DNA of 64,000 nucleotides from Limnephilus marmoratus (Eukaryota > Arthropoda > Insecta > Trichoptera > Limnephilidae), in NCBI GenBank assembly GCA_917880885.1, contig OU862916.1, forward strand, positions 47,900,831 to 47,964,830, given 5' to 3'. Below the pieces are notes generated by a model. It was not told the origin of the DNA and ran no database searches. It saw only the letters and a list, made by a program, of their open reading frames with translations. The translations under genes and the position numbers were made by a program. This document shows, one piece after another, positions 1 through 64,000 of the stretch; within the stretch, counting starts at the first letter, position 1, and every line of letters starts with the position of its first letter.

Positions 1-383
1 TGACAATTATAAGTTTTATGATTTTTATTACAATAAATGCAATTGTGCTCATAATCTTCTTTGAACCGAGGTGGTTCAAAGATTGAAAGTTTGATAGAAT
101 TGATGATTTTACCGGTTTCGTTGAATTTATCCTTGGCCTTTGTCAATACAATATAATATAAATTTTCAAACATTTCTCGCTCGGTTCCATTTTTTAATTC
201 ATCCGGCAATAATGTCTCTATTTTATCTTGGAGTTTTCTAAAGACATCTAGAATAGGTTCGATTCTTTTCAAACGTATTTCGATTTCCGAATTTAACAAC
301 TCTTCCCCATCCAAGTAATTGCTAAATCTATACAATTTTCCCTTACATATGCCGCACTGGGCAATTAAATATTTCAAATCCAT
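1..383 (-). CDS. Partial BEL/Pao-like Gag protein, runs off left edge
   Basis: An open frame begins at ATG (383-381) and continues through base 1, giving 127 residues with no stop. Residues 34-60 are charged and probably helical. Near the visible end lies a zinc knuckle, Cys115-X2-Cys118-X3-His122-X4-Cys127. The CX2CX3HX4C spacing, rather than the retroviral CX2CX4HX4C, is typical of BEL/Pao Gag proteins, which coat the retrotransposon RNA in cytoplasmic particles. About 70 bases upstream, on the same strand, a motif resembling GGTNAGAAGTG fits the junction between LTR and internal region in that superfamily. The rest of the element lies outside the window, so identity rests on the knuckle and context. 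Pol and protease are not visible. A cellular zinc-knuckle protein is the alternative. Confidence 0.45.
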   Translation of the reverse strand, partial: MDLKYLIAQCGICKGKLYRFSNYLDGEELLNSEIEIRLKRIEPILDVFRKLQDKIETLLPDELKNGTEREMFENLYYIVLTKAKDKFNETGKIINSIKLSIFEPPRFKEDYEHNCIYCNKNHKTYNC

Positions 384-800
384 GATTTTAAATAACAGGG
401 ATAAATAACAGACAATCAATACTCACTGATTGCTCTGGCGTGGTTCACTTCTAACCACGCTAAACACAAAAACACAAAAAACTTGCACTGTCTTTTACTT
501 GATTGTTTCTTTTGTTTTAACAAAACACTAGATCACTAGATGCATGTATTCCACAACAAGAAAATCTATTGTTATTATTTTGTTATGAAAGTTCGCGACT
601 CGATCTGACTTTACAAATGGCGTGCGCCTGCTTTACCGACTGGAAAAACACTTCGGAGTCAAACCAACGTCCAACGATCGCTTTCAGATTGTTTGAATAA
701 TCAATTAATACATTTCATGTATTATAATAATTATCCTTCTGTTTTTTGCCGTAGCATAATCATATGACTACCCACAAAAAACTTTGTTAGTTTCAGTTGC
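384..800 (-). mobile_element. Leader and possible LTR of the BEL/Pao-like element
   Basis: Upstream of the gag-like start is non-coding, A/T-rich sequence. It contains a perfect 8-bp hairpin, GCGTGGTT (438-445) with AACCACGC (453-460), whose loop includes the AGAAGTG motif. LTR limits are not clear. The block 751-787 (ending CCCACAAAAAAC) recurs diverged at 921-957, and GCCTGCTTTA at about 627 recurs at 826, so the region may hold an internal duplication. Confidence 0.3.
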
Positions 801-1176
801 AAATAAAACAACGACGGTACCCGTCGCCTGCTTTATCGACAGTATCAAAAAACATCAAAATCAAAACTCAAGACAAAACAATGAAAGACAAATTCCGATC
901 TTTATGTTTTTTTTTGCGACACTATAATCATAGCCAGCCACAAAAAATCTTGCCAATATCAATTGAACGATTAGTCCGTTGCTAATTTTTATACAACAAT
1001 AAAATACCGAAGTGGTCTAACCGAATTTGTTTTTTCTATTAGAAATGGATAAAAAAATGGGATGGTCACTTGCCCTTGTTGAAGATCCGCTTCATCAGAA
1101 TTCTCCTTTGTTTATCGCTGGTTCATGTCTGGCTTCGATTGATTTTTGTATCTGGATTCCAGGTATCCGCTCGTGG

Positions 1177-1220
1177 GATCAATCCGTTCGAAGGATCAAA
1201 TCCGCTCGAAGGATCAAATG
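1177..1220. repeat. Short tandem repeat, 17-18 bp unit
   Basis: About 2.4 copies of GATCAAATCCGCTCGAAG. The surrounding 800-1550 has small open frames but nothing recognisable. Confidence 0.6.
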
Positions 1221-1729
1221 TAAAAAATTGAGGTCTTCACTTAGGAGATTTCTTTTGGGCAGACTGGTTTTTTATAAATGAAGCACTTTTTTGTTTTAAC
1301 TTTAAGTTCTTGAATTTTTTATTGTTATGATTTGATATTTATAAACTTATAACTGACGACAATAACTTTCCCCACCCAACGGACAAGGGTTCAGTAGTAT
1401 TTTAATTTCTTAGTGCAAGTTTTTCGTAAAGAAGTAAGTAAATTAAACTGATACAAGCCTTTTTATAACACTTTCGTACCTCTATATTTCCCTTGTTCGT
1501 TGTGTGAGAGAGACAAAAAAATAAAACATGATTCTATCGACATCTAACAAACAAATCAGACAACTCTTGGATCGCAATCCAACCTTTGATAGTAACTCAA
1601 CTTCATAATTGGTTTGCGTCCTGGGTTTAATTCTAAACATACACTATACACTGAAATATACCACTGCATTATAAAAGGCCTCATTAACAATATTTTATAT
1701 TTATTTAACGATAAATTGAAGTTGTTCAT

Positions 1730-1862
1730 TGACGCGGCATAATTATTTCTCTCCATTAGTGTTCTGGGCAATGAGGATTACATATAGCAGTTAGTCCCAG
1801 AATTTCTGCACTGAAATAAATCCCGACCTCCTGCATTACGTAATGAAACCTGAAAGCTAAAA
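1730..1862. repeat. Dispersed repeat, copy 1 of 2
   Basis: This segment (ATTAGTGTTCTGGGCAATGA, then TTAGTCCCAGAA and AAATCCCGAC) recurs in the same orientation at 9590-9725 with similar spacing. The family is unidentified and has no coding potential. Confidence 0.55.
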
Positions 1863-2380
1863 GTTTATGTAAAGCTGAAGGTAAAATATTATAATGGAAA
1901 TGATTATAATCATATAATTATTGATAGACCTTCTTCACAAAAAGCACGTGTCTTTTATTACACACTTAAAACTCTTTTAAGGGTGACGAGAGTATAGGAC
2001 AGCCAGGAGGCTAATGTCTGTTCTCGTATGCTCTTAGAAACTCTAAACTAACCTATAAACTGATGACATCTGTTGGAGAACTCTGAACTCTATTAACACT
2101 AGAGTCATCTGTGTAACTCTAACTATTAAAGTTTACTTAATAACGAGTAGTAAAAAAACAACCAGCAAATAGCTAATTAGCTGAGCTAAGAGTTTAAAAA
2201 CTTTCTTTATGAGAAAAGCTAGTTAACCTTTGCGAAGACGAGTTAAAGATTTAAAACTCCGCCGGAGGTGATAAGCTCAATTGGTACTAAAGTAGAAGAA
2301 AAACACTTTGTCTGAAACTTTTTCATGCAAAAAGGTAGTTATAATTAAATCGTTTAAAGTCCATACTTGTTCTTGCACAA
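1863..2380. other. Unassigned AT-rich sequence
   Basis: No gene, RNA or repeat boundary recognised. Confidence 0.5.
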
Positions 2381-2382
2381 AT

Positions 2383-2492
2383 TGCATTGAATCATCTATC
2401 TATCTTCTATCTATCTATCTATATCTATCTTCTATCTATCTATCTATCCATCTATATATCTATATATCTATATATCTATATATCTATATATA
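2383..2492. repeat. (ATCT)n and (AT/ATCT)n microsatellite
   Basis: Interrupted ATCT repeats pass into TATATATC repeats and merge directly into the 5' end of the Helitron-like copy that follows. This arrangement is typical of microsatellite-associated Helitron-like elements. Confidence 0.9.
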
Positions 2493-2979
2493 TAAATAAA
2501 AATGAATCGCCGAAATGTATGTACGCGCATAACTTCCGAACAACTGCACCAAATAGAATAATTCATTTTTTGTTGTGTTCATTATTGTCAGGACAAGGTT
2601 TGTATAAGACTACTGGTGAGTTCTGACATTATGAAAATTGTATAAAAAAATTGAAATAGGTGGTACGCGAGCTGTTTGAAAAATAAATATACCGGGAATT
2701 AATTTACGGAACAATGGTGAGGGGGGGAGGAGAGACAAGGAAGGGGGGGGGGAACCTGGAAGGAGGGAAGGGAACTCGGGAGGGGGGTTTGCGGGACGGG
2801 GGAAGGGGGGGTGTGGAGTGGGGAGAGGGAAGGTGGAGGAGGCGGAGTGGAAACACGAGAGGGGAAGAAGACGTGGGAGAGGAATGGGGTGAGGGTAACG
2901 GGACGAATGGGAAAGGACACGCAGGGAAAAACAATTTCTTTATTAAATGACATAGCAACGCATGCCGGGTACCAGCTAG
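2483..2979 (+). mobile_element. Helitron-like non-autonomous element, G-rich body
   Basis: It starts with TC in TCTATATATATAAATAAAAA and ends ...ACCAGCTAG followed by T. The TC...CTAG ends without target duplication are Helitron hallmarks. The + strand of 2712-2935 is extremely G/purine-rich, with many runs of three or more G. Related bodies occur at 4629-4915, 30084-30786 and 43785-44100. No Rep/helicase coding is present. The open frames across the G-rich tract are compositional artefacts. Confidence 0.6.
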
Positions 2980-3009
2980 TTATTTTAATATTTCTTACAC
3001 ATTCATAAA

Positions 3010-3940
3010 TCAACGATAGAACGAAACAATAATAAAAACACTCACGGTAGAAGTGAAATCTTCAGAAAATTAAAGTAGACAAGAGTGGGGAGGCTACGAA
3101 GCACCGCACAAAAAGGAGACCGGTTAGTCTATGTACATCATTCTCTCGCAGGCTAAATCACATAGATGGTCATCACATTGGTCTCTTTTTAGTGTCTCTT
3201 TTTCATTTCATCGAGTTGCAAATCACATCGCTGCTAACAAAAGAAGTTTTCACTGCAAAAACATTTTTAATTGTATGAAAAATTTAAGTATACTTGAAAT
3301 AACAGAAAAAATGTGTGTTAACACCAAATCAACAACAATTATTACAAGCTTTAGAAATGTTAAAAACACTTTAAAAGCAACACAGCACATCCGAAGTTTT
3401 CGTATTGGTTGAATTGATTGCTTGAAAAAAATATTGACCAACTATCAATTTTGTTTGTTTTCGTCAATTGTTTCTTTTGAAATTAACGCATAAAATTGTT
3501 TTAAATCTGCAGAAGCACTTTCGGTATTGTTTAACATTTCAAAATGAAATTTGACATTTTATTGATTATTTTGCAAATATTTAGGTAAATATGACAAATC
3601 AATGAAAACTCTAGGGTGAGTTAATAAAATGGCCTAGAACTTCACGTAATAATGATAAATAACCGGTATGGGTACACAAAGATTCATTGAAAAATTAATC
3701 TAATGATATGTTTTATAATCTGATCTTGCGTAATAACTGTGTAAAATAATAGCTTTTACTGAAGGAACTTATTAAAACACGAAGGATTATGTAACGTCTA
3801 CCATCATTATTTGCTAGTTAGTTCGACGTCAGCTTCTCGTTCGTAAAGTATGAAAGGTAGGAACTAAATCCCAACGTAATTGTTTGCCAAGCCAACAAGT
3901 TATATGCGATCTATCTGCATAAAATGCTAAGAATAATAAA
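3010..3940. other. Unassigned AT-rich sequence
   Basis: Open frames at 3131-3441 overlap on both strands and match nothing I recognise. Confidence 0.5.
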
Positions 3941-3946
3941 TACATA

Positions 3947-4200
3947 TCTATATATATAAAAATGAATCCCTGTTTCCCTTGGTCACGTCATAACTTCAGA
4001 ACGACTTTACCTGTTTCATTATTATTTTTTTTTCAAGTTTTCTAAAGCTTTGTAGAAGGTTCTTACGGAATGAAACATTATGAAAATTGCGCAGAAAAAT
4101 GGATAATTTCAGAAAACTAAACGACTATTTTAACTTCGCACTTTGGACGGTTCGCGCGTTTGATGAATGTGAATTTAGCAGCCAGCTGTTTTTTTTTAAG
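3947..4200 (+). mobile_element. Helitron-like 5' end, truncated
   Basis: It begins TCTATATATATAAAAATGAA like the copy at 2483, with a related downstream segment (CATAACTTC, ATTATGAAAATTG). No G-rich body or CTAG end follows before the RTE fragment at 4226. Confidence 0.5.
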
Positions 4201-4225
4201 AATTGCCTATGGAGTTTTAAAATTA

Positions 4226-4566
4226 TTCTTCTTCTTCTTCTTGTGCCCTGTCCGTTCAACGGCTTGGTTGGCTATCATGTTGGCTATGCGGACTTTGTTT
4301 ACTGCGGCCCGGAACAGCTCCACGGTAGACTGGCCAAACCACTGTCTCAGGTTTTTCACCCATGAGGTTCTCCTTCTTCCAGGGCCCCGTCTTCCGGCAA
4401 TCTTTCCCTGCATTATGAGATGCAGGATCTCATACTTTTCTGGATGTCTCATCACATGTCCAAGATATTGAAGTTTTCGGATTTTTATAGTTTTAATTAC
4501 TTCCTTTTCTATTCATCCGAACCATAACATTTTCATTTGTAACCCTGTCCATCCAGCTTATTTTAA
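4226..4566 (-). pseudogene. RTE-type LINE 3' end, C-terminal reverse transcriptase fragment
   Basis: On the minus strand an open stretch (about 4455-4215) encodes the conserved C-terminus of RTE-like LINE proteins, with MMRHPEKYEILHLIMQGK, GRRGPGRR and SWVKNLRQWFG. In full elements this region follows the reverse transcriptase. The 3' end is a trinucleotide tail, (AAG)n at about 4226-4242, as expected for RTE elements. Only about 340 bases remain, so the copy is severely 5'-truncated. The same tail occurs at 8263-8748, which is longer. Confidence 0.75.
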
Positions 4567-4628
4567 ATTATAGATATTTTAAATAGGTATCTATGTACCA
4601 AATTTGATTGATTATTCTTATTACATAC

Positions 4629-4915
4629 AAAAATGAATATTTGTAATAAATGAAAAATTAAAATTTGAATAAAAATATTGTAATCGGTTGCACGCGAGCT
4701 GTTCGAAAACTGAATGTAATGGGACTGAATATATGGAAAGCGGGTGGGGGTTGGCGGGACGGGGGAGTGGGAGACGGGGGAGGGGACAGGCGGGGAAGGT
4801 GGAAGTGCTACGCGGGAATTGAAGGGGATGCGGGAGGGGAGCGGGACGCACGGGAAAGGATATGCAGGGAGAAACAATTTATTTCTTTGAATATGGCAAT
4901 GCAACGCATGTTTGT
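4629..4915 (+). mobile_element. Helitron-like G-rich body, 3'-truncated
   Basis: This matches 2650-2960: CACGCGAGCTGTTCGAAAAC, a G-rich tract from 4740, then GCAGGGAGAAACAATTT and GCAACGCATG. It stops before the expected CTAG end. Confidence 0.55.
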
Positions 4916-5325
4916 AATAATAATAAGTCTACTTATATTTTGTAAGGAAATATTAATTTTAATAGGCATTTAGAGTAAGGAGATAATAAAAGACAAATCT
5001 TATACTTGTTAAAGCCGTTGTTATTCAATATTATTTCGATCGAAAAGATTTTTATCTCCTATTGTTTTTTATTTCCTTCTCAAATATGACAAAAACTAAG
5101 CCCACTTTAAGACAAAAGCCACTTTTGGGAATACACGTATGTTTTTTTCAATTTTGTCGCAAATGTAATGATACCTTATGTGCTGCTGGCCTTTTCTTGA
5201 AATTATTCTTGAAACAATAAAAGATTGCCAGATGTTGGGATAAGAAAGAGCAGATTGGCCTTTAAGGTTAAAAATGTCTAAGTGATTAAATTTAATTAAT
5301 ATTCCCTTTATGAACTCGATAAAGG
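4916..5325. other. Unassigned AT-rich sequence
   Basis: No gene or repeat recognised. Confidence 0.5.
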
Positions 5326-5329
5326 CTGT

Positions 5330-5515
5330 TAACGGGGGTGCCCAGGTTTATGGGGTGAGCCCATACTGCGTGGCGGGCCGGACCGGGAAAGACTGATTGA
5401 GGGAGACCTTAGGAAGGAGGTTTGGATTCACACGTTCGTCACACCTGAACTCATAACCCCCAGATTTCTACCCACCCCTTTTTCCTTTCCAGAAACTCTT
5501 TACTTCCATCGAATA
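5330..5515 (+). repeat. Family A repeat, central fragment
   Basis: It shares GGCGGGCCGGACCGGGAAAG and the downstream TACCCACCCC..CCTTTCCAGAA with the copy at 33746. Orientation is set so that the LINE-like tail is 3'. Confidence 0.6.
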
Positions 5516-5582
5516 ATTCCAAAATAATATTAATTTTCAGTGAATAAGTTTTTCTTTAATTTCAGTTAAATAATCATCATCA

Positions 5583-6252
5583 TCATCGTCATCTTCTTCT
5601 CCTTGTCCTATTTGGGTCGGGGACCCATTGCATCGACAAGGTTCCTCCATACATCCCTGTCTTGTGCTGATTGTTCGGCCTCTGTCCATGGTAGACCCAT
5701 CCTCTCCTCACACAGTTTCTGGAGTTGCCTCGCCCAACTGTGTCTGGGGCGGCCCACTGGACGTCTACCCTCTGGAATCGCACTCAGTATCTTCCTCAGA
5801 ATTCGGTCATCAGACATTCTTAGTACATGCCCTGCCCAAGCCACCTCAGTTGCGATTTTTCTGTGAAGAGTAGCAGTGGTTCAATATTTAGATCTTCTCG
5901 GATCGTGGAGTTTCTTATGTGATCCCATCACCCCTGCCACTCCTCTCAAGTACCTCATTTTGACAGCTTGGACTCTAGAGCGTGTTCTTTCATTTAGCAT
6001 CCATGTCTGGTGGCCGTAAGTGAGCGTCGGGCGGTATACCGCTTTAAACACTGCCGTCTTTGTCTTGATGCTGAGCTCGGCTTTTCTTATCACTGAGCTG
6101 TAGAGAGGACGCAATACACAGCTTGCCGCACTTATTCTTTTATCAATTTCTCCATCTTGCCGACCATCGCTGGAGAATTCGCCCCAAGGTATTTGAACCT
6201 GTCCACCTGTTTCAGCTGGGTCCCAACAGTATGTTGCCCTGAGTTTGGTCAA
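5583..6252 (-). pseudogene. RTE-type LINE C-terminal fragment, frameshifted
   Basis: Two minus-strand open pieces adjoin. 6252-5881 carries the segment after the reverse transcriptase, with FSSDGRQDGEIDKRI, FKAVYRPTLTYGHQTW and RVQAVKMRYLRG. 5844-5608 carries GHVLRMSDDRILRK, GRRPVGRPRHSW and DVWRNLVDAMGP. They are in different frames, so at least one frameshift separates them near 5845-5880. The 3' end (low coordinates) is a (GAT)n tail around 5575-5600, the trinucleotide tail expected for RTE. The catalytic YADD region is absent, so the copy is 5'-truncated. This lineage differs from the fragments at 4226 and 8263. Confidence 0.75.
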
Positions 6253-6550
6253 ATAATCAAAAAATTATATCAATTTCACAAAATAAAACTAATTCTATAT
6301 CCTGATCGACTTAATTTTTTAAAAATAAAGTCAATCAGACAATGGAATTAGTAGGTATAGAAGTGAAATAGTTAAAATAAAAAAAAATACTTTAAAATTA
6401 AAAATGTATATACGAGCCTAAGCTTTTTTATTTTTTTTTATTTGTTTTTTTATACATTTTACAAATATAAGACAAAAAGTCCCGATAAACTACTTTTTAG
6501 CAGTTTGTCTAACGGGTTCTTTACATTAAAGATCTTATTATAGAGATTTA
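6253..6550. other. Unassigned AT-rich sequence
   Basis: Contains T-rich runs around 6425-6460. No gene seen. Confidence 0.4.
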
Positions 6551-6552
6551 AT

Positions 6553-6672
6553 AGTTACATTTTTACAGTTAAAGTTATAAAATTAAATTAAATTTTTTAC
6601 AGAAATATACTTAGGTACATTTTTACAATTATAGATAAAAGATGAAATTAAATTTTTTACAGAAATATACTT
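6553..6672. repeat. 60-bp tandem duplication
   Basis: Two units of about 60 bp, each with ACATTTTTACA, AAATTAAATTTTTTACAG and AAATATACTTAG. Only a few differences between units. Confidence 0.85.
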
Positions 6673-7637
6673 AGATAAAGTTCAAAGTTCTTCCGATTAG
6701 TTCCGAAAAAATGTGATTAATCAAATTATGGATATTATAAATTTTTTAATAGATGAGTTTTGATTAATTTTGAATTTTAATCAGTCTACTATCCGTCTTA
6801 GTTCATATGGAATTCTCGTTTTAGATAATAAAAACCGATATTCTGAAAGCGCGATATCCAAATTTACCACCTGGCCTGAAGCGTGCTTTTGTGCCTCCAG
6901 CCTTCCAAAAGCTGAAAACGTAGTTGATCTAAGAGTTGATTATCGTTAATTGGTTTTTCCACCAATGCACAATTCGGGAATCCATTCCGTTAATTGATTT
7001 AAATAATTTTCAGTTTGAAATTTGAAATTTGAAATCGATTTTACTTTTTAATTTATTTTTTCTTTAGTCTGTTTTTTATTACGTTGTTTAATGTTGTACA
7101 CCTGGACACCTGAGAACTCTGGACCAGATTCATGAAAGTGTTATGGATAGTATCAATCTGCTAGAAGAACAGTATAATCGCTCCCGTAGGGCACTGTTCG
7201 GTACACTGTACTCCGGCGAAGCAGCACATTGCAGGCATTTTCAGAGGGAAGAGTATATGGGTTCGCTGCTTTGATGCGCTACAGAATGGCCAAAACAAGT
7301 ATGCGCTTCCGAAAATCAACAAATTAACGCTCGTCCAGGTTATCAGAGTCCCGTGACTCAACCCGCCCCCATGTTATGGATGAAGAGTTTCTCTCAAACC
7401 ACATTAACCGTAGAAAGATATTTACTTATTTTTACCTACCTACCTAAAGATAATCATTGTCTTATAGAATAGACATACTGAAGTTTAATAGTGAATATTT
7501 GATATATTATCATACTTATACAGTTTAACGGTAGTTAAATACTTACTTTAGGATATTGTACTTTATAAAACAAAAATTATTATAAAAAACGTATTGCAAT
7601 TAAAAAAAAGTCCGTAAACCTCTTGCAAATCAAAAGT
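6673..7637. other. Unassigned region
   Basis: A slightly less AT-rich block at 7090-7370 has an open frame on the minus strand, but I see no family motif. Confidence 0.4.
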
Positions 7638-7968
7638 CTTTTTTTTTACATGAGCTCCACACAGGAGGCCCAGAGGAAAATAATTTCCCTCAAGGTTTAT
7701 GTCATCTTTGGGGTTTTTTAAGGAAAGAAGGGAGAGGAGAGTTCTGGGAAGGAAAAGGGTTTAAGGGGTGGGTAGGAATCTGGGGTTCAGTGTGTCCAGG
7801 TCATCCGCCTCCAAGACCTAGACAAACCTCACCCCTCGGATCCGGACATCCTTGCTAAATCACCAAACGTAGCGAACTACTTGGGGTGACCTATGGCAGA
7901 GGTATTGGTTATCCAATAAAGATTCCCGGGGCGAAGGTACCCATTTCCGCCTCCCAAATTGAAAAAAA
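7638..7968 (-). repeat. Family A repeat, internally deleted
   Basis: The left end has the LINE-like tail (GAGCTCCACACAGGAGGCCC) and the right end the head (CCGGGGCGAAGGTACCC, then CCGCCTCCCAAATT). The middle block with CCCGATCCGG, present in the 51168 copy, is missing. Confidence 0.8.
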
Positions 7969-8262
7969 GTTTATTTTTAATTGAAAAATAATGTTTCATT
8001 TTATGTCTCAATCGTATTATTTTTATGTTATAAAAGTTTAGATATTAATCAGTAGGTATACCTACATAATCATACATAATTTTTTTCATTATTATTTCGC
8101 TAAAACACATTTATACGAACAAGTCTGAAAGTTACACAAAAGATAATCATACGTCTTTCGGATGTATGATGTATTTATGTATTTCTCAGTAATTATTATA
8201 TTTACCGTGGTGACAGAGCCGCCCAGCGCAAGCTCTGCTCGGCAATTGAGCCGAGATAGGAT

Positions 8263-8748
8263 TACGTTCTTCTTCTTCTTGTGCCCTGTTCGTTCAACGG
8301 ACGTTGGCTATCATGTTGGCTATGCGGACTTTGTTTACTACGGCCCGGAACAGCTCCACGGTATACTGGCCAAACCACTGTCTCAGGTTTTTCAGCCATG
8401 AGGTTCTCCTTCCAGGGCCCCGTCTTCCGGCAATCTTTCCCTGCATTATGAGATGCAGGATCTCATACTTCTCTGGATGTCTCATCACATGTCCAAGATA
8501 TTGAAGTTTTCGGATTTTTATAGTTTTAATTACTCCCTTTTCTATTCATCCGAACCATAACATTTTCATTTGTAACCCTGTCCATCCAGCTTATTTTAAG
8601 TATTCTCCACATGTCGAATGCCTCAAGTCGCCTAATTAGTCCTTCAGTAAGCGTGCATGCTTCCATTCCATAAAATATTATCGAAAACACGTAGCATCTG
8701 ACCATTCGCATTCGTAATCCAAGGTTGAGATCATGACTGCAGAACATT
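8263..8748 (-). pseudogene. RTE-type LINE 3' end, longer copy
   Basis: The minus strand from 8747 encodes LRMRMVRCYVFSIIFYGMEA, CTLTEGLIRRLEAFDMWR and ISWMDRVTNENV, the typical stretch after the reverse transcriptase. After a frame change it continues at 8488 as MMRHPEKYEILHLIMQGK, GRRGPGRR and LRQWFGQYTVELFRAVVNK. It ends in an (AAG)n tail at 8263-8279. The piece is near-identical to 4226-4566 where they overlap, so the two insertions are fairly young relative to the other fragments. The frameshift between 8489 and 8525 and the missing catalytic domain make it dead. Confidence 0.78.
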
Positions 8749-8749
8749 T

Positions 8750-9585
8750 TTTTTCATGGAGATAAAGGTTGCACGAGCTTGCTCAATGCGGCATTACGTT
8801 ACCAAATAAAAAAGACAGCATTTGTTGTGTATCGCTTACGTCTCTAAGACGACATTTATATATACATATGAGTGCATTTTTCTTCGTTACATTACCATTT
8901 TACGTGACATAATTTTATATGCCATTTTTTTCTTTTTGTTTATACGTCCGAAAGAAAATGCACTCACCGCCTGCCTGTTCCCATAAATTCAACGAAAAAC
9001 ACAAAAATGCGTTCGCTAAATAGTTGATGTTAGATATTGCAGGGCAATCTCGCGTAAGCTTTGTCAGTGCTTACGGAAGATAAAAGTATTTTTATTTGTT
9101 TTTATAAAGGAAACCTCTCCCAAACATTAACATCAATTTAATGAGAAAATTTGTCTGAACCGAAGTAAGCCTACACGCATAAAGATTTCAGATAAAAATT
9201 TTCATCCCGGAAAATAAAAAAAACTTTTGTGCCAACTCAAATAAAAACTACTTATCCCGAGTACAATAAAATCTTAACGCCTTCTGTAGTCTACTAAATT
9301 ATCTTTATTTTTAGTGTTGGATTGAAAATAGAAATGAATTATTGAGCCTACCCATAGTTTAAAAAATATTTTTAAAATTATAGTTAGGGCTCACCTATTT
9401 CAATTGTTATTCTTGTTAACCTTATACTCGTACGTTAATTAAAAAAATTATAGCCTTGTCAAGGCTTTTACATATAAATAGTAAAATTTATATAGTTGTT
9501 GTTTTTCTTAGTTTTTATTCATAACTGAACTGTCCCAGCCAAAAACTTTTGTATATATTTTGTGATAAATTTCGGTTGTCCACTA
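8750..9585. other. Unassigned AT-rich sequence
   Basis: No coding or repeat signature recognised. Confidence 0.5.
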
Positions 9586-9589
9586 ACTG

Positions 9590-9725
9590 GGCATAAAAAT
9601 AATTAGTCCCCTATTAGTATTCTGGACAATGAAGAGAACATAATATAGTAATTAGTCCCAAAAGTTCAGCACTGACAAAAATCCCGACTACTCTTATTAC
9701 CGAATCCGGAATCCGAAAGCTTATT
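9590..9725. repeat. Dispersed repeat, copy 2 of 2
   Basis: Diverged match to 1730-1862, sharing TTAGTATTCTGGACAATGA, TTAGTCCCA, GCACTGA and AAATCCCGACT. Confidence 0.55.
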
Positions 9726-10435
9726 AATGCAAGCAATGTACGCAAGTCTGCAAACATCCTTTTGTCGGACAATTTAAGCATATCCAGATAATAAATAGTG
9801 TAATAGTTCGACAAAATTGCTTAAATATCCAATTTAGAACATAGAAAGCTTAAGAATTTATTTTGTAGTCTTTCAGTAGACACGATTACCTACCTGTACG
9901 AAGAAGACTGGACTACTTGGAGACGCAGATTACTTGGATTCTGCCGTTATCTAATGTAACATCTCCGGACATGCTTACAAATATCCAGGTAAATTTAAAT
10001 ATAATACCAACTTAGGATACTTTGGATCCAATAGTTTGAATTCGATATCCTAAAGAAAACGTTTTTAAATATTTCCTCGATACACAGGTACCCGAACCAA
10101 AAGGTCTACACAATGAATTACACGACATAGAAAATATGTGTATTGTGGGACTGAGTGTTTTGAACCACCGTGCATAAAATTTTAATAAAGAAATCCGTCT
10201 TTTACTGAGGGCAATAAACGTGATGAAATGTCGAAATTCATTTTCTTTTATTTGAGAGCTTCACCAATAATATTTCTAAAATAAAGTCGGGATTCGTAAA
10301 GGGAAAATGACGACACGTCGCAATGCAACTTAACCCTGAGTTTTGAAGGGCAATAAAAAATTCCATAAAACTTATATTAGTAAGGGTCATACACTAAAAT
10401 AGGGGAATACTTCATCATTATCATTCGCTGTTGGC
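9726..10435. other. Unassigned AT-rich sequence
   Basis: No gene or repeat seen. Confidence 0.45.
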
Positions 10436-10438
10436 GGC

Positions 10439-10635
10439 CTCCGTGGTCGAGTGGTTATGATTCTTGGCTACAAATCTAAAGGTGCTGTGAGTAATCAAAT
10501 TTCGTCACAGATAAAATTGAATAAACAATTAAATGTTGTGAAAGAGTCTCGATTGTGCATTCAAAAACAAAGAAGGCGGTGACAGATATATATATAGTGG
10601 CGGGTTCGAATCCCAACATGGGCATGTAAATTTAA
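10439..10635 (+). mobile_element. SINE-B-like tRNA head split by an insert
   Basis: The 5' part GGCCTCCGTGGTCGAGTGG matches the SINE-B head with its A box. The B-box part GCGGGTTCGAATCCC lies at about 10602-10617, followed by CATGGGCATGTAAATTTAAT, as in SINE-B. About 115 extra bases separate the two halves. The insert starts with a short hairpin, CTGTGA...TCACAG. Confidence 0.55.
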
Positions 10636-10914
10636 TTTAATTTTTTTATTTTTTTTTTTTATTGTAATATAAAAAATATGAGATACATATATATATACAT
10701 ATTTTACTGAATTTTATATTAAAGGTCGTATTTAGTCATGTATACCTTATCAGAAAAGAGGAGCTCTTGTGCCTGATAAGGGAGCCACGATTCTTACTTA
10801 GGTTTTAAGTTATAATATGAAATATAAAATATAATATAAAATATAACATAAAATATTTACTTTTTACTGTAATTTTTTTTTGAAAAATTGTTTAATTTTA
10901 TTTATTTGTTCTGA

Positions 10915-12112
10915 TTAGGTGATGATACAGCGTAATTCGTAAGGGAGGTTATTATAGTTTTTTATGGCTTGGAAAATATAATGATGTTGCATTTGAGTTG
11001 TTTTAAAATTAGGTGTAATAAATTGGTTTCCATTTCTCATTAGTTTGTAAAACTCTTGATATTCTTTGTTATTTTTTTCTTTACACATTTTTATAATAGA
11101 AGCTTGTTTGAATATGTCATCGACATTTGGTACTGGAAACAATTTGAAAAGTGATTCTGTTGAGAAGGTAGATTTTTTTTTTAATATTACTTTAATGATG
11201 ATTCTTTGTGAAACTTTTACTGAGTTTAGATTGTTTTCGTAAGATCCTCCCCACCCTATAATTCCGTAGATAAGTAAAGAATGAACAAGAGCATAGTACA
11301 CGTTTTTGATAATTTTTACATTTAAAATATTTCTTAACCTAACAAATATATATATACATTTCCTTATTCTCTTCACTAACTCTGAAATGTGACTATTCCA
11401 CTTCAGGTTTTGATCAATGATTACACCTAGATATTTAACTTCGGAAGAAGAGTTAATGACGGTACAAATAGGATTATGTTGTTTACAGAGTACATGATCA
11501 CATTTTTCGTCTCGGATTACAATATTAACTGTATGATCAGGTATTTTCTGTAAGGAAAATAAGACATAATATGTTGTTTTTTTAGCATTAAGTGTGAGTA
11601 AGTTATTATCAAACCACGATTTTAAGATATTAATATCTTCATTTGCCAATTTATTGACTATTTCCCATGTTTGACCTTTTATTAACAATACAGTGTCATC
11701 AGCATAAGAGATTAATTCACCTTTAATTTCCTGTTGGAAAATGTCGTTCACATATATTAGAAATAATAATGGTCCGAGGACGGTACCTTGAGGGATGCCA
11801 AATTTACTTGTGAGAGATGAACTAAATGATTGATTTAATTTTACTACTTGAGGTCTCTCTGTTAGGTAGCTTACTATCCATTTGAGGGCTATGCGGTCAA
11901 TGCCGTTTTCTTTTAATTTAATAGCAAGTTTTTCATGGGAAATGCTGTCAAATGCTTTCTTTAAGTCGATGAAAATTCCTAAACATTTATTTGATTTGTC
12001 CAGGTTACTCTGAATACTAGATGAAATTTTAGCGATAGCGTCTTGTGTGCTTTTTCCCTCTGTGAATCCAAATTGATTTTTATTGATTGTTGAATTTTTT
12101 TTTAATGAATGC
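10915..12112 (-). pseudogene. LINE reverse transcriptase, downstream frame
   Basis: The minus-strand frame is open from the homopolymer at about 12100 to the stop at 10915. In order it shows NQFGFTEGKSTQDAI, FIDLKKAFDSIS (motif A with a catalytic Asp), GIPQGTVLGPLLFLIYVND (motif B), YADDTVLL (motif C, YADD box), and the thumb-side ELVKRIRKCIYIFVRLRN. It ends with the LINE C-terminal segment LLIYGIIGWGG...SLFKLFP. The enzyme would copy LINE RNA at a nicked genomic target. All catalytic residues are intact here. The frame begins without its own start because it is separated from 12080-13234 by a one-base difference in an A9 run. It lies directly upstream of the tail, so this is the element's 3' coding end. 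Confidence 0.88.
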
Positions 12113-13234
12113 AGTTAATCTTTTTTTAGCAATTTTTTCAAAAATTTTCGACATATTAGATAATAGTGAAATGGGTCTATAATTAGAAACGTCCTCCGGA
12201 CTACCGGATTTAAATACTGGCGTGATTATTGCTTTTTTATACGTGTTCGGGAAAACTCCTGTCTTGAAGCTATTATTGATTATATGAGAGATTGGTGTAG
12301 AAATAAATTTTTTAATGTTTTTTAGTATTTTTACGGAAAGGCCGTCAAATCCCGGAGCAGAACCACTCCGCATTTTTGATATAGTTTGTGCAATTTCAGA
12401 GGGATTGGTTGGTTCGAAAAGTTCTATTTTATTTTCTGTGTTCGGAGTTTTTTCAAATTTTATTTTATTTTCTTTTGCAGAAATTTTTTCAGCTAGATTC
12501 TTTCCTACGTTTGCGAAGAAATCATTGAATGCATTTGCTCCTTTTTCAGGTTCCTCAAGACAATTTATTATATTATTGTTTTGCATTATACTCTTTATGG
12601 TATTGTTTTTTGTTTTCTGTTTATTTTCTAAGATTTCATTTATTATTGACCAAACTCGCTTACTGTCGTGTCCAGAGTCATCAAGTTTATTTTTATAATA
12701 TTTTTCTTTAGTGTTTTTTATAAGAGAAGCTAATTTATTTTTGTATTCTTTAAAATGATTACTTAAATTTATGTCTAATGGTTTTTTTTTAGTTTCTTTG
12801 TAGAGCCATTCTTTATGTCTAATAGACACAACTAGTCCATGTGTTATCCACGGTTTGATTTGACGAAATTTTGCTGAGTTTCCTTTATGAATAATTTTTT
12901 TTGAATCATTTATATAATTAGTTAATATATTTTCAAACAGTTTACAGCACTCGTTGACGTCATCATATCGGAGTATATCTAACCATAATTCAGAGGAAAT
13001 TTTATTTTTTAGAGATTCGATATTAATGACAGTTATTTCTTTATTATTATTAGCAGTTTGTCTGTTATGTTGATTTGTCGTCTGAGGTGAATTGTAATGT
13101 AGCAAAGTCATGTAATGGTCGGTAATTGAAGTTTTTATAATACCAGAGTTTATATTATTATTATCCTTAATGTTAGTGAAAATGTGATCAATGCACGATG
13201 GACGTTGCCCATTGACGTTTCTAGTGTAATATGC
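12080..13234 (-). pseudogene. LINE endonuclease end and N-terminal part of reverse transcriptase
   Basis: The open frame starts mid-protein, with SCIDHIFTNI and ITDHYMTLLHYN, the last conserved blocks of an APE-type endonuclease. A linker of about 200 residues follows (PWITHGLVVSIRHKEWLY; FNDFFANVGKNLAEK). The start of the reverse transcriptase comes next, with KMRSGSAPGFDGLSVKIL, AIITPVFKSGSPEDVSNYRP and ISLLSNMSKIFEKI. It hits a stop just after an A9 run at about 12096-12104, where the next frame takes over. Apart from that slip and the missing 5' part, the sequence is clean. This suggests a recent, dead-on-arrival insertion. An ATG exists at 13111, but the reading frame is open further upstream, so it is not the true start. 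Confidence 0.88.
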
Positions 13235-13239
13235 TTATT

Positions 13240-13630
13240 TGTGTTATTTCACAACTTCTGTCCTGATTATTACGCTAACGTCTGTACAATTGAGATTGAA
13301 GAATCCGACTACGAGTACAACTCCGATGCTGCGCCTTACGCAAAACCGTTTTCGTACGTGGAGTTTGTTACAAATCTTCTTTCGTAATAAAACCGAATTT
13401 AATCAATGCCGAAAGATGGCGCCACTTACGTAAATAGCTAGCGTGAGGAACGTCGGTTGATAGGCGTATGTAATATTGATTTGTACGGGGAGATGGATGG
13501 TATGATTATTATTGTAACTGTAGGTAATACGACGGCGACGTTGTAATTTCTACCAAGCGTCTATATATTATATATACCATCATTGCCTGTCGCGGTTACT
13601 TTGTCCAGGTTACTCGGATCCAGCGACAGC
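13240..13630. other. Unassigned sequence
   Basis: Slightly GC-richer than its surroundings, with a short open frame to 13387. No motif recognised. Confidence 0.4.
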
Positions 13631-13632
13631 TA

Positions 13633-13678
13633 GTCATTTTTGGAACCAGTTCCGGCTATTTTTGGAACCAGTTCCTAT
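13633..13678. repeat. Short tandem duplication
   Basis: Two copies of ATTTTTGGAACCAGTTCC with a 22-bp period. Confidence 0.8.
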
Positions 13679-13751
13679 CGCATTTATAAAATGGTCACCA
13701 ACACTTAAATTGAGCGAAGACGAACCAAAAGCCAGTTAGTATCACGATTAT

Positions 13752-13802
13752 TATAGCGGCTCCAGACGGAACAGTTGGGACTGTGCTCATAAAAAAAGTA
13801 TG
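13752..13802 (+). mobile_element. SINE-B 3'-end fragment
   Basis: GGCTCCAGACGGAACAGTTG, GGACT, then A-rich tail: the last ~50 bases of SINE-B. Confidence 0.5.
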
Positions 13803-13979
13803 CAAATGTATTATGTATGTAATATAATCTCAACTTCTTCATGCTTATAAGGGAACCTTAAGCCCATATCGGATTGTTAAGGTACATTCGATTCCATATT
13901 GTTACGTCTGCTGACAAAATTTTATCTGTTTAGATAAGGATAAGATTACGGTTAGGCTTAAAAACCTACTTCTTTTATA

Positions 13980-14110
13980 AAAAAAAAAACAATTTGTGAA
14001 TACCGCACAATTTGGGTATGGCGTCTATGGCATCCCCAATTGGGATATGGAATGGACTAGAGAAGGTTTGACTAAAGCAATTTCAAGCCAAGTTTCGAGT
14101 ATCAATCGCG
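13980..14110 (-). mobile_element. SINE-B fragment, diverged
   Basis: It has GTGAATACCGCACAA, CTATGGCATCCCCAATTGGG, and AGCAATTTCAAGCCAAGTTT, all landmarks of SINE-B in minus orientation. Confidence 0.6.
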
Positions 14111-14164
14111 GTATTTCGCAAGGGCGAAACTGGGGGTGACAGCGAAAAAAAGCACTCCATGCTT

Positions 14165-14590
14165 AATTAAAGCATTACTAGGATTTTTTGGAGGCCCTGC
14201 AAGAACTTCATCGATGGGTGGTTATAAAAATAACTATATTTTAAAGAAGGTTTTTTGATCATGTGAGAAATGTGGATATTCGAAAAGAATGCAAGGCTGA
14301 TGTAAAATGTAATAAGTAAGGTTAAGACAGGGAGGCTTAGATGGTTTGGGTATGTAGAGCGAATGAATGAAGAAAGGAATATAAAAATAATGTATGACGG
14401 AAATGCAAATGATAAAAGAAGTTGGGGACACCCAAGGAAGACATGGATCAAGTGAATCAGATGCTTGAGTCGGGCCATGTTAAGAATCAGAGTAATAGAA
14501 GAGTATGGATGAGACGATGTATGATTGTGAATGAGGCAAGGAGTGTACGGTAACACCGAATTATTTGGCGGTCCGTCTATGAAAATAAGT
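14165..14590 (+). pseudogene. LINE C-terminal fragment, heavily decayed
   Basis: The + strand reads GGLRWFGYVERMNEERN, then IMYDGNANDKRSWGHPRK and TWIK before stops. This is the pattern (RWFGHVxRM, GxRxxGxPRxTW) that ends many RTE-like LINE proteins. The last 200 bases, ending TTTGGCGGTCCGTC, match the minus strand at 62235-62420, so this is a dispersed family. The minus-strand open frame over the same bases is spurious. Confidence 0.6.
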
Positions 14591-14995
14591 TGGTGTACAC
14601 CATGAAGGTTTTTTTTAACCTACCTGCCTATCATTACAATAATGAATAACCTACGTGCTTTTCACTCCCCCGGGTTCATTTATTTCTAAAAGTATAGGTT
14701 ACGTGACATTTCACGTGAAGAAATGAAAAATGTTTGTTATAATCTGACGCAACGACAGGGCAGAACTGAAATGTTCAGGTTTTATTAAGGTTAATAGCCC
14801 AGAATTGTTCAAAATGATGGGATATTATAATACCCGTAGTAGATATATAAGTACTAAATATGTGTATACATATTTCTTTTTAAATCTTTTTATATTATTT
14901 TATTTTTTCTTTTCTATATAGTATGTAAATCCATTTTATGTAATGTATACTTTTTTATGGCAGACAGAGTATTGCACCCACCGCTCTGTTAATAA
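14591..14995. other. Unassigned sequence
   Basis: No recognised feature. Confidence 0.4.
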
Positions 14996-14997
14996 CT

Positions 14998-15028
14998 CCA
15001 GATTTAAATGTCCGGGTTAAATTTTCCC

Positions 15029-15060
<32 letters not shown>

Positions 15061-15626
15061 GGAAAAACTAAACCCTTTCACACACTTCCCCAAATGATCA
15101 TTTAGTCAACCCACGCTATGCAATTGCACTATATAAGTATTATAAATACAAAACAATACAAGAACAACATGTCAACCTACTAGAGACCAAATGGGAATAT
15201 AATTCACCGACTCCAGATATTTTCATATCAGAGGGTTCGGCTCTGTGGCATTTCTAATTGAACCTATAAATCCTACCAATCCCTCAATATAAATATTTAA
15301 AAAAAATCCTTTGTAATCCTACATGTATTTAAAATGACTGATTTTTGCATTTTTATATACAAATTCTTTGACAAATCTAATATGCTTAAATTTTGAATCA
15401 GATTCCTAGGTATTATGCCAGTGGCCGAAATAACAAATGGCAATATTTTTATAGTCCGAGAATGCCAAATTCTTTTAATCTCATTTCCTAAATCTGTGTA
15501 TTTTCTTATTTTTTCAGAAATAGTTTTTTGAATATTACAGGAATTTGGAATAGCTACATCAATGATATAAGTTATTTTTTTAATTTTGTCATGTAAAACT
15601 ATATCAGGTCTATTATTTTTTACGCA
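14998..15626 (-). pseudogene. R2/R4-like LINE 3' end, tandem copy 1
   Basis: The minus strand encodes the C-terminal domain found downstream of the reverse transcriptase in R2/R4-type LINEs: KNNRPDIVLHDK, ITYIIDVAIPNS, KYTDLGNEIKRIW, ILPFVISATGIIP. This domain belongs to the restriction-like endonuclease part of such elements. The 3' UTR runs left to GATTTAAATGTCCGGG with an A-rich block (15030-15060 on +). The copy is 5'-truncated at 15626, where copy 2 begins immediately in the same orientation. It keeps about 30 bases (near 15340-15370) that copy 2 has lost. Confidence 0.7.
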
Positions 15627-16510
15627 CCAGATTTAAATGTCCGGGTTAAATTTTCCCCCAAAAAAAAAAATAAGGAAAAAAAGAAGGAAAAACTAATCCC
15701 TTCCACACACTTCCCCAAATGATCATCTAGTCAACCCACGCTATGCAATTGCACTATATAAGTATTATAAATACAAAACAATACAAGAACAACATGTCAA
15801 CCTACTAGAGACCAAATGGGAATATAATTCACCGACTCCAGATATTTTCATATAAGAGGGTTCGGCTCTGTGGCATTTCTAATTGAACCTATAAATCCTA
15901 CTGATCCCTCAATATAAATATTTAAAAAAACCCTTTGTAATCCTACATGTATTTAAAATGATTCTTTGACAAATCTAATATGCTTAAATTTTGAATCAGA
16001 TTCCTAGGTATTATGCCAGTGGCCGAAATAACAAATGGCAATATTTTTATAGTCCGAGAATGCCAAATTCTTTTAATCTCATTTCCTAAATCTGTGTATT
16101 TTCTTATTTTTTCAGAAATAGTTTTTTGAATATTACAGGAATTTGGAATAGCTACATCAATGATATAAGTTATTTTTTTTAATTTTGTCATGTAAAACTA
16201 TATCAGGTCAATACTCTCCAATACTCAACCATTTGTTTGACGAAAGTTTGTCAACATACGTTTGGTTGAGATAATTGAAGTGTTTTGCGTGAATAATTTT
16301 ATTTGACCAGGAATCTAATAATTCCTGGTTAGTATTTATAAGAATGTTGGCATTCTCGTCATATAAATTTAAAGGTGTAATATTTCTATCTGCCTTGCAA
16401 ATTATTTTTTGCATTTCTGAGCTATTAGCTTTCCTATGGAAAAAAATTCTAAGCATTTCTACCTGATTGTGTTTCAAAGATGTTATTTTGACTACACCTC
16501 TACCTCCTAA
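15627..16510 (-). pseudogene. R2/R4-like LINE 3' end, tandem copy 2, longer
   Basis: This repeats copy 1 almost exactly (15627-16209) and extends upstream to 16510. The upstream part has the minus-strand segment GGRGVVKITSLKHNQVEMLR, NITPLNLYDENANIL and LSSNKWLSIGEY. A deletion joins SIGEY directly to the PDIVLHDK block, removing the intervening zinc-finger region expected in this domain, and creates a stop at the joint. The frame is otherwise open from 16191 to 15943. Identity to copy 1 suggests a tandem duplication with a later internal deletion, or back-to-back insertions. Confidence 0.7.
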
Positions 16511-16810
16511 ATTTCTAGGTAAATTAATTAATTATTATTATTATTTTAATTGTAGGATTTGTGAATCTCATTTATTTATTTATTTATAATTTCTCACCAT
16601 ACATGTGTTCTTATTTTTTTTTTACAAAAATATTAACCTCACTAGGCTAGCAGCCTGTATTGCCTTTAAAAAAAAGAGATTTTGTTTTTTCTTTGAAATG
16701 TCATTTTTTTGACAAATTAGAGAGAACCATTAAATGCAATTTAATCAAGAGTACGCATTACTAAAGGTTAAAATTACACGAATGATAAAATAATAACAGT
16801 AAATCATTAA
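16511..16810. other. Low-complexity and unassigned sequence
   Basis: ATT and TTTA repeats at 16528-16590. AACCTCACTAGGCTAGCAGC around 16633 resembles LINE 3'-UTR-like sequence at 19070 and 44180. Confidence 0.4.
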
Positions 16811-16815
16811 ATATA

Positions 16816-17725
16816 CTGGGTGTCCCAAAATAAAGTTTATATTTGTTTTGCTTTCTGTGTAAACGCAACTTGTCCAAGGGGCACGGGGGTATGTCAATCA
16901 CTAGTCTGGCTCTTGGGAATTTAGTCGCTATGGAGCATTTCTCGGGAGCGTCCGCGCGTTGTGCATGCGTGAGTTTTATAAAAATGGTGATTAGGTGACT
17001 GTATTTTTGTCAATTCAATGATGCGCCAAGCATTCCCCTTTTCGAAAATGGGTCAAAAAGTTTGAATAGATTGGTACAACGCTGGTAAAACCAAAATCCG
17101 GGCGATTAAGGTCATCGATAACGGTAGAAAACGTAGAGAGTGTTTATCAGTCTTTTCGCGACGATTCAAACTTTTCGATTCGGAAGCGCGCAAGTGCTTT
17201 AAGTGTGCATAGATCATCGTTACACAGCATTTTGCACAAAGACCTAATGCTGCACCCCTACAAACTTACTGGCTATAACCAAAGAACATGGTTCCAGCAA
17301 GACGGAGCAACATCACATACGTCCAATACGTCTCTGCCATGAGTTCGTGAAATTTTCCCTGGCAAATTGATCTCCAAGAGAGATGACATAAATTGGCCTC
17401 CTCGTGGTCCTGACTTAACCCTTATGGACTTTTTCCTGTGGGGTTATCTCAAATCTTAAGTGTACGCCACAAATCCGACTTCCCTGATGCAATTAAAAGA
17501 AAATATCCGTTACGAAATGGCAGCTATCACGAAGCCTACCTAACGAGAAATTTTACTCTTCGATTAAATGAATGCCGTGAACTCGAGGGTTTACATTTGG
17601 ACGATATTATTTTTAAGAAATAAATTCACAAATTGTGTATTTTAGTATTTAATAAACATTTTTTCGATAGAACCCTTACTTTTTTTTAATCGATCCACTA
17701 AATATAAACTTTCTTTTGGGACACC
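16816..17725 (+). mobile_element. Mariner/Tc1-superfamily transposon, internally deleted
   Basis: The 910-bp element is flanked by TA dinucleotides (16814-16815 and 17726-17727). Its inverted ends read GGTGTCCCAAAATAAAG and CTTTCTTTTGGGACACC. The + strand encodes a helix-turn-helix part (VENVESVYQSFRDDSNFSIR, KRASALSVHRSSLHSILHKD). It then jumps directly to WFQQDGATSHT with the second catalytic Asp, and, after a frameshift, FPGKLISKRDDINWPPRGPD, then LMDFFLWGYLKS with the third Asp. The first catalytic Asp block is deleted. The transposase cannot be functional, though the ends could still be mobilised in trans. Confidence 0.85.
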
Positions 17726-17729
17726 TACA

Positions 17730-18130
17730 TTGTTTTTAACAGTGTCCCCTGGGTGCAAAGTCATGTCTTTTCCTTAGCTTAAACCTTCCAATAAAAGTGA
17801 ATTCATCTGAATTGACCTACCAGGTAAATCTGTAAAAAAAATAAAAAAAATATTCATTTCATTTCAATCTTAAGAAAGCATATTATTATCCAAATGCTTT
17901 CAAATAGTTTCTATTCGCCGTTATGGTATGACCACCATTCATAACTGAAACTTGCTTGATATATAGCATTAGTTGTGTTTGCTGACCAGACCATAATAAC
18001 CAGACTTTCAAACCTTCCTCTTCCAACTTATTATTTTTCAACATATTAATAAAATTTTCAACATTCAAATACAGGGTTAAAATTTTTGCAAGGTTTTGCC
18101 AATAAGTAATTTATAAATGTAAGAGATTAC
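17730..18130. other. Unassigned sequence
   Basis: No gene or repeat recognised. Confidence 0.45.
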
Positions 18131-18136
18131 AAAAGT

Positions 18137-18522
18137 ATTTTTTTTTACAGTGAATACCGCACAAGAATCTCAACTGCTCCCGTCTGGAGCCAGTGAGACT
18201 ATGGCATCCCCAATTGGGGTATGTTGTGAGGCTGAAGGTAGTGGGGAGGGGAAGGAGGTGGGGAAGAGGAAGGTTTGGAAAGTACCTGGCTATTCAGATC
18301 TGGTCACCAAACACGGCTAAAGCCGTTTTTAAGCAACGTTTCAATTCTGAATGGTGGTCTTACACCAGGGCGACACTGATAGTATCTTCCACTCTGGAAC
18401 ATGCCGCAAATATATTATACATTATTTTAAATGAATTAATTGTGAAATAACACAAATTAATCAAATAAAATTTATTTGCGCATGCCGGGTTCGAACCCGC
18501 GACCTCCGAATTGTGAGTCAAA
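18137..18522 (-). mobile_element. SINE-B, head truncated within the tRNA part
   Basis: The poly(A) tail is on the left (T-run 18137-18146). Next comes ACCGCACAAGAATCTCAACT, then the body, then the B box as GGGTTCGAACCC (18486-18497). The head stops at TGTGAGTCAAAA, before the A box. The copy is nearly identical to 45692-46106. Confidence 0.9.
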
Positions 18523-18704
18523 ATATATTATTACGTGTAAAAATTAAAACAATCCTTTTTTGCATGTTTTAACCATTTCCCAATTAACCATTTTCCCCTT
18601 TCGACGAACATGAAATTCCCCCAATCCTACATCTCTCACTCCTTCATCAATTCTTCGGCCGATTTAGGTTTGCCTCTCCCCCGCTCGCTAAACCTCTCCC
18701 AATG

Positions 18705-18900
18705 TTATTCTATCATCATCATCATCACTATTGGCTCTACAACCCCTGGTGGGTCTTGGCCTCCTCAAGAGTCTTCCTCGACTCATCTCGGTTTTGTGCC
18801 AGCTCTCTCCAGTTTGGAAGTTCCAAGATAGATATGTCTTTGAGGACGTTGTCGCTCCATCTTAGTCTTGGTCTTCCCAGGCTCCTTCGCGCTATTGGTC
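18705..18900 (-). pseudogene. RTE-type LINE 3' end fragment
   Basis: The minus strand encodes SLGRPRLRWSDNVLKDISIL, ELPNWRELAQNRDESRKTLE and EAKTHQGL-stop, the extreme C-terminus of an RTE-like LINE protein. It is followed by a (ATG)n tail (ATCATCATCATCATC on + at 18712-18727). The short frame is intact, but all upstream domains are missing. Confidence 0.75.
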
Positions 18901-18975
18901 TTGAGTTCAGCAGGGACTTCGGTTATTCTATACTTAAAGATTATTCTATATTCGACTCATCCCGGCGAAGATAGC

Positions 18976-19030
18976 TTTTTTTTTTTTTTTTTTTTTACAC
19001 CCTTTTTTTTTATTTATTTATTTATTGCTT
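18976..19030. repeat. Poly(T) and TTTA low-complexity tract
   Basis: A T run of about 20, then TTTATTTATTTATT. It may be the poly(A) tail of a minus-strand retroelement. Confidence 0.8.
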
Positions 19031-19134
19031 CTTCACAATTTATATACATATATTTTTAGCATGTAATTATTAACCCCACTAGGGTTCGCCTGTATCGGGG
19101 TTTATTCTATGCTTTATTCCCAAAACTTTAATTC

Positions 19135-19215
19135 ATTCCTCTTTCCAGCTGGAGTTGCGATAGTCTCACTGGCTTCGAACAGTTGGGACTCTTTTGCGAT
19201 ATTCACGTGAAAAAA
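19135..19215 (+). mobile_element. SINE-B 3' fragment
   Basis: It reads TAGTCTCACTGGCTTCGAAC, AGTTGGGACTCTTTTGCG and ATATTCACGTGAAAAAAA, the SINE-B 3' end. Confidence 0.65.
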
Positions 19216-19830
19216 ATGTTATACTTTCAACGTTTAGACAACAGTGTTTTCGTACGCACATGATGTTAAATAATATTAAATTTTTCATTAATCTTACAAT
19301 ACGTCTAGTCTGTGATCCGATCGATTCCAAGTCATAGGGTAAAGCTTTTCTGAAGCTCTTGCTTGTAACTTAACATCCATTGTTTATTTTTTATAATTCG
19401 AGCTTACGACGCTGATAGATCAGGAATATGCAACGGAACCATCTCGTTAATTAATTTTTAAACTTTCCTCTGAAACCGGTCCTGTTTTAACCGTGCTGTT
19501 TTACCGAAAAGTAATTCATTTGCAAGGCTGTTTTGTATTCCCGTGGGAGAAGATCATGGAGGCTTTACTACAGAATTATTGTGTAACTTTAGAGGCGCGG
19601 TAGCTACTTAAAAAAAGTTAAATATTTTTAACGGGAGCTTAATTATTATTGGGAGCTGAAATTAACAATTTGCTTAAAGGGTTAGTCACGTTGATATTAA
19701 CCTAGAAGTGTATGGTGGAAGTGTTTGTATGCCCAAAGTCAGCTAATTTTTACCCACCTCTGGTGAAATCGGTCTAATATTTTTAAAAATAATTATTTCT
19801 TGAAGAGATAATCAAATTTCATTTTTCATG
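19216..19830. other. Unassigned sequence
   Basis: No recognised feature. Confidence 0.4.
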
Positions 19831-19832
19831 TT

Positions 19833-20300
19833 AGCTCCACACAGGAGGTCCTGGGGAAAACAATTTACCTTTTTGTTTTGTTTTTTACATGATCTTCACA
19901 CAGGAGGCCATGAGGAAAATAATTTTCTTCAGGGCCTATGTTATCTTTCGGGATGCTGTGTGGAGGGGTTTTTATAAGGAAAGGAAGGAGAGGAGAGTTC
20001 TGGGAAAAAAAGGTTTAAGGGGTGGGTAGGAATCTAAGACCTAGACAAACGTCACACCATCAACACGAGTACCCCTGTCAAATCACCAAACGTAGCGAAC
20101 CACTTGGGGTGACCTATGGCAGAGGTGTTGGTTATCCAAAAAGGTTCCCGGGGCGGCGGTACCCACACCCGCCTCCCAAATTGAATCTTTGGGGCCTATG
20201 TCATCTTTGAGGATGCCGTTTTGAGGGTCTTTTTAGGAAGTTCTGGGAAGGAAAAAGGTATGAGGAGTGGGTGGAATCTGGAGGTCAGTGTGACCAGGTC
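19833..20300 (-). repeat. Family A repeats, three overlapping fragments
   Basis: A tail fragment at 19833-19865 and an internally deleted copy at 19885-20185 (tail CTTCACACAGGAGGCCATGA, head CCGGGGCGGCGGTACCC) are followed by a second tail-side fragment at 20188-20300. Repeated insertion of the same family at one locus. Confidence 0.75.
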
Positions 20301-20325
20301 ACAAATAAATATTTCTGTGACAATC

Positions 20326-20472
20326 CACTTCAAAGTCTTGTCGCTGCCATTAATTTATTTTTATCTCTGTTTGCAAAAATGTTTATAATTTCTGATTAAT
20401 TTGCTAAAAATATTTCTGTTTTTGCAAATAGAGATCAAAATTAATTAATGACGGTGACAAGATTTTGAAGTG
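20326..20472. repeat. Imperfect inverted repeat, ~57-bp arms
   Basis: The left arm CACTTCAAAGTCTTGTCG...TTTGCAAAAA pairs with the right arm TTTTTGCAAATAG...GACAAGATTTTGAAGTG at about 80% identity, with a loop of about 35 bases. It could be a foldback MITE or a hairpin-forming transcript. Confidence 0.65.
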
Positions 20473-21528
20473 CATTATATCAGAAGGATTAATATGTGGA
20501 ATGGACAACTTGCATTTACAGGCCGTCAAACGGCAGATATATCTAAATTAAATTAATGAATTTGAAACATTTGGGGATGTTACTCATACCTTTATGAAAT
20601 AATATACCAAAATAATATTTGCACAAATATACTTTTTGCATACTTCAGCCAATTTTTGCAGTGAACTTTATCTGATGATCAGAATGCTGAATTCAGGCTT
20701 TACGCAAACATTTTATTTATCATTGTGTATCACCAATTCCAACCAAAATGAATTTATGCAAAGGACATGTAATTACTATAACATTAAATTTGCACGTTTA
20801 GAAACACTTGCTGACATATTCACTGCTAGTTACTTTCGCTACAGAATTACTTTGTATAACATTCTACGTGCGAATAATACATAACACATATTCATGATGA
20901 TTAAATTAATGGTACCTAATATTTTTAAATTACCTGCGTGGCTACTTTCCTTTATCCCTGTCCTCCCCTTACCCGTCCCAATCCAAATACCTGTTTCGCA
21001 CCTTATCTTCTCTACAGAGTCTACAGTTATAATCGCATTTATTTTATTGCTGTGTTTTTATATTTAGGTTTATCGCTTGTTGAACCTACACCTGTACTTT
21101 ATATATATTTTTTTAATTGCTGCTTTGTCCTGTTTTTTTTCTTTTCTTAAATATTCTTGTTTTCATTCAGTTACTTTTATGTTTCTAAATACCTATCTGT
21201 GAACATTAATAATTGGTCTTTTTTTTGTTATCCTCTTATGTATATTATATTATTAACACTGTTTATGTTCCTTAAATAAATAAATAAATATTTTAATTGA
21301 AAAAGAGCAAAGCCTGCAAAACGTGGATGGTAAAATGATTTATACAATTTTGCTGTTCATTTTTAAGGTAGACGCCTAAAGGTATTTTAACGAACAAATA
21401 AACTTTCAGCAAGCTTTGTACTATCGACAAAATTAGTTACTGTTCTTCTAGTTTGTTAAAAGTGCATGTGAAAGAGCGGATACATGGTGAATACTTAGGG
21501 GATCAAGTACTTAGTCGGGTTGAGTGTC
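20473..21528. other. Unassigned, with a LINE-like 3' tail
   Basis: 21276-21292 is an AAAT repeat following T-rich sequence with TGTTCC, which resembles the 3' end of a + strand retroelement. The coding part is not recognisable. Confidence 0.35.
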
Positions 21529-21868
21529 AATCAAAGATATTCAAATACAGAAGAGATATGCTATGGTGTCCGCGTAACTGTCGCCGGACTACGCGCTAAT
21601 TAGCGTAGTTTTCACACAAAAAGAATTTGTTCATTTCGTTGATTTTTTGAAAATGTGCATTAATATTGGTTATCAATATATTTTGAATAAGGAAAGAATT
21701 CGTTCATTTAGTTTAACGTTCGTTTGGTTTATTCGTTAATTATTTGTTCTTTTAGTTTATTTGTTAATTGGTAAACAATATCGGCGACACCAAGAAGCGC
21801 AGACCCACATAGTAAAAACAGCAGATAGCACATCTACTTATATTTCAATATCTTTGGTGTCAATCAAT
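21529..21868. repeat. Possible MITE with ~38-bp imperfect terminal inverted repeats
   Basis: Left CAAAGATATTCAAATACAGA...ATATGCTAT pairs with right ATAGCACATC...TTTCAATATCTTTGG. Target duplications were not resolved. Confidence 0.4.
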
Positions 21869-22508
21869 GAATTTTAATTATTCAAGGAGTGTGTGCTATA
21901 ACTGTCTAGCATTGTCTAGTGCCCGATATGAACTGTAAAACACACATAAAAAATAATAAAAAAACATTCGATTTCGTTTTTTATCACTGGGAAACGAGAA
22001 AGATGTAAGAAAGCGTTACCTTCAAATGGTTGATGATTTTGTTCTTTTGGAGGCACAATTACACCCGGTTGATAAACATAAAAAAATATCATTTAAAACG
22101 TATATGAGAGCGGTGTTTAAAGCAATTTTACGAGAGTGTCTGGTGTGGTCATGATCGCGACAATATTTCAACTGATTAATGTGGGTACTTCAAATGATTC
22201 TACAAATACTACTTTAGAACTGGCCTTGCTAGGGAGTTGTTAGAAGTGAGAAGGCTATCTCATCAAGTTATTTCCAGTAGAAATACTTCTATAATCAAGA
22301 TAATTAATAAAAGCTCTGTTAAGTTGCAAAAAGTAAAAGTTACTGCAAAAAGTATTTAAATTCAGATCCGATTTAAGAATTCGACGAATTGGTTGTTATA
22401 TTTGAAATTAATCGTTGGTAAGGAATTTTTAATCATAAACTATTTTTTTATTTGAAAAACTCTCTTTTTATAACTTTTGAAGGTTATTCCCATCAATGTA
22501 ATATATAA
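21869..22508. other. Unassigned AT-rich sequence
   Basis: No recognised feature. Confidence 0.4.
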
Positions 22509-22706
22509 TTGAAGAAGAAGATAACAATAATAAGCGAAACGAAAATATGAAATGGAACAAGACACAGAAAAACAGAAAAAAGACAATGGTCGCAACTGGG
22601 ACTCAAGAGTTCTGGTTTCGAGTCCCAGTTGCGACCATTGTTTTTTTTCTGTGTCTTGTTCTCTTTCATATTTTCGTTTAGATTATTATTGTTATCTTCT
22701 TCTTCA
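22509..22706. repeat. Large palindrome centred on tRNA T-arm-like sequence
   Basis: Left arm 22509-22604 and right arm 22620-22706 are near-perfect reverse complements with a 15-base loop. The centre contains a T-arm-like CTGGTTTCGAGTCCCAG. The arms (TTTCTGTGTCTTGTTC, ATATTTTCGTTTAG) resemble a distant version of the SINE-C body. Confidence 0.85.
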
Positions 22707-22709
22707 ATG

Positions 22710-23095
22710 ATATAAACTAATTTAATCAACGGATTTTCTTTTTCATCTTAATGTATCTTTCGGATTAATGTGGTCTTCTTGTGTTTATTTTTATTCGAAT
22801 CTGTATTCGAATAAAGATTTATATTTATTAATTTGTATTAAAATTTCGACCTCTTCGATTATATTATATTGTAAGAGAAATATTAACGAATCGCGAGTAT
22901 CGTCTTACAGTTTATTAACTGAAATCCGCTATTCGGATTGGATCCGTGCACACGAATCCTACACAATGGGCTGAGTCGATCCCAACTAGTAAAACGGCAA
23001 AGTAAAGTGTATGGGCCTTTCCGTCAATGTTCAAATAGTATTATAAATAACGTTATGCACGGATATTACAATAATTACAATGACTGCATTTTTGT
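22710..23095. other. Unassigned sequence
   Basis: Open frames only; nothing recognisable. Confidence 0.4.
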
Positions 23096-23097
23096 GA

Positions 23098-23395
23098 TTT
23101 TTTTTATTTGTGTACCGCACAAGAGTCCCAAGTAAGGAAATGGGGTGTATTGTGAAGGTAGTAGGAGGGAAGGAGATGGGAAAAAAAGTGGAAAAGAATA
23201 TGGCTAATCAGATCTGGCCACCAAATACGGCCAAAGTCATTTCAAGTACCGTTTCAATTATCAATGGTGGCCTTCCATTAAGGCGATTCTATTAATTAAT
23301 TAATTGTGAAGCATTACAAAATAAATAAATAAAATTTACTTGTGCGCGCCGGGATATGAATCAGTGAATTCCGTACTCTTAGTCGAAAGCCTTAT
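23098..23395 (-). mobile_element. SINE-B, diverged copy
   Basis: It has TACCGCACAAGAGTCCCAAG, CAGATCTGGCCACCAAATAC and AAATAAAATTTACTTGTGCG. A degraded tRNA head lies near 23345-23395, where the B box is mutated. Confidence 0.7.
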
Positions 23396-23657
23396 AAAGT
23401 ATCTAAGTTCATCCGGCACTAGGTAAACTGGTCACGTTTGGGATAAACCGGAAACCGATACTTACCTAATGGAATAAGGTTGTAGAGATAAGGCTTCGCG
23501 AGGTTTTTGCAAAGATCAGGGATTAAATCAGAAATAAAAGGTTAAAAAATAACATGACCTGAAAACGAACGACGCGAATCCTAGTTACTTTGATCTAAAA
23601 ACTGGTCTTGAAGAACAGTAATATTTTTAATTCAGTTTCGGTCTGGGACTTGCAGAA

Positions 23658-23865
23658 ACTTGCAGAAAAGCCAATAGATGTCGCTTATTAAATAAAATGG
23701 ATAGACATTTATCCAGACACTATCTAGATAGCATTTAGTTCGGGTTTGAATCTTGCAATCATACATAAAGATGCAGCCAATAAAATATGCGTTAAGAAAA
23801 TGAAGATAATGTGGGTGGTTCTTAGTCGAAGTACTATACTGTTAAAAATGATCGAATCGGATATC
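23658..23865. repeat. Segmental duplication, unit 1
   Basis: It matches 24863-25071 closely (ACTTGCAGAAAAG, CCAGACACTATCTAGA, GTGGTTCTTAGTCGAAGTA). Both units are followed at the same position by a SINE-C insertion. Confidence 0.85.
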
Positions 23866-24052
23866 GACACCTTGGCGCAGTGGTTAACGCATTTGCCCGG
23901 AAAGCGAAAGGTTCTGGGTTCGAGTCCCAGAGGTGCTAACATCTTTTTCTGATTTATCTGTTTCCAGATTTTCGATTGAGTTTCGCTAATATTGTCCTCA
24001 TTTAATTAAACTTTACAATTTGAGGTTTTACTCATAAAGTTAAATAAAAAAA
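23866..24052 (+). mobile_element. SINE-C copy 1 with tRNA-like head
   Basis: Head 23866-23936: acceptor GACACC pairs with the 3' AGGTG, an A box lies in TGGCGCAGTGGTTAACGC, the anticodon-like arm is TTTGC-CCGGAAA-GCGAA, and the T arm is CTGGGTTCGAGTCCCAG. The loop would read GGA, but the base before it is C rather than U, so a working tRNA is unlikely. The body follows (TTTTTCTGATTTATCTG, CAGATTTTCGATTGAG) and ends in an A/T-rich tail. Confidence 0.8.
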
Positions 24053-24054
24053 TT

Positions 24055-24505
24055 AAATATTTATTTACGCTTACCTCGGCCTTGTCCACATTTAAACATT
24101 TTTAACTGCGCTTACGTTGACTTTGTCAACATTTGAATATTTTTATTTACGCTTACCTCGGCCTTGTCCACATTTGAACATTGATCTTATTTTGTTTGAA
24201 TATCTTTATTTACACGTTCCTCGGTCTTGTCCACTTTTTAACCTTTTTTGGTGCGCTTACATCGGCCTATTCCATATTTGAATACCTTTATTCACTTTCG
24301 GCGTCGTCTATATTTGAATCTTCTCATTTAAACTTAACTCGGCATTTTCCATATTTGAACGTTTTTATTGATATTTAAATCTTTATTTCAGTTTCTCCAT
24401 CCTTGTACATATTTGAACCCTTTTATTTACACTTACATAGGCCTCGTTCATTTTATATATACATTACTTAGGCTTGCCTTGTACATATTTGAATTTTTTT
24501 ATCTT
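24055..24505. repeat. Degenerate minisatellite, ~50-bp unit
   Basis: About nine diverged units of the type TTTATTTACGCTTACCTCGG, CCTTGTCCACATTTGAA. Unit length varies from 45 to 60. No protein or RNA function is suggested. Confidence 0.8.
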
Positions 24506-24567
24506 CGTTAAAACATCGGACATGCAATAAATCTCATTCGTAGCAAATTCTAACCCAATAATTTTTC

Positions 24568-24850
24568 TTTTATTTTTTATTTTAACATTATGAGTAAAAC
24601 CTCAAATTGTAATATTTAAATAAATGAAGACAATATAAGCGAAACTCAATCGAAAATCTGGAAACAGAAAAATCAGAAAAACATATTGACACCTCTGGGA
24701 CAGAGGTCCCAGACTGGTCCCAGAGGTGTCAATATGTTTTTCTGATTTTTCTGTTTTCAGATTTTCGATTCAGTTTCGCTTATATTGTCTTCATTTATTT
24801 AAATATTACAATTTGAGGTTTTACTCATAAAGTTAAAATAAAAAATAAAA
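24568..24850. repeat. Large palindrome made of two SINE-C bodies head to head
   Basis: The arms 24568-24701 and 24717-24850 are reverse complements with very few mismatches, and the loop is 15 bases. Each arm is a SINE-C body, from the last part of the tRNA head (GTCCCAGAGGTGTC) to the tail. The 5' three quarters of both tRNA heads are missing at the centre. Confidence 0.9.
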
Positions 24851-24862
24851 TATTCATCCTAG

Positions 24863-25071
24863 ACTTGCAGAAAAGTCGATAGATGTCGCATATTAAATAA
24901 AATGGATAAAGATTTATCCAGACACTATCTAGAGAGCATTTAGTTCGGGTTTGATCTTGCAATCATAAATAAAGATAGTTGCCAATAATATATGCGTTAA
25001 AGTAAATGAAGATAATGTAGGTGGTTCTTAGTCGAAGTATGGTACAGTTAAACATGATCGAATTTCATATC
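24863..25071. repeat. Segmental duplication, unit 2
   Basis: Second copy of 23658-23865, about 1.2 kb downstream in direct orientation, with small indels. Confidence 0.85.
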
Positions 25072-25212
25072 GACACCGTGGCGCAGTGGTTAGCGCGTTT
25101 GCCCGGAAAGTCCTGGGTTCGTGTCCCAGAGGTGTCAATATGTTTTTCTGATTTTTCTGTTTCCAGATTTTCGATTGAGTTTCGCTTATATTGTCTTCAT
25201 TTATTTCAATAA
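25072..25212 (+). mobile_element. SINE-C copy 2
   Basis: Head GACACCGTGGCGCAGTGG with T arm CTGGGTTCGTGTCCCAG and 3' acceptor GGTGTC (25072-25136). The anticodon arm carries a deletion of about 6 bases. Its body is the same as copy 1 but the tail is shorter. Confidence 0.8.
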
Positions 25213-25855
25213 TTTTTCCTCCCACATTCCACGCATTTCAGAGTTGATATCAGAAGTCTATTATTGAAATGGTAGCCGCATATCTTTAGACAAGTTTTTA
25301 CTTGCGATTCAATCATTGATAGTTCTATAAATACTCGCGAAATACACAAATGTATTATAAAATACCAAATTCGATTTAAATGCAATTTAACTGAGTAAAT
25401 TGAATCTTGATACATATTTTCCACATGAATATGGAGCAAAACTTTTCGTCCATTTGAAAAAGCAAAGAATGATTTAAAATTCGTTCAACTGTATAAATGA
25501 TTGCGCTTTGAAGTGCTCTAAAACTAGCAATTTCTGCTTAAATTTTTACTTTGTTCTCTCTCTTTTCACTAGCTATGCATTTTTCAAATATCCCTCTATT
25601 TTGAAATAAAGTTAACAGAAATAATACCCTTACTTCAAATGCACAAAAAATATCGTTGTTCGGCATGCGTTACCGCAAAAATATGAAACTTTTTCCGAAG
25701 GTGATATTTGAATGCCGGTCGGTTCGAAATGATTTTCCCGTGTTCAGAATTCACAGAATGCCACATTTTAGGTAAATTGTTTTTTTGTGTAATCGTGGTA
25801 CAGTATGTACAGTGGTGGTTATACTCCATTCCGAATAGAAAACTTGTTTAATTTT
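25213..25855. other. Unassigned sequence
   Basis: No recognised feature. Confidence 0.45.
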
Positions 25856-25856
25856 T

Positions 25857-26715
25857 TTTACATTAGTTGCACACGGGGGCCCTGAGAAAAATAATTTCCC
25901 CAAAGGTCTATGACGTCTTTGAATGTCCTGTCTGTAGGGTTTTTTAAAGAAAAGGAGGATACGAAGTTTTACATTAACTCCACACTGGAGCTCCTGAGGA
26001 AAATAATTCCCCTCAGGGCCTTTGTCATCTTTGGGAATGCTGTGTGGAGGATCTTTTTAGGAAAGGAAGGATACGAAGTTCTGGAAAGGAAAATGGTATG
26101 AGGGGTGGGTGGGAACCTGGGGGTCAGTGTGTCCAGGAATGACAGACGAATGAATCCATCACTCCCATTGCGGTGCAAGGCGATGTACCGATGCTGGAGA
26201 AGTCAAAGGAACTCTCTCAACCATTCTCTCCCGATCCGGCCTGCCACGCAGTTGGTGGACAGACGCATCTGCCGCCTAGACCCAAACAAACCTCACCCAG
26301 ATAACCCGGGCACCTCTGCTAAAACAAAACGTAGCAAACCGCTTGGGGTGACCTATGACAGAGGTGTTGGTCCAATAAATGTTTCCCGGAGCTGCGGTAA
26401 CCATACCCGCCTCCCCAAATGGTTCCTTTAGGAATATGGGGATCAGTGTGTCCAGAAGTGACAGACGTATGAATCCATCCCTCTCACTGCAATGCAAATA
26501 GATGGGTCAAGAGAGTATAGCTGGAGAGGTCAAAGAGTCTCCCGCAACCAGATCCTGATCCTCTTGGATACGTCTCGCTATGCAGTAGGAAGGCAGGCGT
26601 AACCACCGCCAGGACAAACAATCCTCATCTAAAGCCCTGGCACCACCCCTGCTACGCCGTCAAACGTAGCGAACTGCTTAGGGTAACCTACGGCAGAGGT
26701 GTTGGTTATCCAATA
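25857..26715 (-). repeat. Family A cluster, three copies in a row
   Basis: A tail fragment (25857-25965) is followed by a nearly complete copy (25968-26425) and a third head-side copy (26425-26715), all in one orientation. The middle copy has all landmarks: CTCCACACTGGAGCTCCTGA tail, CCCGATCCGGCCTGCC, and head CCATACCCGCCTCCC. Confidence 0.8.
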
Positions 26716-26744
26716 TACGAAATTGCATGGTTTTAGCTGTGATA

Positions 26745-26912
26745 ATTTGATCACCTGATCTAAATAGCCAGGTACTTCTCAACCTTCCCCCTTTCCACCA
26801 GATTCTATTCACCACTCCATTCAGCTCAACTTATCCCAATTGGAGATGCCATAGTTCCACTGGCCCCAGACAGTCGAGAGCCGTTAAAAATCTTGTGCGG
26901 TATTAATATAAA
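26745..26912 (+). mobile_element. SINE-B 3' half
   Basis: AAATAGCCAGGTACTT, CCAATTGGAGATGCCATAG, and CTTGTGCGGTATTAA mark the 3' half of SINE-B; the tRNA head is missing. Confidence 0.8.
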
Positions 26913-27335
26913 AATGTATGTACATAAAGGTACATGATGTAATATATACAAACGACCATGATAGGATAAGTTTTTTTGAAATATAAGTATGTTTAGGGTT
27001 GTCGTAATATGGGGTTTCTCAAATAGATCCTTAGATAAAAAAATACCCTTAAAACGATATTATGGAAGGCGTAAAAATAAACAAAATACTCCGAAGTAAC
27101 TTATTTTTAAGCTGGTGCTTAGGCTTTACTGGCACAACACATTGTAAACGCAAAAAATTACGATGAATTTTTTTACAGAGTGACTTCTGAGAATTATATT
27201 ATTTGCAAGTTTGCATAATACATCTTAAAAAAAATTATATAATTATTTTTTTCGTAATCATCTTCAGCTCTGATGATGATCAAAGAACGATAACAAACTA
27301 GCGGTATTTTTTGCAAGATTATTTATATTTTACGT
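26913..27335. other. Unassigned AT-rich sequence
   Basis: No recognised feature. Confidence 0.4.
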
Positions 27336-28046
27336 ACATCTTCTTCTTCTTCTTCCTTGCGCTGTCCCAACTCATTGCCTAGGTGCGTTGGGGTTGGCTC
27401 TTCTCGTTCTCAGGTTGTAGTTTCTTCTGTTCTGAGTATCGCCTTCATCCGGGCCGTTTCTCTGAAGTGTTTTGAAGCATTGTGTCATCCAGGAGTTCTT
27501 CGGTCTTCCTCTGGATGACTTCCTCTGGATGATGTCGATGAAGCTCCACAGACATTGCCTGCTTCACTGTTTGGTCTGATGGTCTCCGTTTTGTGTGCCA
27601 TACCATCTCAACTGTCATTCCTCCAGCTTACTGTTTATGTCTGTGACACCCAGGCTACCATGAATGCGTGAACTTTTAATCATATCATTCAGTGATACTC
27701 CTGCCGACCATCTAAGCATTAGCATTTCTGCTATTTCGAGTTGCCTAGAGTAGGAGTTGTACAAAGTCCAGCATTCTGAGCCATACATTATTGCGGGTCT
27801 TACAATAGTCTGGTATATCTTTCCATTAAGTTTTATGGGCATTTTGGAGTCACACAATATTCCTGTTACGGATCTGAATTTAATCCATCCCACACCTATT
27901 CTATGGATGAAATCCGATGCACATCCTCCGTCTCTGTGGATTAGTGAGATCAGATACTTAAATGATTCACAGTTGGCTAATGTTACTCCATCCAGTTGCA
28001 TCGAAGGAGTTACAGCATTTGTGTCTTCAAATGGCAAAATTAGAAT
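27336..28046 (-). pseudogene. RTE-type LINE C-terminal fragment
   Basis: The minus strand from 28037 reads VTLANCESFKYL, HRDGGCASDFIHRIGVGWIK, FRSVTGILCDSKMP, IYQTIVRPAIMYGSECWTL, MLMLRWSAGVSLNDMI and HGSLGVTDINSKLEE-stop. This is the well-conserved C-terminal region of RTE-type LINE proteins. Beyond the stop, recognisable remnants continue in other frames (SRGRPKNSWMTQCFKTLQRN). The 3' end is an (AAG)n tail at 27341-27354. It is truncated upstream of 28046, so the catalytic domain is absent. It is diverged from the RTE fragments at 4226 and 5583 and represents a third RTE lineage here. Confidence 0.82.
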
Positions 28047-30000
28047 TTAAAATTTAAATTTAAATTTGTACGAAGAATATTTTTAATATTTATTATAAAA
28101 AAATGAAAAAAATTAGAAAACTTTTGTATCTTCCAGTAACGTGCTTATTGAAAAATTTACTCCACACGAAATACAAATTATCAACAATGTTGTGTTATTT
28201 TTATATTGTTACCTCCCTCGTTATAATTGGTTAAACAAAAAGTATAAGTTGTATTTTTACACTATCCAATAGAAAACTGAAATTGAAAAAGTTGAAATAT
28301 TGAATCTTTTGATACACTTTGCAAATCGGAAAAGTAAAGGGAAAAAAGGTGTTCCCATTTTTATCCGCAGAATACTAACACCCACATTTCCATGTAAACT
28401 GCCAACACTTTCTTTACCATTGAAAAAAATTGCATAAGATTAGCCCTCAATTCGCTAAATGCAACCAAAGATACAAAACAACTTGAAGATGAGAAAATCT
28501 ACATATTCAGTAAACAAACACGAAGATGAGAACACAACACACGCAGTTATCAAACAATAAACATGAAGATGCGGAAATCAATACATATAGTTAACAAACA
28601 TGAAGATGAGGATATTAAAATAGTCACGAGTTTAAGGAAGGAAAAACAGAATATTTTTTTTATTATTATCTTGTTGTGGTACTTCTGTGGCTTGCTTATT
28701 AAGAGCCGAATGTCAGTTTTTCGAATTTGTAGATTGTGTCATTTTTTGACAAGTTATAATTTTAAGAAAAGCGATTTTGTAATGGAAAATTGGCCCCTTG
28801 AAAATAGAAGAAACCATTCTCAAAACTCGAAAAGTTTTTTGATTTCGGAATATAACTAACCCAATTTTGAGGCGAATCGTAAAAAGAAAGAAAAACTGAC
28901 ATTGACCCCTTTAGAAGGAAGCCACTTGCGTTTTTCTCGCAGTCGACAATATTTTGTTTTTGATAAATGGTTAGAAAGTAAGACGTAATTTGTTTATCGT
29001 GTGTATGAGTATGAGTAGCGAGAAGGGAGGGGGGTGGGGGAGGGTGTTATCCGACTATGGCTTTTTGGACTTTCTTCAACTTTGACTGATAATGAAGGTA
29101 CCGTGAAAACCTGCCGTGTTTTTCAGTTTAGTTTCGAACTTGATTGCACCGACATCTTTTCACATTTATATTTATGTGATAATAATATCTCGTTTGCCTG
29201 CATACTTTAGATGATTAGGTCCACTACAGAGGGGTGTTTACGCCTTTGTTGCTTACCAACATACTTATGGTCAATGTGTCACCGTCACGAATGCATGAGA
29301 CATTGTGAAGATTGAAATTACCAAAGAGTGCGTATGAAATACCATTTTTTGCATTCAACCTTGCAGAGAAAAGACAGATCACTTTATACAAATTTTTTAA
29401 TTTTAACTTATATTTATTTGTTTTACAGTCAATAACTTAGTTAACACGGTGTTCGAAGCCGCAGAGTTCATATCTTTAGCTCCAATATCAATGGCAGTAG
29501 CGTAATAATCTAATGTCTCTATTTTCTAAGATAAACTACCCACAGATGTCCCAGTGTCTGTTGTCTCCACATTCTGCATCAGCTATTCAGAGCATGCTCG
29601 TTTTATGTACAAAAAAACAGCGCAAAGTAGCTCAAAGAATTAACATAAGGAGAACACAATTTACTACTGAATTTCCATGGGTGGGAAATGAGTGGGAACA
29701 CATTGTTAGTAGAACGTGAAATTGTTTTTAAGATTATACTTTTTATTAGAAAATGCTAAGTGCATCCCTGTTCTATTTATGCGTAGACGTAGGTCCATAA
29801 ATACTTTAAAGATTTAATACTTGTATGCATTTCTTTCATATTATTTTGACATAAAAAGACAAACACTCATTTTTTAAATCGTTTTCAAATCTATTTGCAT
29901 GTACTGGATGGATCAAATATTAATAAATAATATACAAAAATAACCGTTATATTACTATATGTACATTCTTTTCTTCGTTTTTCTATTCCTACCGATCTCT
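28047..30000. other. Long unassigned stretch
   Basis: AT-rich, with an AAATTT palindromic run at 28049-28067 and a G-rich patch at 29027-29045. Open frames near 28563 and 29513 have no recognisable motifs. If the window holds host sequence, this is a candidate. Confidence 0.35.
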
Positions 30001-30002
30001 TA

Positions 30003-30058
30003 TCACCGCACAAAATTCCTCAAAACGTGGTTGCCATAGTCTCACTCACTCCAGTGAG
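30003..30058. mobile_element. SINE-B end fragments in opposite orientation
   Basis: CACCGCACAAAATTCCTCAA (minus-type 3' end) sits against TGCCATAGTCTCACTCACTC (plus-type), a small head-to-head relic. Confidence 0.4.
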
Positions 30059-30083
30059 ATAATTATGTGTCATTTATATTATA

Positions 30084-30786
30084 CTAGCTTTTACCTGCGG
30101 CTTCGCTCGCATGGCATCAGGGGGAGATTACGAAAGAATTTTCCCACGGGAATGAAATGATTTTTCCAGGATAAAAGTAGCCAATGCCATTTCCCAGTCC
30201 TCCAATTATCTGTCCTGTTTAAAAAAATTACGGTCGATCCATTCATATTATTATAGCGAGTTCCAGGTATGCGTTGCTATGCCACTTTATGAAGAAATTG
30301 TTTTTCCCTGCGTGTCCTTTTCCATTCGTCCTGTTCCCCTTCCACCTCCCCTCTCGAGTTTCCACTCCGCCTTCTCCGTCTTCTCCGCCTTCCATCTCCC
30401 CACTCCCCTCTCCCTCTTTCTCCGTTCTGCGAACCCCCCTCCAGGGTTCCCCTCCCCCCTTCCGCATTCCATACATTCAGTCCCGTTACATTCAGTTTTC
30501 AAACAGCTCGCGTGCCACCTATTGCAATTTTTTTATACAATTTTCATAAAGCCAGAGCTCACCAGTATATATAGAAACCTTCGCGGGCGTGCACACAACA
30601 AATCCTCAAAGTTTCATCGTAATCGGATGAACGGTTAGCAATACATTATTTCATGATGCCAGAACTCACTATTGTATATAGAAACCATCGCGGGCATGCG
30701 TACTTCAAATCCCCAAAGTTTCATCGCAATCTCACACACATACACAAACCTAGAAACAAACATATTTTGATTTTTATTTATATAGA
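30084..30786 (-). mobile_element. Helitron-like non-autonomous element, complete
   Basis: Read on the minus strand, it starts TCTATATAAATAAAAATC (30786) and ends GCGAAGCCGCAGGTAAAAGC-TAG before T (30084). The G-rich body (on minus) spans 30300-30475. Near the 5' end, about 110 bases with GAAAC, TTCGCGGGC and AAAGTTTCATCG occur twice in tandem (30545-30655, 30656-30740). No Rep/helicase coding. Confidence 0.65.
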
Positions 30787-30794
30787 TAAGGGTG

Positions 30795-30995
30795 TGATAT
30801 GATTTGAGATTTTCACGGCCATAAGCAGATGATTTATTTTTGGGGTATTTATGCCTTGTTTTGCTAACTCTTTCTTTTGCCAACGTTTCGGTCAGTATTA
30901 CAATGTCCATCATCAGGGCAGATATTTACTTGATTACACATCTGCCCTGATAATGGCACTGTAATGCTGTCCGAAACTTTGGCTAAAGAACGATG
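30795..30995. repeat. Inverted repeat with hammerhead-like core motif
   Basis: The minus strand contains CTGATGA, then GGACATTGTAATACTGACC (mostly closable as a stem), then GAAACG. The + strand immediately to the right repeats it in mirror image (30950-30995, with CTGATAA). A related unit is at 55195-55250. The left part GATTTTCACGGCC is shared with 55298-55315. Confidence 0.6.
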
Positions 30996-32287
30996 TAGCA
31001 TCAATAAAGGTGATTGGTTTTGGTTTTTTATGGCAGAAGATCTTCAATAAACACGTAATATTTCTTCACTGGCTAATTCCAATTTATTTATTAATTATAA
31101 GCACATTTTACAACAAAACTTTTTCCCGACCCGACAAAGCACTACAATGGTCTTCAGACCATAACTTAGTTGATTCTAGCTGTTTTCAAGAGATAAGAAG
31201 CGTTTTATTCAACAGAACATGGCATTTATAACAAAAAAAAACTAATACCAAAACAAATATAAACAATGATACACGTATGTCAGACTATGATATACAGAAA
31301 TCTGTTTTATCAACTATCATTACAACAAGCTTAGGAATCATAGGCCGTTGCAAGTAGAAATCTGCACTAATAACTAGCTTCGAAATGTTACGCTAGAGGT
31401 CAGTAACTTTCATTTTTTAAACAAAAGTAAAAAATAAATTATGATAGGTAAGGGCGTATTTAAACAGCGTACATACTTGCGCCAAAAGGTTCTAATGGCT
31501 TTGTTAATTTCAAACCTTGAGACTATATTAATTTTCCTCTCGAACACCGTGCACTATTCACGGGTTACACGGAGATGGCGACGAGTCTTTGAAATTGGAC
31601 CCGCTTTACGGTGGATTGCATAAAAAACAGATAATGGAAACTTATTTGCTCGCTCTCCTCGTTAGTGGAAGCTAAACACGGGGTATTAAAGCTATCAAAG
31701 TATTAGAAAAATGAACAAAATTAAAAACTTTTTTACTATAACAATATTTTAAGTCTTTTTTTTATCTAAAAGCTCTTTGGTCATGCGCCAATTTTAAGAA
31801 CTGAAGACCCCTCTTTCCCAATTCTTCACTTTTTTTTTTGATTTCCACCACCATCTCTAAATTTTGTCCAAGTAAATGAATATAAACTCGAACATTTTCT
31901 GTAATTTGCCTGCATAATACCAGAGTAAGACCCCAGAGTCCTACACTGTTTAACCCCTTAGCTTAAAACGTTCGGTATTCGGAACAACTCGTATAGTCTC
32001 ATGGAAATCGTTGTGCCTCCCTTACTACAATGGTTAGAAATATGATCTTAACGGCGTTAGAAAGAGAAAACACCACGTTTTACATTTAAATAAAAAAATA
32101 ACAACAATTTTTTTTAAATGTTCACCTTTATGAATCCAAAGTTTTTTTTTTCATTTCAAAAAAAATTATGAAATTTTGTGAATTTTTCAATTATTATTTT
32201 TACATGAATCGACAAAAAAGCCAGTTGACCATAACATTTATAATACATTTGCCTAATATAATACGCGTGCATTTGTTTTCATTATCA
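30996..32287. other. Unassigned sequence
   Basis: No gene or repeat recognised. Open frames are short and without motifs. Confidence 0.4.
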
Positions 32288-32292
32288 GTAAT

Positions 32293-32555
32293 TGTGGTGG
32301 ATTTGCACCGGGTATGGTGCAAGGTTCTCGTGGTCGAGGGCCTTCACAGATTTTATGTTAGTGGTGATCAATAAAGAGAGTTCGGTTCTTCCTACTAGAG
32401 TTTTAATGTACAAGCAAGTGCCAAGTGTTATATCAAGTGGAGATTTCGAGTAAAGAGACACAATGGATAATGTACATCCCTTATATAGTCATACATGCTG
32501 TCTCTTTCGTGCATACGATCTCTCTCATATCATCGTACGTACAACTATCACCACA
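32293..32555. mobile_element. Solo LTR, 263 bp
   Basis: It begins TGTGGTGGATTTGC and ends CTATCACCACA, so the termini are inverted TGTGGTG/CACCACA. Both sides carry a 5-bp target duplication, GTAAT (32288-32292 and 32556-32560). TATATAG and AATAAAG signals occur inside, but their order does not fix the orientation. No internal region is present. Confidence 0.75.
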
Positions 32556-32760
32556 GTAATTTTTGTTAGAAATAAACGAAAGTTGAGCCATTTATGATTA
32601 ATTTTTTGTTATTTTTAATAAATTATGTTTTTTTTAAATTATAAAATTTCAAAGTGTATTTCCTTTTAAAAATACTTCTTAGTTTTCAGATGCTTTCGGA
32701 AATACTCCATTTTGAATTTTTTAAAGTCAAAATATTTTGACCTTCCGAATAGGCTTAGGC

Positions 32761-33593
32761 CAGTGATGGGCAAAGTACGGCCCGCGGGCCAGCTCCGGCC
32801 CGCAAAAGTATTTAATCCGGCCCGCCGACAATCTTTCAAAATTATAAGTATATCTATTATATATAAAATATAATTATCGCGGGATATAATAGCCAGCTGT
32901 ATAAAGTAAATTATTTGAATTAGAAAAAGAAGCCATTTCTAGACTAGCCACGTAGTTGATGTGTTGCGTTGCGATGCGAATTTGAAACTAGGTTTCAAGA
33001 TTTTAAGAATATTCAGTCATCGCTTGATGTTTTTTCAATGCCGTTTAATGTGGACCCGGAGATGTCCCTGCAGAATTGCAGTTAGAAATTGTTGAAATGC
33101 AGTGCAGCCCCCATTTAAAACAATTGTTCTTAAATTCCGAAAAATTAGATTATTATAGAACACCGCCGAAAACTGAATATCCAAAGATATTTGATCACGC
33201 CCAGAAAATAAATGCGATGTTTGGATCGTCGCGTCGTATGTCTGCAAAGACTTTTTCGACCATGAAATTGCGGAAAAACTCAATCAGAAATCGATTAACT
33301 GATGAGCACCTTTTCTCGCTGCTAAAGGTTACTTCGTCGCAGCTCAAACCTGCATTTGAAGACATTATGGCCAATCAAAAACAATTTTATATGTCTCACA
33401 CTCCAACCAAAACAGGGCCTTCAAATAAAAGTTAAATAATTGTAATCTGTAAGTTATATTAGCGTTTGTGTGTAAAATTTTATAATTCAAATATAGATTT
33501 TAAAACAAAATACATTTTGGCTATACTCCTGGCCCTCCTCTGAAATTTTTTAAAACTTTCTGGCCCTCCATGAAGAAAGTTTGCCCACCACTG
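32761..33593 (+). mobile_element. hAT transposon, internally deleted
   Basis: Ends CAGTGATGGGCAAAG and CTTTGCCCACCACTG-like are inverted. A perfect 8-bp target duplication, GCTTAGGC, flanks it (32753-32760, 33594-33601). Size and TSD identify hAT; the ends resemble those of Charlie/SPIN-like groups. Confidence 0.9.
33000..33435 (+). pseudogene. hAT transposase C-terminal fragment
   Basis: Within the hAT element, the + strand encodes the dimerisation end of the transposase: MFGSSRRMSAKTFSTMKLRK, SIRNRLTDEHLFSLLK, VTSSQLKPAFEDI, stop at 33435. Upstream, SSLDVFSMPFNVDP lies in another frame and joins at about 33057-33066, so there is a frameshift. The catalytic core and zinc finger are deleted. 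The family normally has 550-650 residues, of which about 150 remain. This copy cannot supply transposase. Confidence 0.85.
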
Positions 33594-33601
33594 GCTTAGG
33601 C

Positions 33602-33745
33602 CGAACTGCCTTGCCGCGGCGGACGTCGAGCGTCATTACTTTATCTTCTCATACAGCTTTGTTAAAAGCGTAGCGCGTGCGATGCTATGCATTCACCACG
33701 GGACAGGTACAGTAAAACCTGTGATACGACACCTACATTCATTTT
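33602..33745. other. Unassigned, GC-richer
   Basis: CAGTAAAACCTGTGATACGAC near 33710 resembles a pogo/Tigger-type end, but no partner end was found. Confidence 0.3.
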
Positions 33746-34172
33746 AGGAGGCGGGTATGGGTACCGTCGCCCCAGGAATCATTTATTGGATATAACCGAC
33801 ACCTCTGCCATATGTCACCCAAAGTGCTGCATTTAATGACTTAGCAGGGATGCCCGATTTCATGTGGTCAAGGTCTTGGCGGCCGCTGTGTCTGCCCACC
33901 TGCTGCATGGCGGGCCGGATCGAGAGAGACTGGTCTTTTGACCTCTTCAGCCAGAATCCCTCGACCTATCGCCTTGCACCCCAGTCGAAGTTCGTCCGTC
34001 ACTCCTGGACCCACTGACCCTAAGATACCTACCCACACATTCATACTCATTTCTTTCCGAGAACTTCTTTTTCTTCCTGTCTTTAAAAATACCTTCCACA
34101 CAGCATCCCCTAAGATGACATGGACACTAAGGAGAAATTATTTTCATATTTTTTACAATAGCTCCAAACCGG
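33746..34172 (+). repeat. Family A repeat, nearly complete
   Basis: The head GGAGGCGGGTATGGGTACCG at the left, GGCGGGCCGGATCGAGAGAG in the middle, and the LINE-like 3' end (ACCTTCCACACAGCATCCCC, TACAATAGCTCC) at the right. Confidence 0.85.
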
Positions 34173-34607
34173 AGCACAAACAAAATATGTTTTTTCGCTT
34201 TTAATCTACTCATGTTTTTATAGGTTTTGCAGGAATACAAAAAAATCTTAGTTATCTATTTAAAATTATTTACTGAGGATGGTAGTTTTGGAGATTTTGT
34301 ATACCCGAAAATGGTATCAAGGGATTGTTATGCATTTGTTAAGTATCTGTAACAAGGTGTGTGTTCCCTTTTATACACACTTTATTTATGGTCTCGGTGT
34401 GTGGCACCTCCAGTACTTGTCCATTGACATTTGGGCATTGGTCATATTGCGAGCCCTGTAATATTTTGGAATGCAATAGTTGTCGATCCTGCAGGAGATT
34501 CAAATCGACAGATTTGAAAAGAAAGCTGGCCATTCTTTGTGTAGCAGCCTAGAGTCAGGCGGGTATAACTCCGATACAAAATGTGAACCGAATCTTTGGT
34601 GATATCA
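34173..34607. other. Unassigned sequence
   Basis: No recognised feature. Confidence 0.4.
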
Positions 34608-34610
34608 TAA

Positions 34611-34763
34611 GGGAACGTACCCATACTACGTGACCAATTTTTTGCAATTTTTAACCCCCCCCCCCCGGTGACCAAAATCCTAAGCAACCCGCCGCTCATT
34701 TGTACCAAGCGTAGTATTTCGAAGACCCCCTTCCAACAGGTCACGTAGTATGGGTACGTTCCC
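34611..34763. mobile_element. PIF/Harbinger-type MITE, 153 bp
   Basis: Perfect 25-bp terminal inverted repeats start GGGAACGTACCCATACTACG. They are flanked by the 3-bp target duplication TAA (34608-34610, 34764-34766). A C13 run lies inside at about 34656. The G/C-run terminus with TAA is typical of Harbinger. Confidence 0.85.
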
Positions 34764-34769
34764 TAAGTC

Positions 34770-36825
34770 CCCTTCGATTTGTTTATGGTCCCCAGCTACT
34801 ACCTCCACCAATATAGGAAGCTTGTATTTTGGTTGCATTTCTCTGCTTTATTTTCGTTTGACATTTACAATGCATTTACATTTCCGACGCAATAAGATGG
34901 CAATAAGGGGACTGGTTTATTTATGGCAATAAGTGTGAATGTGGATTTTGGGAATTCGCGATCGAATGAAAAATGGAAGAACAGGACCCGTAATTGGAAC
35001 AAAATTGCAGATGGGAAACTTCCTTTGGTTGATATTTCAGTGTTCCTAAAGTAGGTATGTTATTTAAATAGTATTTTAATTGTGTTGTACATGTTTCCAT
35101 TTTCAGAACATATTTATCCACCCGGAATCTAATAATTGACGCAGTCCAACATCACGATTACGTCTTAAAAAGGTATACATGTTTTCTATATTGCATCGAC
35201 CTATCTCATTAATTTAATCTTCCCCAATTTCCTCTCTGGATTTTGACAAAAGTGCTTATGTTTTTTTTATTATATAAAATAGATTTTAACAATTAGCATT
35301 TCATTTGCTTTTTTGTACCAATATAGTTTTTATAAAATATAACTTCTTAAGTAATATTTTTTGTTTTTGTTTTGAAGAGTTTTAATTTTCGTGTATGTTT
35401 CGTGTATATTTCAAATGTACATTTGTTACATTAATTTTAATGATTTTTTAATGATTTCAGGAAAAATATGATGAACTGAACTAAACTAAATTCCAAAATT
35501 AACAATTATACATTTTTGAGCCCCGAATGAAACATCAAACATCTTATGAAAACTAATGTCTCCATGGACCTTGGTTATATTTTGGCAATATGGTAAATTT
35601 ATTTTAGACCTGACGAAAGATATAATAGGTACTTTAAGTAATTTATCTTTAAAACAATGTCTTCATGTGGCAATTTGCTACAGAAATATAACCTGCTTAC
35701 ATTGTATTCTTGTTTAAAATATGTACATGTAATTCTGAGTTTTTCATTTTTCTGTTATTAAATGAAAATTTTTAAAATTCAGTAGTTTTGTAGGAACGCA
35801 CAATCATATTCAAATTATATGTATTTCCTGTTTGTACTTCATGTTTTTAATAAAATTCTTGTCATGTAATTACGAGTTTTATTTTTAAAATAATATTTAG
35901 GGCTAATAATTTCGGTGGTACTCGGTAGGCCCCGAAAGAAAATTATATTGCGCCTTTTTTGTTGTTGCTTACTCTATCATCGTCTATGGTGTGTGACGTC
36001 ACAAATCTCTGTCATCATCATCATCAGTCGAAAAATTATTGCATTTTGATGGTGAAATAGTGACCAAATTTTTCTCGAACAAAAGCCCGAAGTTATCGAT
36101 CTAGTCAATCTAGTGGGTGGTTTGGTAAATTTATGCCTAGAGTATTGGGCGGTCCTCTCGACTGAAGCACGACGGATCATTTTAAAATCGCTACGATCGT
36201 GATTTTGGACCTTGGACGTGATTATCGTCATCTTGGGAGCTGAGTGGGAATCATCCTGGAGGGATGATTGGCATCTGAAAGGTTAATACAAAAAGAAAAA
36301 GCGTTTATTTCTTCAATAAAACCACAATATTACTGCAGGTATTTCTAGGCATATAAACGAAACGCAGAACCTCAACGACGAGTAGGTACTATTTAAAACA
36401 ATATCCTCCACATAAAGCCAAACATTTCCAACATTTTCATCTGTTATTGCTGCTTCAAGTGAAAAGGCGTTATTACTTTCGGTTCGTATTACGGCAAAGT
36501 ACAGGCAAAGTTCACAAAATAGATATAAGCTCCTTTTCAAAATTGCACGCTGATGCCATCTATTTATGCCTGTAACAATAGGTCTTTCAGTTAGGGGAAG
36601 GTTTATTTGGTAAGTCTCAATAAGATAAGGACTTGATTTAAATGTTGGATTACATTTTACCTTTGGGATTATTATATTTTGGCCAAGTGGTTTTCAACTC
36701 GTATTAAGATAAAAGTGCTTTTGTAACTAGAATATAAAAAAAAAATGATGTTAATGAATGGGATCCTGATTTTTTTTAATATAATGTGTTAATTTAAAAT
36801 TGAGATAGTTTTTTTTCCCATTTTT
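34770..36825. other. Long unassigned stretch
   Basis: AT-rich; no gene, RNA or repeat recognised. Confidence 0.4.
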
Positions 36826-36826
36826 T

Positions 36827-36897
36827 TTGGTTCCATACCAACTCAGAATCAAGTCAACTCAACACCTCTTTGAAAAGTCATTAAAAGCTAGGAAAAA
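36827..36897. repeat. End of a MITE related to 45385-45597
   Basis: TTCCATACCAACTCAGAATC, then CACCTCTTTGAAAAGTCATT, AAAAGCTAGG: one terminal arm without its partner. Confidence 0.6.
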
Positions 36898-36899
36898 AA

Positions 36900-37240
36900 T
36901 TATTTTATAATATGGAGGGGGAAAACGGTGGGAGGAGTCAATATTATACGGAAACATGGTTAGTAAAGGAGATTTGCAAGGCGCTATTATTTTATTCACT
37001 AAATTAATTTTAGATTTATTTTTTTTGTTTATTTCGAGCGTTTCTAGAGCGCAAAGATTAAAGTATGAATTTATATTGCAATGTTTAATTTTTGTTTTTT
37101 CTTTATTGAAGCTATGGCCTGACTCTATTAAATGATTCGCAAATTCGGAGTAATTATTATTTCGTAAACAAAGTTCATGTTCCCTGATTCTAGTTTTGAA
37201 ATCTCCCCCCAAAATCATCACTCCCACTACTCCCACCTAA
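36900..37240 (-). pseudogene. Penelope-like element, GIY-YIG endonuclease C-terminus
   Basis: The minus-strand frame (from about 37236) reads GDFKTRIREHELCLRNN, SEFANHLIESGHSF, KIKHCNINSYFNLCALETLE and INKKNKSKINLVNK. The R-EH and FA-H--E--H pattern is the second half of the GIY-YIG nuclease domain that ends Penelope-like reverse transcriptases. The upstream GIY and YIG strands are missing. Just outside (37290-37325) is GATACGGTTGTATCGAAACC, a hairpin motif often seen near such elements. It stops at a MITE end on the left. Severely truncated and inactive. Confidence 0.7.
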
Positions 37241-37389
37241 TGAATATTTGGTACTTGCATTTAATTTTTAAGTTAGTTTTAATTCTGCTCGTGAATGATA
37301 CGGTTGTATCGAAACCGGTCGCGGAAAAATTAAATTTAAGTAACAAATGTACATTTAATAAAACTCTTCAAAAAACAAAATGAACATTT

Positions 37390-38190
37390 TTTTTATTTTA
37401 TTTTATTTTTATTTTTTATTAGTAATAGAAGGTACATAAATTACAAATAATTTTTATACAGTAATTAATTACATAGTAGAATATTTGATGTACCCCCATA
37501 ATTAAGCAAGGCTTGTGTGTATGGGGGGGTGTTATTGTATTGCTTTTTTTTATATCATTCAGTTTAAGTTTTTAGTATAATTTTTGAGGTGAGTTTTAAA
37601 ATTTTTTATATTGGTATTCATGTTTCTAATTTTTTCTGGTAATGAATTAAAAAAATTTGCTCCGAGATATTTATGACTCAATTGTCCAATTTTTTTTTTT
37701 ACATTTTGGAGTGGGAAGTATTGATGTTTGTCTAAGACTTCTGTTATTTTTAAAGGGTGCAACTTGATTTTTAATATTATCATTATAAATTTGTAATGTT
37801 GCATGATAAAAGTATAATGCACTTAATTTTCTGACCTTAAATTGTTTGAATAAAAGTTCTGACGAATATGAGTAGGGTTTTTTAAAAATTGTTTTTATTA
37901 TTAGTTTTTGTGATATGTAAATTGTTTGTGTTTGATTTTTATATGTACCGCCCCATCCTATAATGCCGTATTGTATAATTGATTGACAGAAAGCGAAGTA
38001 TGTGGTTCTAAGTAATTTTTCGTTTAAAATATCTCTTAAACATCTAAATATATGTATATGTTAGTTTCCTTATTCTGTTGTTCAGAATATTAATGTGTGG
38101 AGACCATTTTAAACGCTGGTCTATTGTTATGCCCAGGTACTTAATATCAGTTTTGCTTTCTATTTTTGAACATGATATATTAAATGATTC
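37390..38190 (-). pseudogene. LINE 3' end (same family as 52205-52760)
   Basis: On the minus strand: DIKYLGITIDQRLKW near 38130, YGIIGWGGTY near 37950, then TEVLDKHQYFPL, GQLSHKYLGANFFNSLPEK, IRNMNTNIKNFKTHLKNYTK and a stop at 37559. This is the C-terminus of a CR1/Jockey-like LINE protein. A 3' UTR (ATGTACCCCCATAATTAAGC in + orientation) runs to a T-rich tail at 37385-37420. Frameshifts break the upstream part, and the reverse transcriptase core is missing. The YGIIGWGG motif links it to the LINE at 10630-13236. Confidence 0.8.
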
Positions 38191-38194
38191 AGCT

Positions 38195-38400
38195 GATATT
38201 TAATTAATATTAAGTCCTGATGAAGTTCGAATCTAATCGAAAACATTTAAAGAAATATGGTTAAATTGGAATGGATAAAGTTACTTTCTTTTATTTTTAC
38301 TATGTCTACATATGTTATTCTCAATGTTTTTGCTTTCGACGAAACCATAATACCTACACAAATACAAGACAATATTATATTACCAGCTCCGGATATGTAT
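38195..38400 (+). repeat. Dispersed ~200-bp repeat, copy 1
   Basis: AATATTAAGTCCTGATGAAG...GGATAAAGTTA...CAACGAAACC-like...ACAATATTATATT. Copy 2 lies at 39014-39215 in direct orientation. It has a CTGATGA...CGAAA motif as in Penelope-associated repeats. Confidence 0.7.
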
Positions 38401-38529
38401 GCTAAGTTTTTTGTTTAAATTTTAACTGTTATCATTCAGTACGCTACGTTATTTCCACTAAAACCACGGAGATTTGATATATGGTTTAGAAAAAAAATGT
38501 TTTGATTGATGATTGAACTTTTCTACCCA

Positions 38530-38592
38530 GGGACTGGAGTCAACAACACTACCAACTGAGCCAAATCCTAATTAGACAAGACCTATATTAAC
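38530..38592 (-). repeat. tRNA-like relic
   Basis: The minus strand carries GGATTTGGCTCAGTTGGTAG (A-box-like) and GACTCCAGTCCCTGGG, but no good B box. Probably a decayed SINE head. Confidence 0.3.
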
Positions 38593-38599
38593 TGCTGTC

Positions 38600-39010
38600 A
38601 TAGAAATGCATATACGACCACCAAAAGTTCATAGAAAGCATTGTCATCTAGTTATCTGTCAATGAGTCATCTACTGTGGATGTCGGGAAGTGGATTAATT
38701 TCCACTTCCAAGACACCACTTCATTCGCAATTAAGAAGACAAAATTGAAATACACATACTTACCAACTTATATTTAAAAAGTCATGACGCTATACTGTTC
38801 GGTAATTTAATTGAAGGTAATTCAAGCGATGGTAGGTTGGTATCTAAACGTATGATTTCGTGATATTTCAAAGATAATTTCAGGTGAAATCCCTTTAAAT
38901 ATTCTTCGTAATATAGTAATAATATTCATCTTCCGATATTTTACATCTCCTCGGTGTATACGGTTTTCCATTATATGGGCCTATTCATAATATTTGTACC
39001 TGCGTTAATG
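38600..39010. other. Unassigned sequence
   Basis: No recognised feature. Confidence 0.4.
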
Positions 39011-39013
39011 TAA

Positions 39014-39215
39014 ACTAATTTAATTAATATTAAGTCCTGATGAAGTTTGAATTTCAGCGAAATCAGTTTAAAAATTATGGAATGGAAAAAGTTACATGGT
39101 TTTATTTTTACTCATGATGTTATTCTCAGCGTGGTTGCTTTCAACGAAACCATAATGCCTAGTTCACACGAGTATAAGACAATATTTTATTGCTTCGGAC
39201 CCATTGTCCCAGTGT
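39014..39215 (+). repeat. Dispersed ~200-bp repeat, copy 2
   Basis: Matches 38195-38400 with AATATTAAGTCCTGATGAAG, GGAATGGAAAAAGTTAC, CAACGAAACCATAATGCCTA and GACAATATTTTATTG. Confidence 0.7.
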
Positions 39216-40225
39216 GAATGAGAAGATTGGAGGATACTGGAGGACCCCCATTACTTTCCTAACGGCTGTCTGTGTGAGGAAACTTGATTGTTTAACCTCC
39301 TTCGCCGCACACGTCGGGGCTCTATTTTTTTTTGTAAAAGGGAAGCCAAATTTATTTTTAAAACGATTCTAGACCCTACAATGACCCTGTAATGCATGCA
39401 TGATTGTTAGTAGATAAGAAAAGCAAGAAAATGTCTGCATACTTACATTTATAGCAATTAACAAGGTAACGACAAATAATAAGAGATGTGTTCGCCCGAT
39501 GGTTCAGAATTTAGTTAGAGTGAAATAATAAAGAAAGAAAACAATATTTACGGTTGTAAGCGAGATTAAAACTATATAAAATATATAAAAAAGATAGGTA
39601 TCGAGGGCAGTTTGTCCCACTATCATGGGCAGTCCCGGCGGGAATGAGCGTGGCGAGCGGCCTGCTAAGAGTACTGGAAGAAGTGGTTGTGGGAGGGAGG
39701 AGGGGGGACATACTCCCTAAGACCCTTGGGAACGAAGTGAGCCTCGGATCACCGGAGGCAGGACGGAAGGCAATCGGACTAGGGCAAACAATCCTCAGGC
39801 CAGCTCATAACACCGAGGGTGGCACCGGCGGTTCTTAGGACGGCCGCACGTCATCTGAATGGATGCAAGATGCGAGTCTATCCATCTCCATGATAAAGAA
39901 ATAGACGATATAGTTCTATGGAGTTCAGTACGGTTACCTAATCACAAGTAAAGGTGTTGGTAATATAATAAAAGTAAACAGGTAGAAAATAATTCGAGAT
40001 CAACAACAAATTGACGCGACACAACTGAGAAAAAGAAAAATAAATGTTAGCTCAGTAGTGCAGATAAAAAAAAACAAGGTTTGGAGGACAGGACAAAGAA
40101 CCTAGACACTTTCCTAGAGACAACAGGGCAGGCTAAGTTTGCAAAACAATGTCTTATCCAATCACCGCCCGGCCGCGATTTTCGCGTGTAAATGCGCAAG
40201 GACAAGGCAGTAGGATAATAGTCAG
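39216..40225. other. Unassigned; GC-rich block at 39600-39930
   Basis: 39600-39930 is clearly GC-richer (GGGCAGTCCCGGCGGGAATG, GGCACCGGCGG). It resembles a retroelement leader or degenerate coding DNA, but no frame or motif can be named. Confidence 0.35.
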
Positions 40226-40230
40226 TCACT

Positions 40231-40306
40231 CAAAGATATTTTTGAATATCTTTGCAGTCACTCCACGCGTACGCATCTCGCCTCTACGCGTACGCATCTC
40301 GGCTCT
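40231..40306. repeat. Hairpin plus 20-bp tandem duplication
   Basis: CAAAGATATTTTTGAATATCTTTG (40231-40254 region) is a near-palindrome. It is followed by two copies of CTACGCGTACGCATCTCG (about 40265-40304). Confidence 0.7.
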
Positions 40307-40599
40307 AGGTGCTCGGCCTCGTATTTCAGCTGAAAATTATCGCGTAAATGGAACTCGGTAGAAACTACTATATTGATAAACTAATATTATAGTGAACACT
40401 ACTGTTTATGGCGTATTGATTGCCCTTATAAGAGATCTGCGCCTCATCTAATTACTAATACACAGTTTTTCTTTTTATTATTTGATTCGTCTTCCAACAA
40501 TTCCAATTCATCATGGTATAAAATACCTAATATTTTTCAACAACTCGCTCGTCACACTCATCGTAGTATATCAATTTTCGCAGCGGTTCGAAGTTTTTT

Positions 40600-41322
40600 T
40601 TACTCCACCAGGAGACTCTGAGGAAAATAATTTCCCTCGGGGCTTATGTCATCTTTGGCGATGCTGTGTGGAGGGTTTTTTAAGGAAAGGAAGGAGAGGA
40701 GAGTTCTGGGAAGGAAAAGGGTTTAAGGAGTGGGTAGGAATATGGGGTTCAGTGTGACCCGGTCATCCGCCGCTAACACCTAGACTATCCTCACCCCACG
40801 AAACCGGGCAGCGTATTTACAATCCCTACCGCGTTTCAGTCGCTTTAAATTTTCAATATCAAAATTGATATATTTAGAAATAAAATTATTAATTTCTAAT
40901 ATACACATTGGAAAGATAATTTTATCTAGATTTTAGAATAATTTTTGTTTTTGCAAAGTGATAAAAAATTATCAATATAGAGGTGTATTTACAATACATG
41001 GGAATAATATTAAAATTTAAATGTTTAGAAATAAAATTATTAATTTCTAATATACACATCAGAAAGATTATTTTATCTAGATTTTAGAACAATTTTTGTT
41101 TTTGCAATGTGATAAAAAATAACCCATATAGATTTATATTTAAAATGTAAATTGTCGTTACCGCGACTGAATCGGTATAGGTTTTGTAATACGCAACCGG
41201 GCACCCCCGCTAAATCACCAAACGTGGCGAACCACTCGGGGTGACCTATGGCAGAGGTGTTGGTTATCCAACAAAGGTTCCCGGGGCGGCGGTACCCATT
41301 CCCGCCTCCCAAATTGATATTG
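40600..41322 (-). repeat. Family A repeat, split by a nested MITE
   Basis: Tail part 40600-40810 (CTCCACCAGGAGACTCTGAG) and head part 41195-41322 (CCGGGGCGGCGGTACCC) form one copy. It is interrupted at 40811-41194. Confidence 0.85.
40811..41194. mobile_element. MITE with 9-bp target duplication, Mutator-like
   Basis: Terminal inverted repeats of about 33 bp start GCGTATTTACAA and end TTGTAATACGC, with an inner CCGCGTTTCAGTCG/CGACTGAATCGG pair. Both flanks read AACCGGGCA (40802-40810, 41195-41203). Inside, a block of about 155 bp (TAATTTCTAATATACACAT, TTTTATCTAGATTTTAGAA) occurs twice. No coding. Confidence 0.85.
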
Positions 41323-41795
41323 CGTTTGAACTAATGATCGGATTGTTGAATTGTCCTATTGACCTGCCCTGCGCGGCCGAGGCTGTTCAGGGAGCAGGAA
41401 CAGGACCATATTGTATCGTCCTCATAACTCAGCATAATCATTTATAATTCCATTTGTCAAACCAAGTGTTCATTACTTAGAAGTCAATTACCTTTACATC
41501 GACATTATTTCTGATGCTGTAATTTTATTGGTCTTGGAAAGTAAAGTGACATATTTTTACGCGAGTTTATTGAATTTTTACTGCGTAATTTACGAAACGG
41601 GAAAAGTTTTACGGGTAAAAGTGATTTGGCGGAAAGCACAGGATGTAATAATATGCGAATTGGCAATGAATAAAAATCGATTGATCTTTCAAAAACTTTG
41701 AGGAGCCAAATTTATAGATATCTTAATGTATCTTAATATTCAAAATTAAATCTTAATATTTTTTTCTACGTAGATCGGTGTATGTAGCTACATTT
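41323..41795. other. Unassigned sequence
   Basis: No recognised feature. Confidence 0.4.
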
Positions 41796-41799
41796 TTTA

Positions 41800-42060
41800 A
41801 TATGATGCCGTCTGGAGCCAGTAAGACTATGGTATCCCCAATTAGGGTATGTTGTGAGGCTGGAGACAGTGGGGATAGGAAGGAGATAGGGAAGAAGAAA
41901 GTACTAGGCTATTCAGATCTGGTCACCAAAACGGCTAAAACCATTTCAAGCACCGTTTCAATTCTGTATGGTGGTTTTACTCCAAGGAAGATACTTAAGA
42001 GTATGGAACGTGGAACGTATTGTTATATATTACGTAAATCTATAAACATACTAATTTTGG
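41800..42060 (-). mobile_element. SINE-B, headless copy
   Basis: GTCTGGAGCCAGTAAGACTA, CAGATCTGGTCACCAAAACG and TTTCAAGCACCGTTTCAATT; the tRNA head and tail are missing. Confidence 0.75.
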
Positions 42061-42087
42061 TTGTCGGTGCGTGAAGTGAATGTGAAG

Positions 42088-42587
42088 TAGGGATGTGACT
42101 TTTAAATAAATAATCGATTGTTATATAATCGATTCTTTTTCTTGGCATGAAAAATCGATTTATAAACAATCGATTTTTCTTGAAAATTTGTTATAATAAT
42201 CGATTTTTCCCCAAATTTTTCAAATTAAAAGTTTTTTTGAAATAATTAACAATATTACAAATTGTTCGTTGACTCTTTTGACTTCATCTAGTGACAAATT
42301 TGATTAGAAACTGCTTTCAAAGCTCAAAATAAATGTCATCGTTGATGCAAAGATGGCGTTTGTCATGTTTTGTTTATAAACATCATAGAGGTTTGCGCCC
42401 CGGATTCCGGACAAATGACTAAGCGTAGCAGGGCTGCGAATGAAAAAATCGGCAGCGTAAAAAAAAATCGATTAATAAATTAATCGATTTTTTAGAAAAC
42501 TAAAATCGCTTAGTAAAATCGATTTTTGTTGGAGAAAAATTGTTTTAATCGATTTTTTTCATGACCGATTATTTTTTCACATCCCTA
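42088..42587. mobile_element. hAT MITE, 500 bp, with repeated ATCGAT motifs
   Basis: Ends TAGGGATGTGA and TCACATCCCTA. A perfect 8-bp target duplication, ATGTGAAG, flanks it (42080-42087, 42588-42595). More than ten AATCGATTTTT-like motifs cluster in the terminal 150 bases on each side, probably transposase binding sites. Confidence 0.9.
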
Positions 42588-42595
42588 ATGTGAAG

Positions 42596-42900
42596 TGATG
42601 TGAAATATTCCTGTTAAATGTGTAAACTTAGTCAATCAAATTTTATTTTTCGAAATGGAACCATTAAATATAATTCTTATCAAGCATCTGTTAAAACGGG
42701 TACTAAATTTAATTTATTAATTCAATATTTTTTTTAGTTATTGTATAATGTATTTTTTGTTTAGATATATTTATGTATTTCATTTGTTTACATTTACATG
42801 TTTGACAGATCTCGTAATTTTTCAAGTTAACGATTTCGGAATGTAACTTCCTTTTTTTAAAAGGCAAAAATCCTGATGAATATTTTTTTCACCAAAGCGT
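42596..42900. other. Unassigned AT-rich sequence
   Basis: No recognised feature. Confidence 0.4.
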
Positions 42901-42904
42901 TCAG

Positions 42905-43055
42905 TTTCACAAATCTTATCCAATCTCCTTTCCCGCCCCACTATCTTCAGCCTCAAACGTAGGTACCCCAATTAAGGATACCATATTCTCACTGGCTCCA
43001 GACGGGAGCAGTTGAGATCCTTGTGCGGTATCCACAAAAAACAAGAATTTTAACG
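42905..43055 (+). mobile_element. SINE-B 3' end
   Basis: CAGCCTCAAACGTAGGTACC, CACTGGCTCCAGACGGGAGC and CTTGTGCGGTATCC followed by A-rich sequence. Confidence 0.8.
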
Positions 43056-43784
43056 GTTGTTTCATATAATTTATTTATTTCAACCAACAGAATTCAACGT
43101 GGAGTTGTGCAGACGCCCAATCGTCAGCGGAATACTCCACTAATTTTAGTTCAGAAAGAGAGTTGAATTAATTTTAAGTAGGTACATTTTATTCATCGAT
43201 TTACTGTGCCTAGAAGTATCTAAGAAGACCTATGTATATGGATGTATAAATGTCTAACATCTGGAAAAATGCGTTGCGTAATTGGGCTATCTATCTCTTC
43301 TTGATACCTCAAGATACGGACACACTCACAGTGTCATCATCGATCATCTCATTTGAAACAAAACTATTGTAACGTTACATTACGACATTACGACAAAGGC
43401 CCAAGGACACAGCAGAATAGCGTCCCAAGTACAAAGACAGGATAGGCATTTTACCAATATTTCTATCTTAACCGCTATTATGGCTACTGACAGTAGGAGC
43501 AGACAGTTATATCTCACCCTCGTTCATCATCTAGCAACAGTTTAATACTCCCCCTGGCTTTGCTCGTTCAGTGTTATGGCTTATTTCTAAAGGTTACGAT
43601 TGGGAAACTATAAATTTATCAGAGGAATCTGCCATTAAAAATGTATAGGATTTCCTGATCTTGGAAATATCCTTTATTTAATGGGATTTTGTGCCAGATC
43701 AAGATTTCATCGACTGCTGGAGAACTATTCTTGATTATAAATAATTAGTGGGAAAGTCACTTTTTTGTATTATCTATATACTAT
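43056..43784. other. Unassigned sequence
   Basis: No recognised feature apart from a weak CTGGCTTTGCTCG (43555) resembling Helitron-like ends. Confidence 0.4.
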
Positions 43785-44100
43785 AGAGTGCACGGTATGC
43801 GTTGCAATGCTACTAAAAATTAAATTGTTTCTCCCTGTGTGTCCTTTCCAGCGCGTCCCCTTCCCCTCCCGCATTCCTCTTTCACCTACTCCCCTCCCGC
43901 GCAACCCTCAAGGACCTCCCACGTTCCCCCAAAAATCCCGCTTTCTCCTCCTCAATACCACGTTCTCCTTCCAACTTCCCCGCTTTCCCATCTCCCCCCC
44001 GCCCCCCTCTCGTGAACCCCACCTCCATCCTCCCCCTTCTCCCTTTCCCTGATTCTCGCCTCCCTCCCTCCTTCCCTAATTTTTTGTACTGATGTAATCT
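43785..44100 (-). mobile_element. Helitron-like G-rich body, truncated
   Basis: On the + strand it is C-rich: TATGCGTTGCAATGC, TTGTTTCTCCCTGTGTGTCC, then runs of CCCC to 44070. It lacks both ends. Confidence 0.55.
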
Positions 44101-44730
44101 ATTTTTGTAAACTACATTGAACACGTACTTTTTGAGTTATAATGTTGCCAATTTTATTGAATAAAAATAATTTTACTGAGCCTCACTAGGGATATCCTGT
44201 TTCGACAGGCTAGTTTACGAATATTTTATTTTAGTAATGGATACATTTTTCGATACGGTTAATTAAATTACTTAATTAATTAAGGTAACATTAATAACAA
44301 TGGTTTTTGGTAAGCCCGACTCACTGGGTGGTAATTCCCGCGTCGAAACCACGGAATCCAATTTCAAATATAGAATTACTAATTAATTAATTTTATCGCT
44401 TGCTTAAATACATAATTTCTCACAAGCAGTTAGAATTTTGAAAAATACTCTTAAGTTCTAGAGTTCATTGAACCGGAGTTACAGACAGAGACACAACTTA
44501 ATAATCTGAATGAACATTTTTTTGAGACAGTACAAATCAACGAAGCGGCATTTTATCACTCCTTTGAAAAGTCATTAAAACTGATGGAAAAAAACAGATT
44601 AAATAAGTTACGTCAGGGTAGGTTATTTCATGGAATGTTTTGCATTGCACTATTTTTTTTGTCTTTTATTTTTTTAATTAGCGTTATAAACAGTCTTTAT
44701 AAATTCATATATGACCGTGTTAAGAATATA
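44101..44730. other. Unassigned; contains MITE-end relic
   Basis: ACTCCTTTGAAAAGTCATTA at 44558 matches the MITE end at 36827. GCCTCACTAGG at 44180 matches LINE-like 3' UTR sequence elsewhere. Confidence 0.4.
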
Positions 44731-44734
44731 TATG

Positions 44735-44925
44735 TCATTGACCAACTGAGTTGGTAGAGCACTTGCCATATAAGCAAAGGGTCCTGGGTTCGAGTCCCAT
44801 GGGAGCCAATATCTTTTTCTGATTTTTCTATCTCCAGATTTTCGATTGAGTTTCGCTAATATTGTATTCATTTAATTAAATATTATAATTTGAGATTTTA
44901 CTCATAAAGTAAAAGAAATTAAAAT
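44735..44925 (+). mobile_element. SINE-C body with a different tRNA-like head
   Basis: The head 44735-44808 has ACTGAGTTGGTAGAGC (A-box-like), an anticodon-like arm around CATATAA, and T arm TGGGTTCGAGTCCCA. The 3' acceptor GGGAGCC finds no 5' partner. The body (ATCTTTTTCTGATTTTTC, CAGATTTTCGATTGAGTTTC) is that of SINE-C. Confidence 0.8.
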
Positions 44926-45004
44926 TAACATAAATTTTTACTTTGTTTCGAGTCACTTTATTGTTATTTTTTTCGTCTTTTTGGGTCGTACTCACTGATA
45001 TTAA

Positions 45005-45133
45005 TTTTTCAAAAGAAGCAAACACATTGTGACTTGACATTTTAAATAAATAAAAAGAAAATACTTTGTTATTTTTTTCGTCTATTATTTATTTAAAATG
45101 TCAAGTCACAATGTGATTGCTTCTTTTGAAAAA
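45005..45133. repeat. Inverted repeat, ~46-bp arms
   Basis: TTTTTCAAAAGAAGCAAACA...ACATTTTAAATAAATA pairs with TATTTATTTAAAATGT...TGCTTCTTTTGAAAAA with one clear mismatch. TTGTTATTTTTTTCGTCT also occurs twice in direct orientation (44961, 45067). Confidence 0.85.
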
Positions 45134-45384
45134 AAAAAAAAATTTGGTTAAACATGTGGTATTCGATCGAGTGATATTTTTTAATGAATGTTGTGAATTT
45201 ATAAAGGTTAGTGTTAAACACATCGATATTTTACACATTAATATTTAAATCTATTGAATGTGCTACAGCTTATTCTTATAAATGCATTTTAAAGATAATT
45301 TGAATTACTTTTAGGGATATAAAATGTGTCCTGAGTAACTCTTAATGGACATCTGAAATTAATATTTTATAGTATGTATTAAAA

Positions 45385-45597
45385 GGGTGACCGGACAACT
45401 CAGAATGAAACCAACTCAGAAGCACCTCAGAAAGGTCATTAAGAGTGGTGATAAAGAAATATAAAAAAAATGGTTAAGTTAGGTTAGGGTTACCGGGTAT
45501 TTTAAAATTATTTTTTCCTAGCTTTTAATGACCTTTCTGAGGTATTTCTGAGTTGATTTCATTCTGAATTGGCATGGAACCATTAAAAGGTCTCTGA
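45385..45597. repeat. MITE-like element with ~65-bp terminal inverted repeats
   Basis: Left AACTCAGAATGAAACCAACT...AAAGGTCATTAAGAG pairs with right CTTTTAATGACCTTTC...TTCATTCTGAATT. Relic ends are at 36827 and 44558. The target duplication was not resolved. Confidence 0.75.
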
Positions 45598-45691
45598 TAG
45601 ATATCTCGGCGTTGATCAAGAGATTTAATCAACGCCGCATACATTCTGAAGTAAACAATTATTATTGTCAATATTTTCTATAATATTTTTT

Positions 45692-46106
45692 TTTTTTTTT
45701 TTACAGCGAATACCGCACTAGAATCTCAACTGCTCCCGTCTGGAGCCAGTGAGACTATGGCATCCCCAATTGGGGTATGTTGTGAGGCTGAATGTAGTGG
45801 GGAGGGGAAGGAGGTGGGGAAGAGGAAGGTTGGGAAGTACCTGGCTATTCAGATCTGGTCACTAAACACGGCTAAAGCCATTTTCAAGCAACGTTTCAAT
45901 TCTGAATTGTGGTCTTACACCAGGGCGATACTAATAGTATCTTCCACTCTGGAACATGCCGCAAATATACTATATATTATTTTAAATGAATTAATTGTGA
46001 AATAACACAAATTTATTAAATAAAATTTATTTGCGCATGCCGGGTTCGAACCCGCGACCTCCGGATTGTGAGTCAAAAGTCTTACCCACTGGACTACGGA
46101 GGCCGT
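45692..46106 (-). mobile_element. SINE-B, full-length tRNA-derived SINE
   Basis: On the minus strand it starts with GCCTCCGTAGTCCAGTGGG (A box TAGTCCAGTGG), an anticodon-like loop CTCACAA, and B box GGGTTCGAACCC. The body of about 330 bp follows (CAGATCTG, CCAATTGGGGATGCCATAG), ending GTGCGGTATTCGCTGT plus a poly(A) of about 18 (T-run on + at 45692-45709). This is the reference copy for about 15 others in the window. Confidence 0.93.
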
Positions 46107-46158
46107 CAACACCCCTTTTTTTAAAAGACTTAAAAGTCTTTTAAAAAAAGGGGTGTTG
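46107..46158. repeat. Perfect palindrome, 25-bp arms, 2-base loop
   Basis: CAACACCCCTTTTTTTAAAA-GACTT mirrored exactly. It starts at the base after the SINE-B head ends. Confidence 0.95.
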
Positions 46159-46780
46159 AAATGTCACTTTGTTGAGTTGTCATGAAACGACATTTTTTAT
46201 GCCATCCACTGAAAATCAAATTTATCTATTAGGTAGGTATAATTTAAAATTCAATCCGAAAGTTTTAGGTAAATTTAATCAACCAATAATAATTTATTAA
46301 GTGCTTCCTAACAAATGACATGATTGGATGACTTTAATAAACTAAGTTGGCTTTTAAGAAACTTTTCCAATTATATTTTAATAAAGACTTCTTTTATTTG
46401 CATCGAAGGATTTCTCATTAATTCCTTTAATTTATTAATCAATTGTCATTAAATTTTATCTGGTTTATAGGGTTGAATAATTGGATGAATTTCGTGCTTA
46501 AAGCAGTAATTTGTTTATTTATTAAACAAACCTCAAAACGAAAAGCTTTCAATAAACCTTCTCGTAAAAGGGTTGAAAACCAACAATAACTCGATAAGGC
46601 TATTTGATAGGGTCGAAAATACGAGTATTATCTTTAAAAAAGCCTTGTGTTGCCACAGTGAGCTAAAACACCAATATAAAATAACAAGTATAATAAGTTA
46701 CACCTTGAAACACGACTAAATTACATTTTTGAACAAAAAACAAATTTAAATAAACACAAAATATCACTAATAGACCAGTT
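46159..46780. other. Unassigned AT-rich sequence
   Basis: No recognised feature. Confidence 0.4.
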
Positions 46781-47050
46781 AGACAAGTGTATGAAGAAAA
46801 CATAAAAACTTTGACGGTAAACACAAGCTTTGGACCAAGACACCATTAATACCACGCAATAAAAGCATTCAATGGTATTTTACTTGACATAAAAAATGAG
46901 GAAAATAAAAATAAATTCAGATATAAAATTAAAAGATGGATTAAAGAACAAAAAACAATATTGCCAAACTTTTATTACAAAAAATAATAAAACACATACA
47001 CGAACACACAAGACACAATACCACCATAAAACACACAACTCGTAATATTA

Positions 47051-47972
47051 GGTCCTTACAAATGAAATTGGCGTTTTGTATGGGAGGAACATAAAGTCGA
47101 TTTTTTTTAATATAATATATTTATTTAATCAAAGTATGTATCATTGCTCTCTGTGCACTTTTGCCATCTCATGGGTAGTTCATCGATCCCTTTACTAAAA
47201 AAACCATATTCGGACGGGAATCAATAAAATCTTTGGAGGTGGTTTGGACTGCCCCATCGGAGTTGAATTTTTTCCCTTGCAAGAAGTTATCCAAATTTCG
47301 AAAAAAATGGTAATCTGTTGGGGCAAGGTCCGGAGAGTACGGTGGATGTCTTAGACATTCCAATTGAAGCTCCTCTAATTTTGTAGCCGTCTGTTGTGCA
47401 GTGTGTGGTCTAGCGTTCTAACGCGCGTTTGTTGATTTGCTTCAATCGATTCGAGAGGTACCCACCTTTCAAGCTTTTTCACCTTCCCAATTTGCTTCAG
47501 GTGGATTAAAACAGTTTTATCACTAACACCGCAGCCTGCAGCTAACTCGGATGTGGTTTGCGATGGATCCACTTCCACAATAGCCTTCAATTCTTCATTA
47601 TCAACTTTGGTCTCCGGCCGTCCACGGGGCTTGTTCTGCAGGTCGAAATTTCCAGAACGAAAACGTTGGAACCAAAAACGCACTGTGTTGTATGCACATC
47701 ATTAATCCTTCGAGCCGTTTCTGCACCACTGGTGCCACAGTGGAAATCGTGCTCGTAAATAACGCGATATTTCAAGTTTTCCATTTTGTAAACTAAGTGA
47801 CGCAAAGAAAAAAAAAACAATTAAGGAAAAAACAAATGAATTATAATTTTCGTAACACAAATACATGAGTAAATAGCTGTATAAATTTGAATTTGGAATT
47901 CCTAACCAAAGAGCAGATATTTGAGATCAAAGTTGCCAGTACGGCAAAACGCCAATTTCATTTGTAAGGACC
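47051..47972 (-). mobile_element. Mariner (cecropia-like), internally deleted
   Basis: Inverted ends GGTCCTTACAAATGAAATTG are flanked by TA (47049-47050, 47973-47974). Transposase pieces on the minus strand are listed separately. The element sits in the 3' UTR of the LINE fragment 46785-48170. Confidence 0.92.
47160..47787 (-). pseudogene. Mariner transposase, broken
   Basis: The start MENLKYRVIYEHDFHCGTSG lies at 47787. After a frame change the HTH part continues with RFWFQRFRSGNFDLQNKPRG, RPETKVDNEELKAIVE, TTSELAAGCGVSDKTVLIHL and KVKKLERWVP. An internal deletion then fuses ANQQTRV to the NARPHTAQQ-type segment. The last part is LECLRHPPYSPDLAPTDYHF with the third catalytic Asp. The first catalytic block is gone, and the second Asp falls on the deletion joint. 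A normal mariner transposase has about 345 residues; roughly 110-130 are missing, and there are at least two frame breaks. It cannot encode an active enzyme. Confidence 0.9.
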
Positions 47973-48170
47973 TAAAATATATGCCGATTTTTTTGTTTGT
48001 TTTCCTTACCTACTTTATATATTTTATTGAAATTTATTATGTACTTCATTTTATGAATTTTTCTATTATAAAATGTGGGCCTCAGCACGGGTAAGCCACA
48101 CAGTGAGGCCAACATTATTAAATTATATTAAAAAATGTATATTATTGTATAAGAAAAATAAACAAATAAT

Positions 48171-48558
48171 GATCAGCCAAATTCTATGATGCATAAAGGT
48201 GAGACAATTTAACAATCTTGATGCAAGTACGTCCCCAGGCGACGCGCGACGTGATACGGATATCCGAAATTTTCTATAAAATATGTAAAATTTCAATAAC
48301 ACATGGGAATAACAGAGATTAAATCACACTTGTGAAATTGGTGTTATATGAAAAATCACGGGATATTATTATTCAATTTTGACAGAAAATTATTAAAATA
48401 ATAATCTATTAAAATGTTACTTTATGTAGATAGGTACTTACTTTCACTTGCCTAAATTATTCTTTACACAGACTGTACCAATTTTGAGAATCTCATTTAA
48501 ATTCAAAGTAAAGTGGAGTTCATGGAACGAGAACAGTTTGACACACATAACTGTAATA
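48171..48558. other. Unassigned sequence
   Basis: No recognised feature. Confidence 0.4.
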
Positions 48559-48561
48559 AAT

Positions 48562-48722
48562 CTGACCACTTCCGTGGTTGAAAGGTAAGGTCAACGTCGC
48601 GGGTTCAAATACTGGCGGGAGCAAGTAAATTTTATCTAAGTTATTTTAAAATAAAATATAGTGTATTTGCGGAACGTTCCAGAGTGGAAGACATTCTCAG
48701 TATCGCCTATATGTAAGATCAC
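48562..48722 (+). mobile_element. SINE-B 5' half with damaged head
   Basis: CTTCCGTGGTTGAAAGGTAA and GCGGGTTCAAATACTGGCGG are a shrunken tRNA head, followed by the body start (AGAGTGGAAGACATTCTCAG). It is cut off at the LINE tail that follows. Confidence 0.7.
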
Positions 48723-48749
48723 CATTCAGATTTTTGTTTTTGTTTTTAT

Positions 48750-49258
48750 ATTAACTCCACACAGGAGGCCCTGATTAAAATAATTTCCCTCAGGGCCTAT
48801 GTCATCTGAGATGCTGTGTGGAGGGTCTTTTCGATGAGAGAAAGAAACGAAGATTGGCCTTGAAGAGACCCATGTTTTAGGAAGGAGGAAATCTGCAAAT
48901 CGTTCCACAGCCGAGCTGTTGAACACGAGAACGAGTCGAAGAAGCGACCCGTTCTAATGCGGCAATTGTTAACTGTCCACATATGTTGGGCACGCGTTTG
49001 GCTTATTTCCTGACCATGCACCGGTACCGAAGGGATTAATGATGCTAGATCCCCGGAGCATCTTCCATTGAAATACCGGTAGAACATGGATGGCATTCCC
49101 ATACGACTCGACGCTGTGCTCTAAAGATTGTAATCTGTCTGTTAAGATGGGAGAATCAACAAACGGACCGCCCGTTTACGCACAGAGTCGAGAATATTTT
49201 TCAGGTATTTTGGAGCTCCAGACCAGAGGTGGTTGCCAAATTTAACCATGGGGGCGCA
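48750..49258 (-). pseudogene. CR1/Jockey-like LINE 3' end, partner of family A
   Basis: Minus strand from 49258: MVKFGNHLWSGAPKYLKNIL, DSVRKRAVRLL, TDRLQSLEHSVESYGNA. After a frameshift near 49100, MFYRYFNGRCSGDLASLIPS, RIRTGRFFDSFSCSTARLWN and DLQISSFLKHGSL. The frame ends SLIEKTLHTASQMT. This is the C-terminus and 3' end of a CR1/Jockey-type LINE. The final 100 bases (48750-48850; CTCCACACAGGAGGCCCTGA on +) are the same as the tail of the family A repeats. Upstream catalytic domains are absent. Confidence 0.8.
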
Positions 49259-49279
49259 CTTGTGATTTGTAAAGGGTTA

Positions 49280-49597
49280 GCAGTTGTGTACTATTAAAGT
49301 ACTACGGGCCCTGTACAGTTGGCCCAGAAAAACTGTACTGTACTGTACTTGAAACGATAAAAAAAACTAGGTTGAAACGATGAGACGATACAAAAAATTG
49401 AAACTGTACTTGAAATGGCTTTAGCCGTATTTGGTGACCAGTTTTGAACAGCCAGGTACTTTCCCACCTTCCTCTTTCCCATCTCCTTTCCCACCCCCCG
49501 ACCTTCAGCCTCGTAACATACACCAATAACAGTCTCACTGGTTCTGAACTGTTGGAAGTGGTCGGGGCTCTTGCGCGGTATTCACATAAAAAAAATA
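49280..49597 (+). mobile_element. SINE-B, headless copy
   Basis: GAAATGGCTTTAGCCGTATT, AACAGCCAGGTACTTTCCC, CTTGCGCGGTATTCACAT and a short A-run; the 5' part is replaced by GTACT repeats (49330-49350). Confidence 0.75.
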
Positions 49598-49685
49598 TTA
49601 CGGAACTACATAGTTATAGTTTAATATCGATCATAATATAAGAGCATTTATGAACAACAATAGAAAAATAATGCGGCTTGGTTAA

Positions 49686-50502
49686 CCTTTGACTGGTGAT
49701 ATGGTTTTTGTGTAACGTAACTGGTGACGAATGGCCTGAGAGGCCGTATGCCTCATCCGGTCCAGCATAGAAGTTAGGTAATGTAGCTTTCAGCAGTCTT
49801 TAAAAACAGTTTAATAACATATAAAACAATAAAATAAAACTAATCAATTAACTCCAAATATAATTTTTAATGAAGAAATTGTCATAACAAAGTATGTAGT
49901 AACTAAAATCAAAAAACTAGAGATGAGATCAGTAATCACAAACAAACAAAAAAATATGTCAACGTATTATAACAAAATACTTATTTTCCTTACGGTTAAG
50001 ATACTAATCAATAAACAAACAAAAAAATAATGCTCTAATCATATATCATTTTACAAAACTGGCAATGGTCAAACTTTGGTTATTTTTATTGGCAGTCAGG
50101 GCATAATTGTTTGGTACATTGCAAGCGCTCATGTTTTTTTACACAAATTACATTGGTAATTCGATTCGCGAATTAACTTCGGAGGACAACTAGCACAGGT
50201 TTTTCGTATTTTTGACCCGTCATTGGAGTTTTGTGGATCAGGTGGCAAATCAGAACCCAAAAACGCACGCTTAAAAAGTTTCGTAACTGGTGACGTAAGG
50301 TCTGAGAGACCGCTGCCGAACTTTACATCGATGTAACTTACCGATTTGCGATTGCGCGATGCGACTATCCTTCTCTACAGCGAGGCCGCAACTAAAATGG
50401 AAGCTACTCAGGCATTGGAACAAAGCAAGCGCGGGGAAGGGAGTGAAATGACGTTTCACTGACGCTGCGCGGCGTGTGAGACCGCTTGTCACCAGTTAAA
50501 GG
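49686..50502 (-). mobile_element. piggyBac-type element, internally deleted
   Basis: Flanked by TTAA on both sides (49682-49685, 50503-50506). Inverted ends read CCTTTGACTGGTGA and TCACCAGTTAAAGG. Subterminal motifs GTAACTGGTGACG with CTGAGAGRCCG occur at 49719 and 50283. The minus strand retains only the transposase C-terminus. Confidence 0.88.
50055..50225 (-). pseudogene. piggyBac transposase cysteine-rich domain remnant
   Basis: The minus strand reads RKTCASCPPKLIRESNYQ, CNLCKKHERLQCTK and QLCPDCQ-stop. The order C-X2-C, C-X2-C, C, C-X2-C is the cysteine-rich domain that ends piggyBac transposases and binds the subterminal DNA. The DDE catalytic region upstream is deleted. No start is present, so it would not be made as such. 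Confidence 0.75.
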
Positions 50503-50506
50503 TTAA

Positions 50507-50760
50507 GAACCAGGAATGAAAATCAATATCGTTGTTATATTTAAACCAATGATTACTTTATTATGATTAAAGTTTAAAACATGTTGGAATAAGATGTAGG
50601 ATTAACTCAAACTTCCTTTCGTTTTGTTTTTATTTAAAAAATATTCTATTAACCCCAAAAAAAAATGTTGAAATGTATTTAATCTTTGAATTTGTTTATA
50701 TATATTTGTACTCATTTATGCACCTCCTACCTCAGTCTCTAATATAGGTAGTATAGGTAT
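50507..50760. other. Unassigned AT-rich sequence
   Basis: No recognised feature. Confidence 0.4.
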
Positions 50761-50769
50761 ATTCTGATG

Positions 50770-51024
50770 CAGTGTTCTTAACCTTTTTGGAGGTACTGAA
50801 CCCCACCAGTTTCATATGCGCATTCACCGAACCCTTCTTAATTGGAAAGCGGGACGTGGCATCGGTGGCGGCGGATTACCAAAAGGGGGGTGCGATGGGA
50901 TAGGATGGGGCGAGATGGGATAGTGACAATATTCGACACTATCGACATAATTTTTTTCGGGGCGTGCCTTGCCTTCCACCGAACCCCTGAGACTGGTCCA
51001 CCGAACCCAGGTTAAGAACCACTG
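50770..51024. mobile_element. hAT MITE, 255 bp
   Basis: Ends CAGTGTTCTTAACCT and AGGTTAAGAACCACTG are inverted repeats of hAT type. Flanks TTCTGATG (50762-50769) and TTCTAGTG (51025-51032) are an 8-bp duplication with two changes. CACCGAACCC occurs three times inside. Confidence 0.8.
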
Positions 51025-51167
51025 TTCTAGTGAGACCGATGACGAAAAACATTTACAATAAAACTTTATACAGATAAATAAATAAATAATAAAAATAATT
51101 AAGTCTTCACATTTGGGCTTTTCTTACAATAATAGGCGTAATGGCGAAAAACAAAGTATAAGAGTTT

Positions 51168-51648
51168 TTTACATTAGCTCCACACATGAGGGTTTGAGGA
51201 AAATAATTCCCCTCAGGGCCTTTGTCAGCTTTGGGGATGCTACGTGGAGGGTCTTTTTAGGAAAGAAAGGAGAGCAAGTTCCGGGAAGGAAACGACTATT
51301 AGGGGTGGGTAGGAATCTGAGGGTCAAAGTGTCCAAGAGTGACGGACGAATGTATCCAACTTCTCACTGCGGTACAAGGCGATATTCCGAAAGAGTACAG
51401 CTGGAGAAGTCAAACGGATTCCCTCAACCACTCTCTCCCGATCCGGCCTGACATGCAGCTGGTGGGCAGACGCATCCGCAGCTATAAGATCTGGACAAAC
51501 CTCACACCATGAACCCAAGTTTGGGTTAAGTCGCTGCTAAGTCACCAAATGTAGCGAACCACTTGAGGTGACCTATGGCAGAGGTGTTGGTTATCTAATA
51601 AATGGTTCCCTGTCGGCGGTACCCATACCCGCCTCCTAATTTGGTATT
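51168..51648 (-). repeat. Family A repeat, full-length
   Basis: From tail TTACATTAGCTCCACACATG to head CGGCGGTACCCATACCCGCC, about 480 bp with all middle blocks. It is the best reference copy for the family. Confidence 0.88.
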
Positions 51649-51730
51649 CAGAGTTAAGTATTTAAAGAAGTTTAGCTTTTTTAGATATAACTCGTTACTG
51701 CACTGTACCCTTTTTCATATTTGTAACGTA

Positions 51731-51812
51731 TAGAAAAAGCTTCTATCTGGTGCCGACAGACGCCAGCAGGGAAAGAGCTTCTATCAGGTGCCAACAGATG
51801 TCAGTAGGGGTG
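51731..51812. repeat. ~45-bp tandem duplication
   Basis: AGCTTCTATCTGGTGCCGAC, AGACGCCAGCAGGG, then AGCTTCTATCAGGTGCCAAC, AGATGTCAGTAGGGG. Confidence 0.85.
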
Positions 51813-52200
51813 CCCGGAGAGCAGTGGCTATTCGAAGTGCTATCCCAAGCCTACCGACCAGATTCAATTAGCAGCCAGTAAAGGCAGGTCATGTGCTCAG
51901 AAGGTTATGTGTTCTCCTAAAAAACAGTTTGTGACAAAGACCTTATTATTACTACGAAGTACACCCACAAAATAAATAGTATTTGACAGTAATTAATATA
52001 AATATTACAATATTCATATACTATGCGCTACATTTAACTACAGATATCATGACAATATATATACTATGCAATACGAAAAGTGATTTTTTTAAATTTTGAT
52101 CAAATTACCTCCTTGCTTACTCCAAGAATTTTATTTTTATTTTTTTATTTATTTATTAAATAATCAGTTTACAAAGTATGATAATTTTGAATACATGAAA
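51813..52200. other. Unassigned sequence
   Basis: No recognised feature. Confidence 0.4.
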
Positions 52201-52204
52201 ATAA

Positions 52205-52757
52205 AAATAAAAATCAAACACAAACAATTTACATATCACAAAAACTAATAATAAAAACAATTTAAAAAAAACCCTACTCATATTCGTCAAAACTTTTATT
52301 CAAACAATTTAAGGTCAGAAAATTAAGTGAAATTAAGTGAAATTAAGAAAATTATACTTTTATCATGCAACATTACAAATTTATAAAGATAATATTAAAA
52401 ATCAAGTTGCACCTTTTAAAAATAACAGAAGTCTTAGACAAACATCAATACTTCCCACTCCAAAATGTAAAAAAAATTTGGACAATTGAGTCATAAATAT
52501 CTCGGAGCAAAATTTTTTAATTCATTACCAGAAAAAATTAGAAACATGAACACCAATATAAAAATTTTTAAAACTCACCTCAAAAATTATACTGAAAACT
52601 TAAACTGAATGATATAAAAAAGCAATACAATAACACCCCCCCATACACACAAGCCTTGCTTAATTATGGGGGTACATCAAATATTCTACTATGTAATTAA
52701 TTACTGTATAAAAATTATTTGTAATTTATGTACCTTCTATTATTAAAAAAAAAAAAA
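52205..52757 (+). pseudogene. LINE 3' end (same family as 37390-38190)
   Basis: The + strand matches the minus strand of 37390-37960 closely: ACACAAACAATTTACATATC, then coding for KITEVLDKHQYFP, YLGAKFFNSLPEKIRNMNT and NIKIFKTHLKNYTENLN-stop near 52608. The shared 3' UTR (CATACACACAAGCCTTGCTT, GGGGGTACATCAAATATTC) ends in poly(A) at 52744-52758. It is 5'-truncated and has a frame break at the poly(A)-like stretch near 52470. A short duplication, AAATTAAGTG, lies at 52320-52340. Confidence 0.82.
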
Positions 52758-52759
52758 AA

Positions 52760-53655
52760 TGATAAATTACATAACTAGTTTTCACTGATTTTTTTTTTCA
52801 TTTTATCATGTTTCTCTTCGGTAGAAGCAGACGCTTGTCTATTTTTAATAAACTTTAGTAGACACTTCCGAGTGCCGTACAACGACGTGTTTTATAAAAT
52901 GGTTATTTTCAGAACTCTAAACTTAACCTCTCGGCGACACTTCAAGTATTTAGAAGTTTGTAGGTACTTGCATTTCCTCGCTTCAGAATAAGGGTCGTAG
53001 TTTTGGAGTACAAACATTATTGATTAATAGATATAATATTCCCCAAAGCGTTGTTGTTTATTTTCCCCCACTTTAAGAAAAAGTCGACCGAACTTTTAAG
53101 GAGCTGTCGCGAACAGAGTCGAAATTCTTTCGCGAATTAATCCTACTTTTGAAAATTATTAGTTTGAACCTTTGTAGGTATTAGCCATTTGGTTTTTGAA
53201 ATCATTTTGCTTTGATAAATAATATATGCATCTGCTATCAGTTTGTGGTGCATTGTTCTACTTGCTCACGCATTATATTTCAGATGATTTTATCAGCAAT
53301 TAAAACTTAAGGTCTTCAAACAAATTCATGAATTAAAACAAACTGCCTGAGGTAAGTGTGCGCTTTATGATAAATATTATAATAGTCGCATCCCGACAAT
53401 GACAACAAAAGCTTTGCAACGGTTATTTGACAAATTGACTTGATATTACGCGAGTTGACATAATTAATGTTAAATATTACCTCAATTGGCGACGACTGAA
53501 TATTTTTCTATTCTAACCTTTTATCAATGTCTTTATCAATCTTCATATCTTTTACAATCGCCTTCACAAAATTCTCTTCCTTGAATTCACTATTTGTACA
53601 AATAAAAACCGGTATCCACCGTACGCAGTGTTTTTCTATTATTTCTTTCAGAGGT
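52760..53655. other. Unassigned AT-rich sequence
   Basis: No recognised feature. Confidence 0.4.
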
Positions 53656-53659
53656 TTAA

Positions 53660-54620
53660 GGGGTTACATGGGTTTCGTAGCCAAGAAAAAAGTATTTATT
53701 TGAGTGGAATAACGTAATATTGCGTATGCAGTTTAAAAAACTTAATTTATGTAAGTATGTATGTAAAAATTCCTGATATCGGACTATTGGATACATAGCT
53801 GATTAGTCCAACCTACGCTCTGTAGATATTAGTTCAACCTACGCTCTGTAGATATTAGTCAACACTCTGAAGTTCGTAGATATTAGTTCAACATATGAGC
53901 TGTAGATATTCGTCCGACATACAGGCTGTAGATATTAGTAACTGGAATCTTCCGGAGACCCCTAAAAAAGTGTCCTCGCGGTAGGCAGGATACACACGAT
54001 GGCTTCATCTGAAATTATTATTTTTTTCTGTTAGTACATAAGTTAGATAGTAGATAAGCTGTCCTTGAACGAAAGATTTCTCAAAAAATTTAAATTTGAA
54101 TTTTTGGCAGAGTTTTATGCAAAATAATTCCATTTTTGGAACAATTTACAGTGTGTAAGCCTGGTAAAATTATTTGTAATCGAAAAAAAAATTCTTCGGT
54201 AATTACTGGTCAACGCTATTTTGAAGAAATATGCCAAATTTCAATGACAACCGACTTCAAAAATGGTGTTTCGAGATAAACGCGATTGAAGTTTCAAGTA
54301 GGAATAATACGGAGAATTTTTTTATAACTCTCATAGAATCACTTCCAGCACCGTATGACAAAGAACCTGCTGCAGCTGCGCTGTCCAGGGCATATTTTTG
54401 TTCCTGTCTGAGACGAATTCTTGCCTGTGTCCCGGTATACTTCGATAAACTCGTACCCACGTCCTTTCCTGCCGGTCTTTCCCAACGGGGCGGGGATTCC
54501 CAAAGGCTTTCTCTCCTAGAATTTTATTCCGATTGACTTGAAACTTTAGGAGAATATTCTAGAGATATTGTACTAATAGATAAAGGAAAAAAATCAAAAT
54601 TTTCGGACCCATGTAACCCC
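53660..54620. mobile_element. DNA transposon with TAA target duplication, Harbinger-like
   Basis: Ends GGGGTTACATGGGT and ACCCATGTAACCCC, flanked by TAA (53657-53659, 54621-54623). It is 961 bp. An open frame at 54231-54536 (+) has no recognisable transposase motif, so the element is probably non-autonomous. Confidence 0.7.
53801..53942. repeat. 26-bp minisatellite inside the TAA-flanked element
   Basis: Five to six units of TAGTTCAACCTACGCTCTG, TAGATAT with a 26-base period (one unit is 28). Confidence 0.9.
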
Positions 54621-54623
54621 TAA

Positions 54624-55148
54624 ACGAAAGCCTTACCAAATTTTATGATAGGGTTTTTGTGGAGAGTATTTTGCTTTTGAATTTAAGAACAACAAAAAAT
54701 ATTGTTGGACTCCTTTTGAACCACCCATAAATATCCTTGGGAAATATTTAATTGATTTCTACGAAAAGAATAATGCAGGTAGGCATACTTCAAGAGACTT
54801 TGATGGAATTCTCGGAGCAATATTTCAAAGTAATTACAGAACTGAATGTATATTTTTTCGTTTGATTCATTTGAAAACATCTTCAAGAAATGCGATGTGT
54901 ATTGTTCTAAAAATGGGTCACGAAATAAATATTTTTCTCATAAAGCCGAGGGATATTGCAATATTGTTATTTATCAATAAATCAAAGGACCTATAGAAAT
55001 CGAAAATCTCTTTCATTTTTCAGTGTCATTACGAATTCTATAAAAATCTTACTTATTTTCCACCATTTATTTTGTGTGTGGGTCTTGTAAATTTACGAAA
55101 AACTTTTTTTTTCTGACGACTTATACTCCTTGACAGAACTGTAAGTTT
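54624..55148. other. Unassigned AT-rich sequence
   Basis: No recognised feature. Confidence 0.4.
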
Positions 55149-55149
55149 C

Positions 55150-55288
55150 TTTTTGTTGTTTGTTTTTGGGGTGTTATGCCGTGTTACGCTACCTCCTCCT
55201 TTAGCCAACATTTCGGACAGCGTTACAGTGTCCATCATCAGGGCAGATGTGTGACACGGCATAACACCCCAAAAACAAACAACAAAAA
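55150..55288. repeat. Perfect 35-bp inverted repeat around a hammerhead-like motif
   Basis: Arms 55150-55184 and 55254-55288 (ACACGGCATAACACCCC...) are exact complements. Read on minus, the 69-base centre has CTGATGA, a closable GGACACTGTAACGCTGTCC stem, and GAAATG. It is related to 30795-30995. Confidence 0.85.
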
Positions 55289-57415
55289 TACTTTTGGCCG
55301 TGAAAATCTAAAATCATATCTGTAAGTTTCTTGGCTATTAACAGCCTTACTAAAAAACCCAGTGAAAATTTTATTCAATTGACAAACGGCCGCAGATGTG
55401 AAAACATTACTAATTAAAAAATTGTTCATGGGAAAAATTCACGTGGTTTACACGGCCTGAGGGGGTAGTTTATCTCTGTTTTATTAATGAGGTCGGAACG
55501 AAATCCAAAGTATTTTGAATGTTCCATATATTTCTTATTTTTGAAGGTGTCGTAAAAACAAATACCATTTATGAAAACTAGATAAAATTACCTTTTAGAT
55601 TTGTGTATTTGAAATATACTTTAGTTTTCAAAAACTGCCGTATTTTAAGATTCAAACTCGGAAAAAAATTGAAAAAAATTTCCTCCCACAACATTTTTGA
55701 CCAAAATGTAGAGAAATTTAAATAAAATCAAAATTTAAAAAATACAGTCCTTTTATGTAATAAATTTGGAAGGAAACTATCACCTCACTTTTTCGTCGTG
55801 TATACAATAAAAAAAGAATAAAAAAATTCAAAGTTTTTTTTAATGCCAAAAAATAACTTAGAAATAATACCGAAATTTAAAACAGATTTCTTGCATCTCT
55901 AAAGACGTTAATTTTTTTGTTACGTTTACGAACACATGTATTAGATTTTAATATTATAAAAAATTATCACTTTTAAGAAATTCTCTTAAAATAAAGATCT
56001 TAAAATGAAAATTTTATCTTTTAAGTAACCTATAAAATATATTTTGACAGTTCAACTTTGAAAGTACGGCGTTTGTACAATAACTCGATTAAACTGATGT
56101 AAACCACACAAATAACATGGTAAATATATCAATTATGTGAACAAAAGGGTAAATTCGTCACTACAATAGAAATTATTAAGCAAAATCACAAACTTTTCGA
56201 TATCCCGCCATAAAACACACCGAGCTGTTTTGTCATCGCGGGCTGTCGCGGGCCGAAGAACTAATGCATAGGCGCGCCAATAATGCCCCTTGCGGAGAAA
56301 AATTAAAACAACATTGTTTCCTAGTAAATTAAAACCATATACAATGTTGTCAAATCTTCAATGCGTTTTAACAGCGTGACCACGTAAGAAACGTTATTGG
56401 TAATAAAACGTGTTTTATTGTATACGAGATTTATTTATGTTGCAATAACACAGTTAATCGGTCGCGCTGTGGTTTTTTTTAGTAAGGCTGCTAGTGTTTA
56501 GTGTTTTGCATGTATGTTAGTGTTTTTTATGTAATGCTTCTAACTCGAATTTATAAATGTTATCCTCGATCCAGGCTATTAGTCCTAGTGCGGTAAATTT
56601 TTAATGTTAAAAAAAAAAACGATAACATAATGTACGGTGTTCGATAACATAATGTTGGGATTGGTTAGGTATTGCATTCGCAGACTTGGTGGGTAGCATA
56701 TGTCAAAATCCTGAAATTATCCCTACCTAATCTTTCCATACTAAATGTCATCATGAAAATATGCAATTGTGGCAAGAAAAAGTACTCAACTTTGGAGAGG
56801 TGACAGTGTAAATTAACTTCTCAGATAGGGCGCATGTATTATAACCTCTTTCTATAAGAATATTACGATTTATAAATTTAAGTATAACGTTGTGAAGTGT
56901 ATACAACAACCTGGAGATCAGTGAGGCCCATCTGCAACGGTGAGTGCTGTTTTCCTTTATCCAATCTGGGCTTATCTAATTTTCCAGATGCTCAGATCTG
57001 ACCATCGACAGACACTATCCATCAGGTTTGCGAGAGTATGCATATCGTCCCGTATAACTTGGCGAGCAACGTAGTTTCGGGACTGATCCTTCAGGGTGTT
57101 GCATAGAGCTTTGCTCTGCAGCACTTAACCGCCAACTTACAGTGGAGTCGCAGTTTCGCAACACCATACGGTGAGAAATTATAAATAAATAGTAAAGTTC
57201 ATCAACCACCACCGATTGATTGCTCTGGATCCACTGGTCTCCGATAGACAACCGGCATTGAAAAGAAGTCTTAATCTCTCTGGTTTCACGTAAAAACGAA
57301 ACGAATTAATAACAAGAATAGACTGTTCGAACATTTCCGAAAGATTTTATAGAACTTTTAGAATATTCAAAATACAAATGCATGTACTACGCATGTTGCG
57401 CATTTTTCGCTAATT
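55289..57415. other. Long unassigned stretch
   Basis: AT-rich. A GC-richer block at 56195-56290 and one at 56990-57250 have no recognised motif. Confidence 0.4.
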
Positions 57416-57417
57416 GT

Positions 57418-57850
57418 AACGGACGTATCAGCGTCGCCACAAGACTATAAAAAAGTACCGGGTTTTTAGTGCACGAACAGGATGGTGGTGATGGAACAAA
57501 TAATAATACTGACCTCCCGTGCACCCAGTGCCTGATGCGTGAAGGACACTGGATGTGCTTAATCCTCTGCCTGATCCTGGCGCCTGGCGGTTGCCAAAGT
57601 AGGGCCGGCTCTTCTGGAGGAGTGTTGGCACCAGGACTGAAGACAGGCAGAGGTCGGCGGGGGAGGCAGCTGAGTGATAATAAATTTCCCAGTAGGAATA
57701 ATAACACGAGTTGACTGTAGAGAAGAACTAACTTTATTTAGAAAATACGCGCCCTTTTATACCCTAATCTGGGCAAAAAGGTGATCACATGGTACATTTA
57801 TGGGGTGGGGGGTTGGACCTCGCCCGTAAGTATAAATACGCCGACTTTCT
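57418..57850 (-). mobile_element. LTR-like promoter region
   Basis: Minus strand: GGTATAAAAGGGCGCG (TATA box, ~57760) is followed by AATAAAGTTAG (~57735). A GC-rich stretch then ends CGTCCGTTACA at 57418, the kind of TG...CA end seen in Ty3/Gypsy LTRs. No target duplication or primer site was found, so limits are tentative. Confidence 0.4.
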
Positions 57851-58105
57851 TGTCGCACTTCATTTTGCTTGTGTCGCTCAAGAAAGTGGTCGATTAAAAT
57901 CATTATTTAATAATAATTCTATAGGTTATAACATAGTTTTTTATAAAGTATTTCTTAATTCTAACATGTATGTACGGGTATTCTTTACCCGTAGATTTTT
58001 AGTTTAATGAATTTAGGAACAATTTTGGAAATGTTTACCATTTGTTGGTAGGTATTTGAGTTTAATTTAAGTTTGCAAAGTGATGTGAAGAAGTTAGTAT
58101 TTTCC

Positions 58106-58947
58106 CCAGGTTCCTCGTAAGACTGGCTACCGAAACCGGTTTGTCTCGTCGTCTTACGAGGTTCCTGGATTTTTAAAATGGAAAAAGACTGTTTTTTGAT
58201 CGGAATTTTTCTAAGTACAAAATTTGTGCGCAAAAGCATATAGCGTTGGCAGTTTAAGAGTCACAAGGTTGATTTATGGCTCTATGGATGCCCCGTAGGA
58301 CTCTGCACTGAAATGTCTTAGTTTCAGTGTCCTACGGGGTGTTTAAACGAAGTTATATTAAAATATGGTGTATTTTTGACTAATATGACGGCCCTTAATA
58401 GGGACACCCAAATTGGTGTTTTGGCTTTGTAGCCGGAAAAATAGCCCTGAAGGCGATGAAATAATAAGTTTAGGATGTCTCCTGGTGGCAACTTGGTAAC
58501 CAAGTTTTTACTTGTGTCACCAGGGCATCTGTGTATTAAGAAAAAGACATTTAAAATTGAAAAAATGTGTTTTGAAAAAGATCGTTGCTGGCGGCACGGT
58601 ATTATTGAACTTCGTGGCCAGGACGAAAAAAGGCCCTACAAAGGGCCATAATTAAAATAGAGAGCAGCCCGCTTGGCGGAGCTGCCGCCTCCTGCAGAGC
58701 CATAACAGCAGAGCGGCAAGGGAGGGAAGGCAAATGGCCCTTTTTAGGGCCTTAGCCTGAGGCTGGAAATTAAGGCCCTCAAAGGGGTCTTAATTAAAAT
58801 AAAAAAGGAGGCTAGTCAGCCTGGTTGCCTTTGGAGGCGTAAATAAGCATAAATAAAGTATTAATTGTTAAAATTATTAAAATTATAGAATTCTAGAATG
58901 TCTCCCGGTGCAAACTTGGCACACAAGCTTTATTTGGTTGCACCGGG
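58106..58947. other. Array of GC-rich hairpins in AT-rich linkers, non-coding
   Basis: Four long hairpins: 58106-58168 (CCAGG-TT-CCTCGTAAGAC and complement), 58291-58339 (CCCCGTAGGAC, inner ACTGAAA stem), 58481-58524 (CCTGGTG, inner AACTTGGT stem) and 58904-58947 (CCCGGTGCAA). Between 58390 and 58835 many shorter stems occur: 58392, 58404, 58423, 58444, 58632-58647 (GGCCCT-ACAA-AGGGCC), 58664-58685, 58736-58751 and 58770-58792. No open frame of note crosses it. The family is unknown to me. Confidence 0.75.
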
Positions 58948-59043
58948 GCATTGTACATAAGCAAAACATATAAGATTAAAAATTAAGAAATGAGGGAGAG
59001 CAACACGTCCGTTACACTAATAATATAAAGTTTTTTGGCTAAA

Positions 59044-59714
59044 ATGCAGATCCTGCCAATGTCTGGGAATTTAAGAAAAATGCACTTTTTAGATGAGAAA
59101 AGTGTGGAGAAGATGAATAAAAAATAAATTAAGGCGCGCTCGGCAAAATTGAGGGAGATACAACCGTTCAAAGTATTTAAAATTTCACTTCGCGAACTAA
59201 TATTATGACAGTCCGTTCGCCATTTTTTCACTGTTTATGTTGGTATCCCAGACCTAATACAAACCTAGATACGATTGTAGCCGACTTCGTGGGGTAAAGG
59301 ATAAGGCGCGTAATTATTAAAAACAGAATTAATAGTAAGCCAGAATCACAAACCATGTTACACAAACCTGGCGTTGCCGCTAAACTACTTGAAAACTGGG
59401 ATGTTTTTCTTGCCTTGACGCGAGTAGGCGTTATAAAGGGGCACTTTCTTTCGTATCACAAACCATGTTTAGCTGTCTAGCTGTTGTTTGCATCAGGTCA
59501 GGGATACCAACATAATAGTGACAATTGATAAAATGGCGGGCGGGCGGGCTGTCAATAACAGTTCGCGAAGTGAAATTTTAAATACTTTGAACGGTTGTAT
59601 CTCCCTCAATTTTGCCGAGCGCGCCTTAATTTATTTTTTATTCATCTTGTCCACACTTTTCTCATCTAAAAAGTGTCTTTTTATTAAATTCCCAGACATT
59701 GGCAGGATCTGCAT
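59044..59714. repeat. Inverted repeat, ~215-bp arms, 230-base spacer
   Basis: Arms 59044-59259 and 59490-59714 are about 88-90% complementary (ATGCAGATCCTGCCAATGTC with GACATTGGCAGGATCTGCAT). The spacer has TCACAAACCATGTT twice (59345, 59456). Probably a foldback-type element; no transposase. Confidence 0.85.
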
Positions 59715-59734
59715 TCCTCCCAGTTTTTTTATAT

Positions 59735-60122
59735 GAATATCGTACAAGAGCCCTTAACTGCTGTTAGACTGTGAGACCATGTTAGACTATGGCATCCCCA
59801 ATCGGGGTAGGTTGTGAGGCTGAAGATAGAGGCTGGGGAGGAGAAGGAGATGGAAAAGAGGAAGGTGGGAAGTGCCTGGCTATTCAGATCTGGTCACCAA
59901 ACACGGCTGAAGCCATTTCAAGCAACGTTTCAATTCTGAATAAGGCGATATTGAGAATATCTTTCACTCTGGAACGTGCCGAAAATATACTAAATATTAT
60001 TTTTAATTAATTGGTTGTGAAATATCACAAATTAATCAAATGAAATTTATTTACGCACATCAGGTTCGAACCTGCGACCTTCGGATTGTGAGTCAAGAGT
60101 CTTACCTCGGGATCACGGAGGC
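59735..60122 (-). mobile_element. SINE-B, nearly full-length
   Basis: The tRNA head is at the right end (minus GCCTCCGTGATCCCGAGGTA; B box as CAGGTTCGAACCTGCG), and the body is at the left. The 3' tail has lost its long poly(A). The head's A box is partly changed. Confidence 0.88.
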
Positions 60123-60440
60123 GTCTGAGGCAGTATTGGCAAATATCTGTTTCGCAGTGACTTCCAAGGATATCACCGAAGAAAGTCTATACGCACCAAT
60201 ACACCCAATCCTTAGTAGATATTCTTCGAATCCACTCTAATATCGAAACCTACTTTTGTTTTATCTAGTTTTTTGTGTTCATATCCGATGATGATGAAAT
60301 GAAATTTTTACGGAAAAAGTTTGACGGTACTGTTTTATTTGTGTCACGTTAACCCAGAAGTGCAAAATCTTGCAATCAATGATTCTCCATTAAAAAAATC
60401 TGATGAGGTGACTTTGAGGTTGCCAATAGAAAAATTGTCA
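60123..60440. other. Unassigned sequence
   Basis: No recognised feature. Confidence 0.4.
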
Positions 60441-60444
60441 AACA

Positions 60445-61595
60445 TGTGGCGGTTACTTAACCCGCCCCGTGAAATTTACCGCTGCGCCACTGGGCCTCCA
60501 CAGAATTCGCTGGAAGCCCACACAACGAACTACCTACCTACGGCCGATACTGCATCTACCTACAGCGGAACGATAATTCCGCCACCTGCGCGAAAGAGCT
60601 AGAACGTCTGGCTGTACCAAACAAGTGCCCGCAGAAAGTTCGAGCGATTTCTCACCTTTGCGTGAGTTCATCGCATTACCTACCGCGAGACTAATTACTT
60701 GCCACGAGTATATAAGCCGCGCTCGCTTGCTCGGAGCCAGTCAGTACTTACTTTCCGTTCATCGGCCGAGCAAACACATCGAGCAGTGCAGTAACTCTTA
60801 TCGTGCCTGCGCCCGGCACGGGCCTCGCGCAGTCAACAGTGAACACCATTTATCCAGCGTGACCCAGGAACATTCCAGCACCTTCGAGGCACTTCTCCAA
60901 CTCGATATGAGATGGCAATCAACATCCTGCAACGAGCAGCAACAACAACCGGCAACGCGCCATCATCCAGCATCCTGCAACGAGCAGCAACCAGCACCTG
61001 GCAACGCGCCAGCATCCTCATCGCCTCTCAAGGTTCCTTCCTTATGAAACAATACATGATTATTACTTCAATGGCGTCAGCCAGAGATGAAAAACCTACT
61101 GCGGAGTGACATAGACCGTCCTTTGGGATGGTCCGATGCTCTGTAGGGAACCCGCTTGCACAGCGCGGGTGTAAACTGTGCGCCCTAAAGTTTAAGTTTA
61201 GACTTACGGAATTCAATACTTCGTTTGTGTGAAAGCACTATGAAACAATACATGATTATTACTTCCTGCGTCACGTGTGTGCTCCGACTCAAAGGACACA
61301 TAGCCGCCATATCCCGTCAACACGACGTCGATCGACCGCCTGGACCAAGGTCACGTCTACACCGCCATGGTGTAGGGCAACACGCCGGCTTCCTGAAGAC
61401 CTGTGATCTTCACCGCCGTAGTATCCTGACCTTCATCTTCACATCATCGCGCAGCAGCATCACTACTGTCACTCCGCTCCCGCTCCGCATCGACCTCCGC
61501 TACGTAGCCACAATAAAGACTGACTCACACATCGACTGACGCCTTTTATTTCTCGTCCCGGCTCTACCGATACGGACCGCTCCCTCAAACATAAT
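60445..61595 (+). mobile_element. LTR-like promoter region, possibly a solo LTR
   Basis: GC-rich. AGTATATAAGCCGCGC (TATA box at ~60709) is followed by GGAGCCAGTCAGTACTT (initiator-like), and AATAAAGACTGACTC lies at ~61511. This order fits U3-R-U5 on the + strand. Exact ends and target duplication are unresolved. The 140-residue open frame at 60625-61047 is Gln/Ser/Ala-rich from repeats and is not a convincing protein. Confidence 0.45.
60917..61018. repeat. ~48-bp tandem duplication
   Basis: CATCCTGCAACGAGCAGCAA with CGGCAACGCGCCATCAT, then CATCCTGCAACGAGCAGCAA with TGGCAACGCGCCAGCAT. In addition, ATGAAACAATACATGATTAT occurs at about 61044 and 61240. Confidence 0.85.
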
Positions 61596-61599
61596 AATT

Positions 61600-62230
61600 A
61601 TTCCGTCGACAAATTCACAGGGAATAGCATCCAGATGTAGGTAAACCGGTTACAAACAGATGCTTTGCAGGTAGAGGTATGGTTTGTGATGAACCGTAAT
61701 CAGCTTAGTCCGACTTTATTTTAGATTCACGTATTAAGTAAGAAAAACTTTGAAAAGCGATTTGTTTACGCGTTCAATATTTTATTTTGTATTATCAGTA
61801 AAAAATTGAATTTATTTAATTTGCTCATTGTTTATTTTTTAATAAAGAGTGCCTACCGAGAAAATGTATAATTTATTTGTTGGCACGTTCTCATTTTAAA
61901 ATTCTCCAATATCTTTTGCCTTTAGGCAAACACTTTTTTCATTTCTACGAACCCAAATGTAATAAACTTTTTATGTACCTACATAAATGTTTTGGTAGCA
62001 TAATTTTTAAGCTCTGTAAAACAAAATGTTGGAAATTGGTATTTCCCGTTAGAGTTCGAATTTTAAATGACCAGTCCAAGAATTTCTCTTCTTGTAATAA
62101 CAAACTTTTAGTTGGTGTATGATAGATCTACTTCGCGATCACATTTTTGGGTTCTAAAAATACCGCCGTTTACACCAAAGTTCACACGTGTGTGAAAGTA
62201 GATAAACTAACTAACTACTAATAATTACGC
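61600..62230. other. Unassigned AT-rich sequence
   Basis: An open frame at 61877-62122 (+) has no recognisable motif. Confidence 0.4.
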
Positions 62231-62234
62231 CGTT

Positions 62235-62420
62235 GCAAGGATGACGGACCGCCAAACAACTCGGTCTTAGCACACACTCTTTGAATTCACATTCACGTCT
62301 CATACACTATCATATTCTACTCATACTCTTCTATTCTCTGACTCTTGACATGGCCCGACACAAGTATCTCATTTTCTTAATCTTGCCATGTCTTCTTCGG
62401 GCGTTTCCGACTTCTTCTAC
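62235..62420 (-). pseudogene. LINE tail fragment related to 14385-14580
   Basis: The minus strand shares CGGTCCGTC, GGCCATGTCAAGAGTCAGAG and AGAAGACATGGCAAG with the 14165-14590 fragment. Too decayed to translate. Confidence 0.6.
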
Positions 62421-62461
62421 ATTCTATATATTCTTACGAACTTCTATATATTCTTATTTTT

Positions 62462-62505
62462 TTTTACATTTTCTCCATATAGGAGGCCCTGAGAAAAATT
62501 ATTAG
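62462..62505 (-). repeat. Family A tail fragment
   Basis: TTACATTTTCTCCATATAGG, AGGCCCTGAGAAAAATTATT. Confidence 0.6.
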
Positions 62506-62549
62506 ATAAGTGTGTAGGTAAGTGCAGCTATGTATTGTATTAACGCTCA

Positions 62550-62790
62550 ACCAATACTCTTAGTACCGCCGTGGTGTAAGACCACCATTTAAAATTGAAA
62601 CGTTGCTTGAAATGAAATGACCAGACCTGAATAGCCAGATACTTCCCTACCTTGCTCTTTTCCATCTCCTTCCCTTCACCAATACCTTCAGCTTCACGAC
62701 ATACCCCAATTGGGGATGCAATAGACTTACTGGCTCCGGACGGGAGCAGCTGGGACTCTTGTGAATTATTCATATAAAAAAGAGGGAAAA
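62550..62790 (+). mobile_element. SINE-B, headless copy
   Basis: GTGGTGTAAGACCACCATTT, GAATAGCCAGATACTTCCC, CCCCAATTGGGGATGCAATA, GGCTCCGGACGGGAGCAGCT and a degraded tail. Confidence 0.82.
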
Positions 62791-63835
62791 TCAACGCCCG
62801 GGCAAGTCTCACCTTCGTGGTCTTCGAAATGCCTCTGTCACTCCACATTTTTTACATTTTACCCATGGCGTCTTTATACATACAATTAGATGATTTAATT
62901 ATTCACGCATAATATTTTTACAAATCCACATTTTAAAAATAAAACATCAATCTGACTCTTAAATTTTTATTGCCAGGCAAATATATCAAAAAGCACCCAA
63001 AAAGCTTTGTCATCTCCAGTCAACTGTACCTATAAAATCCTTGGAGAAAAACAAAATCAATCGGAGGACCTGATCAAATTGAATTTATTATTCTCGATGT
63101 CCAATAAGAAAAAGGCCGGAGGGTATTTAGAAACCTTTTGCAAATTAAAAAGACAACTTAGCCAATCTAATCTACCACATAATAAAATAAAGAACCTTTT
63201 TCTTTATAAGCTATTGAATAAAGGTTGAACCGAACCTTATAGGCAACCCAACACACTTGCTAAAGCAAGTGAACGATATGATACTATATAGCCTCAGGGT
63301 GATGCCGAGAATTATAGTCCCACATTTTTAAATGCATATATACGAAAATAATATTGGAATAATATGGTGGGTCTGAAATTTCACGACTGCTCATGGTTAG
63401 GATACTCGTGCGGTTAAAGTACAAACTTTGTGTTCAAATCTCGGCCCCGACCATAAATAGTACAAGCAAAGGGTGATACGGCATCGAAGCTTGCTGTTTG
63501 TCTCCGATCTGCAACCAAAATGCACAGACTATCAAAATTAAAAGGTTATAAGGTTATAAGGTAGAAATAAAGGCGGGGGTCGCTAAACGTTATTGAAAAT
63601 TCTAGTAGAATAATTTTAGAAGGACGTTGTGACGATGGCGATGATGACGACTTTTATGCGCGCGGTTTTATATTAGAAATAGGTAACCCATTTCCTTCGT
63701 TTTTATTATCTATGTTATTGGAGTGTTATTCTGTAAGTGTACGTGAAAATCAATGTACATATGTATTTAAATAAATAATATTTAATTTAATTGGAAAAAC
63801 CAATTTTTATAATTTCTGAGGGTTATTATTATTAG
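62791..63835. other. Unassigned sequence
   Basis: An open frame at 63007-63228 (+) is lysine/leucine-rich and unmatched. 63395-63450 has a weak tRNA-like pattern (TGGTTAGGATACTCG, then TGTTCAAATCTC). AGGTTATAAGGTTATAAGG is a small repeat at 63542. Confidence 0.4.
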
Positions 63836-63839
63836 AATT

Positions 63840-64000
63840 TGGGAGGCGGGTATGGGTACCAACGCCCCGGAAATCGGATACATACAACTTTGGATAACCG
63901 ACATCTCTGCAACCCCATGTGGTTCGCTACGATCTGCATGACGGTTCAATATGTTCTTAGATCCTACCGGCTGCGCCAGTTTGTAGTAACTCCGGGGTTT
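63840..64000 (+). repeat. Family A head, runs off right edge
   Basis: GGGAGGCGGGTATGGGTACC, GCCCCGG, TGGATAACCGACATCTCTGC and GTGGTTCGCTACG match the head part of other copies. Confidence 0.75.

Follow-up and report, generated by a model that had tools for sequence, protein, structure and literature searches.

Organisation of the hairpin array

The window, meaning the whole 64-kb stretch of DNA that was analysed, contains a noncoding stretch of about 0.85-1.1 kb packed with unusually stable hairpins. Its parts are described below on the + strand, with z scores relative to shuffled sequence and bit scores from three covariance models built from the array itself: R1 (H1/H2), R2 (short hairpins) and R3 (H3/H4). 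The long hairpin H1 (58106..58168, +) has an outer stem of 5+11 bp, an asymmetric loop and an inner mini-hairpin (z -6.4 on the + strand, -6.1 on the - strand). A small hairpin, AGAGTCA/TGGCTCT (58257..58283, +; segment z -2.5 on + and -3.5 on -), precedes H2 (58285..58345, +), the partner of H1, in which an outer stem of 17 bp with four G-U pairs encloses an inner hairpin (z -7.5 on +, -5.2 on -) and the outer helix of H1 is kept. Three small hairpins then stand in a row (58392..58437, +; z -2.5), the first of them, S1, being of the GGCCCT type (R2 match of 31.3 bits). H3 (58473..58530, +) has an outer stem of 6+10 bp with a 2-nt bulge and an inner 6-bp hairpin (z -3.9 on +, -2.9 on -), and is followed by the hairpin TCGTTGCTGG.../CCAGGACGA (58582..58626, +; segment z -3.0).

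The next domain, which is branched and GC-rich (58630..58753, +; z -4.0), is closed by a 20-nt inverted repeat with 95% complementary arms, S2 and S3 (R2 scores of 41.9 and 30.2 bits), each of which can alternatively form a GGCCCT-N4-AGGGCC hairpin. S4, the hairpin AATTAAGGCCCT/GGGGTCTTAATT (58768..58795, +; segment z -3.9; R2 score 39.1 bits), repeats, together with the A/T tail that follows it, S2 and its tail in direct orientation (30 nt, 83%). Two small hairpins at 58809..58838 (+) are no more stable than shuffles on the + strand (z -0.4; -2.2 on -). The last long hairpin, H4 (58897..58953, +; z -3.4 on +, -2.8 on -), is a diverged duplicate of H3.

Two further hairpins lie to the left of 58106: H0, a possible first long hairpin of 54 nt with a perfect 9-bp arm (57839..57892, +; segment z -2.5 on +), which is unmatched by the models of H1-H4 (R1, R3), and the short hairpin TACGGGTA/TACCCGTA (57973..57993, +; segment z -3.7). 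With these the cluster would possibly begin about 270 bp further left. A start at 57839 is tentative, because 57838-58100 taken as a whole has no clear margin of stability over shuffles (z -1.6 on +, -2.8 on -). A TATA-like box at 57831-57838 was considered as a promoter and set aside; it means little, since 151 such matches occur across the window. On the - strand at 57690-57770, TATAAAAGGGCGCG (its TATA match coming from a pattern scan) followed by AATAAAG recalls, by eye, the promoter region of an LTR.

The right end of the array is at about 58953, and 90 bp further right lies an inverted-repeat (MITE-like) element (59043-59715) with arms of 162 nt that are 96% complementary. Next to it, 59724-60122 is a dispersed repeat, probably of a SINE-like family, with relatives at 18140, 45696, 41821, 49527, 62587 and other sites in the window.

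Stop-to-stop frames touching the block reach at most 103 aa. Neither the 103-aa frame nor a second of 91 aa brought up a relative that scored in the protein database (two candidates and one, respectively).

Folding stability

The hairpin-rich character of the block is real and statistically solid. The minimum free energy of 58100-58955 on the + strand is -314.5 kcal/mol, compared with a mean of -240.1 (sd 8.6) in 20 dinucleotide shuffles (z -8.68), and the - strand gives z -6.52; none of the 20 shuffles reaches the observed value on either strand. The same holds for 200 shuffles (z -9.8 on +, -7.7 on -; 0/200 on either strand), so that the dense block of stem-loops reported at the outset is confirmed by the fold test against dinucleotide-shuffled controls that had been suggested with it. 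Stability is not confined to the long hairpins, as the residual 602 nt without H1-H4 give z -6.2 on + and -4.3 on - (100 shuffles). When 13 segments were folded singly, two of them to the left of 58106, z was at or below -2.4 in 11 on the + strand and at or below -2.2 in 10 on the - strand; the segments that failed on + were 58180-58224 (z -0.6) and 58804-58846 (z -0.4).

In a scan for local hairpins (span at most 90, energy at most -10), the array core has 8 on the + strand, compared with 7.6 (sd 1.0) in 100 shuffles, and is therefore without excess in number, whereas their summed energy is in excess on both strands (z -5.3 on +, -4.7 on -; 0/100 shuffles reach it). Stability, not count, sets the block apart from shuffled sequence.

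Among 148 tiles of 856 nt on the + strand, those starting at 57781, 58209 and 57353 take ranks 1, 3 and 4, and array tiles are absent from the eight best on the - strand. Of the best 25 GC-adjusted 120-nt sub-windows by energy, the array holds 8 on + and 2 on -, the five strongest on + being palindromes outside the array at about 24661, 22561, 45001, 46081 and 20341. A strand-neutral stem score in which A/T stems are also counted gives 377 for the array segment, a high value but not a unique one; the 52 other segments have a mean of 301 (sd 44) and a maximum of 381.

The choice of strand is less clear, and the + strand is only slightly favoured. G-U pairs number 31 in the + fold, compared with 9 in the - fold. 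This bias was rejected as proof of strand, since the difference of 22 is matched by shuffles (21.3, sd 5.4; 100 of 200 reach it). The energy difference of the + fold over the - fold is -55.5, as against -41.1 (sd 8.1) in shuffles, 8 of 200 of which reach it. A strand-neutral count over stems gives 29 G-U to 16 A-C in the array and 1549 to 1513 elsewhere, which we do not take as evidence because of the G and T content.

Duplication within the array and retention of outer helices

The initial annotation described four long hairpins of a single design. This is true only loosely: by sequence they fall into two diverged pairs, H1/H2 and H3/H4. H1 and H2 have in common an 11-bp core (CCUCGUAAGAC/GUCUUACGAGG and CCCCGUAGGAC/GUCCUACGGGG), while H3 and H4 together with an A/T-rich tail give a 93-nt blastn match (73%, E 1e-6). 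The tails of H1 and H3 are themselves alike (24 nt, 83%). A GGCCCU stem is common to four short hairpins, at 58390, 58632, 58736 and 58774, two of which carry the tail AATTAAAATA (30 nt, 83%). The recurrence of GGCCCU-N4-AGGGCC hairpins and of A/T tails makes local duplication likely, and the simplest reading of the sequence is that the array probably grew by local duplication of modules, each a hairpin plus an A/T tail.

Between the duplicates, the outer helices have been retained. The 16 pairs of the H1/H2 outer helix show three two-sided changes, two one-sided changes, none broken and two gapped in H2, and the 16 pairs of the H3/H4 outer helix show three two-sided changes, none broken and one gapped in H4. 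Both helices together thus contain, in 32 pairs, six two-sided and two one-sided changes, none broken and three with a gap in one sequence. Of the inner-helix pairs, 6 of 7 are broken in H1/H2 and 2 of 6 in H3/H4. When partner columns were slid by 1-3 positions, at most one pair was changed on both sides. Column shuffles equalled the observed retention in 74 of 500 cases for H1/H2 and 59 of 500 for H3/H4. These controls are weak because each pair comprises only two sequences and takes its reference structure from one of them (H1 or H3).

Such changes need not reflect selection on an RNA. In PMC8794818, template switching is proposed to produce perfect stems in a single event, together with multi-base compensatory changes, without selection. 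The array could accordingly be non-functional debris formed at the DNA level, in which replication template switches and local duplications made and remade palindromes. We regard this as a serious rival, somewhat less probable than the reading favoured below, because the window contains other long palindromes. Perfect inverted repeats (arm at least 8, at least 3 G/C, loop 3-45) number 43 in the window, compared with 10-21 in six first-order Markov simulations, and arms of at least 12 number 7, compared with none simulated; all seven lie outside the array. The good folding seen on both strands also agrees with such an origin. Palindromes are generally abundant in this stretch: long near-perfect ones occur at 22583-22641, 24662-24756, 45023-45115 and 46106-46159, with perfect arms of 22, 40, 31 and 25 nt respectively, and at 20340-20460, and several of them exceed every array hairpin in strength. 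What argues against debris is that several different short hairpins with bulged, imperfect stems occur here, and that the outer helices are retained while the inner ones diverge. Clustering adds a further point, 7 of the 43 inverted repeats falling within 1.1 kb (57838-58955) and 5 within 58106-58953, in a test that is biased since the place was picked for its hairpins.

Searches for relatives

The array is without relatives in the Rfam, phage, plasmid, viral and prokaryote collections searched. No Rfam family reaches its gathering cut-off in the block; the 17 sub-threshold matches within 57700-59050 score at best 19.1 bits against a cut-off of 55. Across the window, the only Rfam matches at gathering score are two to tRNA, at 23866-23938 (also called by ARAGORN as tRNA-Ser with a GGA anticodon) and 25072-25137, both possibly tRNA-derived repeats. 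Among the matches listed from the open-licence literature, there was no nuclear insect hairpin array.

The array apparently sits in a nuclear, arthropod-like genome. An organelle location is unlikely, since the window carries a reverse transcriptase, an inverted-repeat element and dispersed repeats within its 64 kb, as in nuclear DNA. The reverse transcriptase lies on the - strand at 10915-13234, where two overlapping frames, one with an RVT_1 domain (E 5e-32), presumably represent a non-LTR element. The 10915-12114 sequence has 1734 relatives, the best 56% identical; among the 120 listed, the named ones are from beetles and a moth (35-40% identity). A further repeat of about 550 bp occurs at 52207-52760 and 37405-37942 in opposite orientation (93% identical).

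Composition speaks mildly for an outside source, in which foreign or organellar DNA, or part of an RNA-virus untranslated region, became established in the nuclear genome: the dinucleotide distance of the array is 0.140, compared with a mean of 0.086 (sd 0.027), with 4% of 225 overlapping tiles (array tiles included) as far. This mildly outlying signature may merely mirror the hairpins, however. Searches with blastn of phage and plasmid collections returned only short pieces (E 0.03-0.4), four degenerate patterns had no match in viral or prokaryote contigs, and the Rfam result above is equally negative. Within these collections nothing supports a bacterial, phage or plasmid fragment, and we consider foreign origin distinctly improbable.

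A mobile hairpin family resembling mitochondrial GC clusters had also been suggested, and the repeated modules of hairpin plus A/T tail would suit one residing in nuclear DNA. The best blastn match of the array to the remainder of the window has, however, an E value of only 0.29, so there is no convincing copy elsewhere in the 64 kb. The three covariance models recover their own members strongly. Outside the array, R1 matches at 22585 (20.8 bits, E 3e-4), 46112 (20.4 bits) and 24685 (15.9 bits), R3 at 22576 (15.4 bits, E 0.004) and R2 at no better than 12.4 bits (E 1.1). The R1 and R3 sites are long palindromes in which, as judged by eye, pairing and not sequence is matched, and the remaining match is weak. 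No target-site duplication was recognised by eye around the array. A mobile family is therefore unsupported inside the window and very improbable.

Two more specific identities found no support. The block lacks the single long terminal inverted repeat that flanks a foldback or MITE element: no inverted repeat of at least 24 nt encloses it in 52000-64000; among the 25 longest of 77 inverted-repeat pairs, one of 21 nt (81%) spans it, at 58063 and 59185, and the right arm of that pair falls inside the neighbouring inverted-repeat element. Insect-type telomerase RNA carries a template such as CTAACCTAA, and none of the 14 template matches in the window (at most one mismatch) lies within 57700-59050.

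Animal pri-miRNAs have a stem of about 33-35 bp that includes a paired basal segment, and commonly, though not universally, a CNNC motif downstream of the 3' arm. The array might be a small-RNA precursor, either a young microRNA cluster or a hairpin-RNA locus, processed by Drosha and Dicer, and among mechanisms pri-miRNA processing had the strongest initial appeal: the four hairpins of 57-63 nt form two paralogous pairs, and H1 and H2 each acquire a basal stem once 25 nt of flanking sequence on either side are included in the fold. A young, fast-evolving miRNA cluster is described in flies (PMC8581666). Pairing of the flanks does not exceed chance in five of five hairpins, with 123-258 of 300 shuffled flanks doing as well, and none of the five has a CNNC in the 30 nt downstream. 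With no Rfam miRNA family at cut-off either, a pri-miRNA cluster is unsupported beyond chance, and we consider a small-RNA precursor improbable.

A putative structured RNA

We favour the reading that the array is a noncoding locus specific to its lineage, structured and probably transcribed, to which we give a probability of roughly 40%. This reading fits because the block is more stable than shuffled sequence, its outer helices are kept between duplicates and it has no long frames. Those three observations are compatible with the structured RNA suggested initially; its transcription we infer. Local duplication of modules, each a hairpin with its A/T tail, would have built up the locus, which would be transcribed now or have been so recently, the + strand being somewhat likelier, to yield a putative structured RNA of about 1 kb. 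Selection may act on the duplex stems, for example as putative docking sites of double-stranded-RNA-binding proteins, and leave inner loops and linkers to drift. A bolder version sees in the array a new class of structured RNA gene, carried in the nuclear genome of an arthropod lineage, that evolves by tandem duplication of hairpin modules with the outer duplexes alone under selection and offers a duplex-binding protein a multivalent scaffold. It is speculative and distinctly improbable. To ascribe a function to the array would go beyond these observations, as would calling it a system of a new kind.

If transcribed and conserved, the array would be a worked example of a large structured RNA arising by duplication of hairpin modules, and its duplicates could separate selection from template switching as the source of compensatory change. 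Otherwise it serves as a warning against taking strong folding statistics, on their own, as evidence enough for an RNA gene.

Comparison with known systems

S2 and S3 resemble the histone 3' stem-loop (Rfam RF00032), which has a 6-bp stem and a 4-nt loop, but their scores of 17.8 and 16.6 bits fall short of the family's gathering score of 34. Like the array, young insect microRNA clusters (such as mir-972C; PMC8581666) contain several hairpins in a short cluster, those of the array lying in paralogous pairs; the array differs in its chance-level flank pairing, its lack of CNNC and the extra mini-hairpins in its loops. Mitochondrial GC clusters and repetitive hairpin-forming elements of yeast, sponges and fungi are GC-rich intergenic palindromes that have also multiplied as larger motifs, as in the array (PMC2800124, PMC4478555). 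Those elements are mitochondrial and genome-wide, whereas the array forms a single cluster, apparently nuclear, and 64 kb hold no convincing second copy of it. The hairpins attributed to template switching in PMC8794818 share with the array near-perfect stems and paired changes. Template switching concerns origin, not function, and the array differs in bringing many imperfect hairpins together.
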